A DNA stretch of 64,000 nt from Phytohabitans houttuyneae (GTDB taxonomy: Bacteria > Actinomycetota > Actinomycetes > Mycobacteriales > Micromonosporaceae), in NCBI RefSeq assembly GCF_011764425.1, contig NZ_BLPF01000001.1, positions 4,083,001 through 4,147,000 of the forward strand. The letters are read 5' to 3'. Shown here one piece after another: positions 1 to 64,000 of this stretch. Made by a program: the position numbers and the translations under genes. A model generated the notes under the pieces. That model searched no databases. It was not told the DNA's origin and worked only from the letters and a program-made list of their open reading frames with translations. The stretch's first letter is position 1; every line of letters begins with the position of its first letter.

Positions 1-122
1 TCATGCTGATCGAGGCCCGCGACCTCAACGAGGCGATCCGGATCGCCGGCCGCATCCCGAGCGCCCGCATCGGGAGCATCGAGGTGCGGCCCGTGATCGA
101 CCTGATGCGCGAACACTCGTGA
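1..122 (+). CDS. YCII/DGPF-family protein, C-terminal fragment
   Basis: Only the last 39 or so codons are in the window; the gene starts upstream. The visible tail ends in a pattern typical of the C-terminus of YCII-related (DGPF) proteins, with AGRIPSARIGSIEVRPV. The complete paralogue at 49315-49686 has a matching end (IGAMVPESALGLVEVRPV). Its stop codon overlaps the GTG start of the sigma factor gene behind it by four bases, so the two are probably translationally coupled. YCII proteins next to ECF42 sigma factors are a known pairing; their molecular role is not settled. Family call is inferred from the fragment plus context. Confidence 0.75.
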   Translation, partial: MLIEARDLNEAIRIAGRIPSARIGSIEVRPVIDLMREHS

Positions 123-1339
123 TCGATGTCGACGCCGTCTACCGCACCCACTCCCGCCGGGTACTGGCCACGCTGATCCGCCTGCTGGGCGACTTCGATC
201 TGGCGGAGGAGGCGCTGCAGGACGCGTTCGTGGCGGCGGTCGAGCAGTGGCCGCGCGAGGGCGCACCGGCCAACCCCTACACATGGCTGGTCTCCGCCGG
301 CCGCTTCAAGGCGATCGACCGCCTGCGCCGCCGGGCCCGCTTCGACAAGCTGCTCTTCGAGCTGGCGACGCGGCTCGAAGAGGCACCGGACGAGGAGCAC
401 ACCGATCTCCCGGATGACCGTCTCCGCCTCATCTTCACCTGCTGCCACCCGGCTCTGCCCCCGGACGCCCAGGTGGCGATGACGCTGCGCGAGGTGTGCG
501 GCCTGACGACCGAGGAGATCGCCCGAGCGTTTCTCACCGGGCCACCGACGGTCGCCCAACGCATCGTCCGGGCCAAGAACAAGATCAAGATCAACAAGAT
601 TGGGTACGCGGTACCCGTCCCCGCAGAGCTACCCGGCCGCCTCGACCCCGTCCTCAGCACGGTGTACCTGATCTTCACCGAGGCCTACGCGCCCTCCGCG
701 GGCCCGGTCGCGGTCCGCACCGAGCTCGCGGACGAGGCCATCCGCCTCGGGTGGCTGCTGGCCGAGCTGCTGCCCGATCCCGAGGTGCTGGGACTGCTGG
801 CCCTGATGCTGCTGCAGGACTCGCGCCGGGACGCCCGTACCGCCCCGGACGGCGAGATCGTGCTCCTGCCCGACCAGGACCGCTCGCTGTGGCGCCGGGA
901 CCAGATCGACGCGGCCGCCGGGCTGCTGCGGCGCGCGCGGTCGGCGGGCGAGGTGGGCACGTACACGCTGCAGGCCGAGATCGCCCTGGTCCACGCCGAG
1001 GCTCCGGCGGCACAGGACACCGACTGGCGGCGCGTCGTCGACCTGTACGACCTCCTGGTCCGCGCGGACCCATCCCCGGTCGCCCACCTCAACCGCGCCG
1101 TGGCGCTTGCCATGCGCGACGGCCCTGCCGCCGGCCTCGCGGCCCTGGACGCGGTGCTCGCCGACGGTCGACTCGACGACTACCACCTGGCCCACTCGGC
1201 CCGCGCCGACCTGCTTCGCCGCCTGGGCCGCACCGGCGAGGCGCGGGCGGCGTACGAACGGGCGCTGGAGCTGGCGCGCCAGGAGCCTCAGCGCCGCTTT
1301 CTGGCCCGCCGCCTGGCGGAGCTCCCAACGGGCGCCTGA
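119..1339 (+). CDS. ECF42-type RNA polymerase sigma factor with C-terminal TPR-like extension
   Basis: A 406-residue sigma factor of the ECF42 (COG4941) type. Region 2 covers about residues 8-70, with the LAEEALQDAF motif and a WL..AGRFKAIDRLRR segment. Region 4 is at about 115-165, with LTTEEIARAF as helix-turn-helix and VAQRIVRAKNKIK. A long alpha-helical C-terminal part (about 180-406) resembles the TPR-like extension characteristic of ECF42, ending in the usual AYERALELA..EPQRRFLARRLAEL pattern. The GTG start overlaps the preceding YCII gene by GTGA. ECF42 factors have no classical anti-sigma partner; the YCII protein is the conserved neighbour. A second such pair lies at 49315-50885. Confidence 0.93.
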   Translation: MIDVDAVYRTHSRRVLATLIRLLGDFDLAEEALQDAFVAAVEQWPREGAPANPYTWLVSAGRFKAIDRLRRRARFDKLLFELATRLEEAPDEEHTDLPDDRLRLIFTCCHPALPPDAQVAMTLREVCGLTTEEIARAFLTGPPTVAQRIVRAKNKIKINKIGYAVPVPAELPGRLDPVLSTVYLIFTEAYAPSAGPVAVRTELADEAIRLGWLLAELLPDPEVLGLLALMLLQDSRRDARTAPDGEIVLLPDQDRSLWRRDQIDAAAGLLRRARSAGEVGTYTLQAEIALVHAEAPAAQDTDWRRVVDLYDLLVRADPSPVAHLNRAVALAMRDGPAAGLAALDAVLADGRLDDYHLAHSARADLLRRLGRTGEARAAYERALELARQEPQRRFLARRLAELPTGA

Positions 1340-1353
1340 GCCGTCGGGGATGA

Positions 1354-1770
1354 CTAGGCGGCGCGGCGACGCAGGGTGGCGACGGCCGACCCGGCCAGGG
1401 TGAGGAGGCACTCGGGCAGCTGACCGTCGGCCAGCGCGGCGCCGAAGAGGGCCTCACCGGTCGAGGCGTCAGCGTTTGCGTACGCACTCACGAACCGGGC
1501 GACCCAGCGGGCATCGTAGCGAGCTTCGTCGATGCCAGGGAAGTCGAGCGTCCAGCGGCCCTGCTGCACGTTGTCGCCGACCATGGTGGCCGCTATGCAC
1601 CAGGCCACGTCATACGCACCGGCCACGCCGGCCCGGTCGACCACCGCGTCGAACGCTCCGACGACGGCGTCACTGTCGCCGGCCAGCGCGCTGCGGAGCA
1701 CCTGGGCGGCATCATCGAACGCCTCGGGCGGAACATCCGTCACGAGCCGAAGGGTATGCCGCCGGGTCAA
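1354..1770 (-). CDS. Hypothetical protein
   Basis: I do not recognise this 138-residue protein. It is Ala/Asp/Val-rich, predicted helical, without signal peptide or membrane segment, and has a conserved-looking AYDVAWCIAATMVGDNVQQGRW stretch in the middle. It is convergent with the sigma factor gene, with a gap of only 14 bases. The longest frame uses a TTG start without a clear ribosome site; an in-frame GTG at 1743 would give 129 residues (starting VTDVPPEAFDD) and is equally plausible. Codon use is the same GC-rich type as its neighbours, so it is probably a real gene. Confidence 0.65.
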   Translation of the reverse strand: MTRRHTLRLVTDVPPEAFDDAAQVLRSALAGDSDAVVGAFDAVVDRAGVAGAYDVAWCIAATMVGDNVQQGRWTLDFPGIDEARYDARWVARFVSAYANADASTGEALFGAALADGQLPECLLTLAGSAVATLRRRAA

Positions 1771-1810
1771 GCGCCGCAGGACGAAATGGCTTCAAACCAG
1801 CCGTGCGGTT

Positions 1811-2230
1811 TCAGCCCGCCGCCCGCAGGAGGCAGGTGAGGCGGGCGGTACATACGCGGTCGCCCTTGTCGTCCGTGATGACTATCTCGTACGTGGCGAT
1901 CGTCCCGCCGCGGTGTACCGGTGTCGCCACACCCGTCACGGTGCCGGCGCGCAGGCCCTTGTGGTGAGTTGCGTTGAGATCCACACCAACCGCGAGGGGG
2001 CGGCCGATCGTACTTCCGTGCATGACCGCGCCGAACGAGCCGAGCGTCTCGGCCAGGACCGCCGACGCCCCGCCGTGCAGCAGCCCCATCGGCTGCGTGT
2101 TGCCCTCCACGGGCATCGTGCCCACCACCCGCTCGGGCGTCGCCTCAAGGACGACGATCCCCATCCGGTTGCCGAGCGCGCCCGGATCGAGCCTGTACGG
2201 CCCCGGTGCGGCGTCTGTCACAGCTTCCAC
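1811..2230 (-). CDS. Hotdog-fold thioesterase, PaaI/YbgC-like
   Basis: A 139-residue protein of the PaaI-type hotdog thioesterase family, expected to hydrolyse acyl-CoA thioesters in the cytoplasm. The family signature is visible at about residues 48-70: QPMGLLHGGASAVLAETLGS, where the HGG turn and the following Glu on the long central helix form the active site. The next strand carries VGVDLNATHHKGLRAGTVTG, also typical. Length is normal for the family. Start is GTG. It follows the hypothetical gene at 1354-1770 on the same strand after about 40 bases. The specific substrate cannot be read from the sequence. Confidence 0.85.
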   Translation of the reverse strand: MEAVTDAAPGPYRLDPGALGNRMGIVVLEATPERVVGTMPVEGNTQPMGLLHGGASAVLAETLGSFGAVMHGSTIGRPLAVGVDLNATHHKGLRAGTVTGVATPVHRGGTIATYEIVITDDKGDRVCTARLTCLLRAAG

Positions 2231-2348
2231 GCAGCGGAGGTTACCCGCCCGTACGAGAATGGCCAGCGACCGCAGTCACACTGCGTACGGGTGGCACGCT
2301 AGTGTCCCCAGCGGACCCCCGCCGACCCCCGGGGATGGAGGACACGCC

Positions 2349-3689
2349 ATGTACCGCTCGCGCAGCGCTGCCATCGCCGCCTGCACCGCATTCCTGCTCG
2401 CCATCGCGGGCTGTGGAAGGACCGACGACTCTCCGGAGGAGACAACCGCCGGGCCGGTTCGTCTCTACGGGGCCGACGGCAACATGATCAACTCGTTCGG
2501 AGATTCGTTCAAGGACCAGGCCGGCGTGCTTGCCGGCATGAAGGGCACCACGCCCCTCACCCCGCTCTCCGACGACTTCAAGAAGCAGCTGCGCGCGATC
2601 GACCCCGACCTGGGCGACTACGTGTACGCGGGCGAGAGCTACGACGCCGTGGTGATCAGCTCCCTCGCCGCCGAGCTCGCCGGCAGCACCGCGCCTCGCG
2701 AGATCGCAAAGTTCATCAACGGCGTGACTACAGAGGGTGAGCGCTGCGACACGGCTAAGTCCTGCCTCGCCCTCGCGCGCGCCGGCGAGGACATCGAGTA
2801 CCGCGGGGTCTCGCTCAAGCGCGGCGGGTTCACCGACGCCGGCGAGCCGTCCACCGCGAGCTACGCCACCCTGCACTTCGACGCCAGCGACCGGCTCGAC
2901 GACGGCAAGACGGAGTTCGTGGGCGCGGGTGACGAGTCGACCACGACCACCAAGCGCTCGCCGGCCGGGCGGCCGGGTAAGGACGACGCCGAGCAGACCG
3001 GCGCTCCGCTGAAGATCGGCGGGCTGCTGCCGCAGACCGGTGACCTCGCCTTGGCCAACCCGCCGCTGGCGGCCGGCTCGGCCCTCGCGATCCGCGACAT
3101 CAACGCGGCCGGCGGCGTGCTCGGCCAGCCGGTCGAGTGGATCGACGGCGACGACGGCACCAACCCGACGAAGGCCAAGCAGACGGTGGCCTCGCATGTG
3201 GACGCCGGCGTACACGTGATCATCGGCGCCGGCGCCTCGGGCATCTCGCGAGCCGTGCTGCCGGACATCGTCAAGGCCGGCGTGATCCTCTTCTCGCCCT
3301 GCAACACCGACGCCGGGCTGAGCGAGATCGACGACAAGGGCCTCTACTTCCGCACCGCCCCCTCCGATCTGCTGCAGGGCAAGGCGCTCGCCGACGTGAT
3401 TATGCGCGACGGGCCGCAGCACATCGCGATCGTGGCCCGCAAGGACTCGTACGGCGAGGGCCTGCAGGGCAACGTCCGCGCCGAGCTGGAGAAGGCCGGC
3501 GTGAACGCGAGCAACCTGAAGCTGCTCACCTATGACCCGCCGGAGGACCCGAACGCCGCGCTCGACTTCACCGCCGGGGCCAAGGAGATCAAAGACTTCA
3601 AGGCCGATGCGGTACTGGTGATCGGCTTCGGTGAGTCGGCGAACGTCATCAAGGCCCTCGTCGCGGCGGGCGTGGAGCTCCGCCACTAG
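2349..3689 (+). CDS. ABC-type substrate-binding lipoprotein (Leu/Ile/Val-binding type), apparently circularly permuted
   Basis: A 446-residue lipoprotein. The signal peptide ends in a lipobox, AIAGC, with Cys22. The rest is recognisable as a periplasmic-binding-protein type 1 receptor of the branched-chain amino-acid class, but the order of its parts is unusual. Residues about 36-197 (beginning PVRLYGADGN, then DYVYAGESYDAVV and ERCDTAKSCLALARAGEDIEYRG) match what is normally the C-terminal part. Residues 221-446 (beginning LKIGGLLPQTGDLA, ending VIGFGESANVIKALVAAGVELRH) match what is normally the N-terminal part. The two are joined by a Thr/Pro/Gly/Asp-rich linker at about 198-220. The protein ends exactly where the family normally continues into the LYGxDGN strand. 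No permease or ATPase gene is adjacent. A start at 1974 would be longer but lacks the signal peptide logic. Confidence 0.88.
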   Translation: MYRSRSAAIAACTAFLLAIAGCGRTDDSPEETTAGPVRLYGADGNMINSFGDSFKDQAGVLAGMKGTTPLTPLSDDFKKQLRAIDPDLGDYVYAGESYDAVVISSLAAELAGSTAPREIAKFINGVTTEGERCDTAKSCLALARAGEDIEYRGVSLKRGGFTDAGEPSTASYATLHFDASDRLDDGKTEFVGAGDESTTTTKRSPAGRPGKDDAEQTGAPLKIGGLLPQTGDLALANPPLAAGSALAIRDINAAGGVLGQPVEWIDGDDGTNPTKAKQTVASHVDAGVHVIIGAGASGISRAVLPDIVKAGVILFSPCNTDAGLSEIDDKGLYFRTAPSDLLQGKALADVIMRDGPQHIAIVARKDSYGEGLQGNVRAELEKAGVNASNLKLLTYDPPEDPNAALDFTAGAKEIKDFKADAVLVIGFGESANVIKALVAAGVELRH

Positions 3690-3782
3690 TCGTCGTGGGT
3701 GGCACGTTTCCGGGATCCCTCGGGTGGTGTCCGGGCCGTACGGTTCCCTCATCAACGAAGCAAACCCGAAACGGAGCCCACG

Positions 3783-4427
3783 ATGAGCGAGTTCGACGAC
3801 CCGACCCTGACCGAAGACCCCGGCACCGGACACGAGGGCTTCGGCCACGCTGGCGACGGCGGGCACGAGCCCGGTTACGACCAGCCCGGCTACGAGCAGC
3901 CGACCCACGACACCCCGCCGTACGGCCACGACGAGCCGCACTACGAGGAGCCGCACCACGGCGAGCCGGACTCGATCGTCCAGAAGAACCCCGACGGTTC
4001 GACCGACGTGGTGGTGGACCTCAACGGTGACGGGTACGCGGACGTCGTGCAGCACGACTCCGACAGCGACGGGTACGCCGACACGACCTATGTGGACAGC
4101 AACCACGACGGTCGCCTCGACACGATCCTGAAGGACTACGACGACGACGGCGACCTGGACGCCGCGTTCGCCGACACCAACGCGGACGGCCGCGTCGACT
4201 ACGCCGCCGCCGACCTGAACGACGACAACCGGGTCGACCACGTCACGCTCGACACCGACTACGACGGCAAGGCCGACACCTGGATCGCCGACGTCGACTA
4301 CGACGGCAAGCCGGACGTGGCCTTCGTCGACACCAACCACGACGGCACGCCCGACGTCGCCGTGACCGACACCAACCACGACGGCACGCCCGAGCAGCAG
4401 CCCGTCAACCCGTACGCCGCGAGCTGA
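3783..4427 (+). CDS. Acidic D-x-D-G repeat protein, putative calcium binder
   Basis: A 214-residue, very acidic protein. Residues 1-65 are low-complexity, rich in His, Glu, Gly, Pro and Tyr (repeats such as GYDQPGYEQP and HDEPHYEEP). From about 68 to 205 it has about a dozen tandem 10-15-residue units of the form D-x-N/D-x-D-G-x-x-D (for example DLNGDGYADV, DSNHDGRLDT, DTNHDGTPDV). These resemble dockerin, EF-hand-loop or thrombospondin type 3 calcium ligands. There is no signal peptide or membrane segment, which is odd for this repeat class. A GGAG ribosome site lies six bases before the ATG. A smaller paralogue follows at 4515. Calcium binding is inferred from the motif. Confidence 0.8.
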   Translation: MSEFDDPTLTEDPGTGHEGFGHAGDGGHEPGYDQPGYEQPTHDTPPYGHDEPHYEEPHHGEPDSIVQKNPDGSTDVVVDLNGDGYADVVQHDSDSDGYADTTYVDSNHDGRLDTILKDYDDDGDLDAAFADTNADGRVDYAAADLNDDNRVDHVTLDTDYDGKADTWIADVDYDGKPDVAFVDTNHDGTPDVAVTDTNHDGTPEQQPVNPYAAS

Positions 4428-4514
4428 CCGCCCGCTCGGCTGGCACGGATCGTCACCGCCGCTTAGGGTGCCGTAGGACTTGGGACCGAGACGACACCCT
4501 AAGCGAGGACGATC

Positions 4515-4763
4515 ATGAGCGAGCCGCAGGAAACGGTGGACACCCGGGGCGACCAGCGCGTCGACCTGTTGAAGATGGACACCAACAACGACGGCAAGAC
4601 CGACTTGTGGGCCGCCGACACCGATGGCGACGGCAAGACCGACCTGTACCAGTTCGACACGGACGGCGACGGCAAGGTCAACGTCACCATGAGCGACCTG
4701 GACGAGGACGGTACGCCGGACCAGGTGGTGGAAGGGGACGGCGGCCTGCCGCCCACCCCGTAG
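4515..4763 (+). CDS. Small acidic D-x-D-G repeat protein
   Basis: An 82-residue paralogue of the repeat part of the preceding gene. It contains about four units (DTNNDGKTDLW, DTDGDGKTDLY, DTDGDGKVNV, DLDEDGTPDQV), each with the Asp/Asn spacing of a calcium-coordinating loop. It has a short MSEPQETVDTRGDQRVDLL N-terminus and no signal peptide. An AGCGAGGA ribosome site precedes the ATG. It is followed by an inverted repeat at 4782-4810 that could end transcription. The pair looks like a tandem duplication with loss of the His/Pro-rich head. The function is unknown; calcium binding is an inference. Confidence 0.75.
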   Translation: MSEPQETVDTRGDQRVDLLKMDTNNDGKTDLWAADTDGDGKTDLYQFDTDGDGKVNVTMSDLDEDGTPDQVVEGDGGLPPTP

Positions 4764-4781
4764 CCCGCAACCCGAACAGAG

Positions 4782-4810
4782 TCAGGGGCGTCCCAGAGGG
4801 GCGCCCCTGA
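4782..4810. terminator. Bidirectional hairpin terminator
   Basis: A perfect 9-base inverted repeat (tcaggggcg at 4782-4790, cgcccctga at 4802-4810) separated by 11 bases. It sits between the convergent genes ending at 4763 (plus) and 4823 (minus), so it can serve both. There is no T-tract, as is usual in actinobacteria. Confidence 0.6.
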
Positions 4811-4822
4811 TGTATGCGCGCC

Positions 4823-6154
4823 TCAGAACGAGAGCGCCGCGCAGGCCGCGGCCAGCACGAGCAGCGTGACGGTAAGGATCAGCGTGCGGCGGCGCATCGA
4901 GCCACGCCGCTGGTCGATCGCTGTCGCCTCCGGGTGGCCGAGAGCGCGCAGCCGCGCCCGCTGCAGCAGCACCTCGTCCCGCCAGTGCTCCACCGCCGCG
5001 GCGTCGTGCGTGACCTGCGCGCGGCTCAGCTCCAGCGCGAGCCTCGCCTGTGCGCGCTGGAGGCGGCGCACCGCCCGCCTGCCGAGCACGCCCACCCGGC
5101 CGTAGGCGTACCGCCGGGCGTTGGCGCGCAGGTGTCCCATGCTCAGCACCCGCAGCTCGCCCGGGGTGGCTATGTCCGGATCGCCCAGCGACGCCAGCTG
5201 CTGGGTGTAGTAGTCGGCTTCGCGGTGCCGCGCCGCGCGTACCAGCAGCAGGATCGCCAGCAGCGGTGGGATGCCCTTGGCCAGCAGCACCGCGATGAGG
5301 GCGTACCCGTTGGCGCCGGCCTCGACGGTCAGCAGCGGCGAGTTCCACACGAAGTGGCACCCCCACGCGCCGAGGAAACAGGCCACCGCGACACCGATCC
5401 GGAAGCGCATCGTGCGATCGGTGCGCACCAGTACCGACGCAACCCCGGCGCCGGCGAGCGCGCTGAAGAGCGTGTGGCTCCAGAGGCCGGCGAGGAAGCC
5501 GCGCACGAAGAACGTGGCCACCACCGGCCCCACGTCGTCGCCCCGGCCGGCGGCGGCGACCGCGCTCACCGCGTACACGACGTCCTCGACCACCTGGAAC
5601 CCGAGCCCGACCAGCGACCCGTAGATGACGCCGTCGAGCACGCTGTTTATCTGTGCGCGGGCGATCAGCACGATCGCGACGATGCCGAGCGTCTTCACGA
5701 TCTCTTCCACGGTGGGTCCGGCGATGGCCGAGCCCCACGCGGCGGCGAAGGCGGGCGAGTACACCTTGGCGAGCATGTTCTGGATCGCGATGCTGCCCGG
5801 GGCCGAAACCGTCGTCGCGACAAGGCCGCCCCAGCCGAACGCGGTGGCCAGCAGCAGCGGCGGCTCGCGCTCAAGGTAGTCGAGCGCGGAGACGAAGAGC
5901 CAGAAGGGCACCGCGTACACGGCGAAGAGCGCGAGCGCGGCGGTCGTCGCCACCGGGTACTCGGCAATCGCGTGGCGGATCAGCAGCACCGTGCGCGCGG
6001 CGCCCACCGCCATCAGCAGGGCCACCATCCAGAACGCCGGCAGCAGCAGCGACTTTCGGGCCTGCGCCCAGGCCGGCGTCGGGCGCACGGGTGCGGTGCG
6101 GGCGCTGCGCGGCGGCACACCGTGCCCGCCCGGGCAGCCGGCGGTGGCCGTCAC
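4823..6154 (-). CDS. PrsW-family intramembrane metalloprotease
   Basis: A 443-residue integral membrane protein of the PrsW family, relatives of which cleave anti-sigma factors or other membrane substrates. About eight hydrophobic segments cover residues 40-330. The family motifs are visible: the EE-x-x-K motif at Glu150-Glu151 (VEEIVKTLG), then GFQVVEDVVYA, and His-containing GLWSHTLFSAL and WGCHFVWN segments that would complete the metal site. The last 100 residues form an Arg/Ala-rich, probably coiled-coil cytoplasmic part, then a final membrane helix. The GTG start overlaps the stop of 6151-6708 by GTGA, so the two are coupled. No obvious anti-sigma substrate is adjacent; the coupled partner is a candidate. 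Confidence 0.9.
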   Translation of the reverse strand: MTATAGCPGGHGVPPRSARTAPVRPTPAWAQARKSLLLPAFWMVALLMAVGAARTVLLIRHAIAEYPVATTAALALFAVYAVPFWLFVSALDYLEREPPLLLATAFGWGGLVATTVSAPGSIAIQNMLAKVYSPAFAAAWGSAIAGPTVEEIVKTLGIVAIVLIARAQINSVLDGVIYGSLVGLGFQVVEDVVYAVSAVAAAGRGDDVGPVVATFFVRGFLAGLWSHTLFSALAGAGVASVLVRTDRTMRFRIGVAVACFLGAWGCHFVWNSPLLTVEAGANGYALIAVLLAKGIPPLLAILLLVRAARHREADYYTQQLASLGDPDIATPGELRVLSMGHLRANARRYAYGRVGVLGRRAVRRLQRAQARLALELSRAQVTHDAAAVEHWRDEVLLQRARLRALGHPEATAIDQRRGSMRRRTLILTVTLLVLAAACAALSF

Positions 6155-6708
6155 AGCCGCCCCTGGTACGTGATGGTCGCGATGCTCGCCGCGATCACCG
6201 GCTCGCTCGCCTCGAGCTCGGACTCGGTGCCGCTGATGGTCACCTCGATCGAGACGTCTGGCGCGAGGAAGACGGCATACCGCCCGGCCCGTTCCGGCGT
6301 CGTGTACGCGCCCTCGCGCCCGGTCAGCCCCGTGCCGGTCAGCGCCGGCAGCCCTGCGTCGAGCTGCCCGTCCGCGTTGGTCACCTTGCGGCGCAGCCGG
6401 TCGACGGCACCGTCGAGGTCTCCGTCGAACGGCGCGACCACGATCACGTATCGGACCGGGCCGAGGATGAACAGCGCCGTACCCTGCCGGGCGGTGGGCC
6501 GGGTGCGGGTGACGTCGAGCACAGCCCCGGGCGGCGGCACCACCGAGACACCGCCTCCCACCTCGTACGGAAGGTGTGAAGGGACGGCCCGCTCGGCGGG
6601 CAGAAGTCGGTCAATCGCCGGCAGACCGGCAGCAATCGCAATGAGCACAAAGAGGATGCACAGGCTGGCGGCGGCGTTTTGGAGCAGCCGACCACGCGCG
6701 ACCCTCAT
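6151..6708 (-). CDS. Membrane-anchored extracytoplasmic protein coupled to PrsW protease
   Basis: A 185-residue protein with a basic N-terminus (MRVARGR) and one hydrophobic segment at about residues 12-33 that is not followed by a clear cleavage site. It is therefore probably a signal anchor, with the rest outside. The exterior part is mixed beta/alpha and has no family I recognise. Its last codon overlaps the start of the PrsW-type protease gene by four bases, which suggests the two act together, as substrate, activator or accessory subunit. It is divergent from the ABC exporter operon, sharing the 161-base region 6709-6869. Function unknown. Confidence 0.72.
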   Translation of the reverse strand: MRVARGRLLQNAAASLCILFVLIAIAAGLPAIDRLLPAERAVPSHLPYEVGGGVSVVPPPGAVLDVTRTRPTARQGTALFILGPVRYVIVVAPFDGDLDGAVDRLRRKVTNADGQLDAGLPALTGTGLTGREGAYTTPERAGRYAVFLAPDVSIEVTISGTESELEASEPVIAASIATITYQGRL

Positions 6709-6869
6709 GTATCGACGCTAACGGCCGCGAGCCAATCAGAGTGTAGGTTTCTCACTACTGTGCGGTGCACCAGGAGCGCACGCACGCAGATTACGTTCCG
6801 GTAACCGTGCCAACCTTCTCCGCGACCCGGATCATCCATCACTCGTAGGCGGCGGAGATACGGAGACGC

Positions 6870-9800
6870 ATGAGGCTGGTGTTTCGTCGCGCCCGTGGAG
6901 TAAAGAGTCTTCTCCTCGCGGCGGCCGGTGCGACCTTGATCGCAACCGTTTTGCTCACCGGCCTTGCCGACTACAGCCGCGAGGTGGTGGACGCCGGCGC
7001 CCGCAGCGCGATCAGCTCGGCCACGCCCGAGGAGCGGTCGATCCTGGTGCAGGGCCCGGCCGGAGGTCGCGAGTTCGCCGAGCGGGACGCCGCGATCCAC
7101 GACCGCTACGCGGGCGGGTTCGCCGGGTTGGACGCGCGGGTCTCCACGGCCGCGTATGCCGTCGGGAGGCAGCTCACCGGCGACGTCGGCGACGCCCGCC
7201 CGGACAAGGACGGTGTCGTCTTCGCGTCGGTCACGTTCCTCGACGGGCTGCGGGAGCAGGCCGACCTGGTGGACGGCGCGTGGCCTGAGCCGGGCGCGAC
7301 ACCGGTGCGCACCGCCCTCGCCGAGGCGGCCGCCCGGACCCTGCGGCTCAAGGTGGGCGACCGGGTCGCGATCCACGACCGGCTCAGCGGCAAGTCCACG
7401 GAGATCGAGGTCTCCGGTATCTGGCGGCCTCGCGACACGAACGCACCGTTCTGGCGCCTCGCCCCGGGCGTCGCGGACGGTGCCGCGCCACAGTCCTCTA
7501 CTTATGGGCCCTTCGTCGTGGACCGTGCCGACTTCCTCAGCGGCTTCGCGGCGAGCGCCTCGGCCGCCTGGCTGGTCGAGCCGGACCTTGCCGGCGCCCC
7601 GCTCTCCACACTCGACGCCGTCGGACGCGCGACCACCAGCACCGTCGACACGCTGGCCGAGGAGATCGGGCTGGGCTCGTCCGGCCTCGTCACCTCGCGC
7701 CTGGACCAGCTGACCGGACGCCTGGAGCGGGCGGACCTGGTCGGCCGTTCGGCGCTCATCACGCCGATGCTGCTGATGGTGGTGCTCGGCGGGTACGCGC
7801 TGGTGCTCGTCGCCGTCCTCATGACCGAGCAGCGCCGCGGCGAGACGGCGCTGCTGCGGGCGCGCGGTGCCGCCCGGGTCCAGCTCGCCAGCCTGGCCGC
7901 ACGCGAGGCCGCGCTTGTCGTCCTGCCGGCCGCGGTGCTCGCGCCGCTGCTGGCCAGCCAGATCCTCCGGTACGTGGACCGCGTGCCCATGCTCGCCGCC
8001 GGCGCGCTCAGCCTCACTCCCCGGTTCGACGCGCTGACCTGGGTGGTGGCCGGACTGGCAGCGGCCGGGTGCGCGGTGGCGATGCTCGGCCCCGCGCTGC
8101 GCCGCGGCGACACGTACGTCGCGGAGATGGCCAGCCGCTCCCGGCCGACCCGCCGCGCGGCCGCACAGCGGGCGAGCCTGGACATCGCGCTGGTGGGCCT
8201 CGCCGTGCTCGGCTGGTTCCAGCTGCGGCAGTACTCCTCTCCGCTCGCCGGCGGCGACCTCGGCATCGACCCGCTGCTGGCGGCGAGCCCGACGCTGGGC
8301 GTGCTGGCCGGCGCGGCGATCGCGCTCCGGGCGCTGCCGCCGCTGACCCGGCTGGCCGAGCGGGCGGTCGACCGCAAGCCGTGGACCGCGACGATCTTCG
8401 GTATGTGGCAGGCCGGGCGGCGGCCACAGGCCGGTCCGGTGCTACTGCTCGCGCTCGCCGTCGCGGTCAGCACGCTCGCGTGGTGCCTGGCCGGCACGTC
8501 CGAGCGTTCCCTCGTCGACCAGGCCGACCACCAGGTCGGTGCCGACCTGCGCCTGCTGGAGGCGACGCGGTTCGCGCCCGACGGCCGGGCGGCCGAGGTC
8601 GCCGCGCTGCCCGGCGCGGAGACGGTGCTGCCGGCCTGGCGGGACAGCCTCCGGCTGGGCGCCGAGGGTGTGAGCGCCTCGGTCATCTCCCTGGACGCTG
8701 CCCAGGCGGCCGGCGTGGTGCGGATCCGCGACGACGTGGCCGGCGGCTCCCCGCAGAGTCTCTTCGCGAAGCTGAGCGAGGGCCGGGTGGAAGCGCCGGT
8801 CGTCGACCTGCCGGCCGGGACGCGGCGGATCTCCGGCGAGGTCGAGACCGAGGTGGCCGGTTGGGCCAACGAGTTCTACTCGCCGCCCGAGCCCGCGGTG
8901 CACACCGACGCGGTGTTCGCGGTGGCGGGCGGGTACCGCAGGGTGCCACTCGGCTTCAGCCGCAACGCCGAGCGCCTGCGCTTCGCGGTCGACCTGCCCG
9001 AGGACCTGCAGTCGGTGCGGCTGGCCGGCTTCCTGGTCAGCAGCAGCGGGCCGGCCGGCTTCCGGGTGGACTGGGAGGCGCGCTCGCTGGTGGCGGACGG
9101 TACCCCGGTCGACCTGGCCTCCTCCGGGCCGTGGCAGGCACGCACCCGGGCGGGCGCCGAGGCGGCCGGTGGCGCGGTGCCGACCGTCGACTACACCCAG
9201 CCGAACGCCGGCCTGTGGGGCTACGAACAGCCCGTCTCTCTGGTCGTCACCCGCGCCCGCAAGGCCGCGCCGGTACCGGTGGTCGCGACGCCGGCGGCAC
9301 TCTCCGCACTGCGGCTGGGCAGCGGCGACGAGACCCGCATGTCGCTCGGGCAGGGCGAGGTCGACGTCCGGTTCGCCGGTACGGTCGCCGCCGTGCCCGG
9401 CACCGAGGACGGCGCCGCGCTCCTGGCCGACCTGCCGTCGCTGGCCGCGGAGGCCTTCTACGGGTACGGCGAGGTGCGCCAGCCGCAGGAGTGGTGGCTT
9501 TCCACCGGCGCGGATCCACACGCGACCGCCGCGGCCGCCGCCGCGCTGCCCGGCATCCAGGTGCTCGACCGGCGCGCCGCCGCGGACGCCGCCGGCCGCG
9601 ACCCGTACGGCGTGGGCGCCCGCGCGGCCCTTTTCGCCGCCGCCCTCGGCGCGGTGCTCATCGCGGCGATGGGCATCGGTGTCGACATCCGGGCCACCGC
9701 CCGCCGCCGGGTCGGCGAGCTCGCCGTTCTCCACACGCTCGGCGCGAGCCCGCGCCTGCTCGGCCGGTCGCTGGTGGCCGAGCAGACGTTCCTGGCCGGC

Positions 9801-10043
9801 GTGGGCGTGATAGTCGGACTCGTGGTCGGTGTGGGTGTAGCCGCGACAATGGCACCGCTCGTCATCCTCACGCCCGCGGCGGGCCGGCCCGTGCCGGAGC
9901 CGCTGCTGACCATCGAGTGGTCTCCGGTCGGCGCGACCGCAGGCGGCCTCCTCCTGCTCACGCTCGTGCTCAGCGCGTCGGTGGCGCTCGCCGCCCGACA
10001 ACGGCTGATCGCGGCCCAGCTGCGGATCGGGGCTGACGCATGA
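6870..10043 (+). CDS. ABC exporter permease, large FtsX/MacB-like
   Basis: A 1057-residue permease, first gene of a four-gene operon. After an N-terminal transmembrane helix (about 13-34) comes a large extracytoplasmic domain. Then come a first FtsX core around residues 295-420 (LLMVVLGGYALVLVAVLMTEQRRGETALLRARGA), more helices, a second long exterior region and a C-terminal FtsX core near 920-1050. The RRRVGELAVLHTLGAS loop there is typical of FtsX permeases. This duplicated architecture fits MacB/LolCE-like mechanotransmission exporters, which act on envelope lipids, peptides or drugs rather than by alternating access. The stop overlaps the next gene by ATGA. Substrate unknown. Confidence 0.9.
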   Translation: MRLVFRRARGVKSLLLAAAGATLIATVLLTGLADYSREVVDAGARSAISSATPEERSILVQGPAGGREFAERDAAIHDRYAGGFAGLDARVSTAAYAVGRQLTGDVGDARPDKDGVVFASVTFLDGLREQADLVDGAWPEPGATPVRTALAEAAARTLRLKVGDRVAIHDRLSGKSTEIEVSGIWRPRDTNAPFWRLAPGVADGAAPQSSTYGPFVVDRADFLSGFAASASAAWLVEPDLAGAPLSTLDAVGRATTSTVDTLAEEIGLGSSGLVTSRLDQLTGRLERADLVGRSALITPMLLMVVLGGYALVLVAVLMTEQRRGETALLRARGAARVQLASLAAREAALVVLPAAVLAPLLASQILRYVDRVPMLAAGALSLTPRFDALTWVVAGLAAAGCAVAMLGPALRRGDTYVAEMASRSRPTRRAAAQRASLDIALVGLAVLGWFQLRQYSSPLAGGDLGIDPLLAASPTLGVLAGAAIALRALPPLTRLAERAVDRKPWTATIFGMWQAGRRPQAGPVLLLALAVAVSTLAWCLAGTSERSLVDQADHQVGADLRLLEATRFAPDGRAAEVAALPGAETVLPAWRDSLRLGAEGVSASVISLDAAQAAGVVRIRDDVAGGSPQSLFAKLSEGRVEAPVVDLPAGTRRISGEVETEVAGWANEFYSPPEPAVHTDAVFAVAGGYRRVPLGFSRNAERLRFAVDLPEDLQSVRLAGFLVSSSGPAGFRVDWEARSLVADGTPVDLASSGPWQARTRAGAEAAGGAVPTVDYTQPNAGLWGYEQPVSLVVTRARKAAPVPVVATPAALSALRLGSGDETRMSLGQGEVDVRFAGTVAAVPGTEDGAALLADLPSLAAEAFYGYGEVRQPQEWWLSTGADPHATAAAAAALPGIQVLDRRAAADAAGRDPYGVGARAALFAAALGAVLIAAMGIGVDIRATARRRVGELAVLHTLGASPRLLGRSLVAEQTFLAGVGVIVGLVVGVGVAATMAPLVILTPAAGRPVPEPLLTIEWSPVGATAGGLLLLTLVLSASVALAARQRLIAAQLRIGADA

Positions 10044-12670
10044 GCGGGGTGCTGTGGCGGGTCCGGGTCTTCGCCGGGCAGTTCGGCCTGCTCGCCGCGC
10101 TCGCCCTCGTCGCGGCTCTGCTGATCACGGCGGCACCCCGGCTGGCCAACGACCTCACCGACCGCGCGCTGCACGCGGACGTGGCCCGCCTGCCGTACGC
10201 GGCCCGGGACATCACGCTCTCGCAGCGACCGGAGAACCTCAACGCCGACCCCACGCTGAGCAGCGCGGCGGATGCCGTGCCGATGTACCGCGACCGGATG
10301 CCCGCTCCGCTGCGCGAGCTGGTGAGCGAGGGGTGGTTCACGGCCGGGCTGGAAGGGGCCACACTCCCGCCGGCCGGCCCGCGCACCCTGCTGGGCCTGC
10401 GGACGCAGGGTGGCATGCCCGATCGGGTACGCGTCACGACCGGCCGCTGGCCGGCCAACAACGCCAACCTCGAAGTCCTCGAAGTGGCGCTGTCGACGGC
10501 CGTGTCCAAGCAGCTCGCCGCGCCCGTGGGCACCGTCCTGCGGGTCGACCCGGCTCCCCAGACCGGGCCGCGTGGCGTATCCATCCAGGTCGTGGTCGTG
10601 GGCATATTCGAACCGATCGACGGCAACGACCTGGCCTGGGACACGATTCGCCTGGCGCTGGAGCCGTTCCCCGGCCTGCCGCCGGACACCCCGGCCGCCG
10701 CGATGGCGATGACCGACGGCGCGGGCCTCGGGCTGGCGACGCGGCGGCTGCCCACGCCGGCACTGTCCTGGCGCTACCGGCTTGACGAAAAGCGCCTCGA
10801 CGGCGAGAGCCTCCAAGCGGTCACCACCGCGCTGGCCGAGATCAAGCGCACCCCGCCGGTACCGGGCATGTCCACGTCGACAAACCTCGACGCCACGCTG
10901 CTCCGCTTCGACGGGCAGCTGCGGGCGGTCTCCGCGCTGCTGGCGGTGGTACAGGCGGGTCTGATCGCCACGCTCCTCGGTCTCATCGCGCTCGCCGCCG
11001 CGCTCGCGGTGGAGCGGCGGCGGGAGGAGTTCGCGCTGCTGCGCGCGCGGGGCGGCACGATCGCCGCGATCGGCGGCCGGGCGCTGGCCGAGTCGCTGGT
11101 GGTGCTCCCGCTGGCCACGGTGGTGGGCTGGCTGCTGGGCACCTATGTACCCGGCCGGCCGGCGGCCACCGGCTGGCTCGTCGTGGGCGCGGGTGTGGTG
11201 GCCACGCTGGCGATCCCGGTGCTCGCGGCGGTGAGCCAGCGGCGGCTGTCGTTTACGGCGCGCCGGCAGGACCTCGTGCGGCACCGCCCCTCGGTACGCC
11301 GCCTCACCGCCGAGCTGTTCTTCATCCTGGTCGCCGTTCTCGGCGCGTACCTGCTGCGGCGGCGCGGCCTGAGCCCGGACGGCAGCGTCGACCCGTACCT
11401 CGCCTCGGTGCCCGTCCTGCTCGCGGTCGGCGCGGCGATCGTCGCCCTGCGGGTCTTCCCGTGGCCGCTGGGCCAGCTCGGCAAGCTCGCCGCGCGGGCC
11501 CGCGGCGCGGTCGCGTTCCTCGGCCTTGCCCGCGCCGGACGGGGCGCGCCGGTCACGATCGGACCGCTGGCCGTGCTGGTGGTCGCCATCGCGACCGGCA
11601 TCTTCAGCGGCGTGGTCATGTCCTCGATCGGCGACGCCCGCGACCGCGCGGCCGACCTGGAGATCCCCGCCGACGCGCGAGTGTCCGGGTACGCCTTCGC
11701 GCCCGACGTCACCGACCAGCTCGCCGCCGTCCCGGGCGTGACCGCCGTCGCGCCCGTGACCGTCGACCCCGCGACCCGCTACACCGCCGCGAATGGAGCC
11801 AAAAACGGCGTGCAGGTGGCCGTCGTGGACACCGCCGCCCTCGCCCGCGTGGCCACGGCGAGCGGGGTGAGCGTCACGCTGCCGGCGGCGCTCGTCGACG
11901 CGCGGCCCGGCGACGGTCCCCTGCCCGCGCTGGTCTCCCCCGACGTGGCGGCCGAGCTGGGCGGCGGTGGCGAGGCGACCATCCGCAGCCGGTCGTACGA
12001 CTTCACCGTCGCCGCCGTCGCGGACGCGTTCCCGGGCGTGCCCTCGGCGTCGGGCCGGTTCATCGTGCTGCCGCGGCAGGCGCTGCCGGACCCGGCCGTG
12101 ATCGCCCCGGACCACTTCCTGGTGGCGGGCGACGCGAGCCCCGAGGCGCTCCGCACGGCGAGCACCCCGCAAGCGGGCTCGTCCGTCACGGTCACAAGCT
12201 GGTCGGACCACCGCCGCGACCTGGAAGAGACGGGTGCCAACGAGGTGCTCAGCTTCACGTTCACCACCGGCACGGTCGGCGCCACCACGCTGGCGCTGCT
12301 GGCGGTCGGCTTCACCGTGCTGGCCGGCGCCCGGGTACGCGGGCAGGTGCTCTCCCGCCTCCGCACGCTCGGGCTCTCCGGTCGCCAGGGTCGCGGCCTG
12401 CTCGTGTACGAGCTGGTACCCCTCGTCACCATCGCCGTGCTCGCCGGCGGCCTCGTGGGTGTGTTCCTGCCCCGGGTGATCGGGCCGGCGCTGGGCCTGT
12501 CGAGCTTCACCAGCGGCGCGGCCGTGCGCACCGCCCTCGATCCGCTGCTTATCGGCGCGGTGCTGGTGCTGGTGGTGGCCGCTCTGGCCGCTGCCCTTGT
12601 CGTCGAGAATGTAGTCAACCGGCGGATGCGCCTCGGCGAGGTGCTGCGCGTGGGCGAGGAGGGCCAATGA
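10040..12670 (+). CDS. ABC exporter permease, second FtsX-like subunit
   Basis: An 876-residue paralogue of the preceding permease. It has an N-terminal helix at about 8-30, an exterior domain, and an FtsX core near 290-420 with the hallmark AVERRREEFALLRARGGTIAAIGGRAL cytoplasmic loop. Further helices and a second exterior domain follow, and a C-terminal core at about 750-860 (LSRLRTLGLSGRQGRGLLVYELVPL). It probably pairs with the 1057-residue subunit as a heterodimer. ATGA overlaps on both sides (10040-10043 and 12667-12670) suggest strict co-translation with the partner permease and the ATPase. Confidence 0.9.
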   Translation: MSGVLWRVRVFAGQFGLLAALALVAALLITAAPRLANDLTDRALHADVARLPYAARDITLSQRPENLNADPTLSSAADAVPMYRDRMPAPLRELVSEGWFTAGLEGATLPPAGPRTLLGLRTQGGMPDRVRVTTGRWPANNANLEVLEVALSTAVSKQLAAPVGTVLRVDPAPQTGPRGVSIQVVVVGIFEPIDGNDLAWDTIRLALEPFPGLPPDTPAAAMAMTDGAGLGLATRRLPTPALSWRYRLDEKRLDGESLQAVTTALAEIKRTPPVPGMSTSTNLDATLLRFDGQLRAVSALLAVVQAGLIATLLGLIALAAALAVERRREEFALLRARGGTIAAIGGRALAESLVVLPLATVVGWLLGTYVPGRPAATGWLVVGAGVVATLAIPVLAAVSQRRLSFTARRQDLVRHRPSVRRLTAELFFILVAVLGAYLLRRRGLSPDGSVDPYLASVPVLLAVGAAIVALRVFPWPLGQLGKLAARARGAVAFLGLARAGRGAPVTIGPLAVLVVAIATGIFSGVVMSSIGDARDRAADLEIPADARVSGYAFAPDVTDQLAAVPGVTAVAPVTVDPATRYTAANGAKNGVQVAVVDTAALARVATASGVSVTLPAALVDARPGDGPLPALVSPDVAAELGGGGEATIRSRSYDFTVAAVADAFPGVPSASGRFIVLPRQALPDPAVIAPDHFLVAGDASPEALRTASTPQAGSSVTVTSWSDHRRDLEETGANEVLSFTFTTGTVGATTLALLAVGFTVLAGARVRGQVLSRLRTLGLSGRQGRGLLVYELVPLVTIAVLAGGLVGVFLPRVIGPALGLSSFTSGAAVRTALDPLLIGAVLVLVVAALAAALVVENVVNRRMRLGEVLRVGEEGQ

Positions 12671-13620
12671 CCGCGACTACGGATACGCCGAGCCTGGCGG
12701 AGTTGCAGCAGCGGGCGGCCGAGCGCGCCGCCGCGCGGGCCGGCGGCACGGACCGGCTGCGCGGCCACATCGTCTGCGACGGCTTGGTACGCATCTTCAA
12801 GACCGACGGCATCGAGGTCGTCGCGCTCCAAGGGCTCGACCTGGTGGTTGACCGCGGCGAGCTGCTGGCGATCGTGGGTGCCTCCGGATCGGGCAAGTCG
12901 ACCCTGCTCAACATCCTCTCCGGCCTCGACGTGCCGACCGCGGGGATCGCCCGGGTGGCCGGCGTCGACCTGCTCACGATGTCGGCGAAGCGGCGCCTGC
13001 GGTACCGGCGGCACATGGTCGGCTTCGTGTGGCAGCAGACCGCGCGCAACCTGCTCCCCTACCTGACCGCCAAGGAAAACGTCGAGCTGCCGATGCGCCT
13101 GGCCCGGCGCCGGGTCGGCGCGCGGGCCGAGGAGCTGCTGGAGATGGTCGGTGTCGCGCACTGCGCGAACCGGCGGCCGACCCAGATGAGCGGTGGCGAG
13201 CAGCAGCGGTGTGCGGTGGCCGTGGCGGTCGCCAACGACCCCGAGGTGCTCTTCGCCGACGAGCCGACCGGTGAGCTCGACGAGGCCACCGCCGGCGAGG
13301 TCTTCGGCGCGCTCCGCACGATCAACGCGGAGCTGGGCGTCACGATCGTCGTGGTCACCCACGACGCCCAGGTCGCGTCCCAGGTCCGCCGCACGGTCGC
13401 GATCCGCGACGGCCGGACCGCCTCGGAGGTACGCCGCTCGGCGCGGGTGGCGGACGACGGCTCGCACGAGCTGGTGACCGAGGAGTACGCGCTGCTCGAC
13501 CGTGCCGGCCGCATGCAGCTGCCGGCCGCCTTCGTGGACACCCTCGCGCTGCGCGAGCGGGTCAAGCTCAATCTCGAACCCGACCATGTCGAGGTCCGCC
13601 GCGGGGATGGTGAGAAGTGA
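12667..13620 (+). CDS. ABC exporter ATP-binding protein (MacB/LolD type)
   Basis: A 317-residue ATPase. Walker A is GASGSGKST, the signature is MSGGEQQR, Walker B is VLFADEPTGELDEAT, and the H-loop is VVTHD. These are the features of the MacB/LolD subfamily that drives FtsX-type permeases. Compared with the usual 230 residues it has a 35-residue N-terminal extension rich in Ala/Arg and a 70-residue C-terminal extension after the ATPase fold (LVTEEYALLDRAGRMQLP onward). That tail may be regulatory. The start is the ATG overlapping the upstream stop; longer upstream frames are artefacts. It is likely to form a heterodimer with the next gene product. Confidence 0.93.
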   Translation: MTATTDTPSLAELQQRAAERAAARAGGTDRLRGHIVCDGLVRIFKTDGIEVVALQGLDLVVDRGELLAIVGASGSGKSTLLNILSGLDVPTAGIARVAGVDLLTMSAKRRLRYRRHMVGFVWQQTARNLLPYLTAKENVELPMRLARRRVGARAEELLEMVGVAHCANRRPTQMSGGEQQRCAVAVAVANDPEVLFADEPTGELDEATAGEVFGALRTINAELGVTIVVVTHDAQVASQVRRTVAIRDGRTASEVRRSARVADDGSHELVTEEYALLDRAGRMQLPAAFVDTLALRERVKLNLEPDHVEVRRGDGEK

Positions 13621-14309
13621 TCGTTCGTGTAGAGGGCGTCTGCCGTGACTTCGGCAGCGGCAGCCAGGTCGTGCACGCCGTACGCGACGTGAGCTTCACG
13701 GCCGAAAAGGGCGAGCTGGTGGCGATCCGCGGCCGCTCAGGCGCCGGCAAGACCACGCTGCTCAACCTGATCGGCGGGCTGGACCGCCCCACCGCCGGTA
13801 CGGTGCACGTCGCCGGGCACGACGTCACCGCCGCTGGCGAGCAGGAGCTGCTGTCACTGCGGCGCGGCACGATCGGGTTCGTCTTCCAGTCGTTCGGCCT
13901 GATCCCGATCCTGTCCGCCGCGGAAAACGTGGGCGTTCCGCTTCGGCTGGCCAAGGTGCCGCCGGCCGAGCGCGAGGAGCGGGTGGCGATGCTGCTGGAG
14001 ATGGTCGGGCTTGGGGCACACGCGGCGCAGCGGCCGTACGAGCTTTCCGGCGGCCAGCAGCAGCGCGTGGCGGTCGCCCGCGCGCTGGCCAACGACCCTC
14101 AGCTGCTCATCGCGGACGAACCCACCGGCCAGCTCGACTCCGAGACGGGACGGTCCATAATGGACCTGCTGCGGGCGCTGGTGCGGGCGCGCGGCATGAC
14201 CGCCCTGGTGGCCACGCACGACGCCAGCCTCATCGACATGGCCGACCGGGTGCTCGTGCTCCGCGACGGCGCCCTGGCCAGCCCGGATCCCGAGTTTGCA
14301 CAGGCCTGA
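13617..14309 (+). CDS. ABC exporter ATP-binding protein, second subunit
   Basis: A 230-residue standard-length ATPase of the same MacB/LolD type. Walker A is GRSGAGKTT, the Q-loop is GFVFQSFGLIP, the signature is LSGGQQQR, Walker B is LLIADEPTGQLDSETG, and the H-loop is VATHD. The GTG start overlaps the preceding stop by GTGA, the third such overlap in this operon. With two different permeases and two different ATPases, the complex is probably a 1:1:1:1 heteromeric exporter. A strong terminator follows 16 bases after the stop. Confidence 0.95.
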   Translation: MIVRVEGVCRDFGSGSQVVHAVRDVSFTAEKGELVAIRGRSGAGKTTLLNLIGGLDRPTAGTVHVAGHDVTAAGEQELLSLRRGTIGFVFQSFGLIPILSAAENVGVPLRLAKVPPAEREERVAMLLEMVGLGAHAAQRPYELSGGQQQRVAVARALANDPQLLIADEPTGQLDSETGRSIMDLLRALVRARGMTALVATHDASLIDMADRVLVLRDGALASPDPEFAQA

Positions 14310-14325
14310 CAGTTCCCACACAGTC

Positions 14326-14360
14326 GAAGGGCGGGACACCTTTGGGGTGTCCCGCCCTTC
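14326..14360 (+). terminator. Strong hairpin terminator of the ABC exporter operon
   Basis: A perfect 15-base inverted repeat (arms 14326-14340 and 14346-14360, starting gaagggcgggacacc) with a 5-base tttgg loop. It lies directly behind the second ATPase gene. It could also end transcripts of bldC coming from the other side. Confidence 0.85.
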
Positions 14361-14391
14361 GCACGAAGGCTTCGACTAGGAGAGCGCTCCG

Positions 14392-14601
14392 TCAGTCTCC
14401 CTGGCGCTGCTGAGGAATCTGTCCCTGCAGCAGGGCGCGCACCTCGGACTCGCGGTAACGCCGGTGGCCACCCAGAGTCCGGATCGCACTGAGCTTGCCC
14501 GCCTTCGCCCACCGGGTCACGGTCTTCGGGTCAACACGGAACATCGACGCCACCTCGGCCGGCGTGAGTAGCGGCTCTGGTTCATGCGTACGCGATGCCA
14601 T
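14392..14601 (-). CDS. bldC: BldC-type MerR-like developmental regulator
   Basis: A 69-residue protein nearly identical in its core to Streptomyces BldC, a small MerR-like DNA-binding protein that acts as a timing regulator of development. The winged helix-turn-helix covers LLTPAEVASMFRVDPKTV, followed by TRWAKAGKL and RTLGGHRRYRESEVRALL. The C-terminal QQRQGD tail is slightly longer than usual. BldC lacks an effector domain and binds cooperatively to direct repeats. The neighbourhood (amino-acid dehydrogenase, DUF3073, purM, purF) is like that of Streptomyces. The 257 bases upstream, to 14858, are unusually AT-rich for this genome and probably hold the promoter; I see no gene there. Confidence 0.95.
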   Translation of the reverse strand: MASRTHEPEPLLTPAEVASMFRVDPKTVTRWAKAGKLSAIRTLGGHRRYRESEVRALLQGQIPQQRQGD

Positions 14602-14858
14602 CGGTCACTCCTCCACATACCTATAGACATCGGCCGGGGTCCCGCCGGCCGACGCGTCTCCCATGGTCCGGCTAGTCCCCGATGTCCGACATGGGCCGAA
14701 CGGCCTAACGTCCCTGGATGGACGGATGAGCAATGACCGATTAATGGTGATTTTATACGCCAGAAACCGTCTTTTTTGGACGCTCTGTCACGCTTCGTGA
14801 TTAGCCAACTACGTGCTTTTGGCCGATTGGGAGCGCGCCCAGTGTGATGAAATCGGCC

Positions 14859-15698
14859 TTAATTGCACCGTTCCAGTAACTGCACCGCGCGCCATCTTGA
14901 CACCAGCTTCTCGTACGCCTCGGTCGCCGCATCGGCATCGCCCCGCGACAGCCCGGCCAACCCAGCGGCGACCAGTTTGGGCGAATCATCCGCTTCCAGC
15001 ACCTCGTCCGACAGAAGGTCGACGAGACCGCCGTAGTCGAGCTCCACCACCGACCTAGGGTGGAACTCTTCCAACCAACGCGCCCCCTCCTCGACCGCCT
15101 CGGTGATCGGCGCATCGCCCACCGACTTGCGGAGCACCGAGACGCCGCGGTGCGCGCGCCGCCGCGCCTTGGAGATCTCCGTGCGGTACCGCAGGGCCCG
15201 GCGCCCGCGCCGCGTCACAAGCTCGCGCTCGTCCGCGTCGACGAAGACAAACCACCGCAGCGGCACACCCCACGTCGCGATCTGCTCGTGCACCCGCGGC
15301 ACACCGTGCTCCAGCACCCGGGCGCCGCTGCGCCAGTCTTCGACGATCGCCTTGGCCTGCCCGGCGAGGATCGGCGGCACGAACGCGTCGGCAAGCACCG
15401 ACGGCACGCCGTCCCTGGCGCTGAGCGCCGCCTCAGCCACGCGGACGCGAAGGTTCCAGGGACAGACAAGCAACGTGTCGTCGGCCTCCAACACGTACGC
15501 CTCGTCGGGCAGGTCCGGCAGCCGGGTCCAGCCGGCACCGAGCGCCTCGAGCACGGCGGTGCGCTGGCGACCAGGGCCTTCGATCGGCGCGACCGCCCGG
15601 CCTTCTCGCACGTACCGCCGCCAAAACATCTGGCGGTCGCGGTCGAAGGCGGTCAACGGCTCATAGACCCGCAAATACGAAGCGAACAGCGACGGCAC
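14859..15698 (-). CDS. Conserved actinobacterial hypothetical protein near bldC
   Basis: A 279-residue soluble protein of a type commonly found beside bldC in actinobacteria; I know no function for it. It begins [20 protein letters not shown]. It contains an [21 protein letters not shown] stretch, a conserved-looking [17 protein letters not shown] segment, and a helical basic region with [17 protein letters not shown] that could contact nucleic acid. There is no signal peptide or membrane segment. It is divergent from the amino-acid dehydrogenase gene. The region between them holds a 12-base inverted repeat. Confidence 0.8.
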
Positions 15699-15745
15699 GG
15701 CGCGATCCTCCCACGAAAAGGTACGTCGACAACGTCGGCGTCACC

Positions 15746-15837
15746 AACGAACCTTCTTCAACCGGACAGCGTGGTGGTCACGTCCGATCTTCGGACCAAC
15801 CCCGACGAATGGCGAGGGCGGTCGGAGAAGGTTCGTT
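15746..15837. repeat. Widely spaced inverted repeat in divergent promoter region
   Basis: The arms aacgaaccttct (15746-15757) and agaaggttcgtt (15826-15837) are perfect 12-base inverses, separated by 68 bases. They lie between the divergent genes 14859-15698 and 15958-17040. The spacing would suit a looped pair of regulator half-sites, or it may be chance. Confidence 0.4.
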
Positions 15838-15957
15838 TTGGCGGTAGCCGTCCGCACCACCGGTCGCACTAGGCTCGGATCCGGGTCGGCGACACCCTGC
15901 CGGCCGATCGAGTCGCCGCACCCCAAAAGGGTGCACAACGACTGCCCGGAGGCAGCC

Positions 15958-17040
15958 ATGCATGTGTTCACCAGCATTGAAGGCCAGGACGCCCCCGCAC
16001 ACGAACAGGTCGTCTTCTGCCAGGACCAGCAAAGTGGCCTGAAGGCGATCATCGGCATCTACTCCACCGCCCTCGGCCCCGCGCTCGGCGGCACGCGCTT
16101 CTACCCGTACGCGAGCGAGGAGGACGCCCTCCGCGACGTGCTCGACCTCTCCCGCAGCATGGCGTACAAGAACGCGCTCGCCGGCCTCGACCACGGCGGC
16201 GGCAAGGCCGTCATCTGGGGTGATCCGGGGCGCGTCAAGACCGAGCCACTCCTGCGGGCGTACGGGCGTTTCGTGCAGTCCCTCGGCGGCCGCTACTACA
16301 CCGCCTGCGACGTCGGGACCTACGTCGCGGACATGGACGTCGTGGCCCGCGAGACCCGCTACGTGACCGGCCGCAGCGCCGAGCACGGCGGTGCCGGTGA
16401 CTCCTCGATCCTCACCGCGTTCGGCGTCTTCCAGGGCATGCGCGCGGCAGCCGAGCACACGTGGGGCGCGCCCACGCTCGCCGGGCGGCGGGTGGGTGTC
16501 TCCGGGCTCGGCAAGGTGGGCAAGGTCCTCGTGCGCCATCTGCTCGAAGACGGCGCCGAGGTGGTCGCCACGGACGTCAACGAGTCGGCTGTCGCGTTCG
16601 TGCGCCAGTCCTACCCGCAGGTCGACATCGTCCCGGACACGACCGCGCTCATCACCTCCGACATCGACGTGTACGCGCCGTGCGCGCTCGGCGGAGCCCT
16701 TGACGACGACACCGTGCCGATCCTGCGCGCCAAGGTGGTCGCCGGCGGTGCGAACAACCAGCTCGCCCACCCCGGCATCGAAAAGCTGCTCGCCGACCGC
16801 GGCGTGCTCTACACGCCGGACTACGTTGTCAACGCGGGTGGGGTGATCCAGGTCGCCGACGAGATCGAGGGCTTCAACTTCGAGCGGGCGAAGCTGCGCG
16901 CCAGCCGGATTTTCGAGACGACGAGGGACATCCTGCGGCTCGCGGACGCCGATGGGGTACCACCCGCGGTGGCCGCCGATCACCTGGCCGAGCGGCGCAT
17001 GGCAGAGGTCGGCCGACTCCGTTCGATCCACCTGAACTGA
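15958..17040 (+). CDS. Leu/Val/Phe-type amino-acid dehydrogenase
   Basis: A 360-residue NAD-dependent dehydrogenase of the Glu/Leu/Phe/Val family, which oxidatively deaminates branched-chain amino acids to 2-oxo acids. The substrate domain has the catalytic-lysine motif [17 protein letters not shown]. The Rossmann domain carries [23 protein letters not shown], and the hinge [10 protein letters not shown]. The length matches valine and leucine dehydrogenases, not glutamate dehydrogenase. In Streptomyces coelicolor the corresponding position between bldC and the DUF3073 gene is held by valine dehydrogenase, so that is the likely activity. GGAGGC precedes the ATG. The 2-oxo acids could feed branched fatty-acid synthesis. 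Confidence 0.88.
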
Positions 17041-17203
17041 TGGATGGGGCCGTCATGACCGCTTCCGCAAAACGACCCTTACCCGCCCGAGAGACAGGAT
17101 CCGGGCGATCTCGCGCGACGCGCGGGGTGGCGCGGGTAACCCGAGGTGCCGAACCGTGGCATCCCCATGTACCGTAAGAGCCACGAGAGATGCCTGACGT
17201 CAT

Positions 17204-17230
17204 CGGGGCCCGCCTTCGGGCTGCCCCGAA
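17204..17230 (+). promoter_or_regulatory. Hairpin in the leader of the DUF3073 gene
   Basis: An inverted repeat tcggggc (17204-17210) / gccccga (17224-17230) with extra inner CCG/CGG pairing lies 22 bases upstream of the DUF3073 start. It may end dehydrogenase transcripts or act as a leader structure; the two cannot be told apart by eye. Confidence 0.35.
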
Positions 17231-17252
17231 TTCTGTGCGAGGGGGTCGAGCC

Positions 17253-17465
17253 ATGGGGCGCGGCCGTGCTAAGGCCAAGCAGACAAAGGTGGCCCGGGAG
17301 TTGAAGTACCACTCCCCGAACACCGACCTCGCCGCCTTGCAGCGAGAACTCTCCGGCAGCGGCAAGTCGGACCACGACTTCGACGACGACTACAAGGAGT
17401 ACGTCGACGATGACGAGGACGACGACGCAGACGATCCGGACGAGTGGGCGCCTCGCGCCCGCTGA
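17253..17465 (+). CDS. DUF3073 family small protein
   Basis: A 70-residue protein with the DUF3073 signature at its start (MGRGRAKAKQTKVARELKY), a basic head that could bind nucleic acid. This is followed by a short middle and an extremely acidic tail rich in Asp and Glu (positions about 45-64). The family is restricted to actinobacteria, has no known function, and typically sits next to purM. Here the link to purM is interrupted by the RiPP cassette. GAGGGGG provides the ribosome site just before the ATG; the longer frame from 17190 is not supported. Confidence 0.9.
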   Translation: MGRGRAKAKQTKVARELKYHSPNTDLAALQRELSGSGKSDHDFDDDYKEYVDDDEDDDADDPDEWAPRAR

Positions 17466-17479
17466 CCGGTAGTCACACT

Positions 17480-17508
17480 TGAGCACGCGGTGACAGCCCG
17501 CGTGCTCA
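17480..17508 (+). terminator. Hairpin terminator after DUF3073 gene
   Basis: A perfect 11-base inverted repeat, tgagcacgcgg (17480-17490) and ccgcgtgctca (17498-17508), with a 7-base loop, 14 bases after the stop codon. Confidence 0.7.
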
Positions 17509-17542
17509 TGCGTGCCCGCTCCACGTCACTTCACCTGACGCG

Positions 17543-17581
17543 AATCAGGGCACCCCGCTTTCTCGTCGGGGTGCCCTGATT
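17543..17581. terminator. Hairpin terminator at the end of the RiPP cassette
   Basis: A perfect 15-base inverted repeat (aatcagggcaccccg at 17543-17557 and its inverse at 17567-17581) with a 9-base loop. On the minus strand it lies about 20 bases after the RiPP precursor stop, so it probably terminates that operon; it may also serve the plus strand. Confidence 0.82.
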
Positions 17582-17603
17582 CGGCGGCGTGACGGTCAGC
17601 TTC

Positions 17604-17870
17604 TCAACGGGGCCGGTTGTTCCAGTTGTAGAACGTGGGGATGTTCTCGAAGTGGTTCCAGGCGCAGACCGCGCCGGAGTCCGTGGCGGCGGCCTCGGCG
17701 CGCTGCCGGCGTGCCTCTTCTGCCTCGGTCAGCAGCGTGGTCAGCCCTGCCCGCGCGGCGTGCACCCGCTGAGCCACCGGATCGAGGAGGGCGGCGGAGG
17801 CATCGGGAACGTCAGACGGGTCCACCCGCTCCCAGCCGCGCGGCTTGTGGTGGCTCGTGGTCTCGGGCAT
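17604..17870 (-). CDS. RiPP precursor peptide, multiple-cyclophane (AmcA-like) type
   Basis: An 88-residue peptide with a helical leader (about 1-60; a conserved-looking DPVAQRVHAARAGLTTLL then Glu/Ala/Arg-rich) and a C-terminal core of very different composition. The core (about 67-88) contains aromatic residues each followed by Asn or a polar residue in three-residue units: W71-N72-H73, F74-E75-N76, F80-Y81-N82 and W83-N84-N85, ending R-P-R. That pattern is what radical SAM cyclophane (triceptide) maturases modify. The start overlaps the maturase gene by 59 bases in another frame, with GGAG upstream. It resembles the actinobacterial multiple-cyclophane AmcA family as I recall it. No exporter or protease gene is nearby. 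Confidence 0.82.
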   Translation of the reverse strand: MPETTSHHKPRGWERVDPSDVPDASAALLDPVAQRVHAARAGLTTLLTEAEEARRQRAEAAATDSGAVCAWNHFENIPTFYNWNNRPR

Positions 17871-18975
17871 GGTCCAACACTCCCTCTAGTAGATGGATCT
17901 TGCTGTTGCGGCAGTGATCGGTCTCCGTACCGTCGAAACGCCCATGCTCGAAGTAGCGGTTTGCGGCGTGCGCACCGCCGCAGAAGCCGAAGTAGGGGCA
18001 GCTGGCCCGGCACGCTTCGACCCCGGTGAGAAACTCAGCCACCCAAGGAGTGCCGTGTGCCGCACCCGCGATGATCTCAGGCAGCGGGCTGGAGAGCACG
18101 TTGCCGCTGGTGAAGTCCGCGTACCGGGGATCGGTGAAGCCGGCCAGCTCGGGTGAGAGCAGGACGACCGAGCCGTCGTACCCGATCGTGGGTATGGGGT
18201 CCAGCTGGCGGGGCAGCACCTCGTCGGCGGTGCCGTCGAGCACCGCGGCCGCGTACCGCAGGGACCACTCCACCTCGCGCACGTGTATGCGCGGGTCACG
18301 CCGCCAGGCGCCGACGAGCTCGGACCAGAAGCCGGCCACCGCGGCGGGGTCGCGCCGGTTGGAGCGGGCGTTGACGCCCTCCAGCTCCTCGATGTTGATG
18401 CCGAGGACGTCGCAGCCGAGGTCGAGGAAGTAGTCGTACAGCTCGGTGGCGAGCCCGGGCTCCGGCCGCGCCACGACGCAGAGGGCCGAGAACCCGATGC
18501 CGTGCCGCCGCAACGCCTCGACGCCGGCCATGATGCGGTCGTACGAGGGTCGGCCGCCGCGCGTGACGCGCTCGCCGTTGCGGGCGCGGGGGCCGTCGAC
18601 GCTCACGCTCACCCGGATCTCGTGCGCCGCGAAGAACTCGCACCACCGGTCGTCGATCAGCGTCGCGTTTGTCTGCACGTGATGCTCGACGTCGCGGCCG
18701 AACGGCGCCAGCAGCGTCGCAAGGTGCTCCCGGCCGGCCGCGAGTGGCTCACCGCCGTGCCACACCACCGAAAACCGGCGGCTCGTCGCCCACTCGTTGA
18801 CAGCGCCGGCGACCGCCGACGCGACCTTCGCCGGCATCTTGCGGTCGTCGGCACGAAAGGGCAGATAGCAGTACGCGCAGTCGAGGTTGCAGAGCGTCGT
18901 GGGCTGCATGACCACGTATGTCGGTACGGAGGCGATGCCACGCATCCCGCTGAACGCCTGACGCTGGCCCGCCAC
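17812..18975 (-). CDS. Radical SAM/SPASM peptide maturase, cyclophane-forming (AmcB-like)
   Basis: A 387-residue radical SAM enzyme. The S-adenosylmethionine iron-sulfur cluster motif C-x3-C-x2-C is at Cys29, Cys33 and Cys36 (CNLDCAYCY), followed by the GGEP motif (WHGGEPLAAG). A SPASM-type C-terminal cysteine cluster is at about 330-365 (C..SCPYFGFCGGAH..NRYFEHG...HCR). These are the hallmarks of RiPP maturases that form C-C crosslinks. The start is the GTG at 18975, preceded by GGAGGAG at ideal spacing; longer upstream frames are unsupported. The precursor peptide gene overlaps its 3' end. Upstream, the sequence around 19010-19018 contains a TAGGATAT-like element that could be a -10 box. 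Confidence 0.92.
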   Translation of the reverse strand: MAGQRQAFSGMRGIASVPTYVVMQPTTLCNLDCAYCYLPFRADDRKMPAKVASAVAGAVNEWATSRRFSVVWHGGEPLAAGREHLATLLAPFGRDVEHHVQTNATLIDDRWCEFFAAHEIRVSVSVDGPRARNGERVTRGGRPSYDRIMAGVEALRRHGIGFSALCVVARPEPGLATELYDYFLDLGCDVLGINIEELEGVNARSNRRDPAAVAGFWSELVGAWRRDPRIHVREVEWSLRYAAAVLDGTADEVLPRQLDPIPTIGYDGSVVLLSPELAGFTDPRYADFTSGNVLSSPLPEIIAGAAHGTPWVAEFLTGVEACRASCPYFGFCGGAHAANRYFEHGRFDGTETDHCRNSKIHLLEGVLDHARDHEPPQAARLGAGGPV

Positions 18976-19073
18976 CGTGCAACTCCTCCGCCGCCGCCCC
19001 CGTGGATCTAGGATATATCCGCGCCGGTGAATCCACCCGCGCCGATTTTCCAGATCAGCGACGGTGCCTAGGC

Positions 19074-20225
19074 CTAGCCGCGAGTGTGCTGGCCGATCAT
19101 CTGCACCATGCCGGTGCCCTCGATGATTTCGCCGGCCTGCCAAGCGGCGATGCCCCGCCCGGCCAGGAAGGCCAGCGCCCGGTCGGCGTCGTCGGCCGAG
19201 ACGATCGCGAACATGCCGACGCCCATGTTGAACGTCGACTCCATCTCGGGGTCGTCGATCCGGCCCTTGGCCTGCACCAGCTCGAAGATCGGCTGCGGCT
19301 TCCAGGTGGAGCGGTTGACCACCGCGTCGACGTGCTCGGGCAGGATGCGGACGAGGTTTCCGGGGATGCCGCCGCCGGTCACGTGGGCCAGCGCCCGCAC
19401 CTCGCACTCCTCGATCAGCTTCAGGCAGTCGCGCGCGTAGATCTTGGTCGGCGTGAGCAGCTCCTCGCCCAGCGTCCGCTGGCGACCGAAGTCGTCCACC
19501 ACCGTGTCCAGGCGCATGCGGCCGGCGCCGAGCAGCACGTGGCGCACGAGCGAAAAGCCGTTGGAGTGCAGGCCGGAAGAGCCCATTGCGATCACGACGT
19601 CGCCGACCTCGACGCGGTCGCGGCTCAGGATCTCGTTCTCCTCGACCACGCCGACGCCGGTGGCCGACAGGTCGTACTCATCCGGGCGCAGCACGCCGGG
19701 GTGCTCGGCCGTCTCACCGCCGAGGAGCGCGCAGCCCGCGTACCGGCAGCCGTCGGCGATGCCCGCACCGATCTCCGCCACCTTGTCCGGCACGACCTCG
19801 CCGCAGGCGATGTAGTCGAGCAGGAAGAGGGGCTCGGCGCCGCACGCCACCAGGTCGTCGACGACCATCGCGACGAGGTCGATGCCGACGGTGTCGTGGA
19901 TGTCGAGCTGCTGCGCGATCACGAGCTTGGTGCCCACGCCGTCGGTGGAGGAGGCGAGGATCGGGTTTTTGTACTTTTTGACGTCGAGGCGGAACAGCCC
20001 GGCGAAGCCCCCCAGATCGCCCATGACCTCCGGCCGCAGCGTCCGATGCACCTTGGACTTCAGCAGCTCGACAGCCCGCTCACCCGCGTGGATCGAAACC
20101 CCGGCGTCCGCGTACGTCACAGTGCGTTTGCGGCCGGTCCGGCTCGACCCGGCGCTCCACGGCTGGCGGCTGTTTCCGGCACCGTTGGTGCCCGCGCTGC
20201 TGCTGCGCTCGGTCACGTGCGTCAC
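19074..20225 (-). CDS. purM: Phosphoribosylformylglycinamidine cyclo-ligase (AIR synthase)
   Basis: A 383-residue PurM, which closes the imidazole ring of purines using ATP. Motifs include YADAGVSIHAGERAVELLKS, ILASSTDGVGTKL, GIDLVAMVVDDLVACGAEPLFLLDYIACG and GLHSNGFSLVR. The N-terminus carries about 35 extra, Ser/Gly/Arg-rich residues before the family domain, so translation may begin later. It lies 68 bases downstream of purF on the same strand, the order also found in Streptomyces. Confidence 0.96.
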   Translation of the reverse strand: MTHVTERSSSAGTNGAGNSRQPWSAGSSRTGRKRTVTYADAGVSIHAGERAVELLKSKVHRTLRPEVMGDLGGFAGLFRLDVKKYKNPILASSTDGVGTKLVIAQQLDIHDTVGIDLVAMVVDDLVACGAEPLFLLDYIACGEVVPDKVAEIGAGIADGCRYAGCALLGGETAEHPGVLRPDEYDLSATGVGVVEENEILSRDRVEVGDVVIAMGSSGLHSNGFSLVRHVLLGAGRMRLDTVVDDFGRQRTLGEELLTPTKIYARDCLKLIEECEVRALAHVTGGGIPGNLVRILPEHVDAVVNRSTWKPQPIFELVQAKGRIDDPEMESTFNMGVGMFAIVSADDADRALAFLAGRGIAAWQAGEIIEGTGMVQMIGQHTRG

Positions 20226-20293
20226 GGTTCTCCCCTTTGTGCATTCGCGGCGGGCCGCGTCGGGTAGCGGTCGAGGATCTCTCGACGAACTGG

Positions 20294-21874
20294 CTACGGG
20301 CGGTGCAGCGCGTCCCCGCCGCCGGGACTGGCGACGAGTGGATGTGCGCCAGGCGCGGAGCGGTCGGCCCCGGCCTCGTGGTCATGCGGCGCCCCCGCGG
20401 AGCCGCTGTCGGCGCCGACGCGCTTGTCGACGCCTTCTAGCACGTGTTTTCCGATCAGGTTGCCGGCGGGCAGGTCGATCGGGTACTCGCCATCGAAGCA
20501 TGCGCGACACAGGCGTGTCTTCGGCTGCTCGGTGGCGGCGACGAGACCGGCGAGCGACACGTAGCCGAGTGTGTCTGCGCCGATCGAGCGGCGGATGCCC
20601 TCGACGTCGAGGCCATTTGCGAGCAACTCGGCTCGCGTCGCGAAGTCGATGCCGTAGAAGCACGGCCAGGAGACCGGCGGGGAGGAGATGCGCACGTGCA
20701 CCTCGAGCGCGCCGGCCTCGCGGAGCATCCGCACGATCGCCCGCTGCGTGTTGCCCCGGACGATCGAGTCGTCGACGACGACGAGCCGCTTGCCGCGGAC
20801 GTTTTCCCGCAACGGGTTGAGCTTGAGCCGGATGCCGAGCTGGCGGAGGGTCTGCGACGGCTGGATGAAGGTGCGCCCCACGTACGGGTTTTTCATCAGG
20901 CCGGCGCCATATGTGATGCCGGAGCCCTCCGCGTAGCCGATTGCGGCGGGCGTGCCCGACTCCGGAACCGGGATCACCAGGTCGGCGTCGACCGGGTGCT
21001 CCTTGGCGAGCTGGCGGCCGATCTGCACCCGGGCGGCGTGGATGTTGCGGCCGGCGATCGTGGTGTCCGGACGAGCGATATATACGTACTCGAAGAGGCA
21101 GCCCTTGGGCTCGGGGGCGGCGAAGCGAGCCGAACGCAGGCCATGCTCGTCGATGGCGATCAGCTCTCCGGGCTCCACCTCCCGCACGACGCTGGCCCCG
21201 ACAATGTCCAACGCCGCGGTCTCGCTGGCGACCACCCAGCCACGCTCCAGCCGGCCCAGCACGAGCGGGCGCACGCCGTGTGCGTCACGTGCGGCGTAGA
21301 GCGTGGTCTCATCCATGAACACGAAACTGAACGCACCGCGGAGGGTAGGCAGGACCTCCAGCGCGGCCGCCTCGACAGAGAGGTCGGGACGGCTGGCGAG
21401 CAGCATGGTCACGAGCGCGGTGTCCGACGTGGCGCCGTCGGAGTTGAGCCCGCGCGAGGTCGCCTCACGCGCGAGCTGAGCGGTGTTGACCAGGTTGCCG
21501 TTGTGCGCGAGTGCGATCGTGGTGCCGGCTGGCGTCGCCCGGATCGTGGGCTGTGCGTTTTCCCACGTCGAGCCGCCGGTAGTGGAGTAGCGCGCGTGCC
21601 CGATCGCGAGGTGGCCGCGGAGGCTGGCCAGCGTGGGCTCGTCGAAGACCTGGGCCACGAGACCGAGATCCTTGTAGACCACCACGCCGGAGCCGTCGCT
21701 GACCGCGATGCCCGCGGCCTCCTGGCCACGGTGCTGCAACGCGTACAGACCGAAATAGGTGAGCTTCGCCACCTCTTCCCCCGGCGCCCAGACACCGAAG
21801 ACGCCGCAAGCATCTTGCGGGCCGGGCCGTTGGGGGTCGAGGTCGTGGCTCAACCGGCCGTCGCCTCGGGGCAC
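20294..21874 (-). CDS. purF: Amidophosphoribosyltransferase
   Basis: A 526-residue PurF, catalysing the first committed step of purine synthesis (PRPP plus glutamine to phosphoribosylamine). The N-terminal glutaminase domain starts at DACGVFGVWAPGE; Cys23 would become the nucleophile after propeptide removal. The phosphoribosyltransferase signature is VVVDDSIVRGNTQRAI at about residues 365-380. Cysteines at CRACFDGEYP probably belong to the structural Fe-S cluster seen in many actinobacterial and Bacillus enzymes. The C-terminal tail of about 50 residues is variable. GAGGAG precedes the GTG start. Confidence 0.96.
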   Translation of the reverse strand: MPRGDGRLSHDLDPQRPGPQDACGVFGVWAPGEEVAKLTYFGLYALQHRGQEAAGIAVSDGSGVVVYKDLGLVAQVFDEPTLASLRGHLAIGHARYSTTGGSTWENAQPTIRATPAGTTIALAHNGNLVNTAQLAREATSRGLNSDGATSDTALVTMLLASRPDLSVEAAALEVLPTLRGAFSFVFMDETTLYAARDAHGVRPLVLGRLERGWVVASETAALDIVGASVVREVEPGELIAIDEHGLRSARFAAPEPKGCLFEYVYIARPDTTIAGRNIHAARVQIGRQLAKEHPVDADLVIPVPESGTPAAIGYAEGSGITYGAGLMKNPYVGRTFIQPSQTLRQLGIRLKLNPLRENVRGKRLVVVDDSIVRGNTQRAIVRMLREAGALEVHVRISSPPVSWPCFYGIDFATRAELLANGLDVEGIRRSIGADTLGYVSLAGLVAATEQPKTRLCRACFDGEYPIDLPAGNLIGKHVLEGVDKRVGADSGSAGAPHDHEAGADRSAPGAHPLVASPGGGDALHRP

Positions 21875-21996
21875 CTGCCGCTCCTCAGTGCTGATCCGGG
21901 ACTTCCTGTCGCCACAGTGTACGCGAGGCAGAGCCGATAACAGAGAGCCACCTTTCGGCTTCCTCTCGTTACCGAGATCGTCAAATTACTACGGTG

Positions 21997-22350
21997 TTAC
22001 ATAGGTATGTAGGCGGATATGTCTGCCCGGTTGCCGCTAGCACTGATGCGTCCCTGCGTAACCGCCTCGTCCCAGGCAATCCGACCGGTGGCCAAACGGA
22101 CCCAAGTGACCGGATCCATCTCCACGACATTCGCCGGTGTACCCCGGGTGTGTCGTGGACCCTCTCCCACCTGGACCGCACCGTATGGTGGGATCCGCAC
22201 TTCCACGGACCGTCCCGGCGCGCGACGCGCGAGGGCGGAGAGGAGCTCCCGGACGGCGTCACGCAGCATCGACCGGTCGGGCGTACGCCCAGCGTCTAGC
22301 TCTGCGAGGACCGCTTCCAAGACGACGGACTTATTGTGCGCAGGGGACAC
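21997..22350 (-). CDS. Sterol-carrier-family (SCP2-like) small protein next to purF
   Basis: A 117-residue protein of the type annotated as sterol carrier family protein, found immediately upstream of purF in many actinobacteria. Its core is RSVEVRIPPYGAVQ, then GPRHTRGTPANVVEMDPVTWVRLATGRIAWDEAV, ending in ISASGNRADISAYIPM. The real start is probably the GTG at 22350; the longer frame up to 22701 runs through the divergent gene's promoter and start. Function unknown; the association with purF may simply be inherited order. It is divergent from the Gly/Tyr-rich membrane protein gene. Confidence 0.82.
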   Translation of the reverse strand: MSPAHNKSVVLEAVLAELDAGRTPDRSMLRDAVRELLSALARRAPGRSVEVRIPPYGAVQVGEGPRHTRGTPANVVEMDPVTWVRLATGRIAWDEAVTQGRISASGNRADISAYIPM

Positions 22351-22510
22351 GTCGGGACGATACGACCCTCTGTTTCTCCACAACGTCCCGCCCCTGGGTC
22401 GCGCCGGTACCCCCAAACAAGGCATAGTTGCCGACGGTGTACTCGTCACGGGCTGGTTGCTGCGCTGCGGCAGCCGCAAGCGGGATGACAGAAACGGAAG
22501 GGCGGTGGAC

Positions 22511-24751
22511 GTGACTACGCACCGACAAGCCTGGATGCTTCGCGCCGGTGTGGTCGGGGCGCTGGTTGTCGGCGCCGCGGTCGCCTTCCCCGCGGCTGCA
22601 TTCGCCCAGGACCCGGACGTGCAGATCACCAATCTCTCGTCCGGCACCATCCAGGCTGGACAGCAGGCCCAGCTGTCGTTCACGGTCAGAAACAACAACA
22701 ACCAGCCGACGACATTCGCCGTGAGTGTCGAGACCTTCGACGGACTGCAATGTCAGGGTGACTGCAACATCCCCGCCCGGCAGATCGGTCCCAACGAGAC
22801 CGTCACCTTCAACGCGCGGCTCGTCGGCGGCAACGTCGGCGCCGGCCAGCAGCGGCAGGGCACGGTCCGGATCACCGCCGAGGCGGACGACGACAACGAC
22901 ACCGCCCAGGCCCAGGTGACCGTTCGCGGCCAGGAGCAGCAGCAGGAGCAGACGGTCAAGCAGGTGTCCGGCAAGGTCAAGGACAGCACGACCGGCGAGG
23001 GCATCGAGGGCGCGTCCGTCGCGATGCTCGACTCCAAGGGCCACAACTGCAGCACGACGACGACCAGCAGCGGCAATTACCGGTTCACCAGCTGCCAGGG
23101 CGAGCCGATCGCGGTCGGCGAGATCTTCGTCGGCGCGCAGCACGAGGACTACGGTCCGGTCGACGAGAAGAAGGTCGTCGGGGCCGCGGGGCAGTCGGTG
23201 ACGGTCGGCACATTCGCGCTGAAGTCCACGAAGGCGGCGACGCCGTCCGCGGCCGCCTCCGCTCCGCCGTCCGAAGAGCCGGCACCGAGTGACGAGGCCG
23301 CGCCGGAAGCCTCCGACCTCAACGCCAACAACGCCTCCAACAACTCTGAAGGCGGCGGTATGGGCTCGTGGCTCCTCATCATCGTGGGTGGCCTTCTCGT
23401 CGCCCTCGGTGTCGGCGCGATCGTGCTCCTCATCGTGCGGCGCAAGCAGGACGGCGGCGACCCCGGCCTGGACGACGACCAGCCGCTGCGCCCCGGTGGC
23501 CGCACGCCGGTGCCAGGTGCGGCGGGTGTCTACCACCCCGCCAACGACATGACCCGGATGGCCGGCGCAGGTGGCGTGGCCGCACCGACGATGGTCGGCC
23601 GCCCCTCGATCGCCGACGCACCGACGATGATGCACAGCCCGGTGCCGCCCGCCGACGAGTTCCCCGATCCGTACGGCGCACCGCTGCCGTCGCAGAGCCC
23701 GGGCTACAACGGCCAGGCCGGCGCTGGATACGGTCCCGGCGGCGGCGCCACCTCGGTCTACGGCGCGGCCCCGGGCCCGAGCAACGGTTACGGCGGTCCG
23801 GGCGGCGGTGGCCCCAACGGCGCCGGCACCTACGGCCGCGCCCCCGCCGGCGGCCCCGGGGAGTACGGGCGGCCCACGAGCGGTAGCGGCTACGGCGGAC
23901 CCAGCGGCCCGACCAGCGGCAGTGGCTACGGCGGGCCCAGCGGTCCGACGAGTGGTGGCGGCTACGGCGGCCCCAACGGCGCGCAGGCCGGCGGGGAGTA
24001 CGGGCGACCGACCAGCGGCAGTGGCTACGGCCCCTCCGGCGGTCAGGGCGGATACGACCGCGGCGGCGCCAATGGCTACGGCGGCCCGGCCGCTCCTGGT
24101 GGCTACGGCAGCCCTGCCGCACCCGCCGGCCCGTATGCGGGTGGCGGCCGTGGTGGCGACGACGCCTACGGCGGTAGCCGTGACTACCGCGAGCCGCAGG
24201 GCGGCGCATACGGCGCTCCCGCCGGTGGTGGCGCTGCATACGGCGGCGGCGACCGCTACGACGAGCCGACCGGCCGCTGGGATGGCAAGAGCGCGGGTGG
24301 CCAGGGTGGCGCCTACGGCCAGGCCAAGCCGTCGTCCTACGAGTCCGGTCCCTACGGCGGTGGCGGTGGCTACCGCGGCGAGCCGGAGCCGGACCGTGGC
24401 GTGGCGTATGGCCCGGCGGGCGGCGGCTACGAGCAGGGCGGCTACGGCCCGGCGGACAACGGCTACACCCGGCCGGCCGGTGGCGGCTACGAGCAGGGCG
24501 GCGCCTACGGCGGCCAGGGTGGCGGCGGCTACGGCGGCAACGGATACGACCAGCAGTCGGGCTACGACCCGCGTGGCGGCTACGACCAGGTGCCGCAGCA
24601 GCGCGGCGGTGGATACGACCCGCGTGGCGGCGGCTACGACGACCAGGGCGGTTACTACGACGACCAGGCCGGGCCGCGCACCGGTCGGGGTGGTCCGCAG
24701 CAGCCCGCTGGCCGTGGCGAGCGCCGCTCCCTCGACTGGCTCGACGACTGA
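22511..24751 (+). CDS. Secreted-domain membrane protein with long Gly/Tyr-rich cytoplasmic tail
   Basis: A 746-residue type I membrane protein. The signal peptide (1-32, cleavage after AFA) leads to an exterior part with two beta-sandwich-like segments: residues 35-135, NLSSGTIQAGQQAQLSFTVRNNNNQPTT like a CARDB or conserved-repeat domain, and residues 150-250, VSGKVKDSTTGEGIEGASVAM, typical of a carboxypeptidase-regulatory-like domain. A Ser/Pro/Ala linker follows, then one transmembrane helix at about 286-308 (WLLIIVGGLLVALGVGAIVLL) and RRK. The cytoplasmic 435 residues are low-complexity, dominated by Gly, Tyr, Pro, Ser and Gln with many GGY units, ending ERRSLDWLDD. GGAAGG supports the GTG at 22511. 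The tail is probably disordered and might self-associate. Function unknown. Confidence 0.85.
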   Translation: MTTHRQAWMLRAGVVGALVVGAAVAFPAAAFAQDPDVQITNLSSGTIQAGQQAQLSFTVRNNNNQPTTFAVSVETFDGLQCQGDCNIPARQIGPNETVTFNARLVGGNVGAGQQRQGTVRITAEADDDNDTAQAQVTVRGQEQQQEQTVKQVSGKVKDSTTGEGIEGASVAMLDSKGHNCSTTTTSSGNYRFTSCQGEPIAVGEIFVGAQHEDYGPVDEKKVVGAAGQSVTVGTFALKSTKAATPSAAASAPPSEEPAPSDEAAPEASDLNANNASNNSEGGGMGSWLLIIVGGLLVALGVGAIVLLIVRRKQDGGDPGLDDDQPLRPGGRTPVPGAAGVYHPANDMTRMAGAGGVAAPTMVGRPSIADAPTMMHSPVPPADEFPDPYGAPLPSQSPGYNGQAGAGYGPGGGATSVYGAAPGPSNGYGGPGGGGPNGAGTYGRAPAGGPGEYGRPTSGSGYGGPSGPTSGSGYGGPSGPTSGGGYGGPNGAQAGGEYGRPTSGSGYGPSGGQGGYDRGGANGYGGPAAPGGYGSPAAPAGPYAGGGRGGDDAYGGSRDYREPQGGAYGAPAGGGAAYGGGDRYDEPTGRWDGKSAGGQGGAYGQAKPSSYESGPYGGGGGYRGEPEPDRGVAYGPAGGGYEQGGYGPADNGYTRPAGGGYEQGGAYGGQGGGGYGGNGYDQQSGYDPRGGYDQVPQQRGGGYDPRGGGYDDQGGYYDDQAGPRTGRGGPQQPAGRGERRSLDWLDD

Positions 24752-24768
24752 CCGATCAGACAGTGTGA

Positions 24769-24801
24769 AAGTGGCCGCGCCCGAAAGGGTCGCGGCCACT
24801 T
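24769..24801 (+). terminator. Hairpin terminator after the Gly/Tyr-rich protein gene
   Basis: An 11-base inverted repeat, aagtggccgcg (24769-24779) and cgcggccactt (24791-24801), 18 bases after the stop, followed by the T-containing tcgctttct. Confidence 0.78.
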
Positions 24802-24890
24802 CGCTTTCTAGAGAGACCTTTCGGCGTCAGGGTGGGGCGCGATCGTGGTGGCCCGGTTCAGAACGATCGAATTCGAACAGATCCGGGCTA

Positions 24891-24945
24891 CCGCGACGTC
24901 CGCCGTGGTCCGGACCGTTGCTCCCGCGGCCTCACCCTCCGCGGT
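24891..24945 (+). repeat. Left arm of 55-base inverted repeat
   Basis: Pairs with 25298-25352 on the other strand, with three mismatches. The core reads gtccgccgtggtccggaccg and continues through ctcccgcggcctcaccct. Confidence 0.8.
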
Positions 24946-25040
24946 GGGCGAGCTCACCCACGATCTTCTTGATCGGCATCGGCAACGGCGACCACCCTCG
25001 CTCGGTTGTGGACGGATTCGCCCACCTCGACCCGGTTGCC

Positions 25041-25070
25041 GCCTCACCCTATGCGGTCGCCCAGCTCAAC
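25041..25070 (+). repeat. Partial third copy of the intergenic repeat
   Basis: The bases gcctcaccctatgcggtcgc and the following ccagctcaac match the inner end of the right-hand arm (25283-25312, inverted) with four mismatches, and more loosely the sequence just inside the left arm. Confidence 0.6.
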
Positions 25071-25090
25071 CCAGGAGCCCGCTCCGGCAG

Positions 25091-25135
25091 ATCTTGGCAA
25101 GTTAGCGTCGAAATAACTCGCTAACTCACCAAGAT
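25091..25135. repeat. Imperfect palindrome within the repeat region
   Basis: The arms atcttggcaagttagcg (25091-25107) and cgctaactcaccaagat (25119-25135) pair with two mismatches around an 11-base AT-rich loop (tcgaaataact). It looks like a REP-type palindromic element and is less GC-rich than its surroundings. Confidence 0.65.
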
Positions 25136-25297
25136 TTTGAAGCTCACACCGCCTGCACCTGATCGGCAGTCACCGACCGCGACGACGGTGCCGAGCTGCG
25201 GGTGGCCTCGCGGACTCCCGCCTCGAAAGATCTGCAGAAGCTGGGAGGAACACCGGAAGCTGTCGCGGGAGCTGGGTTTTCGGGGCTGAGATGGGCG

Positions 25298-25352
25298 ACC
25301 GCAGAGGGTGAGGCCGCGGGAGCAGCGGTCCGGACCACGGCGGACATCGCGG
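25298..25352 (-). repeat. Right arm of 55-base inverted repeat
   Basis: Inverse copy of 24891-24945 (52 of 55 identical). It ends about 30 bases before the stop codon of the amidohydrolase gene, so it could also influence the 3' end of that transcript. Confidence 0.8.
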
Positions 25353-25381
25353 CAGCTCACATCTCGTCTTGGGTTGGACAT

Positions 25382-26569
25382 CTACCAGACCGTTCCGGCG
25401 CGCGCGACGACCTGACCGGCCTTGAGTACCAGGTCGCGCGCCGGATGGACGACCACCGCCTCCGCGGGAGTACGCGCGTCCACGACGACGAGGTCGGCGG
25501 GTGCTCCGATCGCCAGCCCGTACGCGGGGAGCCCTAGCACGCGCGCGCCGCCGTACGTGGCAGCGGTCAGCGCGACCTCGATGTCCTCGTCGCGGCGGAA
25601 CATGCTCCGGTAGGCGACGTGCATCGCGCGTTCGAGCATGTCGCCGCTGCCGTACGGGCCCCACAGGTCGCGGATCCCATCGTGTCCACAGGCGACGGTC
25701 ACGCCGGCGGCGATGAGCTTCTTCAGCGGCGGGACCGGGAAGTCGTACACCGCGGCGGTCACCACTGCCACACCCGCCTCGGCCAGCCGCGCGGCGATCC
25801 GCTCCTGGGTGGCGACGTCGGCCTGGCCCAGCGCGTACGCGTGGCTCACCGTCACCCGCCCGTCGAGCCCGGCCGCCTTGGTGCGCTCGGCGATCAGCTC
25901 CAGCTGCCAGATGCCCAGCGTGCCACCGTCGTGCAGGTGGATGTCGACGCCCGCGCCGTACCGCTCGGCGAGGCCGAACACGACGTCGAGGTGCCGCACC
26001 GGGTCGCGGTCGAAGCCGGCCGGATCCAGCCCGCCGATCGTGCCCACGCCCGCCGCGAGCGCCTGCTCCAGCACCGCCTCGGTGCCGGGGTTGGCGAGGA
26101 TGCCGTACTGCGGGAAGGCCACCTGCTCGACCGTCACGCGGCCGGCCAGCCGCTCCGCCGCGGCGTTGACCGCCTCCACTCCGGACAGTCCGATCGCCGG
26201 GTCGATGTCGGTGTGGCTGCGGACGTACGTGGTGCCGGCCGCGACCATCCGCTCCAGGAGCGCGGTGATGCGGTCCACATCCGGCACGCCGAGCTCGGTG
26301 CGGCGGCGGCGTTCGTTGCCGATGCGGTCGGCAAGCGCGTCGCCGGCGGTGTGCGGCACCCAGTCGCCGCCGAAAAGCGTCTTGTCGAGGTGGCAGTGCG
26401 CCTCGACGAGCCCTGGCAGGATCAGCCGCCCGGCCACGTCGACGACCTCGGCGCCGCCGGGCACCGGCAGGTCGGCGTCGATGGCGGCGATCTCACCGTC
26501 GCGCACGAGGATGTCGGCCACGGTGGGGCTGCGCCAAGGGCGCCCGCCGCGCAGAAGCACGTCGCTCAT
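25382..26569 (-). CDS. Amidohydrolase, cytosine-deaminase-like
   Basis: A 395-residue metal-dependent hydrolase of the amidohydrolase superfamily. The metal-binding H-x-H is in GLVEAHCHLDKTLFGGDW (about residues 50-70). A further His is in VDIHLHDGG, another in RVTVSHAYALG, and the catalytic Asp is in VACGHDGIRDLWGPYGSGDM. HCHLDKT and HDGIRDLW are typical of the cytosine deaminase/N-isopropylammelide branch, so the likely reaction is deamination of a pyrimidine, triazine or similar ring. The exact substrate is not readable. The ATG at 26569 (MSDVLLRGG) is the domain-based start; an in-frame TTG at 26599 would add ten residues. It lies close behind the phosphatase-like gene on the same strand. 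Confidence 0.85.
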   Translation of the reverse strand: MSDVLLRGGRPWRSPTVADILVRDGEIAAIDADLPVPGGAEVVDVAGRLILPGLVEAHCHLDKTLFGGDWVPHTAGDALADRIGNERRRRTELGVPDVDRITALLERMVAAGTTYVRSHTDIDPAIGLSGVEAVNAAAERLAGRVTVEQVAFPQYGILANPGTEAVLEQALAAGVGTIGGLDPAGFDRDPVRHLDVVFGLAERYGAGVDIHLHDGGTLGIWQLELIAERTKAAGLDGRVTVSHAYALGQADVATQERIAARLAEAGVAVVTAAVYDFPVPPLKKLIAAGVTVACGHDGIRDLWGPYGSGDMLERAMHVAYRSMFRRDEDIEVALTAATYGGARVLGLPAYGLAIGAPADLVVVDARTPAEAVVVHPARDLVLKAGQVVARAGTVW

Positions 26570-26606
26570 CACGACATCGTGCCCGACGGCGGGCTTCAAA
26601 ACGGTG

Positions 26607-27362
26607 TCAGGCGGCGGCGAAGACGCCCTTGTCGAGCACGGGCACCACGTCTGACGCGCCCACCTCGACGGCGATCTCGACGTCTCCGCCGAACCCGGAC
26701 CCGGACAGCTCGCGCCCGGACGCGCACAAGCGGATCGCCGCCGGCACGTCCGGCACGCCGCTCAGCGCGGACAGCGCCACCGCCGCTTCCACCGAGAGCC
26801 CGCCCGTGGCCTCGGCAAGGCCGTCGAGCACGGAAGCCGCACCGAGGAGGTCTTCGACGCAGGGGCGGAGGGTGCCGTCGGGCCAGCGTTCACCGGCCGC
26901 TATGACGCCGACCGGGGCGTGCGACGACCCGTACCCATTGGAAAGGAGCCAGCGCGCGACGGCGGGTGCGTTTCGGACGCAGCCGGCGAGTACCGGAAGG
27001 CCGGTTGCACTCGCGGCGGCGGAGATGGCCGACCCGTTCGGCGACGGAAGTACCAGGTCGGGGACGACCGGCGCGGACCGCAGCGAGGCCGGCGACAGCG
27101 ACCAGGGCCGTTCCGGGCTCACCGCTCGGCGGCCGACCGCGGCGACCGCGCCCATGCGGCGGGCGAAGTCGTCGGCCTGCGCGCCCCACGGAAACGGGTG
27201 CACCCGCATGCCGCGCCCGACCGCGACGTCCACCGACGTGGTGAACGAGAGCACGTCCACCACGACCAGCGCCGCGCAGACCCGACCCAGCTCGGACGCG
27301 CCGGCGAGACCCCAGTCGAAGCGGACGCCGGCGCCGGGCTGCGCGAAGACCGGCTCAGCCAC
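26607..27362 (-). CDS. 2-phosphosulfolactate phosphatase family protein (ComB-like)
   Basis: A 251-residue protein of the ComB family, known for removing phosphate from 2-phosphosulfolactate in coenzyme M synthesis but widespread in bacteria that do not make coenzyme M. Family motifs: [21 protein letters not shown] at about residues 31-50, the [11 protein letters not shown] segment at about 108-118, and [20 protein letters not shown] near 158-178. The start overlaps the end of purL by eight bases, which suggests co-transcription with the purine genes. The substrate in this organism is unknown. Confidence 0.88.
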
Positions 27363-29702
27363 CGAAGAGGGCGGGGAGGGTCCCGGTGTGCGCCTCCCGC
27401 AGCTCGTCGAGCCCGATCGTGAACTGGTCGCGCACCTCGAGCTGACCGCCGTTTTCGTCGGTCACGCCCAGCGCGGTCCAGGGCACGCCGTGCTCGGTGC
27501 AGAGGGCGGTGAACGCCTTCTCCTGGCCGTGCGGCACGGACACCATCGCCCGGCCGGCAGACTCGCTGAAGAGGAAGACGAACGGCATCGAGCCGGCCGT
27601 GAACTCCTCGGGCAGCGCGATCCGGGCACCGACGCCGCGCCGCAGGCTGGCCTCGACGAGTGCCTGCGCGAGGCCGCCGTCGGAGAGGTCGTGCGCCGCG
27701 GTGAGGTGGCCGACGCGCGCGGCCTCGGCGAGCAGGCCGGCGAGCGCCTTTTCACCGGCCAGGTCGACCTTCGGCGGGACGCCACCGAGGTGCTCGTGGG
27801 TGACCCAGGCCCACTCGGAGCCGGACAGCTCCAGCCGGGTCTCGCCGAGCAGGAAGATGATGTCGCCGTCGGGGTTGGCCGGCTTGGGGAAGCCCATCGG
27901 CACCCGCTGGGCGACGTCGTCGAGCACACCCAGCACGCCGACGACCGGGGTGGGGTGGATCGCCGCGGCGCCGGTCTGGTTGTAGAAGCTCACATTGCCG
28001 CCGGTGACCGGGATGCCCAGCTCGGCGCAGCCGTCGGCGAGGCCGCGCACCGCCTCGGCGAACTGCCACATCACCGCCGGGTCTTCGGGCGAGCCGAAGT
28101 TGAGGCAGTTGGTGACCGCGAGCGGCGCGGCGCCGGTGACCGCGACATTGCGGTACGCCTCGGCGAGCGCGAGCTTCGCCCCGGTGTACGGGTCGAGCCG
28201 CGCGTACCGCCCGTTGCCGTCGACGGAGAGCGCGACGCCGAGGCCGGAGCGCTCGTCGATGCGGATCACGCCGGCGTCTTCGGGCTGGGCGAGCACTGTG
28301 TTGCCGAGCACGTACCGGTCGTACTGCTCGGTCACCCAGGTGCGGTCGCAGAGGTTCGGCGAGGCGACCATGCGCAGCACTGTCTCGCGCACCGCGTCCG
28401 GTGTGGACGGCCGGGGCAGCGTCTCGGCGCGGTCGGCCTGGAGCAGGATCAGGTCGGCGGGCTCGCGCATCGGCCGCGCGTAGACCGGGCCGTCGTCGGC
28501 GAGCGAACCCGGCGGCACGTCGACGACCGTGTGCCCCTGCCAGGTGATCGTGACGCGGCCGGGCAGCCCCTCAGGACCGGGCGGGGTGACCTCGCCGATC
28601 GCGGTGGCCAGCACGCCCCACCGGGCGGCCGTCTTGAGCACGGCCTCGAGCTGGTCGGGCTCGACGATCAGGAGCATGCGCTCCTGCGACTCGCTGGCGA
28701 GGATCTCGTGCGGCTGCATCGAAGGCTCACGCAGCGGCACCTTGTCGAGCTCGACCGTCATGCCGGTGCCGGCAGCCGCGGCGGTCTCGGTCAGCGCGCA
28801 GGTGAGGCCGGCACCGCCGAGGTCCTGGATCCCGACGACGCGGCGGTCGTCGTAGAGCTCCAGGCATGCCTCGATCAGGAGCTTTTCCATGAACGGGTCG
28901 CCGACCTGCACTGACGGGCGGCGCTGCTCGCTCTCGCTGTCGAACGTGGCGCTGGCCAGCACCGATACGCCGCCGATGCCGTCGCGGCCGGTCTTGGCGC
29001 CCATCAGCACCACGATGTTGCCCGGGCCGGCGGCGGCCTTGTTTTGCAGGCGGTCGACGGGGAGCACGCCGATGCAGAGCGCGTTGACCAGCGGGTTGCC
29101 CTGGTAGCAGGGGTCGAAGACGACCTCACCGCCGATGTTGGGCAGGCCGAGACTGTTTCCGTACCCCCCGATGCCGCCCACGACGCCGGGCAGAACGCGC
29201 GCGGTGTCCTCGTGGTCGGCGGCGCCGAAGCGCAGCGGGTCCATGACCGCGACCGGGCGGGCACCCATCGCGAGGATGTCGCGCACGATGCCGCCGACGC
29301 CGGTGGCAGCGCCCTGGTACGGCTCGACGTAGCTCGGGTGGTTGTGCGACTCGACCTTGAAGGTCACCGCGATGTCGTCGGAGATCTGGATGACGCCCGC
29401 GTTTTCGCCGATGCCGGCGAGCAGCTTGTCGCTGGGCGGCGCCTTTTCCCCGAACTGGCGCAGGTGCACCTTGCTCGACTTGTAGGAGCAGTGCTCGCTC
29501 CACATGATCGAGTACATCGCGAGCTCGGACTGCGTGGGCCGGCGGCCGAGCACCTCGCGGATCCGCTGGTACTCGTCGTCGCGCAGGCCCAGCTCCGCGT
29601 ACGGCTGGAGCTCCTCCGGGGTGGCGGCGGCGCGCTGGACCGTGTCAGGCCCCCGTCGAACTCGCCCACCACGATGTCCGCTGCCTCGGACTGGGTTGTC
29701 AT
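27355..29702 (-). CDS. purL: Phosphoribosylformylglycinamidine synthase subunit PurL, with apparent N-terminal frameshift
   Basis: The large subunit of FGAM synthase, which uses ammonia from PurQ to convert FGAR to FGAM. The uninterrupted frame runs 29553-27355 (732 residues) and holds the catalytic domains: [50 protein letters not shown] and the C-terminal [16 protein letters not shown]. The natural start appears to be the ATG at 29702, overlapping the purQ stop by ATGA with GGGAG upstream. From it the frame reads [18 protein letters not shown] and then loses the family sequence. The family sequence resumes in another frame ([20 protein letters not shown]). One extra base in the C5 run at 29650-29654 would join the two. 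Either a base is missing in the assembly or the gene is damaged. Confidence 0.92.
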
Positions 29703-30433
29703 CCAGTGGCTCCCTGGTCCGCCTGGGCTGTGCCGGCTGCGCTCGCTTCGCTCGCTGGACGCCCGGCGAGGAACTTCAGCATCGACGTGAAGAAGCCGAG
29801 GCCGTCGACGGAAGGCCCGGTCAGGGCGTCCACCGCGTGCTCGGGGTGCGGCATGATGCCGACAACGTTGCCAGCCGCATTGCTGATGGCGGCGATGTCG
29901 CGCTGCGCGCCGTTGGGGTTGCCGCCGATGTACCGCGCGACGACCTGGCCATTGGCCTCGAGCTCGTCGAGCGTGCGCTCGTCGGCGACGTAGCGGCCCT
30001 CGCCGTGCTTGATCGGGATGACGACTTCCTGGCTGTCGTTGAACGCGTTGGTCCACACCGGCTGCACAGCCTCGATGCGCAGCCGCTGGTCACGGGCGCG
30101 GAAGTGCATGTGCTGGTTGCGGATGAGCGCGCCCGGCAGGATGTGCGCCTCGCACAGGATCTGGAAGCCGTTGCAGATGCCGAGCACAGGGAGGCCGTCG
30201 CGCACGGCCGCGGCGATCGTCTCCATCACCGGGGCGAAGCGGGCGATGGCGCCGCCGCGCAGGTAGTCGCCGTACGAGAAACCGCCGGGCAGGACCACCG
30301 CGTCGACGCCGTGCAGGTCGGGGTCGGCGTGCCACAGCCCCACGGCGTCGGCACCGGCGAGGCGCACGGCACGCGCCGCGTCACCGTCGTCGAGCGACCC
30401 CGGGAACGTGACCACACCCACCCTCGTGCTCAT
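29699..30433 (-). CDS. purQ: Phosphoribosylformylglycinamidine synthase subunit PurQ
   Basis: A 244-residue class I glutamine amidotransferase that supplies ammonia to PurL. It begins [19 protein letters not shown], has the nucleophile elbow [17 protein letters not shown] (Cys about 88) and the catalytic His/Glu in [14 protein letters not shown]. The usual C-terminus FLAGR is extended by about 19 residues rich in Ala, Ser and Gly. This tail is encoded by a partial copy (29729-29756) of the SERSERII repeat element. The start at 30433 overlaps the small ORF upstream by ATGA, and the stop overlaps the purL start by ATGA. Confidence 0.95.
29729..29756 (-). repeat. Partial copy of the SERSERII repeat inside the 3' end of purQ
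   Basis: On the minus strand agcgagcgaagcgagcg (29756-29740), then ccggcacag (29737-29729), matches the corresponding parts of the 35703-35786 element, with three bases fewer between the blocks. Here it is read in a different frame as part of PurQ. Confidence 0.65.
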
Positions 30434-30513
30434 GGCCGTCCTCGCTTCGCTGCGGGCGCCCACGAGCCTTCAATGGCGCTGAGCCCGATGATTCGCTCGC
30501 TGCGCTCGCTCAT
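30430..30513 (-). CDS. 27-residue repeat-encoded ORF bridging purS and purQ
   Basis: The ORF starts ATG at 30513, overlapping the purS stop by ATGA, and ends TGA at 30430-30432, overlapping the purQ start by ATGA. The peptide begins [18 protein letters not shown] and ends AAKRGRP. The DNA matches the element at 35703-35786 in 73 of 84 positions, including the flanking start and stop. Eight of 27 residues differ, so most substitutions are non-synonymous and protein-level selection is not obvious. It may be a mobile or templated repeat that preserves coupling between neighbours. The peptide is Arg/Ser-rich and has no known function. Confidence 0.6.
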
Positions 30514-30806
30514 GCCGGCGCCTCCGCCGGCTCCGACTCCTGCGAGTCGCCCTCGGGGGTCACGGTGCCGGCCGCGTCGGCGTGCACCACGAAGTCTTCG
30601 ATCACCGGGTTGGCCAGGAGCTTGTCGGCGATCGCACGGGCCTGGTCGAGGTCGGCCTCACCGGCGAACTCGATCTCTATACGCCGCCCGATCCGCACCG
30701 AGGTGACATCGTTGACACCCAGCCTGGGCAGCGCGTTGGCGACTGCCTGGCCCTGGGGATCGAGGATCTCCGGCTTGAGCATGACGTCGACAACGACGCG
30801 AGCCAC
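30510..30806 (-). CDS. purS: Phosphoribosylformylglycinamidine synthase subunit PurS
   Basis: A 98-residue PurS, the small subunit that bridges PurL and PurQ and helps channel ammonia. The family core is VVVDVMLKPEILDPQGQAVANALPRLG, then VRIGRRIEIEF and ADKLLANPVIEDF. About 15 C-terminal residues ([14 protein letters not shown]) are an acidic extension. The true start is the GTG at 30806 with AGGAG eight bases upstream; the longer frame up to 31169 is not real. It is the first gene of the purS-smORF-purQ-purL set. Confidence 0.94.
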   Translation of the reverse strand: MARVVVDVMLKPEILDPQGQAVANALPRLGVNDVTSVRIGRRIEIEFAGEADLDQARAIADKLLANPVIEDFVVHADAAGTVTPEGDSQESEPAEAPA

Positions 30807-30940
30807 TGGACACTCCTGACTGTGTACGCAGAATTTGCCGCTATCGGCCGCGGGGCCGGATGTGTGCCGCCTCGCGAAGGGAGACGAGCGCTGCCCAGCG
30901 TACCTGGTAGAAGGTGACAGGCACGCACCGGCCGCCCTGC

Positions 30941-31549
30941 TCAGCCGGTCACCGCACCGACGACCGTGATCACGCAGAGCACGGCGCAGACGCCGGCCGC
31001 GACGTACCGCACGAGAGAAAGCCGCACGTGGCGCAGTAACCACCGCCCCAGCAGTACCGCCAGCCCCGAGACGACCGCGAGCGCGAGCCACGAGCCGAAG
31101 AAGACCGGGATGGCCGGCTTGCCGCTGGCCACCAGGCCGGCCGTGAGCAACTGGGACAGGTCGCCCCACTCGGCGGTGAAGAGCACCGCGAAGCTGGCAC
31201 CTGCCGCCCGCAAACCACTGCGGGCCGGCGCCGCGCGACCCGCGTACTCCCTCTCCTGCTCCTTCTCCTCACTGTCGGCGCGCCGCGCCCCGCGGAGCAG
31301 GACCACCGCGCCGGCCCCGAAGAGTGCGGCGGCGACCAGCGCGACCGGCTTTTCGGGCAGCTGGGAGAGCAGGTGTCCGGCGCCGACGGCCACCAGGCAC
31401 TGCACGCCGAACGCCGCGACCACGCCGAGCCACACCGGGAGCGGCGGGTAGCGGGTGCTGAGCACGAGGGTCGCGACGAACGTCTTGTCCGGCAGCTCCA
31501 CCGGCAAGATCAGCACGAACGCGGTGAGGGCGACCAGCAGGTACTCCAT
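30941..31549 (-). CDS. GDT1/TMEM165 (UPF0016) family cation transporter
   Basis: A 202-residue membrane protein with six predicted helices in two halves. Each half carries a variant of the family's E-x-G-D-K/R-S/T motif: ELPDKTFVA at about residues 18-26 and EWGDLSQLL at about 127-135. The halves are joined by a charged loop (ADSEEKEQEREY). Family members move Mn2+ or Ca2+ across membranes, often for manganese export. The first motif lacks the Gly and the second has Leu in place of Lys/Arg, so ion specificity could differ. Divergent from the secreted protease gene. I looked for a manganese riboswitch upstream and saw no convincing one. Confidence 0.87.
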   Translation of the reverse strand: MEYLLVALTAFVLILPVELPDKTFVATLVLSTRYPPLPVWLGVVAAFGVQCLVAVGAGHLLSQLPEKPVALVAAALFGAGAVVLLRGARRADSEEKEQEREYAGRAAPARSGLRAAGASFAVLFTAEWGDLSQLLTAGLVASGKPAIPVFFGSWLALAVVSGLAVLLGRWLLRHVRLSLVRYVAAGVCAVLCVITVVGAVTG

Positions 31550-31685
31550 TGAGGTCCCTTATACCCCGTAGCACCGTAAACACGTTGGGACCGACATCAA
31601 CGCATCGTATGACCTCGATCTGATCTTTTAGACGATCGTCAATACCCCTAGCGTGTGGATCCACCCCCTACAAAGGAGTGCCCCC

Positions 31686-32363
31686 ATGCGCATCCGCCTC
31701 ACCGTGGCCGCCATAGCCGCCACCCTCACCGGCGCCCTCGTCGTCCCCGGCACCGCGGTCGCCGACCCGACCCCCCTGATCATCGGCGGCGGTACCGTCT
31801 CCTCCGCTCCGTGGGCGGCGGCGGTGTTCGCCAACGGCTCGTTCACCTGCTCCGGCTCGATCATCGCGCCGACCTGGGTGCTCACCGCCCGGCACTGCAT
31901 CAACGGCACCATGTCGGTGCGGGTCGGCAGCGTGTACCGCAGCTCCGGCGGCGTCACCCGGACGGTGTCCGCCACGTACGCGCAGAACGACCTCGCCCTG
32001 ATGCGGCTCAGCAGCTCGGTGAGCACGTCGTACGTGACGCTGGCCAGCAGCAACCCGCCGGTCGGCTCGACCAACTCGATCTACGGCTGGGGCATGACCT
32101 GCTACAGCGGCTGCGGCGCGTCCACCCAGCTGAAGACCGCGAGCGTGCAGGTCACCAGCCTCAACGCCACCGACGCCTACGGCGGCCAGGCCATCCGCAG
32201 CACCCGGATCAACGGGAACGCGTGGCGCGGCGACTCCGGCGGCCCGGAGTTCTACAACGGTCAGCAGGTGGGCGTCGCCTCGACCGCCAACGGCACGACC
32301 ATCCAGAACTACGGCAGCGTCGCGTACAACCGGTCCTGGATCCGCTCGGTGTCTGGTGTGTGA
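31686..32363 (+). CDS. Secreted trypsin-like serine protease
   Basis: A 225-residue S1-family protease. A signal peptide at about 1-26 (ending TAVADP) is followed directly by LIIGGGTVSS, where IIGGG is the mature N-terminus that would insert into the activation pocket. The propeptide would be only a few residues. The catalytic triad is visible: His70 (TARHC), Asp102 (NDLALM) and Ser184 (WRGDSGGP). Cysteine pairs Cys55/Cys71 and Cys139/Cys143 look set for disulfides. The protein lacks the Asp typical of trypsin specificity at the usual spacing before the active Ser, so the cleavage preference is uncertain. Followed by a terminator at 32383. Confidence 0.93.
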   Translation: MRIRLTVAAIAATLTGALVVPGTAVADPTPLIIGGGTVSSAPWAAAVFANGSFTCSGSIIAPTWVLTARHCINGTMSVRVGSVYRSSGGVTRTVSATYAQNDLALMRLSSSVSTSYVTLASSNPPVGSTNSIYGWGMTCYSGCGASTQLKTASVQVTSLNATDAYGGQAIRSTRINGNAWRGDSGGPEFYNGQQVGVASTANGTTIQNYGSVAYNRSWIRSVSGV

Positions 32364-32382
32364 CGGTTACGACCTTGATCCG

Positions 32383-32412
32383 GCGCGGCGCGGGTTCTTG
32401 TCCGCGCCGCGC
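32383..32412 (+). terminator. Hairpin terminator after the secreted protease gene
   Basis: An 11-base inverted repeat, gcgcggcgcgg (32383-32393) and ccgcgccgcgc (32402-32412), followed by tgtttt; 20 bases behind the stop codon. Confidence 0.8.
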
Positions 32413-32483
32413 TGTTTTGCGGTACGCGGGGGCTTGTGCTGATTGCCGGCATGTCGGCGTCCGGAAAGTCCTACTTTCTCGTT

Positions 32484-32804
32484 GTGCTCGTCGTCACGAC
32501 GGACGACTTACCCGGCTATCACGTGCACGCGGTGCTGGGTGAAGTCATCGTCTCTCTGGCCCGGACCCGCAACGCGTTCGCCGAAGGTGTGAAGTCACTG
32601 CGCGGCGGCGCGTACGACCCGCGCGCCCCGCAGCACCTGCTGCGCTGGCGCACCGAGGCCGTCGCCGAGTTGGGAAGGGCGGCCCGCAAGCGCGGAGCGA
32701 ACGCGGTGCTCGGCATGCGGTTCGACCACCGCGACACAGGCACGCTCTGGGTGGAGATGTGCGCATACGGCACCGCCGTCGTCGTGACGAAGGCGGTGGC
32801 CTAG
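32484..32804 (+). CDS. YbjQ/UPF0145 family protein
   Basis: A protein of about 106 residues from the YbjQ (UPF0145, putative heavy-metal-binding) family, which forms pentameric rings; its role is unknown. The family pattern is nearly complete: VVTTDDLPGYHVHAVLGEVIV near the start, SLRGGAYDP, then RWRTEAVAELGRAARKRGANAVLGMRFD and the final AYGTAVVV. The start is uncertain. The GTG at 32484 gives the normal family length, while ATG codons at 32436 and 32451 would add 11-16 residues (MLIAGMSASGKSYF) not seen in relatives. Confidence 0.85.
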   Translation: MLVVTTDDLPGYHVHAVLGEVIVSLARTRNAFAEGVKSLRGGAYDPRAPQHLLRWRTEAVAELGRAARKRGANAVLGMRFDHRDTGTLWVEMCAYGTAVVVTKAVA

Positions 32805-32902
32805 GGCGTGGAGCACGTCACTGCGTTGAGCTTCAAGCGACCGCCGGCCGTATGAGGGGCCGGTGGGCCGCACGGCCCGCGACATGTTGGGCCGTGTCAC
32901 GC

Positions 32903-32935
32903 CGCTGGGTCGGGGAGGTTCTCCCCGACCCAGCG
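32903..32935 (-). terminator. Hairpin terminator of purB
   Basis: A perfect 15-base inverted repeat, cgctgggtcggggag (32903-32917) and ctccccgacccagcg (32921-32935), around a 3-base loop. It lies nine bases after the purB stop on the minus strand and may also end plus-strand transcripts of the YbjQ gene. Confidence 0.82.
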
Positions 32936-32943
32936 CGTCTTGG

Positions 32944-34362
32944 CTAAAGGATCGGCGCCGGTGCGTACGCGGCGGCTTGCGGGTGGCGGGCCACGACCTC
33001 GGCCACGCGGTCGACCACGGCCCGCACCTGGGCCGGCGCGGCGCCGACGAAGGCTTCCCGGTCGGCGACCAGCGCGTCGATCTCGGCGCGGGTGAGCCCG
33101 AGCCGGCTGTCGAGCGCGAGCCGGTCGAAGAGGTCGTTTTCGGCGACGCCCTTCTCCCGCATCGCCAGCGCCACCGCGACCGAGTGCTCCTTGATCGCCT
33201 CGTGCGCGGCCTCGCGACCGACGCCGCGCCGCACGGCCGCCACCAGAATCTTCGTGGTGGCCAGGAACGGCAGGTAGCGGTCCAGCTCGCGGGCGATGAC
33301 CGCCGGGTACGCGCCGAACTCGTCGAGCACGGTGAGGAACGTCTGGAACAGGCCGTCGGTCGCGAAGAACGAGTCCGGCAGCGCGACGCGGCGCACGACC
33401 GAGCAGGAGACGTCACCCTCGTTCCACTGGTCGCCGGCCAGCTCGCCGACCATCGACAGGTAGCCGCGGACGATGACGGCCAGGCCGTTGACCCGCTCGC
33501 TGGAACGGGTGTTCATCTTGTGCGGCATGGCCGACGAGCCCACCTGGCCTGGGCGGAAGCCCTCGGTGACCAGCTCCTGGCCCACCATCAGCCGGATCGT
33601 GGTGGCCAGCGAGGAGGGGGCGGCGACGAGCTGCGCCAGCGCGGCCACCGTGGCGAAGTCGATCGACCGGGGGTACACCTGGCCGACGCTGTCCAGCACG
33701 CGGGAGAAGCCGAGGTGGGTGGCCAGCCGCCGCTCCAGGTCGGCGAGCCGCTCGGCGTCACCGTCAAAGAGGTCGAGCTGGTCGGCGGCGGTGCCAACCG
33801 GGCCCTTGATGCCCCGCAGCGGGTACCAGGCGATGAGGTCTTCCAGCCGCTCGTACGCGATAAGCAGCTCCTCGGCCGCCGACGCGAACCGCTTGCCGAG
33901 CGTGGTGGCCTGCGCCGCGACGTTGTGCGAGCGGCCGGTCATCACCAGGTCGGAGTGCTCGACGGCGAGGCGGGCCAGCCGCGCGAGCGAGGCGACGGCT
34001 CGGTCGCGGACCAGCTCCAGCGAGCGGCGCACCTGCAGCTGCTCGACGTTTTCGGTGAGGTCGCGGGAGGTCATGCCCTTGTGGACGTGCTCGTGGCCGG
34101 CGAGCGCGCTGAACTCCTCGATGCGCGCCTTCACGTCGTGCCGGGTCACCCGCTCGCGCTCCGCGATCGAGGCGAGGTCGACGTCGTCGAGGACCCGCTC
34201 GTACGCCTCGACCACGCCATCCGGCACCTCGATGCCGAGGTCGCGCTGGGCGCGCAGGACGGCGACCCACAGCCGCCGCTCCAGCCGTACCTTCTCCTCC
34301 GGCGCCCAGATCGCGGTCAGCTCGGCGGAGGCGTAACGGGCGGCGAGAACGTTGGGGATCAC
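32944..34362 (-). CDS. purB: Adenylosuccinate lyase
   Basis: A 472-residue PurB of the fumarase/aspartase superfamily. It splits SAICAR to AICAR and adenylosuccinate to AMP, releasing fumarate. The superfamily signature is GSSAMPHKMNTRSSERV at about residues 275-290. Catalytic-region motifs VHKGMTSRDLTENVEQ and MTGRSHNVAAQATTLGKR are also present. The family sequence begins IPNVLAARYASAELTAIW, which sets the GTG at 34362 as start; the much longer frame upstream is the opposite-strand shadow of the thiolase gene. It lies 17 bases behind the thiolase gene on the same strand, so co-transcription is possible. Confidence 0.96.
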   Translation of the reverse strand: MIPNVLAARYASAELTAIWAPEEKVRLERRLWVAVLRAQRDLGIEVPDGVVEAYERVLDDVDLASIAERERVTRHDVKARIEEFSALAGHEHVHKGMTSRDLTENVEQLQVRRSLELVRDRAVASLARLARLAVEHSDLVMTGRSHNVAAQATTLGKRFASAAEELLIAYERLEDLIAWYPLRGIKGPVGTAADQLDLFDGDAERLADLERRLATHLGFSRVLDSVGQVYPRSIDFATVAALAQLVAAPSSLATTIRLMVGQELVTEGFRPGQVGSSAMPHKMNTRSSERVNGLAVIVRGYLSMVGELAGDQWNEGDVSCSVVRRVALPDSFFATDGLFQTFLTVLDEFGAYPAVIARELDRYLPFLATTKILVAAVRRGVGREAAHEAIKEHSVAVALAMREKGVAENDLFDRLALDSRLGLTRAEIDALVADREAFVGAAPAQVRAVVDRVAEVVARHPQAAAYAPAPIL

Positions 34363-34379
34363 CCGCCCATTCTCACAGG

Positions 34380-35657
34380 TCAGCGTTCGAGGATGGCGAC
34401 CACGCCCTGCCCGCCGGCCGCGCAGATCGAGATGAGACCGCGGCCGGACCCGCGCTGCGCGAGCAGCTTGGCCAGCGTGGCGACGATCCGGCCGCCGGTC
34501 GCGGCGAAGGGGTGCCCCGCGGCCAGGGACGAGCCGTTGACGTTGAGCTTGGACCTGTCGATCGAGCCGAGCGGCGCGTCGAGCCCGAGCTTGTCCTTGC
34601 AGAACTCCGGCGACTCCCAGGCGGCGAGCGTGGCCAGCACCTGTGACGCGAACGCCTCGTGGATCTCGTAGAAGTCGAAGTCCTGCAGCGTGAGCCCGCG
34701 GCGGGCGAGCAGCCGCGGCACCGCGTACGCAGGGGCCATCAGCAGCCCTTCCGCACCGTGCACGAAGTCGACGGCGGCCGTCTCCGCGTCGACGAAGTAC
34801 GCCTGGACCGGCAGGTTGTGCGCGGCCGCCCACTCCTCGGACGCGAGCAGCACCACGGCCGAACCGTCGGTCAGCGGCGAGGAGTTGCCCGCGGTCATCG
34901 TCGGCTCGCCGCCGCCCGGCGCGCGGAAGGCCGGCTTGAGGGAGCCGAGCTTCTCCAGCGAGGTATCGGGGCGCAGGTTCTGGTCGCGGCCCAGCCCCAG
35001 GTACGGCGTGAGCAGGTCGTCGAAGAAGCCCTGCTCGTACGCCGCGGCCAGCTTCTGGTGCGACTCCAGCGCGAGCTGGTCCTGCTCGGCGCGGCCGATC
35101 CCCCACTCCAGCGCGGTCACCGCCGCGTGCTCGCCCATCGAGAGCCCGGTGCGCGGCTCGGCGTTGCGCGGAATCTCCGGGCGGAACGGCTGCAGCGGGC
35201 GCAGCCGGGTGGCCGCACGCAGCCGCCCACCGAACGAGCGGGCCGAGTTGATCTGGAGGAGCGCGCGCCGCATGTCCTCGTTGAGCTGCAGCGGAGCGTC
35301 CGACGTCGTGTCGACGCCACCGGCGATACCCGCCTCGATCTGGCCGAGCGCGATCTTGTTGGCGACGAGGATGGCCGCCTCCAGGCCGGTGCCGCACGCC
35401 TGCTGTACGTCGTACGCCGGGGTGTGCGCGTCGAGGCGCGAGCCGAGCACCACCTCCCGGGTGAGGTTGAAGTCGCGCGCGTGCTTGAGCACGGCACCGG
35501 CCACCACCTCGCCGAGGCGCTGGCCGGCCAGCCCGTACCGGGCGACCAGGCCATCCAGCGCGGCGGTGAGCATGTCCTGGTTGGACGCTGAGGCATACCG
35601 GCTGTTCGATCGGGCGAACGGGATCCGGTTGCCACCGATGATCGCGACCCTCTGCAC
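34380..35657 (-). CDS. Acetyl-CoA C-acyltransferase (thiolase), FadA2/FadI-like
   Basis: A 425-residue thiolase. The acylated cysteine is in VQQACGTGLEAA (about residue 95), the His of the active site in EIHEAFASQVL, and the second Cys in ISICAAGGQGVVA. The GSSLAAGHPFAATGGR loop is also typical. The pairing with a FabG4-type reductase and an HtdX-type hydratase mirrors the Mycobacterium tuberculosis fadA2-fabG4-htdX locus, so a role in fatty-acid degradation or chain elongation is likely. The GTG at 35657 has GGGAGGGG upstream; the longer frame crosses the divergent promoter. A putative TetR operator lies 23 bases upstream. Confidence 0.92.
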   Translation of the reverse strand: MQRVAIIGGNRIPFARSNSRYASASNQDMLTAALDGLVARYGLAGQRLGEVVAGAVLKHARDFNLTREVVLGSRLDAHTPAYDVQQACGTGLEAAILVANKIALGQIEAGIAGGVDTTSDAPLQLNEDMRRALLQINSARSFGGRLRAATRLRPLQPFRPEIPRNAEPRTGLSMGEHAAVTALEWGIGRAEQDQLALESHQKLAAAYEQGFFDDLLTPYLGLGRDQNLRPDTSLEKLGSLKPAFRAPGGGEPTMTAGNSSPLTDGSAVVLLASEEWAAAHNLPVQAYFVDAETAAVDFVHGAEGLLMAPAYAVPRLLARRGLTLQDFDFYEIHEAFASQVLATLAAWESPEFCKDKLGLDAPLGSIDRSKLNVNGSSLAAGHPFAATGGRIVATLAKLLAQRGSGRGLISICAAGGQGVVAILER

Positions 35658-35679
35658 GGACTTCCCCTCCCAGAGAAAC

Positions 35680-35692
35680 TTACTCACGAGTA
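35680..35692. promoter_or_regulatory. Putative TetR operator between thiolase and FabG4 operons
   Basis: ttactcacgagta contains the palindrome TACTC-AC-GAGTA and matches the right half of the site at 38568-38580 in 12 of 13 positions. It lies in the 45-base divergent promoter and overlaps -10-like elements for both directions. Confidence 0.6.
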
Positions 35693-35696
35693 GGAT
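35691..35696 (+). promoter_or_regulatory. -10-like element positioned for a leaderless transcript
   Basis: TAGGAT ends six bases before the ATG at 35703, the spacing expected when transcription starts at the A of the start codon. No ribosome binding site precedes that ATG. It directly abuts the TetR-type operator. Confidence 0.5.
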
Positions 35697-35702
35697 ACGC
35701 CC

Positions 35703-35786
35703 ATGAGCGAGCGAAGCGAGCGAATCATCCGGCACAGTGCGACTGGAGTCTCGTGGCCGCGCGCAGCGAAGCGAGCACGGCCATGA
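35703..35786 (+). CDS. 27-residue repeat-encoded ORF heading the FabG4 operon
   Basis: The second full copy of the repeat ORF, encoding a peptide beginning [18 protein letters not shown] and ending AAKRARP. Nineteen of 27 residues are identical to the copy at 30430-30513. Its stop overlaps the ATG of the FabG4-type gene by ATGA. With a TAGGAT box six bases before its start it could be read from a leaderless mRNA and hand ribosomes to the next gene. The core agcgagcgaagcgagcg is itself an internally repetitive, near-palindromic sequence. No family is known to me; its status as a functional peptide is open. Confidence 0.6.
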   Translation: MSERSERIIRHSATGVSWPRAAKRARP

Positions 35787-37102
35787 GTGACGGGTACGCG
35801 AGATTCGCCAACTCTGGTCCAGGCCGTGCGGTGGTCAAGCGCCTCGGCTTGCCGGCTCCGCCCCGGCTGCGCCGGTTCAAGCCCGGTGAAGAGCTGGGTC
35901 CCGTGCTGCTCGACTCGGCACCCGGCGGCCGCCTGTTCGAGCCGGTCCGCGGCATCCTCAAGGCCGCCGGCATCTCCGAGGAGGGCGAGCGGTACAGCGC
36001 ACTCGTCTTCGACGCCTCGGGCATCACCGACTCCACCGGCCTGCGCGCGCTCTACGACTTCTTCCACCCGAACGCCCGCTCGCTCGCCGGATCCGGCCGG
36101 GTGATCGTGCTCGGCACCCCGCCGGAGGCGTGCGAGTCGCCCCGCGAGGCCACCGCGCAGCGGGCGATCGAAGGGCTGACCCGGAGCCTCGGCAAGGAGG
36201 TCGGCCGCGGTTCCACCGCACAGCTCGTCTACGTCACGCCCGGCGCCGAGGGCGCGGTCGAGTCGACCGTCCGCTTCCTGCTCTCCGGCCGCTCGGCGTA
36301 CGTGTCCGGGCAGGTCATCCGCATCGGCCCGGCCACCGCGGTCAACCCGCCCGCCGACTGGGAGCACCCGCTCGACGGCAAGGTCGCCCTGGTCACCGGC
36401 GCCGCCCGCGGGATCGGCGCGGCGATCGCCAAGGTCCTGGCCCGCGACGGCGCGCAGGTGATCGGCCTCGACGTGCCCGCCGCCGGCGACGCGCTCGCCG
36501 CGGTGGCCAACGACATCCGGGGTACCGCGTACCAGCTCGACCTCACCGCCGCCGGCGCGCCCGACCGGCTGGCCGACCACATCGGCGGGCGGCACGGGCG
36601 CGTCGACATCGTGGTGCACAACGCCGGCATCACCCGCGACAAGACGATCGCCCGGATGGACGCCGACCGCTGGGACTCGGTGCTCGACGTCAACCTCTCC
36701 AGCCAGGAGCGGATCAACGAGGTACTCCTGGATCGCGGCCTGCTCGCCGACGGCGGCCGCCTGATCGGCGTGGCCTCGATCGCGGGCATCGCCGGCAACC
36801 GCGGCCAGACCAACTACGCCACCAGCAAGGCCGGCGTGATCGGCCTGGTCCAGTCGATGGCGCCGGTGCTCGCCGAGCGCGGCATCACCATCAACGCGGT
36901 GGCGCCCGGCTTCATCGAGACCCCCATGACCGCGAAGATGCCGGTGATGCTCCGCGAGGCCGGCCGCCGGATGAACAGCATGGCGCAGGGCGGCCTCCCG
37001 GTCGACGTGGCCGAGACGATCGCGTGGTTCGCCTCGCCCGCGTCCGGCGGCATCACCGGCAACGTCGTCCGCGTCTGCGGCCAGAGCCTGCTGGGGGCGT
37101 GA
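35783..37102 (+). CDS. High-molecular-weight 3-oxoacyl-ACP/CoA reductase, FabG4-like
   Basis: A 439-residue two-domain short-chain dehydrogenase. The N-terminal part (1-190) is a degenerate Rossmann-like domain without a nucleotide-binding motif. The C-terminal part (about 196-439) is a full SDR: TGAARGIGAA for the cofactor, HNAG, the catalytic Ser in VASIAG and YATSK for Tyr/Lys. This layout is that of mycobacterial FabG4, an NADH-dependent ketoacyl-CoA reductase. The ATG overlaps the small repeat ORF, and its stop overlaps the start of the MaoC hydratase gene by one base, so the three form an operon. Confidence 0.92.
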   Translation: MSDGYARFANSGPGRAVVKRLGLPAPPRLRRFKPGEELGPVLLDSAPGGRLFEPVRGILKAAGISEEGERYSALVFDASGITDSTGLRALYDFFHPNARSLAGSGRVIVLGTPPEACESPREATAQRAIEGLTRSLGKEVGRGSTAQLVYVTPGAEGAVESTVRFLLSGRSAYVSGQVIRIGPATAVNPPADWEHPLDGKVALVTGAARGIGAAIAKVLARDGAQVIGLDVPAAGDALAAVANDIRGTAYQLDLTAAGAPDRLADHIGGRHGRVDIVVHNAGITRDKTIARMDADRWDSVLDVNLSSQERINEVLLDRGLLADGGRLIGVASIAGIAGNRGQTNYATSKAGVIGLVQSMAPVLAERGITINAVAPGFIETPMTAKMPVMLREAGRRMNSMAQGGLPVDVAETIAWFASPASGGITGNVVRVCGQSLLGA

Positions 37103-37902
37103 TGTACGCGCGCGCCGCGATCGGCCTCGTGCCGGGCTTCAACCGCCCCGGCTGGCTGCCCGAAGCCGTGCTCGAACGGGCCGGCGTCACCGTCGACCGC
37201 GCCCACCTCGCCGACTACAGCCGGGTCTGCGGCTTCCGCCTCTCCGACACGCTGCCCGCGACGTACCCGCACGTGCTCGCGTTTCCGCTGGCGTTCCGGC
37301 TGATGTCGCGGCGCGACTTCCCGTTTCCCGTGGTGGGTCTGGTGCACGTGGCCAACCGGATCGAGCTGCACCGCCCGATCGACGCGGATGAGCCGCTCGA
37401 CCTGTCGGTACACGCCGCGGACCTGCGCGAGCACCCGCGCGGCCGGCAGCTCGACGTCGTGGCGACCGCCTCGGTCGGCGGCGAGGTGGTCTGGCGGGAC
37501 GTGTCGACGTACCTGCGGCGCGAGGGCAAACCCTCCGGCGGCCGGCGGGAGGGCGAGCCGCCCGAGCCGCCCGCCGCCTCGGCGCAGTGGCGGCTGACGC
37601 CGCGGGTCGGCACCGACTACGCGCGCGTCTCCGGCGACCACAACCCGATCCACACGTCGCGGCTGGGCGCGCGCCTCTTCGGCTTCGCGCGACCCATCGC
37701 GCACGGGATGTGGAGCAAGGCGCGCTGCCTGGCCGCGCTGGAGGGGCGGCTGCCCGAGGCGTACACAGTGGACGTCTCGTTCAAGCTGCCGGTCTTCCTG
37801 CCGTCCACGGTGGCATTTTCGGCGGCTCCGGAGTGGAGCTTCGCACTGCACAGCGCGAGGTCGGGCAAGCCGCACCTCGCCGGCAGCGTGACACCGGTTT
37901 AG
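37102..37902 (+). CDS. MaoC-family (R)-3-hydroxyacyl thioester dehydratase, HtdX-like
   Basis: A 266-residue double-hotdog hydratase. The hydratase-2 motif with the catalytic Asp and His is in YARVSGDHNPIHTSRLGARLFG at about residues 170-190, followed by PIAHGMWSKAR. The N-terminal half forms the second, non-catalytic hotdog. It would reversibly hydrate enoyl-CoA or enoyl-ACP, directly next to the FabG4-type reductase, as with HtdX in mycobacteria. The TGATG junction couples it to the reductase. Its last four bases overlap the convergent TetR gene. Confidence 0.9.
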   Translation: MYARAAIGLVPGFNRPGWLPEAVLERAGVTVDRAHLADYSRVCGFRLSDTLPATYPHVLAFPLAFRLMSRRDFPFPVVGLVHVANRIELHRPIDADEPLDLSVHAADLREHPRGRQLDVVATASVGGEVVWRDVSTYLRREGKPSGGRREGEPPEPPAASAQWRLTPRVGTDYARVSGDHNPIHTSRLGARLFGFARPIAHGMWSKARCLAALEGRLPEAYTVDVSFKLPVFLPSTVAFSAAPEWSFALHSARSGKPHLAGSVTPV

Positions 37903-38549
37903 GGCGTCCAGGTCTCGCCGCGCAGGAGCTGGCCGGCGCCGAGCCAGGCCACGTTCATCATGCGGGTCGCGGTCTTCTCCGGGTCGGCCTCGGGGTGGTC
38001 GGCCAGCCAGTCGGCGAGCGACTCCGAGGCGCCGACCAGCGCGTACGCCACCACCTCAAGGTCGGTGTCGCGGACCTCGCGCCCTTCGGCGGCGAGCGCC
38101 CGCCCGAGCATCATCGCCACGACCTCGACCATCCGCTCGCGCATCTCGGCCGAGGCGCCGGCGAACGGCTGCTGCCCCCGCGCCTGCCGGTAGAGCACCG
38201 CCCAGCCGTCGCGGTACGCGCCGACGAACGTGAAGAACGCCCGCAGGCCGCGCCACAGCTGCTGGTCCGGCGTGTCGGCGCCGACGACCTCGGCGGCGAT
38301 GGCCTCCATCAGCCGGGTGCCCTCGCGTTCGAGGCAGGCGACGAAGAGCTCCTCCTTGGTGCCGAGGTACGCATACACCATCGGCTTGGAGATGCCGGCG
38401 TCCTCCGCGATCTCGTCCATGCTCGCCGCATGGAAGCCTCGTCGGGAGAAGACGCGCACGGCGGAGTCGAGCATCTGCTGCTCACGTACCGCCCGCGGCA
38501 GTCGTTTGAAGGTGGGGGTGCCTGATACCGCGGTCACCCTTGCGAGCAT
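37899..38549 (-). CDS. TetR-family transcriptional regulator
   Basis: A 216-residue regulator. The N-terminal helix-turn-helix is at about 20-65 (EQQMLDSAVRVFSRRGFHAASMDEIAEDAGISKPMVYAYLGTKEELF), the classic TetR pattern, followed by an all-helical ligand domain. The gene is divergent from the SCP2/acyl-CoA dehydrogenase operon and convergent with the MaoC gene. The upstream 57 bases contain a near-perfect 28-base palindrome whose half-site recurs in front of the thiolase/FabG4 genes. It therefore probably represses itself and the whole acyl-CoA gene set, with an acyl-CoA as likely ligand. That role is inferred from context. Confidence 0.93.
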   Translation of the reverse strand: MLARVTAVSGTPTFKRLPRAVREQQMLDSAVRVFSRRGFHAASMDEIAEDAGISKPMVYAYLGTKEELFVACLEREGTRLMEAIAAEVVGADTPDQQLWRGLRAFFTFVGAYRDGWAVLYRQARGQQPFAGASAEMRERMVEVVAMMLGRALAAEGREVRDTDLEVVAYALVGASESLADWLADHPEADPEKTATRMMNVAWLGAGQLLRGETWTP

Positions 38550-38552
38550 ACC

Positions 38553-38580
38553 TACCCGTGCGTAAGGTTACGCACGAGTA
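38553..38580. promoter_or_regulatory. Palindromic TetR operator
   Basis: tacccgtgcgtaa (38553-38565) and ttacgcacgagta (38568-38580) form a 13-base inverted repeat with one mismatch around gg. It lies directly upstream of the TetR gene (start 38549) and 26 bases before the SCP2 gene. The half-site recurs at 35680-35692. Confidence 0.75.
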
Positions 38581-38606
38581 ACTACTCATCCGGAGGCAAC
38601 GAAACG

Positions 38607-39059
38607 ATGACCGACTTCGACTTGTCCGATTTCTCCAGCGTAGACCCGAAGCAGTTCGCGCAGATCGTGAAGTCCGTCCCGGACTCCAAGATCCAAGAGG
38701 TGATGTCGAGCGACGCCCGTGGAAAGGTCCTCGACGAGGTGTTCGGGCGCATGCCCACCCTCTTCCGCCCCGACCGGGCGGGTTCGACAAACGCGGTCAT
38801 CCACTGGAACATCACGGGTCGCCCGGACGGTGGCACGGACACGTACGAGGTTGTGATCGAAAACGGCGCCTGCACGGTCTCGCCGTCGGCCGACCGCGAC
38901 CCCAAGCTGAGCCTCACGATGGGCCCTGTCGAGTTCCTCAAGGTCGTGTCCGGCGCCGGCAACCCGGTGATGATGTTCATGACCGGCAAGCTGAAGGCCA
39001 AGGGCGACCTGGGCCTGGCCGCCAACATCGCCAACCTGTTCGACATCCCCAAGGGCTGA
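38607..39059 (+). CDS. SCP2 sterol-binding-domain protein
   Basis: A 150-residue SCP2-like lipid-carrier protein. The family features are in the region from about 50: AVIHWNITGRPDGGTDTYEVVIENGACTV, then the ligand-tunnel segment PKLSLTMGPVEFLKVVSGAGNPVMMFMTGKLKAKGDLGLAANIANLF. It may shuttle fatty acyl or sterol-like lipids to the acyl-CoA dehydrogenase encoded one base downstream. CGGAGG provides the ribosome site. First gene of an operon with 39061-41828, under the palindromic operator. Confidence 0.92.
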   Translation: MTDFDLSDFSSVDPKQFAQIVKSVPDSKIQEVMSSDARGKVLDEVFGRMPTLFRPDRAGSTNAVIHWNITGRPDGGTDTYEVVIENGACTVSPSADRDPKLSLTMGPVEFLKVVSGAGNPVMMFMTGKLKAKGDLGLAANIANLFDIPKG

Positions 39060-39060
39060 C

Positions 39061-40275
39061 ATGTCCGAATTCTCGCTCGACCTGAACGAGGAACAGCGGG
39101 ACCTGCGGGACTGGGTGCACGGCTTCGCGAAGGAGGTCGTGCGCCCGGCCGCCGCCGAGTGGGACGCCCGCGAGGAGACGCCCTGGCCGGTGATCCAGGA
39201 GGCCGCGAAGATCGGGCTCTACGGCTTCGAGTTCCTCGCCAACTGCTGGTCCGACCCCACCGGCCTCTCGCTGCCGATCGCCAACGAGGAGCTCTTCTGG
39301 GGTGACGCCGGCATCGGGCTCGCCCTGTTCGGCACCTCGCTCGCCGTCGCCTCCATCTACGGCTCGGGCACCCCTGAGCAGATGTTCGAGTGGGTGCCGC
39401 TGTGCTTCGGCACGGTGGACGAGCCCGCGGTGGGCGCGTTCTGCAACACCGAGCCCGAGGCCGGCTCCGACGTCGGGGCGATCCGCACCCGCGCGGTGTA
39501 CGACGAGGCCACCGACGAGTGGGTTCTCAACGGCCAGAAGTCGTACGCCACCAACGGGGGCATCGCTGCCATCCACGTGGTGACCGCGGTGGTCGACCCG
39601 GAGCTCGGGTCGCGCGGGCACGCCGCGTTCGTCGTGCCGCCAGGCACCGCGGGGTTCTCCTCGCCCGGCAAGCTCAAAAAGCTCGGCCTTCGGGCGTCAC
39701 ACACCGCGGACGTGTTCCTCGACGACGTGCGGGTGCCGGGGCGGTGCCTGCTCGGCGGGCGGGAGGCGCTGCTGGAGCGGCTCGACCGGGCCCGGTCCGG
39801 GCAGCGGTCGGCGCGGCAGGCGGCGATGCGCACGTTCGAGCTGAGCCGCCCGACCGTGGGCGCGCAGGCGATCGGCGTGGCCCGTGCCGCGTACGAGTAC
39901 GCGCTCGACTACGCGCGCGGCCGCGTGCAGTTCGGCCGCCCGATCGTGGAAAACCAGGCGGTCGCGTTCGCGCTCGCCGACATGAAGATGGAGATCGACG
40001 CGGCTCGGCTGCTGGTGTGGCGGGCCGCGTGGATGGGGCGCAACAACCGCACGTTCGACGCCGGCGAGGGCTCGATGTCCAAGCTCAAGGCCGGCGAGGT
40101 CGCGGTTGCCGTGACGGAAAAGGCGGTGCAGCTGCTCGGCGGCGCCGGCTACCTGCGCGAGCACCCCGTCGAGCGGTGGTACCGGGACGCCAAGATCTAC
40201 ACGATCTTCGAAGGCACGTCCGAGATCCAGCGCCTCGTCATCTCCCGCGCCATCTCCGGAGTACAGATTCGATGA
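39061..40275 (+). CDS. Acyl-CoA dehydrogenase
   Basis: A 404-residue FAD-dependent acyl-CoA dehydrogenase. Motifs include the FAD/substrate segment AFCNTEPEAGSDVGAIRTRA, WVLNGQKSYATNGGIA, YARGRVQFGRPIVENQAV, and the C-terminal AKIYTIFEGTSEIQRLVISRAI that holds the catalytic Glu and FAD contacts. The length is standard. It carries out the first, alpha-beta dehydrogenation step of beta-oxidation, with electrons to ETF. Chain-length preference cannot be read. It follows the SCP2 gene by one base and overlaps the acyl-CoA synthetase gene by ATGA. Confidence 0.94.
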   Translation: MSEFSLDLNEEQRDLRDWVHGFAKEVVRPAAAEWDAREETPWPVIQEAAKIGLYGFEFLANCWSDPTGLSLPIANEELFWGDAGIGLALFGTSLAVASIYGSGTPEQMFEWVPLCFGTVDEPAVGAFCNTEPEAGSDVGAIRTRAVYDEATDEWVLNGQKSYATNGGIAAIHVVTAVVDPELGSRGHAAFVVPPGTAGFSSPGKLKKLGLRASHTADVFLDDVRVPGRCLLGGREALLERLDRARSGQRSARQAAMRTFELSRPTVGAQAIGVARAAYEYALDYARGRVQFGRPIVENQAVAFALADMKMEIDAARLLVWRAAWMGRNNRTFDAGEGSMSKLKAGEVAVAVTEKAVQLLGGAGYLREHPVERWYRDAKIYTIFEGTSEIQRLVISRAISGVQIR

Positions 40276-41828
40276 TCACGCCGTTCGCCGTCGCGACGCT
40301 GACCCGGCGCGGGCTGCTCACGCCCGGGTCCCCGGTACGGATTGCCGCCCAGCTCAATGCGTTGCGCCGGTGGGGCTTCAGCCTCTCCGGCGAGCTGCGC
40401 CAGGCGGCCGCCAGAGACCCGGAGCGCGTCGCGATCATCGACGAACGGCGCGGCGAGGTGACGTACGGCCAGCTGCTGGGCAACGCCGAGCGGCTGGCCC
40501 GGGCGTTGCGCGGCACCACCGGCGTGCGGGCCGGCGACCGCATCGGCCTGCTCTGCCGCAACCACGCCGGCATGGTCGAGGCGATGGTGGCGGGCACGCT
40601 GCTCGGCGCCGACCCCGTCTTGATCAACACCGGCCTCTCCCCGGCACAGCTGGCCACGGTGGCCGAAGAGCAGCGGCTGCGCATCCTGGTCCACGACACC
40701 GAGTTCGCGGAGAAGGCGCTGGCGCTGCCGCCCGGCGTCGAGCGGATCACCGAAGAGCGGGCGGCCGAGCTCGTGGCGACGGCGCCGCCGGGCGAGCTGC
40801 GCCCGCCGGAGCAGGACGGCCGCACGATCGTGCTCACGTCCGGCACCACCGGCACGCCGAAGGGTGCCCGCCGCCGCACGCCGTCCGGCTTCGGCCCGCT
40901 CGTGTCGATCATCCACCGCATCCCGCTGCACGCCCGCGACCGCATCATGATCTCGGCGCCGCTCTTCCACACCTGGGGGTACGCGGCGCTGCAGGTCTCG
41001 TTCGCACTGCGGGCCACCGTCGTGCTCCAGCGCCGCTTCGAGCCGGCGGGCTGCGTCGCGCTCGCGGCCCAGCATCGGGTACGTGGACTCTTCGCCGTGC
41101 CGGTGATGGTGCAGCGGCTGTTGGAGGTGCCGCCGCCCCGGCCAAACCCGCTGCGGATCGTGGCGGTGAGCGGCTCGGCGCTGCCGGGCGGGCTGGCCAC
41201 ACGCTTCATGGACGTCTACGGCGACGTGCTCTACAACCTGTACGGCTCGACCGAGGTCTCCTGGGCCTCGATCGCCACGCCACGCGACCTGCGCGCCGCA
41301 CCGCACACCGCCGGCCGGCCGCCGCACGGCACCCGCCTCGCGATCCTCGGTCCGGCCGGGGAGCGGATGCCGCCCGGCCACGTGGGACGGATCTTCGTGG
41401 GCAACGACATGCTCTTCGAGGGGTACACCTCGGGTGCCGGCAAGGAGTCGCACGACGGCCTGTTCGCCACCGGCGACCTCGGCCAGGTCGACCACGACGG
41501 GCTCGTCTTCGTCGTCGGACGGGAAGACGACATGATCATCTCGGGCGGAGAGAACGTCTTTCCGTCCGAAGTGGAGAATCTCCTGGCCGACCTGCCACAG
41601 GTGCGCGAGGTCGCGGTGATCGGTGTCCCCGACCGCGAGTACGGCCAGCGCCTCGCCGCCTACCTCGCCCTGCACCAGGGTGAGGCGCTCGACGCCGACG
41701 CGGTACGCGAGTACGTGCGCCGCTACCGGGCCCGCTACTGCATACCGCGTGACGTCTACTTCGTGCCCTACCTGCCGCGCAACGCCACCGGAAAGGTTGT
41801 CGTGCGCGAACTGCCGCGCTTTCGGTGA
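40272..41828 (+). CDS. Fatty acyl-CoA synthetase (AMP-forming), FadD-like
   Basis: A 518-residue enzyme of the ANL superfamily that activates carboxylic acids to acyl-CoA via an acyl-AMP. Core motifs: the P-loop TSGTTGTPKGARRRTPSG at about residues 193-210, LYGSTEVSWASIA, FATGDLG, GREDDMIISGGENVFPSEVE, and the catalytic Lys in LPRNATGKVVVRELP near the end. An N-terminal membrane-interacting stretch (LTRRGLLTPGSPVRIAAQLNALRRWG) is typical of FadD2/FadD12-like actinobacterial enzymes. Coupled to the dehydrogenase gene through ATGA, giving a compact activate-carry-oxidise operon. Confidence 0.93.
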   Translation: MITPFAVATLTRRGLLTPGSPVRIAAQLNALRRWGFSLSGELRQAAARDPERVAIIDERRGEVTYGQLLGNAERLARALRGTTGVRAGDRIGLLCRNHAGMVEAMVAGTLLGADPVLINTGLSPAQLATVAEEQRLRILVHDTEFAEKALALPPGVERITEERAAELVATAPPGELRPPEQDGRTIVLTSGTTGTPKGARRRTPSGFGPLVSIIHRIPLHARDRIMISAPLFHTWGYAALQVSFALRATVVLQRRFEPAGCVALAAQHRVRGLFAVPVMVQRLLEVPPPRPNPLRIVAVSGSALPGGLATRFMDVYGDVLYNLYGSTEVSWASIATPRDLRAAPHTAGRPPHGTRLAILGPAGERMPPGHVGRIFVGNDMLFEGYTSGAGKESHDGLFATGDLGQVDHDGLVFVVGREDDMIISGGENVFPSEVENLLADLPQVREVAVIGVPDREYGQRLAAYLALHQGEALDADAVREYVRRYRARYCIPRDVYFVPYLPRNATGKVVVRELPRFR

Positions 41829-41829
41829 C

Positions 41830-42423
41830 TCAGACCTGCGTGACCTCGTAGGCCTCGGCAGTGGCGGAGATCTGCTTCGACCTCGTCGAGCCGCCGCCCA
41901 CCGTCTTGAGCAGGTACGTGTGCTTCACGGTCTCGCCCGGGTCCGCGCCGCCGCAGGAGAAGGCGAAGGTCTCGGAGCCCTCGGTCGGGTACGTGCCGTA
42001 GACCCCCGGCCCGTCGAGGGAGATCGTGACCTCGTGCGCGCCGGTGACCTTCCACTCCACGATGACCGGCGTGCCCTCGACCGGGTACTCACTGGTCCCC
42101 TGTGGACACTGCGGCCTCTGCTTGATCCGGAAGTACACGATCCGGGGTCCGCTGTCCTGCGGCGGCCGGGTCGTGGCCGTTGTCGTGGTCCTGGTGGTTT
42201 CCGTGTTTCGTGGCGTCTCGCGGGTCGCGGTCGCGGTGGGGCTGGGAGTCGCGTCCGGGGTGCCGAGGCCGGCGTCGGCGCTCGGTGACGGCGTGCTGCC
42301 GGCACTGATGCCACCACCGTTTTCCCCGCCGTTGCTCAGGGAGAGGCAGCCAGCGACCGCACCGATCGAGCTGGCGAACACCACAGCGCTCGCGAGCACG
42401 AGCATTGCCGTCCGGTTCTTCAT
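41830..42423 (-). CDS. Putative lipoprotein with beta-sandwich domain
   Basis: A 197-residue predicted lipoprotein. The signal peptide ends at a lipobox AVAGC (Cys26). Residues 27-95 are a Ser/Thr/Pro/Gly-rich stalk with an almost pure Thr stretch (TETTRTTTTATTRPP). Residues about 96-197 form a compact beta-rich domain with two cysteines (PQCPQG and FSCGG) and a PVIVEWKVTGAHEVTISLDGPG segment resembling PKD or Ig-like folds. I recognise no specific family. Likely surface-displayed. It is convergent with the acyl-CoA synthetase gene with a one-base gap. Confidence 0.75.
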   Translation of the reverse strand: MKNRTAMLVLASAVVFASSIGAVAGCLSLSNGGENGGGISAGSTPSPSADAGLGTPDATPSPTATATRETPRNTETTRTTTTATTRPPQDSGPRIVYFRIKQRPQCPQGTSEYPVEGTPVIVEWKVTGAHEVTISLDGPGVYGTYPTEGSETFAFSCGGADPGETVKHTYLLKTVGGGSTRSKQISATAEAYEVTQV

Positions 42424-42473
42424 GACACAGACGGTAAGAGCCCGGTGGCACTGGGGTAATCCCGTGTTCGTGC

Positions 42474-43721
42474 CTAAGGCAGGCGCACGCGCCCCTCGAC
42501 CGCGGCCAGCGCGATGTCCGAGCGCCTGTGCGCGCCCGCGAGCGTGACCCCGTCGACGAGTGCGTACGCGGCGTCGCGGGCGGAGGCCAGGTCGGGGCCG
42601 ATGGCGGTACCACAAAGGACCCGGCCGCCCGCGGAGACGAGGGCGCCGTCGGTGGCCCGGCGTGCGGTGCCGGCGTGGATGATGCCGGGCCCGTCCGCGC
42701 CGGTGATGACATCGCCGGAACGGGCCGAGGCCGGGTAGCCATGCGAGGCCAGCACCACCGTGACCGCGGCGCCCGGGTGCCACCGCAGCGGCGGGTGGTC
42801 GGCGAGCGTGCCGGTGGCGGCCGCGTGCAGCAGGCCGGCGAGTGGCGTCTCCAGCAGCGCGAGGACCACCTGCGTCTCGGGGTCGCCGAAGCGCGCGTTG
42901 AACTCGATGACCCGCGGGCCCGCCTTGGTGAGTGCCAGTCCGATGTAGAGCAGGCCGGCGAACGGGGTGCCGCGCCGCCGCATCTCCGCGAGCGTGGGGT
43001 GGGCGACGTCTCGCATGACCTCGTCGACCAGGTCGGCGGGGGCCCAGTCGAGCGGCGCGTAGGCACCCATGCCGCCGGTGTTGGGGCCGGCGTCGCCGTC
43101 GCCGACCCGCTTGAAGTCCTGCGCCGGCATGAGCGGCAGGGCCGCCTCGCCGTCGGTGACGACGAAGAGCGAGACCTCGGGCCCGTCGAGGTACTCCTCG
43201 ATCACGACCTGCCCGCACGCCTCGGCGTGGGCCAGCGCGACGTCGCGGTCGTCGGTGACCACGACACCCTTGCCGGCGGCGAGCCCGTCGTTCTTCACCA
43301 CGTACGGCGTGCCGAACTCGTCGAGGGCCCGCTCGGCCTCCGCGCGCGTGGTGCAACTGAAGGCCCGCGCGGTCGGCACGCTCGCCGCCGCCATCACGTC
43401 CTTGGCGAACGCCTTGGACCCCTCCAGCCGCGCGGCCGCCCCGGACGGCCCGAAGCACGCGATCCCCTTGGCCCGCACCGCATCGGCGACACCCGCGACA
43501 AGTGGCGCCTCCGGCCCGACCACGACGAGGTCGGCCGCGAGCTCGACGGCGAGCGCGGCCACCGCCTCGGGGCTGGTGGCCTCGACATCGCGAAGCTCCG
43601 CGACCGCGGCGATCCCGGGGTTACCGGGTGCGGCGACGAGCCGCTCGGTGGCGGGATCCTGGACCAGGCCGAGCGCGAGCGCATGCTCCCGCCCGCCACC
43701 CCCAATGAGAAGAACGCGCAC
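42474..43721 (-). CDS. purD: Phosphoribosylamine-glycine ligase (GAR synthetase)
   Basis: A 415-residue PurD of the ATP-grasp superfamily, joining glycine to phosphoribosylamine. Motifs: MRVLLIGGGGREHALA at the start, VVVGPEAPLVAGVAD, the ATP-grasp segment TPYVVKNDGLAAGKGVVV, GDAGPNTGGMGAYAP and VIEFNARFGDPETQ (metal-binding). Length is normal. It is downstream of purA on the same strand with a 94-base gap. Confidence 0.96.
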   Translation of the reverse strand: MRVLLIGGGGREHALALGLVQDPATERLVAAPGNPGIAAVAELRDVEATSPEAVAALAVELAADLVVVGPEAPLVAGVADAVRAKGIACFGPSGAAARLEGSKAFAKDVMAAASVPTARAFSCTTRAEAERALDEFGTPYVVKNDGLAAGKGVVVTDDRDVALAHAEACGQVVIEEYLDGPEVSLFVVTDGEAALPLMPAQDFKRVGDGDAGPNTGGMGAYAPLDWAPADLVDEVMRDVAHPTLAEMRRRGTPFAGLLYIGLALTKAGPRVIEFNARFGDPETQVVLALLETPLAGLLHAAATGTLADHPPLRWHPGAAVTVVLASHGYPASARSGDVITGADGPGIIHAGTARRATDGALVSAGGRVLCGTAIGPDLASARDAAYALVDGVTLAGAHRRSDIALAAVEGRVRLP

Positions 43722-43815
43722 GCTGGAATCCTAGTAGCGCCCGTTGATCATGGTTCAAGCAGCGACAATCCGGACACGCCCTCCGCTGGCCCTCCGCGCG
43801 CTCCGCAGGGACGAG

Positions 43816-45114
<1,299 letters not shown>

Positions 45115-45231
45115 TTACTGGGGGCTCGGGTGCCAGTGTGGCGACCGCGTGGCGAGCCCGAGGTGTCAGGCTAACAAGAAGTTACGGCCAGCTCAGCGCT
45201 GGCCATAGAGATCAGCAGGGGGTCACCGCCG

Positions 45232-46062
45232 GTGTACGACGTGGTGTTGCTCACGCTCGGCGGCGGTTGTGGCGCTCCGCGCGTGCCCGTGCTCGCCTGT
45301 GCCGATGCGCTCACGGCGGCGGGCGCCACTGTACAGACGGTCACCGCAGAGTCCGATGCCGACATCGACGCAACCCTGGACGGCCGCCGGCTGGTCGTCG
45401 CCACGGCCACCGACGGGCAGTTGCGCGCCGTCGTGCGGCGCATGGTCCGGCGGTACGCCCCGGCGCCCAGCAAGCGCCCTACCGACCTGCCCGCCAACCG
45501 CACCGTGCCCGACCTGCCCGCGATCGGCGTGCTCCCGCTCGACCCGACCGCCGACGACCTCGCCACCCAGCTCGACCTGCCGCGCGACCCGGCCGAGGTG
45601 GCCAAGGCGGTGCTCGGCGACAAGGTGCGCCGCCTTGACCTGCTGCGCAACGATGGCGGGTCGGTCACGCTCGACGGTGCGCTGGTCGGCGGCGAGCAGG
45701 GCATGTGGCGGGGACGCGTGGAGGTTGACGACGCCGTGCTGAGCGACGGGTCCGACCCCATACTGGCGTGCGCGGTCGGCAACGGTGCCGGCTACACGCG
45801 GCTCGACGGACTGGCACTGCTCACGACCCCGGACCCGACCGACGGCGTGGTCGAGGTCGCGGTGGCGGTGCCGGTGGTCGCCCAACGCCTGCTGCGCCGC
45901 CCCCGCATGCGGATCGAGGTCCGCCGGGCCCGCGGCCGGGCCGTGGCCATCACGCCCCGCGAGCCCGAGATTGGGTACACCGACGACGGCGTGAGCGGCA
46001 CCCTGACCCACAAGCGGTCGTGGTGGGTGGAGCCGGGAGCTTGGGCGGTGTACGTCCGCTGA
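45232..46062 (+). CDS. Diacylglycerol kinase family-like protein, probably degenerate
   Basis: A 276-residue protein of the type annotated as diacylglycerol kinase family and commonly found beside purA in Micromonosporaceae. A Rossmann-like N-terminal half (MYDVVLLTLGGG... VVATATDGQLRAVVRRMV) is followed by a beta-rich C-terminal half with DPILACAVGNGAGY and PDPTDGVVEVAVAVP, which correspond to family landmarks (ACAVGN; DGxLEV). The GGDGT nucleotide-binding motif of active lipid kinases is replaced by TATDGQ, so catalysis is doubtful. It ends in SWWVEPGAWAVYVR. Start is GTG. Confidence 0.7.
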   Translation: MYDVVLLTLGGGCGAPRVPVLACADALTAAGATVQTVTAESDADIDATLDGRRLVVATATDGQLRAVVRRMVRRYAPAPSKRPTDLPANRTVPDLPAIGVLPLDPTADDLATQLDLPRDPAEVAKAVLGDKVRRLDLLRNDGGSVTLDGALVGGEQGMWRGRVEVDDAVLSDGSDPILACAVGNGAGYTRLDGLALLTTPDPTDGVVEVAVAVPVVAQRLLRRPRMRIEVRRARGRAVAITPREPEIGYTDDGVSGTLTHKRSWWVEPGAWAVYVR

Positions 46063-46102
46063 CGACTGTGCGAGGCTGCCGGTTGGGAGAGGAGGCTGCA
46101 CG

Positions 46103-49100
46103 GTGGACGAGGAACGGCCGAAGTCGCGGCAGGTGCCGGTCGGCCCCAACCGCGGCGTCAAGCCGCTCTGGCCGACGGCGGACTACGTGCCCGAGGAGGA
46201 CCTCAACCCCGCCCCCGCGGCGCCGCCACCCCCTCCGCAGCCGATAGCCGAGCCCTTCCCACCGCCCGACTCGCCCGCTTTCGGCGCTCCCCACGAGCCC
46301 TTCCCCCACAGCGGCCCAGCTACGCCACCCTTCGGCCCGCCCGGCGTTAACGCCCAACCGCCGCCCTACGCCCCGCCCGCCCAGCAACCGCCTTACGGCC
46401 CGCCCGGCCAGCAAGCGCCCTACGCCCCGCCTGGCCAGCAAGCCCCTTACGGCCCGCCTGGCCAGCAACCGGCGTACGGTCCGCCGCTGCACTACGGCTC
46501 GGCCGGGGCACACGGTGAGCCGCCCGCTTACGGCTCGGCCGGGACTCACGACCAGGCGCCGGCATACAGCCCGCCGATGGCTCACGGCCAGCCGCAGGTC
46601 CCCGGCCAGCCCGGTGTTTCCGACCCGGCGGGTGTCTACGGCCGGCCAGCAGCGCAGGGCGAGCCTGCCGAGCACGAAACGCCGCCGCCGCCCGCCTCCG
46701 ACGCCGCGGCACAGGCCGGGCCGGGCTTCGGGCCGCCGCCACCCGGACCGCAAGGCTGGTCCAACGGCACGGACAACCTCCCGCCCGGCGTGTGGCACCT
46801 GGCCGGCACGTCACCGCACGCCGAGCCACTCACCCCCGTGCACAACGGCCCGCCGATCGCCACCACGCCGCCCGCTGGCATCCCGGTCTCGTCGGGCCAC
46901 CACTCGGGAGGCATCCCGTTTCCGGCGTTGCCACCGACATCGGCCCCGCCGGTGACCTCGTCGCCGCCGGCTGAGTACGCCCCGCCGATCCCGACGGCCC
47001 CACCGGCATCGGCACCACCCGCAGCGCCGGCCGTCTACGGCGCAACGCCACCTGCCTACGGCCAGCCCACGTCGAGCCCGCCCGCCTACGGCCAGCCCAC
47101 ATCGGCACCGCCGGCACCGGGCTCAAACGCTTACGGGCAGCCCACCTCCGCACCGCCCGCCCCAGTATTTGGCCAGCCCACCTCGGCACCGCCCGCATAC
47201 GGCCCACCGGGCGATGGTCAGCTCGCGCCCGACCCGCAGGCATTCAGCCAGCCGACCTCGGCGCCGCCGGCACCCGGACCGCAGGCCAGCAGCATGCCGA
47301 CCTCGGGACCCCCCGCACCAGACCCGCAGGCATACCTCCAGCCCGCCTCAGCACCACAAGCGGCCGGACCGCCCGGCTACACCGAACCCACCTCGGCACC
47401 ACCGGCATCAGGGCCGCCCGGCTACACGCAACCCACCTCGGCACCGCCAGCGGCCGGACCGCCCGCCAACACCGAACCCACCTCGGCACCACCGGCATCA
47501 GGGCCGCCTGCCTACGGCGGACCCACGTCCGCGCCGCCCGCATTTGGACCGCCCGGACCCGACCCGCACGCGCACGGCCAGCCCACCGCGGCACCGCCTG
47601 CGCACAGCCAGCCCGCCAGCGGATCGCCCGCGCCGGAACCACCGGCCTCCTACAGCCAGCCCACCTCCGCACCGCCCGCGCACAGCCAACCCGCGTCCGG
47701 ACCGCCGGCCTACGGTCAGCCCACCGCGGCCCCGCCGGCCTATGGTCAGCCCACCGCGGCGCCGCAGGCCTCGGCGTCGCCGGCGTGGGTGCAGCCAGCC
47801 GGGCCGGCACCGGCTGACGGCGGGCCTGCATGGGATGGGGCCCAGACCGGCGCCGCACCGCCCAACGGTGGTCCACCGTGGAACGCCGCGCCGGCGCCCA
47901 ACGGTCAGGGTGCGCACGTCGCCGGTCCGGGCGGGTGGGTGGCGCCGGCCGCTGAGGTGCCCACCAACAACCACGCGCTGCAGCCGCCCGCGGACCCGTG
48001 GGCCGGCGCCGCGCCGCTGCACCACCCGCCGGGTTCGCCGTGGGCCACCCCACCGGGCCACGTGCCGCCGGGGGCGGGACAGCCGCAGCCTGGCACGAGC
48101 GACGCCACGCCGGCCCAGGCCGCGCCAGCGGTGGGGCAGCCTGGCGCGCCCGCGTACCCGGTGCTGGGCTGGCCGGGCCACGGCGGGCAGGCAGGCTTCC
48201 CGCCGGTCCAGGGTGAGCCTGCGACGGTACCGACACAGCCTCACCCTGGCGTCACCCCGGCGCCGCCGCAGGTGTACCAGGAGCAGCAGCCCCATCGCCC
48301 GACGGAGGCGGGGGTGCCGACGGCGGAGGAGTTTGCGCGGCGCCGTGCGGTCCGCCCGCCGGAGCCGGTGGCCCGCACCGGCGTGCGGGCGGCGGTCAAC
48401 AAGTCCACGCTGGGCCTCGTCAAGCTGGCGCCCGGCCGCCACGAGCAGGAGTTTCGCCAAGACGTCGAGAAGGTGCGGCGCAACTTCGGCGGCCTGCGCC
48501 AGGTGACCGTGGTCAACCCCAAGGGTGGCGCGGGCAAGACGGTGGCCGTGCTGCTGCTGGCGATGACGTTCGGGCAGAAGCGCGGCGGCTACGTGCTGGC
48601 CTGGGACAACAACGAGACCCAGGGCACGCTCGGCATGCGGGCGCAGCAGGACTTTCACAGCCGCACCGTGCGGGACATGCTCCGCGACCTCTCCAGCTTC
48701 CAGGGCGCGCGGGGACGTGTGGGCGACCTTTCGCAGTACGTGCGGTCGCAGGGCGAGGGCATGTTCGAGGTGCTGGCGTCGGACGAGTCGGCGACGGCGG
48801 GCGAGATGCTGACGGCGCACGCGTTCGGGGAGATCCGCGAGGTGGTGAGCCGGTTCTACAAGTTGATCTTTGTGGACACCGGCAACAACGTGCGCGCGCA
48901 GAACTGGCAGGCCGCGATCGACGCCACCGACCAGCTCGTGGTCACGATGTCGGCCCGCAACGACTCCGCCGAGCCCGCCGCCCGCATGCTCGACCACCTC
49001 GAGCAGTCCGGGCGCACCCGGCTGGTGCGGCAGGCGGTCACGATCATCTCAATGCCGCCCCGCGCCAAGGACATCGACCTCGCCCCGATCCAGCGGCACT

Positions 49101-49243
49101 TCGAGGCGCGCACCCGCGCGGTCCTGCTGGCCCCGTACGACCGCGTGATCGACACCGGTGAGCCGATGCCATACAGCCAGCTCTCCAACGCCACGCTCGA
49201 CGCCTGGCTGAAGGTGGCCGCCGCCGTCGCGGAAGGGTTGTAG
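46103..49243 (+). CDS. Proline-rich ParA/MinD-like ATPase, EspI-like
   Basis: A 1046-residue protein. After a short conserved head (SRQVPVGPNRGVKPLWP) come about 700 residues of Pro/Ala/Gly/Gln-rich sequence. This includes dozens of imperfect QPTSAPPA(Y/P)GP units (roughly residues 300-560). From about 745 a folded ATPase follows: RRNFGGLRQVTVVNPKGGAGKTVAV holds a deviant Walker A (KGGAGKT, about 808-814), WDNNETQGTLG replaces the usual DxDP, and LIFVDTGNN is the Walker B strand. The layout resembles mycobacterial EspI and related ESX-associated MinD-like proteins, though no ESX genes are in the window. GGAGG supports the GTG start. Confidence 0.85.
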   Translation: MDEERPKSRQVPVGPNRGVKPLWPTADYVPEEDLNPAPAAPPPPPQPIAEPFPPPDSPAFGAPHEPFPHSGPATPPFGPPGVNAQPPPYAPPAQQPPYGPPGQQAPYAPPGQQAPYGPPGQQPAYGPPLHYGSAGAHGEPPAYGSAGTHDQAPAYSPPMAHGQPQVPGQPGVSDPAGVYGRPAAQGEPAEHETPPPPASDAAAQAGPGFGPPPPGPQGWSNGTDNLPPGVWHLAGTSPHAEPLTPVHNGPPIATTPPAGIPVSSGHHSGGIPFPALPPTSAPPVTSSPPAEYAPPIPTAPPASAPPAAPAVYGATPPAYGQPTSSPPAYGQPTSAPPAPGSNAYGQPTSAPPAPVFGQPTSAPPAYGPPGDGQLAPDPQAFSQPTSAPPAPGPQASSMPTSGPPAPDPQAYLQPASAPQAAGPPGYTEPTSAPPASGPPGYTQPTSAPPAAGPPANTEPTSAPPASGPPAYGGPTSAPPAFGPPGPDPHAHGQPTAAPPAHSQPASGSPAPEPPASYSQPTSAPPAHSQPASGPPAYGQPTAAPPAYGQPTAAPQASASPAWVQPAGPAPADGGPAWDGAQTGAAPPNGGPPWNAAPAPNGQGAHVAGPGGWVAPAAEVPTNNHALQPPADPWAGAAPLHHPPGSPWATPPGHVPPGAGQPQPGTSDATPAQAAPAVGQPGAPAYPVLGWPGHGGQAGFPPVQGEPATVPTQPHPGVTPAPPQVYQEQQPHRPTEAGVPTAEEFARRRAVRPPEPVARTGVRAAVNKSTLGLVKLAPGRHEQEFRQDVEKVRRNFGGLRQVTVVNPKGGAGKTVAVLLLAMTFGQKRGGYVLAWDNNETQGTLGMRAQQDFHSRTVRDMLRDLSSFQGARGRVGDLSQYVRSQGEGMFEVLASDESATAGEMLTAHAFGEIREVVSRFYKLIFVDTGNNVRAQNWQAAIDATDQLVVTMSARNDSAEPAARMLDHLEQSGRTRLVRQAVTIISMPPRAKDIDLAPIQRHFEARTRAVLLAPYDRVIDTGEPMPYSQLSNATLDAWLKVAAAVAEGL

Positions 49244-49314
49244 CCGGTGTCGAGATCCGGCCTCCGGCCTCGACCTATGGGGTAGGAAGGGCATCGAGAC
49301 CCGGAGGTACCCCG

Positions 49315-49686
49315 ATGAAGTACTTGATCATGATCTGGCACAACCCGAAGTCGCGCGCGATCTGGGAGAGCTTCTCCGACGCGGAGCGCGCCGAGGGGTG
49401 GCGGGCGTACGCCGAGCTGAACGAGAACCTGATCGCCTCCGGGGAAATGGTCATCTCCGAGGCGCTTGCCGACCCGTCGCAGGGCCGGCGGGTGCCGGCG
49501 GCCGAAGGGCAGTCGCTCGCCACCGACGGCCCCTTTCCGGAGGCGAAGGAGCAGCTCGCCGGCTTCTACCTGGTCGACTGCGAGAGCTACGAGCGGGCGA
49601 TGGAGATCGGTGCGATGGTCCCGGAGAGTGCCCTCGGCCTGGTCGAGGTGCGCCCCGTCCTCGCCATGAACGGGCCCGACATGTGA
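49315..49686 (+). CDS. YCII/DGPF-family protein
   Basis: A complete 123-residue YCII-related protein. It begins MKYLIMIWHNPKSRAIWESF, has the LIASGEMVISEALADPSQGRRV middle, and the DGPFPEAKEQLAGFYLVDC segment that gives the DGPF name, ending with AMEIGAMVPESALGLVEVRPV. It has a ferredoxin-like fold with a conserved His/Asp pair in relatives. The stop overlaps the GTG of the sigma factor gene by GTGA, as in the pair at the start of the window. CCGGAGGTACCCCG provides the ribosome site. Confidence 0.92.
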   Translation: MKYLIMIWHNPKSRAIWESFSDAERAEGWRAYAELNENLIASGEMVISEALADPSQGRRVPAAEGQSLATDGPFPEAKEQLAGFYLVDCESYERAMEIGAMVPESALGLVEVRPVLAMNGPDM

Positions 49687-50885
49687 ACGAGGTCGAGTCA
49701 CTGCTGCGCGAACACGCGCCGCAGGTGCTCGCCGCGCTCGTGCGGCACCACGGCGGCTTCGAGACCTGCGAAGACGCCGTGCAGGAGGCGCTGCTCGCGG
49801 CCGCCACCCAGTGGCCCGTCGAGGGCGTGCCGGCCAAACCGCGGGGCTGGCTGATCACCGTGGCCTCGCGCCGCCGCACCGAGCTTTGGCGCAACGAGAC
49901 GGCCCGGCAGCGGCGCGAGGAGACGGTGGTGCTCCTCGAGCCGGCCGGGGCGCCACCGCCTCCGGACGTCGACGACACGCTCACGCTGCTGTTTCTGTGC
50001 TGCCACCCGGCGCTCACGGCGGCCTCGCAGGTGGCGCTCACGCTCCGCGCCGTCGGCGGCCTCACAACGGCCGAGATCGCCCGCGCGTTCCTGGTGCCGG
50101 AGGCCACGATCGGCCAGCGGATCAGCCGAGCGAAGCAGCGGATCAAGGCGAGCGGCGCCGAGTTTCGAATGCCACCGCCGGCCGAGCGGCCGGCACGGAC
50201 CGCGGCGGTGCTGCGGGTGCTCTACCTGATCTTCAACGAGGGGTACACCGCCAGCTCCGGCCCGGCCCTGCACCGCGTGGAGCTGACGACCGAGGCGATC
50301 CGGCTGACCCGCCAGCTTCACGCCCGCCTGCCGGGCGACGGCGAGTTGGCCGGCCTGCTCGCGCTCATGCTGCTCACCGACGCCCGCCGTCCGGCCCGCG
50401 CCCGCCCGGACGGCAGCCTCGTGCCGCTCGCCGAGCAGGACCGCACCCGCTGGGACCGGGCGGCCATCTGCGAGGGCGTCGGGCTGGTCAGCGCGGCGCT
50501 GACGACCACCGAGGTCGGGCCGTACCAGCTGCAAGCCGCGATCGCCGCGGTGCACGACGAAGCCGAGCGCACTGAGGACACCGACTGGGCTCAGATCCTC
50601 GGCCTGTATGACCTGCTGGACCGGCTCGCGCCCGGACCCATGGTCACCCTCAACCGGATCGTCGCGGTGGCGATGGTGTACGGGCCGGCGACCGGCCTGG
50701 CCCAGCTCGACCGTGCCGAAGCCGACCCGGCACTGGCGGGACACCATCGGACACACGCCGTCCGCGCACACCTGCTGGACCTCGCCGGCGAGCGGGAGGC
50801 GGCACGCGAGCAGTACCGGCTGGCAGCCAAGCGCACGCTCAGCGTGCCCGAGCAGCGCTACCTGGAGTCGAAGGCGGCCGGATAG
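49683..50885 (+). CDS. ECF42-type RNA polymerase sigma factor (second copy)
   Basis: A 400-residue paralogue of the factor at 119-1339. Region 2: FETCEDAVQEALLAAATQWP and GWLITVASRRRTELWR (about 20-75). Region 4: LTTAEIARAFLVPEATIGQRISRAKQRIK (about 125-155). The C-terminal 230 residues form the TPR-like extension with TEDTDWAQILGLYDLLDRLAPGPMVTLNR, which corresponds to QDTDWRRVVDLYDLLVRADPSPVAHLNR in the first copy. Coupled to the YCII gene by GTGA. Two such modules in one 50-kb region could reflect an old duplication. Target promoters unknown. Confidence 0.94.
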   Translation: MNEVESLLREHAPQVLAALVRHHGGFETCEDAVQEALLAAATQWPVEGVPAKPRGWLITVASRRRTELWRNETARQRREETVVLLEPAGAPPPPDVDDTLTLLFLCCHPALTAASQVALTLRAVGGLTTAEIARAFLVPEATIGQRISRAKQRIKASGAEFRMPPPAERPARTAAVLRVLYLIFNEGYTASSGPALHRVELTTEAIRLTRQLHARLPGDGELAGLLALMLLTDARRPARARPDGSLVPLAEQDRTRWDRAAICEGVGLVSAALTTTEVGPYQLQAAIAAVHDEAERTEDTDWAQILGLYDLLDRLAPGPMVTLNRIVAVAMVYGPATGLAQLDRAEADPALAGHHRTHAVRAHLLDLAGEREAAREQYRLAAKRTLSVPEQRYLESKAAG

Positions 50886-51314
50886 CTACACGCTGGAGAG
50901 CGCGTCTCCCGCGGCCGGGTCGCAGTCGCGCAGAAACTGGGCACACCGTGCCGCCTCGTCGGACTCGCCGATCTCGTCGGCCGCCCGGGAGAGCGCGTGC
51001 AGCGACCGCAGGAAGCCGCGGTTGGGCTCGTGCGACCACGGCACCGGGCCGTGGCCCTTCCAGCCGTTTCGGCGCAGCTGGTCGAGGCCGCGGTGGTAGC
51101 CGGTGCGGGCGTACGCGTACGCCGCGACGAACCTGCCCTCCGCGAGTGACCGGCTCGCGAGCGTCGCCCACGCCGCGCTGTACGTCGGGAAGTGAGCGGC
51201 CACATCCGCGTACGCCTCGTCGGTGTCGACCCGCTCCGCCTGGGCCAGTGCGGCCGCGGCCTTGTCGTCGGCGGGCAACAACGTGGCGGGCGGTTCGGGC
51301 AACAGGTTCTGCAT
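50886..51314 (-). CDS. DUF3151 family protein
   Basis: A 142-residue actinobacterial DUF3151 protein. It begins MQNLLPEPPATLLPADDKA and contains the family core AHFPTYSAAWATLASRSLAEGRFVAAYAYARTGYHRGLDQLRRNGWKGHGPVPW, followed by NRGFLRSLHALSRAADEIGE. The helical, TPR-like repeats suggest a protein-interaction role. Function unknown; it is usually found near fba and adenylosuccinate synthetase, as here. Its stop codon abuts that of the convergent sigma factor gene. A TTG at 51326 could extend it by four residues. Confidence 0.87.
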   Translation of the reverse strand: MQNLLPEPPATLLPADDKAAAALAQAERVDTDEAYADVAAHFPTYSAAWATLASRSLAEGRFVAAYAYARTGYHRGLDQLRRNGWKGHGPVPWSHEPNRGFLRSLHALSRAADEIGESDEAARCAQFLRDCDPAAGDALSSV

Positions 51315-51447
51315 GGGCACATTCAACCCGCAACGCCGCTCAGCATGCCTGAAAGGCTGAGGGATTCGTCACGCGTGCGGCCGGTGTGCGCGACCCCACA
51401 CTGGACTACAAATGAAGGTCCGGAGCCTCCCCAGGACCCGGTAACGG

Positions 51448-51477
51448 GAGCCCGGTGGCCTTTGTGCCGCCGGGCTC
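51448..51477 (+). terminator. Terminator-like hairpin in the leader of the LOG-family gene
   Basis: gagcccggtggc (51448-51459) and gccgccgggctc (51466-51477) pair over 12 bases with one G-U, with a 6-base loop and a T-rich tail (tctcttgt). It lies only 30 bases before the start codon at 51508 and no plus-strand gene ends nearby, so it could act as an attenuator or end a small RNA. Confidence 0.55.
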
Positions 51478-51507
51478 TCTCTTGTACCGGTGGGGCAGGA
51501 TTGGCAC

Positions 51508-52686
51508 GTGCCGTCCCTCGATGTCCTTGAGCCGTTCGACACCACGCCGGAAGAAGTGGAGTCGCGCGCCGAGCTCGACCTGCACCTGCGCAGTGGCAGC
51601 CTCGCCGGGCTGACTGTCCAAGGGCTGCACCTCGACGCCGAGCCCGTGCCCGACCTCTCACAGGTGGACGTCGCCGGCACGCTCTTCATCGGCTGCCGCT
51701 TCGCCACCGTCGAGGCCGAGGCCGACGTGGTGCGGCGCGGGGCGCATGTCGTGCCGCCCTTCCGCGACCTGCCGTTCCCGACCCACCCGGCGCACCTCTA
51801 CACGCCGGAGGACCTCGCGGCCGGCTTCGAGACCGGTGGCTTCGCCGGGATGTACGACACGGTGGTCTACGAGCAGTTCCTGGCGGCGGGCGGTGCGCTG
51901 CCGTCGGTGCGCGAGGCCCTCGCCCAGCGGCTGCACGACCACGGCATCGACAACGCGCTCGCCGACGTCACGCTCACCTGGCTGGGCCGCCACGGTCCGG
52001 GCTCGGTGATCGGCGTGATGGGCGGTCACGCCGTGCCGCGCGGCTCGTCGACGTACCGCTTGGCGGCCACGCTCGGCTGGGAGCTGGCCCGCGCCGACCG
52101 GCTCGTGGTGACCGGCGGCGGCCCGGGCGTGATGGAGGCGGCCAACCTCGGCGCCTACCTCGCCACCTACGACGCCGAAGACCTCACCGCCGCGATCGAC
52201 CAGCTCAGTGCCGTGCCCGACTTCCTGGACCACGACCCGTACACGGCGGTCGCGCTGGAGGTGCGGGCCCGCTTCACACCGGCCGGCGACGTCGACTGGC
52301 CACGCCGCGGCGGCCTCGCGATCCCCACCTGGCTGTACGGGCACGAGCCGGCCAACCTCTTCGCCGGCCGCATCGCCAAGTACTTCTCCAACGCCATCCG
52401 CGAGGACACGATCCTGCGGCTGGCACGCGGGGGCATCGTGTTCGCGGCGGGCCGGGCGGGGACGGTGCAGGAGGTCTTCCAGGCGGCGACCAAGACCTTC
52501 TACGGTACCGACGGCGCGAGCGGGGCGTACGTCTTCCTCGACCGCGCCTTTTGGACCCAGACCCTGCCGATCGAGTCGCTGCTGCGGCCGCTGCTGGCGC
52601 TCTCCCCCGCGGGCGACCTGTCCGGCACGATCCACGTGACCGACGACGTGCGCGAGGCCGTGCGCGTCCTGACCGCCCAGAGCTGA
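51508..52686 (+). CDS. LOG-family Rossmann-fold protein
   Basis: A 392-residue protein whose C-terminal part (about 155-390) is a LOG/lysine-decarboxylase-like Rossmann domain: VIGVMGGHAVPRGSSTYR, then TGGGPGVMEAANLGAYLA and FAAGRAGTVQEVFQAATKTFYG, matching the GGGxGxMEA and PGGxGTxxE motifs. The Pro-Gly-Gly is altered to AGRAG. Active LOG enzymes release cytokinin bases from nucleoside monophosphates; longer bacterial homologues like this one have no proven substrate. The N-terminal 150 residues are a separate, pentapeptide-like or beta-rich region. AGGA seven bases upstream supports the GTG at 51508; a GTG at 51490 is possible. Confidence 0.82.
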   Translation: MPSLDVLEPFDTTPEEVESRAELDLHLRSGSLAGLTVQGLHLDAEPVPDLSQVDVAGTLFIGCRFATVEAEADVVRRGAHVVPPFRDLPFPTHPAHLYTPEDLAAGFETGGFAGMYDTVVYEQFLAAGGALPSVREALAQRLHDHGIDNALADVTLTWLGRHGPGSVIGVMGGHAVPRGSSTYRLAATLGWELARADRLVVTGGGPGVMEAANLGAYLATYDAEDLTAAIDQLSAVPDFLDHDPYTAVALEVRARFTPAGDVDWPRRGGLAIPTWLYGHEPANLFAGRIAKYFSNAIREDTILRLARGGIVFAAGRAGTVQEVFQAATKTFYGTDGASGAYVFLDRAFWTQTLPIESLLRPLLALSPAGDLSGTIHVTDDVREAVRVLTAQS

Positions 52687-52687
52687 C

Positions 52688-53206
52688 TCAGGCGATCGGC
52701 ACCCGGCACCAGAAGCCGACCGGGAGGTCGACCTCGGTCTCGTCGGTGACCCCGTTCTCGTCGAGCGCGTTGTAGATCGCGACCCGGCAGCCCTCGAAGA
52801 GGAACTCGACCGCGTGCAGGACCCGCGGCCGCCAGTGCGACGGCATGATCCGCTCGATCACGTTGACCTCGCGCAGCCGTCGGCCGCGGGCGGCCACCAG
52901 CGCCGGGTGGGCGTCGGGGCGCCAGTCGAGGGCGAGGCCGGGCCAGTCGAGCGGCATGGACATGTCCACCTGACCCCAGGTGATGCCGCACTCGTCGAAC
53001 TTGCGGTGGGTGACCTCGACGTTCACGTCGCCGAAGCCGAGGATCACCGGCCCGTCGGCAAACCACTGGCGGCGCTCCAGGTCCCACATCAGCCAGGCGT
53101 CTTCCAGCGTCCGCCCGATGATGCGGGAGAAGCGGGGACGGTGGACCGCGGCCAGCGTCTTACCGCTGTGACACCACTGCGGTTCGTACCCTTCGATGCC
53201 GAGCAC
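52688..53206 (-). CDS. Hypothetical protein
   Basis: A 172-residue soluble protein that I cannot assign. It begins LGIEGYEPQWCHSGKTLAAV and contains EDAWLMWDLERRQWFADGPVILGFG and a Trp-rich ITWGQVDMSMPLDWPGLALDW stretch, then a mixed C-terminus. The GTG at 53206 is preceded by GGAGG at six bases, which decides against the longer frame to 53266. It is convergent with the LOG-family gene, with one base between the stops. No signal peptide or membrane segment. Confidence 0.72.
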   Translation of the reverse strand: MLGIEGYEPQWCHSGKTLAAVHRPRFSRIIGRTLEDAWLMWDLERRQWFADGPVILGFGDVNVEVTHRKFDECGITWGQVDMSMPLDWPGLALDWRPDAHPALVAARGRRLREVNVIERIMPSHWRPRVLHAVEFLFEGCRVAIYNALDENGVTDETEVDLPVGFWCRVPIA

Positions 53207-53275
53207 GACCGACCTCCAGAGGGCATTCAGATCGGACGATAGTACCGAAAAGCCGCCCATGACCACGGAACGGCG

Positions 53276-53307
53276 CGCGGCCGGCCCCCGAACGGGGACC
53301 GGCCGCG
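53276..53307 (-). terminator. Hairpin terminator of fba
   Basis: cgcggccggccccc (53276-53289) and ggggaccggccgcg (53294-53307) pair over 14 bases with one mismatch around a 4-base loop, 22 bases after the fba stop on the minus strand. Confidence 0.75.
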
Positions 53308-53329
53308 GACGTCTGGTTGGGGAGCGTGG

Positions 53330-54355
<1,026 letters not shown>

Positions 54356-54475
54356 GTCAAACGCTCCTAGTATTCGGGCTTGTGTGCGCCGGACCGCGCT
54401 GTCCTCCAGCCGGAAGTATCGCGCAGGTCACCGGCCGCCACCTCACCGGCCCGGGGTGGTTCGGAGCGCCGGGAG

Positions 54476-54865
54476 TCAGGCTTCCTTGCCCTCCCACCGG
54501 TCCGGGATGACGAGGCTGATCAGCCAGCTGACCACGGCCATCACGATCGCGCCCCAGAACGCCGGCCAGAAGCCGTCGATCTGGAACGGCAGGTCGAGCT
54601 GGCTCGAGAGCCAGTCGGTCAGCAGGAAGAGCAGGGCGTTGACCACGAGCGCGAAGAGCCCCAGCGTCAGGATGTAGAACAGGCACCCGACGACGTGGAT
54701 AATCGGCTTGAGAATGGCGTTTACCAGGCCAAATATGAGCGCGACGACGATCAGCGTCAGTGCGTTGCGACCGGAGGAACTGCCGGTCACGTCGATGCCG
54801 GGCACCACGAGCGTGGTGATCCACAGCGCTACCGCGTTGATCGCCCATCGGACCAGAAAACCCAC
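54476..54865 (-). CDS. Phage-holin-family / YvlD-like membrane protein
   Basis: A 129-residue membrane protein with four predicted helices (VRWAINAVALWITTLVVPG; TLIVVALIFGLVNAILKPIIH; CLFYILTLGLFALVVNALLFLL; FWGAIVMAVVSWLISLVI). The FGLVNAILKPII motif is the signature of the four-helix family annotated as phage holin family or YvlD. Despite that label these proteins are chromosomal and not linked to lysis. The GTG at 54865 fits the family start (GFLVRWAINAVALWI). Confidence 0.85.
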   Translation of the reverse strand: MGFLVRWAINAVALWITTLVVPGIDVTGSSSGRNALTLIVVALIFGLVNAILKPIIHVVGCLFYILTLGLFALVVNALLFLLTDWLSSQLDLPFQIDGFWPAFWGAIVMAVVSWLISLVIPDRWEGKEA

Positions 54866-54989
54866 CGTTCCATCCTGACACCGCAGCACCGGACCGGAGG
54901 CCGGTTTCCCCACCTTGATCAGCGGGCACCCTGCCCGCGGTACCAGCAAGACGCCGTCGTAACCGGGAAAGAAGCAGAAGGAGGCCACC

Positions 54990-55199
54990 ATGGCCGACCC
55001 CGACGAAGACTTCGCACCCGAAGCAAGCCTGGCACCGGATGAGCGCGACCCGGAGGCACCGGCAGAAGACGCGGTAGAGCAGGCCCGCGTGGTCGACCCC
55101 GCCGACACCGACGCGGAGGTGCGCCGAGGCCTTGAGGTGGACGATTGGGACGCGCTGGAGCAGGCCCGTGTGGTCGGGCTGGACGACGACTACCGGTAG
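54990..55199 (+). CDS. Small acidic hypothetical protein
   Basis: A 69-residue, highly acidic protein with no family I know. The heptad EQARVV occurs twice (about positions 30-35 and 57-62), each followed by an Asp-rich run, suggesting an internal duplication. GAAGGAGG lies five bases before the ATG, so translation is credible. It precedes the DedA gene by 57 bases on the same strand. Function unknown. Confidence 0.7.
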   Translation: MADPDEDFAPEASLAPDERDPEAPAEDAVEQARVVDPADTDAEVRRGLEVDDWDALEQARVVGLDDDYR

Positions 55200-55256
55200 G
55201 GCCGGTCCGCCTTCAGCAACCACACAGCTTCGCCTGGTCGGGCACCGGTAGCCTAT

Positions 55257-56021
55257 GTGCCCGTGGACACAGCCGAGAAGACCCGCGCGCTCACCGAGCA
55301 GCTCGCCGTCAACCCGCTTGATCCCAAGGAGCTCCTTCAGACGTTCGGTCTGGTGGGCGTCTGGGTGATCCTGTTCGCCGAGACCGGACTACTGCTCGGC
55401 TTCTTTCTCCCCGGTGACTCGCTGCTCTTCCTCGCCGGCGTGGCCGCTTCGCCGGTCGCCGACGCGATGTTCGGCGACGGCACCAGGCTCTCGCTGATCG
55501 GCCTCGTGATCGGTGCGCCGATATGCGCGATCGCGGGTGCGCAGCTTGGCCATTTCCTCGGCGCCCGCTACGGCCGCAGGATGTTCGAGCGGCCCGACTC
55601 CCGGTTCTTCAAGCGGGAGTACGTGGAGAAGGCCGAGTACTACTTCGAGAAGTTCGGCCCGGCGAAGGCCGTGGTGCTGGCCCGCTTCATCCCGATCGTC
55701 CGCACGTTCCTCAACCCGGTGGCGGGCGTGCTCGGCATGCCCGCCAAGACCTTCTTCTTGTGGAACGTCGTGGGCGGCGTCATCTGGACCGACGGGATCA
55801 TCCTCGGCGGTTACTTCCTTGCGGACAGCATCTATGACGCGGTCGGTGACCACATCGACCGCTACATCCTGCCGGTGGTGGCCCTCATCGTGCTGATCTC
55901 GGTCTTGCCGATCTTCATCGAGATCATCCGGGAGCGGCGTGCCCGCCGCCGGGCGGCCGCCATCGCCGCCGAGGACCCGGAGCAGACGTCGCCTGCTGCC
56001 GGCCGGCACTCTCAGGTTTGA
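55257..56021 (+). CDS. DedA-family membrane protein
   Basis: A 254-residue DedA/VTT-domain protein, a family linked to phospholipid (undecaprenyl-phosphate or phosphatidylethanolamine) flipping and envelope homeostasis. The signature is at LFAETGLLLGFFLPGDSLLFLAG, followed by GARYGRRMFERPDSRFFKREYVEKAEYYFEKFGPAKAVVLARFIPIVRTFLNPVAGVLGM. In the latter the E-x-F-G-P and R-F-x-P-x-x-R-x-x-x-x-x-x-x-G motifs form the re-entrant hairpin. The C-terminus is a basic cytoplasmic tail. Start GTG at 55257; an in-frame GTG at 55263 is possible. Confidence 0.93.
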   Translation: MPVDTAEKTRALTEQLAVNPLDPKELLQTFGLVGVWVILFAETGLLLGFFLPGDSLLFLAGVAASPVADAMFGDGTRLSLIGLVIGAPICAIAGAQLGHFLGARYGRRMFERPDSRFFKREYVEKAEYYFEKFGPAKAVVLARFIPIVRTFLNPVAGVLGMPAKTFFLWNVVGGVIWTDGIILGGYFLADSIYDAVGDHIDRYILPVVALIVLISVLPIFIEIIRERRARRRAAAIAAEDPEQTSPAAGRHSQV

Positions 56022-56091
56022 TCAAATACCGGCGACTACCGCCTGTGATAGGCGCAAATCGCACCAGATGCCATACCTGAGGCGTGAGGAA

Positions 56092-56141
56092 ATCGCCCGG
56101 TGTCACTGAGAATGGTGGTGCACCCAGTGACGCCGGGCGAT
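56092..56141. terminator. Bidirectional hairpin terminator
   Basis: The arms atcgcccggtgtcactg (56092-56108) and cagtgacgccgggcgat (56125-56141) pair over 17 bases with one G-U position around a 16-base loop. It lies between the convergent DedA and ArsR genes. Confidence 0.78.
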
Positions 56142-56153
56142 CCCCGCGCTAAC

Positions 56154-56531
56154 TCAGCGAGCCTTCTTGGTGGCGCGCTTACGAGGCGGAGTCAACAGGT
56201 CGGCGATCGTTGCGATCGCGGTAGGCACCAGCCGGTAGTAAGCCCACACACCGCGCTTCTCCCGCTCCAGCAAGCCGGCTTCGGTGAGGATTCGCAGGTG
56301 GTGGCTTACCGTCGGCTGCGAGAGGCCGAGCGGTGCGGTGAGGTCACAGACGCACGCTTCGCCTTCCGGGGCCGACTGGATGAGGCTCAAGAGCCGCAGC
56401 CGGGCCGGATCGGCAAGTGCTTTCAGGACCCCAGCGAGGCGCTCGGCATCAGCGCGCTCGATCGGCTCGCCGCCAAGCGGCGAGATCTGAGGCATGGTCG
56501 TTTCAGCCAACGCAGTTCCCACGTACTCCAT
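56154..56531 (-). CDS. ArsR-family transcriptional regulator
   Basis: A 125-residue winged-helix repressor. The core is ERLAGVLKALADPARLRLLSLIQS, then the cysteine motif EACVCDLTAPLGLSQPTVSHHLRILTEAGLLEREKRGVWAYYRLVP. The C-V-C dyad just before the recognition helix corresponds to the alpha-3 metal site of ArsR/SmtB sensors of As(III), Cd(II) or similar. A metal or metalloid is therefore a likely signal, although no resistance gene is adjacent. The C-terminus is Lys/Arg-rich (PPRKRATKKAR). Start ATG 56531; an internal ATG at 56495 is possible. Confidence 0.9.
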   Translation of the reverse strand: MEYVGTALAETTMPQISPLGGEPIERADAERLAGVLKALADPARLRLLSLIQSAPEGEACVCDLTAPLGLSQPTVSHHLRILTEAGLLEREKRGVWAYYRLVPTAIATIADLLTPPRKRATKKAR

Positions 56532-56595
56532 CCTTCCACCTACACCATCGATCCGCCTGCATATCAGCAGGTCCGAATCGACAAACTTGTTAGAC

Positions 56596-57129
56596 CTAAA
56601 GGCCGAGGTCGCCCAACGTGTAGGCAGCGCGATACGGGAGTCCCACGTCCCGAACCGCCTCACCCGCACCTCGATCAACGATAACCGCTACACCCACAAC
56701 CACGGCTCCGGCCTGTTTGAGCGCCTCGACCGCGGTCAGCACGCTGCTGCCCGTCGTCGAGGTGTCCTCCACCGCCACCACCCGGCGGCCCGCCACATCG
56801 GGACCTTCGATTCGACGCTGCAGCCCGTGCGTCTTCTCCGCCTTGCGCACCACGAACGCGTCGAGCTGCCGACCTGCCGCGGCGGCCGCGTGCAGCATCG
56901 CCGCCGCGATCGGATCCGCGCCCAAGGTCAAGCCGCCGACCGCGTCGAACTCCCAGTCCGCGGTGAGGTCGAGCATTACCCGACCAACGAGCGGAGCGGC
57001 CGCATGGTGCAACGTTACGCGGCGTAGATCGACATACCAGTCGGCTTCACGACCCGAGGACAGCACGACCCGGCCCCGGACAATGGCCAGTTCAGTGATG
57101 GATTTACGCAGGTCGTCATGGTCCCCCAT
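56596..57129 (-). CDS. pyrE: Orotate phosphoribosyltransferase
   Basis: A 177-residue PyrE, converting orotate and PRPP to OMP in pyrimidine synthesis. The PRPP-binding motif is VVAVEDTSTTGSSVLTAVEAL, with GGLTLGADPIAAAMLHAA and VRKAEKTHGLQRRIEG as further family segments. In the core motif the usual second Asp of VEDV-x-TTG is replaced by Ser (EDTSTTG), as in many actinobacterial enzymes. Start ATG 57129 (MGDHDDLRKSI); TTG upstream is not needed. It is 60 bases downstream of the SDR gene and upstream of arsR. Confidence 0.95.
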   Translation of the reverse strand: MGDHDDLRKSITELAIVRGRVVLSSGREADWYVDLRRVTLHHAAAPLVGRVMLDLTADWEFDAVGGLTLGADPIAAAMLHAAAAAGRQLDAFVVRKAEKTHGLQRRIEGPDVAGRRVVAVEDTSTTGSSVLTAVEALKQAGAVVVGVAVIVDRGAGEAVRDVGLPYRAAYTLGDLGL

Positions 57130-57189
57130 GGCGCACAAGGGTACTTGCCGAATGCCCGGTTCGTACCGTCGACCCGGTCACATCCCCAA

Positions 57190-57978
57190 TTACTGTTCGT
57201 CGCGACCTGTACGCCCGCGCGTGTCGCGTGCGACGGCCTGCAGCAAACCGCGGGGCAGGTGCCGCATCCCGAAGACGGCGACCTTGTACTTCCAGTCGGG
57301 AACGCTCACGACCTTGCCCCGCCGCAGGTCGCGCAGGCCGTCCTCGACGACCCTGTCGACCTGGAGCCACATCCACTCTGGAGTTTTGGACATGTCGATG
57401 CCGGCCCGGTCGTGAAACTCCGTGTGCGTGTAACCGGGACAAAGTGCCATCACGCGAACGCCTTGGCGCCGCACGGATTGAGCGACAGATTCACTGAAGT
57501 TGGTGACCCACGCCTTGCTGGCCGAGTACGTCGAACCGGGCATCACCGCCCCGAAGCCGGCGACGGAGGAGACATTTATCACGTCACCCCGGCCACGCTC
57601 GATCATCCCTGGGAGGGCGGCGAGGGCGAGGCGCATGACCGCGTGCACGTTGACCCGCAGAAGCCGGCTCTCAGCCTCCACGGTGGACTTTACGAACGAC
57701 CGGTTGAGGCTGAAGCCCGCATTGTTGACCAGCATGTCGACGCCCTCGGCGAGCCGCTTCTCCACCACCGCGCAGCCTTCGTCGGTGGACAGGTCGGCGC
57801 CGAGCGGCGTGACCGTCACCCCGTACCGATCGGACAGCTCAGCGGCCAGCTCGCTCAGCCGCTGCTCGCCACGCGCGACGAGCACGAGGTCGTACCCCTC
57901 AGCCGCGAGCCGGCGGGCGAACGCCGCACCGAAGCCGCTGCTGGCGCCCGTGATCAGGGCCGTCCGGGAGGCTGCCAA
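57190..57978 (-). CDS. Short-chain dehydrogenase/reductase
   Basis: A 262-residue classical SDR. Cofactor motif TGASSGFGAAFARRLAAEG near residue 10 (with Arg at VLVAR, suggesting NADPH), NNAG, catalytic Ser in NVSSVAGFG and YSASKAW for Tyr/Lys, then CPGYTHTEF. It resembles the DltE/YqjQ-like actinobacterial SDRs of unknown substrate. The TTG at 57978 has GAGGA at suitable spacing and overlaps the end of the preceding membrane protein gene by 25 bases; longer frames are read-through of that gene. Confidence 0.9.
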   Translation of the reverse strand: MAASRTALITGASSGFGAAFARRLAAEGYDLVLVARGEQRLSELAAELSDRYGVTVTPLGADLSTDEGCAVVEKRLAEGVDMLVNNAGFSLNRSFVKSTVEAESRLLRVNVHAVMRLALAALPGMIERGRGDVINVSSVAGFGAVMPGSTYSASKAWVTNFSESVAQSVRRQGVRVMALCPGYTHTEFHDRAGIDMSKTPEWMWLQVDRVVEDGLRDLRRGKVVSVPDWKYKVAVFGMRHLPRGLLQAVARDTRGRTGRDEQ

Positions 57979-58631
57979 TCGGAGTTCCTCACCTCGGGAA
58001 GCGGGGGCGGGATGGTGGGGATGGCTGGGGGCGTGGTGGGTGGCACCGGCGCCTGCGGCTCCGCCGGGCGCCGGAAGTACGGGTGCGAGGCTGGCAGCGC
58101 CAGCAGCAGAGCTACTAAAAGGTAGCCCAACGCCTGTCCCACGGAAACCACGCCGCTGAGGCCGATCCACCAGCCCGGGTACGAGTCGGTGAGCGCCTGG
58201 GTGAGGTCCTGGATCTGGTCGTCGGTCGATACGTTCCAGGACAGTGCGCTCTGGCTGACCACGGCGAGAAGGCCGCAGCAGCCGCAGAAGAGGCCCAGGC
58301 CGCTGACGATCCAGGTGGCGATGCGGGCGCCGCCACGACCCTGGAGGTTGCCCACGCCGAGCCCGATCAACAGGACCGCGAAGACGACCGAGAGCACCGC
58401 GCCGGTGATCACCGTGCCCCAGGCGAGCCCGGCGAGCCCGTCGATGTCGGACTGGCTGGCGCCCGTGGCCTGTGCCGCGTCGCGGAAGTCGTCGACGACG
58501 CCTCCGATGGTGGCCAGGCCGACGACCGCGTTCACCAGCCCGGCGACTCCCATGAAGATCATGATCGCCGCGGCGGTGGTGACGGTCGCCGGCCGTGGCC
58601 GGGCCGGCTCGGTGATCGAGACGTCGGTCAT
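57954..58631 (-). CDS. Four-helix membrane protein with Pro-rich tail, paralogue A
   Basis: A 225-residue membrane protein with four predicted helices (about 20-40, 70-95, 105-125, 155-180) and a Pro-rich cytoplasmic tail (EPQAPVPPTTPPAIPTIPPP). It shares plan and several segments with the gene upstream: PATVTTAAAIMIFMG against PGTVTISSYLLYLYA, GRGGARIATWIVSGLGLFCGCCG against GKNPSRIVTWVLGGISLCCSG, and LLALPASHPYFRRP against LLALPPSNEFFRKP. Neither belongs to a family whose function I know. Its start overlaps the end of the upstream paralogue by ATGA. Confidence 0.8.
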   Translation of the reverse strand: MTDVSITEPARPRPATVTTAAAIMIFMGVAGLVNAVVGLATIGGVVDDFRDAAQATGASQSDIDGLAGLAWGTVITGAVLSVVFAVLLIGLGVGNLQGRGGARIATWIVSGLGLFCGCCGLLAVVSQSALSWNVSTDDQIQDLTQALTDSYPGWWIGLSGVVSVGQALGYLLVALLLALPASHPYFRRPAEPQAPVPPTTPPAIPTIPPPLPEVRNSDWQPPGRP

Positions 58632-59479
58632 GCAGTTAGAACTACAGGACTGCCGGCTTGATCACTGACTGGGGGTGAATTCGGGTTGTCCCGCTTGTCC
58701 TCGACCGGCGCCTCCGGCGCACTCGCCGCTGGTGGGGCGGCCGGCGGCGGTGTGGGGTCGGACGAGGGCGGTACGGACGGTGTGGGCGGCGCGGGCGGCG
58801 GGACCTGCGTGCCAGGTGCCGGCGGTGCGCCCTGAGCCGGCGCCCCAGGGGCTTGCGGGACCTGCGGGTAGCCGGGGTAGGCCGGGTAGGTCGCGCCCGG
58901 TACGGGCGGCTCCCAGGCCGGGGCCGGCTTGCGGAAGAACTCGTTGGACGGCGGGAGCGCCAGCAGGATCAGCGCCGCCAGGAGCGCGAGCAGGCTGATC
59001 ACGGCGAGCGTGATCGTGACCGGCGTGTACCAGCTCGGCAGCGCGTCCTCGAGCCGCCGCTGGATCTCACTCGCGTCGGGCACGTCGTTCTGCCCGGAGT
59101 CGAAGTTCATCGAGTTGCTGAACGCGGAGCCGGCGAGCGAGACGCCGGAGCAGCACAGCGAGATGCCGCCCAGCACCCAGGTGACGATGCGGGACGGATT
59201 CTTGCCGCGGTTATTGAAGATCGCCAGAACGACGAACGCGATGGCGAAAAGCAGGCCGATGACGCCCACGATCACCGAGGTGACGGTCACGAACGCCTCG
59301 GCGCCCTCGGCCGAGGTGCCTTCGTACGCCTCGCGGTACACGTCGGACGTGGTGCCGATCACCGAGAGCCCGATGATCACACCGAGCAGGCCGAGCGCGG
59401 CGTACAGGTAGAGCAGGTAGCTGGAGATGGTGACGGTCCCCGGGCGCCTGGGCGCTCCCGGGCTCGTGGGATCAGCCAC
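58628..59479 (-). CDS. Four-helix membrane protein with Pro-rich tail, paralogue B
   Basis: A 283-residue protein of the same plan as its downstream neighbour: four helices (about 18-42, 66-90, 98-122, 152-178) and a tail of about 100 residues dominated by Pro, Ala and Gly (GYPQVPQAPGAPAQGAPPAPG), ending VLTA. A double Cys occurs in the third helix of both. Between helices 3 and 4 an acidic loop (FDSGQNDVPDASEIQRRLEDALPSW) faces outside. Clearly a tandem duplicate. Function unknown; a role as scaffold or small transport accessory is speculation. Confidence 0.8.
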   Translation of the reverse strand: MADPTSPGAPRRPGTVTISSYLLYLYAALGLLGVIIGLSVIGTTSDVYREAYEGTSAEGAEAFVTVTSVIVGVIGLLFAIAFVVLAIFNNRGKNPSRIVTWVLGGISLCCSGVSLAGSAFSNSMNFDSGQNDVPDASEIQRRLEDALPSWYTPVTITLAVISLLALLAALILLALPPSNEFFRKPAPAWEPPVPGATYPAYPGYPQVPQAPGAPAQGAPPAPGTQVPPPAPPTPSVPPSSDPTPPPAAPPAASAPEAPVEDKRDNPNSPPVSDQAGSPVVLTA

Positions 59480-59575
59480 GACGCTCCTTCCCTAGATCAA
59501 ACTCAGGACGTATGCATACCCTGCCAGTTGACCGGCGCAAACGGTGGCCCCCTCGGTCCACTGTGGCTGCTCGGC

Positions 59576-59935
59576 TCAAGCCACGGTCAGCTGGCCGGTG
59601 GCGTACTTCCCCAGCGTCGTGCGGTCCATGATGCAGCCGTGGAAGGTGGTGAACTCCGCCGTCTCGTGGCTGAGCGAGCCCCACGCCGCGCGGGCCGCCT
59701 CGGGGTCGAAGGTGGCCAGGAGCGTGGCCGCGTACGCCTTGCCGGCCGGCGAGCCGTTGGCCAGCAGCCACGCCAGGTGGGGACGGAGATCCTCCGCCCC
59801 CTCCGGCAGCTCGGCCACGATCGTGCGGTACGCCTCGGTGACCGGGAGGATCCGCGCGGCAAGTCCCACACCGTTGAACGCGACGACCTCCGCGCTCGCC
59901 AGTTCCCGTACCGCAGCGGCGATTTCTCCGGCCAT
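59576..59935 (-). CDS. Hypothetical protein
   Basis: A 119-residue soluble protein that I do not recognise. It has a helical pattern: VRELASAEVVAFNGVGLAARILP, ILPVTEAYRTIVAELPEGAEDL, HLAWLLANGSPAGKAYAATLLATFDPEAARAAWGSL, ending with a Cys/Met-containing EFTTFHGCIMDRTTLGKYATGQL. The HEAT-like repeats of the middle part suggest a small protein-binding module. Codon use matches neighbours. It lies between the membrane-protein pair and clpB on the same strand. Confidence 0.68.
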   Translation of the reverse strand: MAGEIAAAVRELASAEVVAFNGVGLAARILPVTEAYRTIVAELPEGAEDLRPHLAWLLANGSPAGKAYAATLLATFDPEAARAAWGSLSHETAEFTTFHGCIMDRTTLGKYATGQLTVA

Positions 59936-59981
59936 ACCCGATTCTTACCCGGTCTGACCTGGGCCTAAGCCAACTTCGCGA

Positions 59982-62585
<2,604 letters not shown>

Positions 62586-62598
62586 GCTGGCTCCCCAG

Positions 62599-62621
62599 AG
62601 TTGAGCGTGGACCACTCAACT
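62599..62621. promoter_or_regulatory. HAIR-type HspR operator upstream of clpB
   Basis: agttgag (62599-62605) and ctcaact (62615-62621) flank nine bases, matching the spacing of the HspR-associated inverted repeat, CTTGAGT-N7-ACTCAAG, with TTGAG-N9-CTCAA conserved. It sits directly upstream of clpB, a known HspR target in actinobacteria. Confidence 0.75.
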
Positions 62622-62653
62622 TTAGCGCGCGCTGCCGAGAACGGCGCGGGGAG

Positions 62654-63226
62654 TCACCAGCGCCACCGCCAGAACCGGTACTGATGGCGCACGACCAGGT
62701 CACCCATCCGCTGCCGGCCGGTCACCACGAAGTGGATGTTGCCCCCGTGCTCGCCGATCTGCTGGCGAATCTTGAGGCTTCCCGCCATCGTGTGCACCTC
62801 GCTCGCGTCGACCGTGGCTCCCACCGGCAGCACGATCACGGTCGTACCGGCCAGCACGTCGAGGTGGATCTCCACGACGGGGAAGCTGATCAACGCATCG
62901 GTGAAGTCGAGCTTTACGCTGCCCGCCGAGTTGCGCACGACGAGCCGGCGAGGAACGGTCCAGGCGCCCGAACGGCTGAGAGTGGAGGCCATCGACTTCA
63001 GCTCGATGACGTCGCGCACCGGCGGAGCTGGAGGCTGGGGAAGGTCTGCCAGGTACGGCTCGACCTCGCCGAACGTGCGGGCGGCCAGCACCCCGGCGAC
63101 CCGCTCCTCGAACTCGGCCAGCGTGATCCGGCCCTCCCCGACCGCGGCGTTGAGCATCTGCACAACGCGCTCCCGGTCGGCATCGGCCATCCGTAGCTCG
63201 CGACGCTGAGGGGAAAGCTCGCTCAC
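62654..63226 (-). CDS. DUF1707 protein with LiaF-like C-terminal domain
   Basis: A 190-residue actinobacterial protein. The DUF1707 (SHOCT-like) helical domain is at about 12-62: MADADRERVVQMLNAAVGEGRITLAEFEERVAGVLAARTFGEV. After a Pro-rich linker, residues 95-185 form a beta-rich domain like the C-terminal part of LiaF/DUF2154 proteins (RNSAGSVKLDFTDALI, VEIHLDVLAGTTVIVLPVGATVD), probably a right-handed beta-helix turn set. The end is Trp/Arg-rich (YRFWRWRW). Such proteins may sense membrane stress; the role is unproven. Divergent from the RCK-C gene by 14 bases. Confidence 0.86.
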   Translation of the reverse strand: MSELSPQRRELRMADADRERVVQMLNAAVGEGRITLAEFEERVAGVLAARTFGEVEPYLADLPQPPAPPVRDVIELKSMASTLSRSGAWTVPRRLVVRNSAGSVKLDFTDALISFPVVEIHLDVLAGTTVIVLPVGATVDASEVHTMAGSLKIRQQIGEHGGNIHFVVTGRQRMGDLVVRHQYRFWRWRW

Positions 63227-63240
63227 AGCAGAAAGGTACC

Positions 63241-63750
63241 GTGTTCGACGTGCGAGTACGGGTAGAGCAGACCGCGCTGCCGGGCATCGGCGTGCGCCAT
63301 GATCTGGTGACCGAGTCGGGCCGGCGCGTGGGCGTGGTGACGCACCGCACGGGACGTAGGGACCTGGTCCTGTACGACGAGGACGATCCGGACTCGTGCA
63401 TCGCGTCGATACCGCTCAACGACGACGAGGCGGAGGCGCTCGCCGACGTGCTCGGCGCTTCGCTCATGCTCGGCCAGCTCTCCGGCCTGCGCCAGCAGGC
63501 GGCCGGCCTGCTCACCGAGCAGATCTCGATCCCGGCCGGGTCGCGCTTCGTCGGCCGGAAGCTCGGCGACACGAAGGCACGCACCCGCACCAGCGCCTCC
63601 ATCGTCGCGGTGCTGCGTGACGGCCAAGTGATCAATTCACCCGGTCCCGAGTTCGTCTTCCAGGCGGGCAACGTGGTAGTGGTCGTCGGCACCCGTCAGG
63701 GCCTCGACGGCGTCAGCCGGATCCTCGCCGACGGCGACCCGGACAGCTGA
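63241..63750 (+). CDS. Cation:proton antiporter regulatory subunit, KhtT-like with RCK-C (TrkA-C) domain
   Basis: A 169-residue protein. The N-terminal part (1-75, VRVEQTALPGIGVRHDLVT and DLVLYDEDDPDSC) is the KhtT-like fold. The C-terminal part (about 80-165) is an RCK-C/TrkA-C domain with LTEQISIPAGSRFVGRKLGDTKARTRTSASIVAVLRDGQVINSPGPEFVFQAGNVVVVVGTRQGL. It would bind a nucleotide or ion ligand and gate the antiporter encoded four bases downstream. Together they form a K+/H+ or Na+/H+ antiport system. Confidence 0.93.
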   Translation: MFDVRVRVEQTALPGIGVRHDLVTESGRRVGVVTHRTGRRDLVLYDEDDPDSCIASIPLNDDEAEALADVLGASLMLGQLSGLRQQAAGLLTEQISIPAGSRFVGRKLGDTKARTRTSASIVAVLRDGQVINSPGPEFVFQAGNVVVVVGTRQGLDGVSRILADGDPDS

Positions 63751-63754
63751 GCGG

Positions 63755-64000
63755 ATGCACGACACCACGGTTCTGCTCATCGAGCTCGGTGCCATCCTCT
63801 TCTGCCTCGGACTTCTCGGCCGCCTCGGCCGGCGCATCGGGCTCTCCCCCATCCCCCTCTACCTGCTCGCCGGCCTCGCCTTCGGTCACGGCGGCGTGCT
63901 GCCGCTTTCGGCCAGCGAGGAGTTCATCGCGGTCGGCGCCGAGATCGGCGTCATCCTGCTGCTGGTGATGCTCGGGCTGGAGTACTCGGCCCGCGAGCTC
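63755..64000 (+). CDS. Kef-type cation:proton antiporter, N-terminal part (cut by window end)
   Basis: The first 82 codons of a CPA2-family antiporter. The start MHDTTVLLIELGAILFCLGLLGRLGRRIGLSPIPLYLLAGLAFG, followed by SEEFIAVGAEIGVILLLVMLGLEYSAREL, is the standard beginning of Kef/KhtU-type transporters, with the first three membrane helices visible. The gene follows the RCK-C regulator by four bases and certainly forms an operon with it. The rest lies outside the window. Confidence 0.93.
   Translation, partial: MHDTTVLLIELGAILFCLGLLGRLGRRIGLSPIPLYLLAGLAFGHGGVLPLSASEEFIAVGAEIGVILLLVMLGLEYSAREL

Follow-up and report, generated by a model that had tools for sequence, protein, structure and literature searches.

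The window, by which we mean the whole 64,000-nucleotide stretch of DNA that was analyzed (G000:C1:4083001-4147000), comes from the 11.3-Mb genome of Phytohabitans houttuyneae. Near its start is a gene for a 446-residue receptor protein, with a conserved gene divergent from it. The features are as follows:

1354..1770, minus strand: gene for a 138-residue protein, divergent from the receptor gene and matched in 91 of 94 Micromonosporaceae loci
2349..3689, plus strand: gene for a circularly permuted LivK-type (Peripla_BP_6) substrate-binding lipoprotein, 446 residues plus stop
2349..2414, plus strand: signal peptide with lipobox LAIAG-C22 (Cys22 at 2412-2414)
2415..2456, plus strand: short tether, residues 23-36 (pLDDT below 50 for residues 1-31; profile spacing)
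2457..2933, plus strand: old C-terminal part, residues 37-195 (hhalign and BLASTP against normal-order relatives)
2745..2765, plus strand: conserved Cys133 and Cys139 pair, common to the permuted and normal forms
2934..3002, plus strand: new linker, residues 196-218, rich in Thr, Ser, Pro, and Lys, joining the old C terminus to the old N terminus
3003..3686, plus strand: old N-terminal part, residues 219-446 (Pfam and structural superposition)
3237..3635, plus strand: candidate ligand residues S297, T320, Y368, and E429 (alignments to 1usg, and to 4n0q for E429)

Cys22 is invariant across the 22 sequences of our alignment A1, and the lipobox suggests that it is presumably lipidated. The tether is typically short in the receptors that share this arrangement (type A, defined below), with a median of 13 residues between the cysteine and the start of the N-part profile match. 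The old C-terminal part begins with the strand LYGADGN, and residues 37-42 form a strand in the AlphaFold model. We take this strand to correspond to the crossing between the lobes in LivK-type receptors. Further along, C133 is kept in 130 of 132 alignment rows and C139 in all 132 (repeated genes are among the rows), and a disulfide between them is possible. The linker region (residues 191-220) was modeled with mean pLDDT values of 54, 64, and 57, and across 171 type A ORFs, the gap between the two profile matches has a median of 17 residues. An earlier note, made from the letters of the sequence, had drawn the two parts at residues 36-197 and 221-446, within a few residues of the limits used here.

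The two parts stand in the reverse of the order found in normal relatives. Pfam Peripla_BP_6 (PF13458) matched residues 220-443 with 116.5 bits (cut-off, 31.7), and this match covered only profile positions 1-216 of 343. When the parts were rejoined in the old order, the match ran over positions 1-315 of 343, and the score rose from 116.5 to 129.3 bits. Separate alignment of each part to the profile, which the earlier note had proposed, placed the old N-terminal part in this family but left the other part unmatched: residues 34-205 alone had no Pfam match up to an E value of 10, and residues 34-189 alone found no receptor among PDB sequences. Because of this, we assigned the first part through its normal-order relatives. 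A profile built from residues 34-205 and their relatives (A4) aligned with columns 266-406 of an alignment of normal-order proteins (A2) (hhalign; probability, 99.9; E value, 2e-31). The normal-order alignment is itself collinear with LivJ/LivK-type structures (profile positions 48-353 with 3ipc chain residues 4-306).

BLASTP with the whole protein gave the same picture. Each of five normal-order relatives from the same bacterial order aligned as two segments in reversed order, first from residues 194-221 to 437-442 and then from residues 30-39 to 183-197 (44-50% identity; E values, 6e-38 to 2e-59). Twenty loci were compared, and 13 of them (L065-L076 and L083) had the normal order, with the counterpart of the window protein's second part ahead of that of residues 30-183 (39-47% identity); the other seven were permuted like the window gene. 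Taken together, both parts have 39-50% identical counterparts, arranged the other way around, in normal-order relatives, which are present both inside and outside the Micromonosporaceae. The hhalign and BLASTP results rule out that residues 37-195 are an unrelated domain. Five Pfam matches were returned up to an E value of 1, with no sugar-receptor family among them. The conventional N-to-C order of LivK halves is absent, and each half occurs a single time, with both in one frame. The core of the earlier note therefore held up: it had described a lipobox signal peptide, one frame with one signal peptide, a circularly permuted order (on which Pfam, hhalign, and the reversed BLASTP segments agree), and a stop exactly where relatives enter the LYGxDGN strand, and the old N-terminal part does end directly ahead of that strand.

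AlphaFold predicted the whole protein as one folded chain (pLDDT, 80.6; pTM, 0.80); the earlier note had suggested that a folded receptor could still form if the new linker spanned the old termini. In this model, residues 219-445 superpose on residues 1-221 of the 3ipc chain (2.2 Å over 219 residues; VIA-align). However, structure searches, which use sequential alignment, matched residues 216-446 only, and the old C-terminal part was placed by sequence. Modeled alone, that part had a pLDDT of 46.5, and within the whole chain its residues 51-150 had values of approximately 80-95. A part that depends on the other would be expected to behave in this way.

The candidate ligand pocket lies in the old N-terminal part. 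S297, T320, and Y368 align with S79, T102, and Y150 of the E. coli leucine-binding protein (1usg), and E429 is presumably the counterpart of its E226. We take these four residues of the leucine-binding protein to contact ligand. In the 132-row alignment, in which repeated genes are among the rows, S297 is conserved in 129 rows, T320 in 132, Y368 in 130, and E429 in 127, and the pocket residues are kept across all forms, permuted and normal. Compared with LivJ/LivK-type receptors (PF13458), the window protein is alike in that both parts are homologous, the pocket positions are conserved, and the fold is predicted to be the same. It differs in its swapped parts, in the position of its lipid anchor, and, in the Micromonosporaceae, in having no adjacent importer.

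Permuted receptors fall into two types, which we defined by the position of the cut before any tree was made. Type A has the cut of the window protein. Type B has a second cut, approximately 20-25 residues downstream of the first, and the two cuts flank the same strand. In the phylum search, the first part of type B proteins lacked the first 20-25 profile positions, and these were found at the C terminus, ending like ...VYGCDGNMGNGLGKAFDAGE. A further search, in the class of one of these proteins, added more. The number of residues after the C-part profile has a median of 0 (at most 8) in type A and is 22-25 in type B. We classified 310 ORFs, repeats included: 183 are permuted, 91 are normal, and 36 have only the part that resembles residues 219-446. 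Type B accounts for nine distinct genes, seen as 12 ORFs, in four families (f43, f84, f126, and f30), none of them within the window's class (genomes G752, G942, G1018, G734, G694, G632, G1031, G542, and G791).

Outside the Micromonosporaceae, the receptor is usually found with importer genes. At one type B locus, it adjoins two BPD_transp_2 permeases and two ABC ATPases, and the nearest NCBIfam models of these four genes are LivH/UrtB, LivM, LivG, and UrtE/LivF, all below the NCBI cut-offs. A tblastn search matched all four livHMGF-like genes in 13 of the 16 loci examined, comprising five of five normal-order loci (any family) and eight of 11 permuted loci outside the Micromonosporaceae. The remaining permuted loci have three importer genes (L316), two at a contig end (L314), or none (L318). 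The last of these (G1031:C6:35000-47000) carries a divergent type B receptor that is 41% identical to that of L209, and none of the four importer genes was matched in its 12 kb; it is a second, separate orphan.

The permuted copy of the Micromonosporaceae is also an orphan, and it has lost the importer link, which is retained by a normal-order copy from this family (L311). Across 94 loci from the Micromonosporaceae (4-17 kb each), no permease gene was matched. These loci reach a few kilobases to either side of the receptor and include the genes of some genomes twice; weak ABC-ATPase matches were seen in two of them (L095 and L159). The genome of P. houttuyneae has 43 LivHM-type permease-family matches, and the nearest on the same contig is more than 730 kb from the receptor. 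The absence of adjacent transporter genes that the earlier note had reported holds.

Other neighbors are conserved to different degrees. The 138-residue protein encoded at 1354-1770 had no Pfam or NCBIfam match. Downstream on the plus strand, 3786-4427 and 4515-4763 encode two proteins of DxDxDG-like acidic repeats, which are possibly calcium binding; each gene was matched close to the receptor in 89 of 94 loci, and the product of 3786-4427 has a weak FG-GAP match below the cut-off. A sigma-70-type (ECF-like) factor that contains DUF6596 and ends in a TPR-like region (119-1339, plus strand) is near the receptor in only five of 94 loci. At least 3 kb downstream of the receptor are two large, overlapping genes that encode FtsX-type permeases (6870-10043 and 10040-12670, plus strand), called from Pfam for the former and from the translation only for the latter. 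FtsX-type permeases are not importers. In one Micromonospora (L104), the neighbors of the receptor, all on the minus strand, encode a DUF2786 protein (4681-5388), an enoyl-CoA hydratase (7388-8131), and a 3-hydroxyacyl-CoA dehydrogenase (8184-9041).

The orphan copy might have left transport altogether and become a surface sensor or taken on another binding role. The distance to the nearest LivHM-type permease on its contig and the lack of permease matches in the 94 loci both fit this, as does the fact that the receptor is nonetheless strongly conserved, together with its divergent neighbor. However, the 43 LivHM-type permease matches in the genome mean that a distant importer could be served in trans, and no signaling gene was recognized among the few neighbors that were searched. 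We regard a departure from transport as a tentative reading.

The number of origins was addressed with trees in which the receptors had been put into one order. The tree set was made without loci L001-L064 and L099-L204, which are near-copies or unrelated receptors. Dropping 15 redundant rows reduced the 132 rows to 117, and dropping 43 more gave 74 rows for approximately unbiased (AU) tests; L280, which has a long branch, is in the 117-row tree only. The 117-row tree needs three changes of order: type A once (one origin, with SH-aLRT support of 87) and type B twice, as two separate groups, B1 with six rows and B2 with two. AU tests rejected type B as a single clade (p-AU, 0.008) and type A plus all of type B as a single clade (p-AU, 0.00016). 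Type A plus B1 as a single clade was not rejected (p-AU, 0.31); this test was after the fact, because the first tree had supplied the division into B1 and B2. A careful tree of 47 rows joins B2 to a normal-order protein (support, 100/95), and in it type A stands together with normal-order proteins of f8 and f15, from the window's order (100/98). Type A forms one clade there (76/81) and in 74% of 200 bootstrap trees, and type B does so in 0%. A single origin of type A is thus only moderately supported. From these results on 117, 74, and 47 rows, at least two independent permutations are therefore well supported, and three are probably the best reading.

One ancient permutation would explain both cuts if an ancestor with both ends redundant had lost different ends in different lineages. 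The cuts do flank the same strand only 20-25 residues apart, a clade of type A plus B1 is compatible with the AU test, and type A itself has only moderate support as a single origin. Nevertheless, we consider this unlikely given the two rejected clades, the grouping of B2 with a normal-order protein, and the absence of a type B clade from the bootstrap trees. Gene arrangement also differs: of 15 linked loci, 14 have the receptor and importer genes in convergent orientation, and the one B2 locus examined (L310) has them divergent. Moreover, none of the 310 classified ORFs (repeats included) had redundant ends. On balance, we lean toward a receptor family that has been permuted three times, at two cuts flanking one inter-lobe strand, always as a lipoprotein and, outside the Micromonosporaceae, mostly beside the original importer.

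The swapped order is not a lone oddity but is common to well over a hundred related species. The permuted gene is full length in all six genomes of the genus, that of P. houttuyneae included (79-100% identity). In the Micromonosporaceae, at least 120 of 200 sampled genomes have a contiguous full-length permuted match, and 13 of these have two; in family f16 of the same bacterial order, 62 of 76 genomes have one. Both counts were read from match listings by hand, and the family matches include one with an internal stop (G121) and one that starts at residue 35 (G062). All 80 of the best 80 of 223 relatives in named genomes have the permuted order in one ORF, and these loci are from Micromonospora, Asanoa, Plantactinospora, Verrucosispora, and Phytohabitans. 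Six Micromonosporaceae genomes (G011, G020, G067, G096, G114, and G121) have a permuted gene and also one in normal order. It is scarcely credible that the order is an artefact of assembly or that frameshifted tandem copies give a false appearance of permutation: misjoined tandem copies can yield a permuted gene, and the genome is estimated to be 95.4% complete with 4.9% contamination, but the same contiguous order in so many genomes in effect refutes an assembly error, and the permuted loci also share conserved neighbors.

We are therefore highly confident that this gene encodes a LivK-type extracytoplasmic receptor whose circular permutation is genuine, of natural origin, and fixed; the permuted form is conserved and probably functional. 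Circular permutations usually arise when a gene is duplicated in tandem and the outer halves are then lost. Along this route, which the earlier note had put forward, an ancestral receptor gene would have been duplicated in tandem, and loss of the outer parts would have left a signal peptide, the second half, a linker, and the first half. The arrangement fits, but no intermediate with either part twice was found among the 310 classified ORFs. The chain is still predicted to fold into a single two-lobed Venus flytrap receptor with its pocket residues kept. If so, it would still bind a small ligand, which is probably amino acid-like. The lipid anchor would have shifted from the first strand of the N lobe to the strand that crosses between the lobes, and a flexible linker of approximately 20 residues would tie the old ends together. 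Where livHMGF-like genes adjoin, they presumably encode the importer that the receptor serves. For the orphan of Phytohabitans and the other Micromonosporaceae, the most likely roles are delivery to a distant importer in trans or sensing.

The earlier note had also supposed that such a permutation would be novel. Searches of open-access papers brought up no permuted LivK-type receptor but did bring up one natural permuted type I receptor. TpMglB-2 (Tp0684) of Treponema pallidum, reported in 2016, is described as a circularly permuted type I sugar receptor lipoprotein, with a crystal structure, glucose binding, and a conformational change reported by its authors (PMC4990184). They named its topology Type Ic/Cluster Bc and called it hitherto unknown for the class, and they noted relatives in Gram-positive bacteria and suggested a link with membrane tethering (PMC4990184). 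As described there, the first three strands of its N lobe have moved to the C terminus, and the moved part aligned poorly with MglB (13%) (PMC4990184). By sequence, the window protein is likewise a circularly permuted type I receptor lipoprotein. However, it belongs to the LivK family and not to the MglB sugar family, it is cut at the end of the old N-terminal two-thirds (approximately 220 profile positions follow the linker), and both of its parts align with normal relatives at the identities given above. Therefore, novelty is limited by the precedent as that report presents it, and the present receptor differs in its cut, its family, and how clear its homology is. Engineered permuted halves of ribose-binding protein have also been made and crystallized (PMC9815098). 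These too have type I receptor lobes with rearranged ends, but they are described as designed single lobes and not as a natural whole receptor (PMC9815098).

Domain annotation misses half of such proteins, as Pfam covers only residues 220-443 of this one. To our knowledge, few single-chain receptors with a natural circular permutation are known for which normal-order relatives, partner genes, and multiple origins can all be seen. This one family offers all three, with identities high enough for trees and direct experiments. This makes it testable whether fold topology or tether position drove the change, and it provides natural designs for permuted LivK-type biosensors. The special value of the family is recurrence, with the same hinge region opened more than once. 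Evolution seems able to re-cut a LivK-type receptor near its hinge and to retain it. If the family was indeed permuted three times, then the inter-lobe crossing would be a permissive or even favored place for a new end, and a lipid tether at the crossing perhaps helps a surface-tethered receptor to close or dock.
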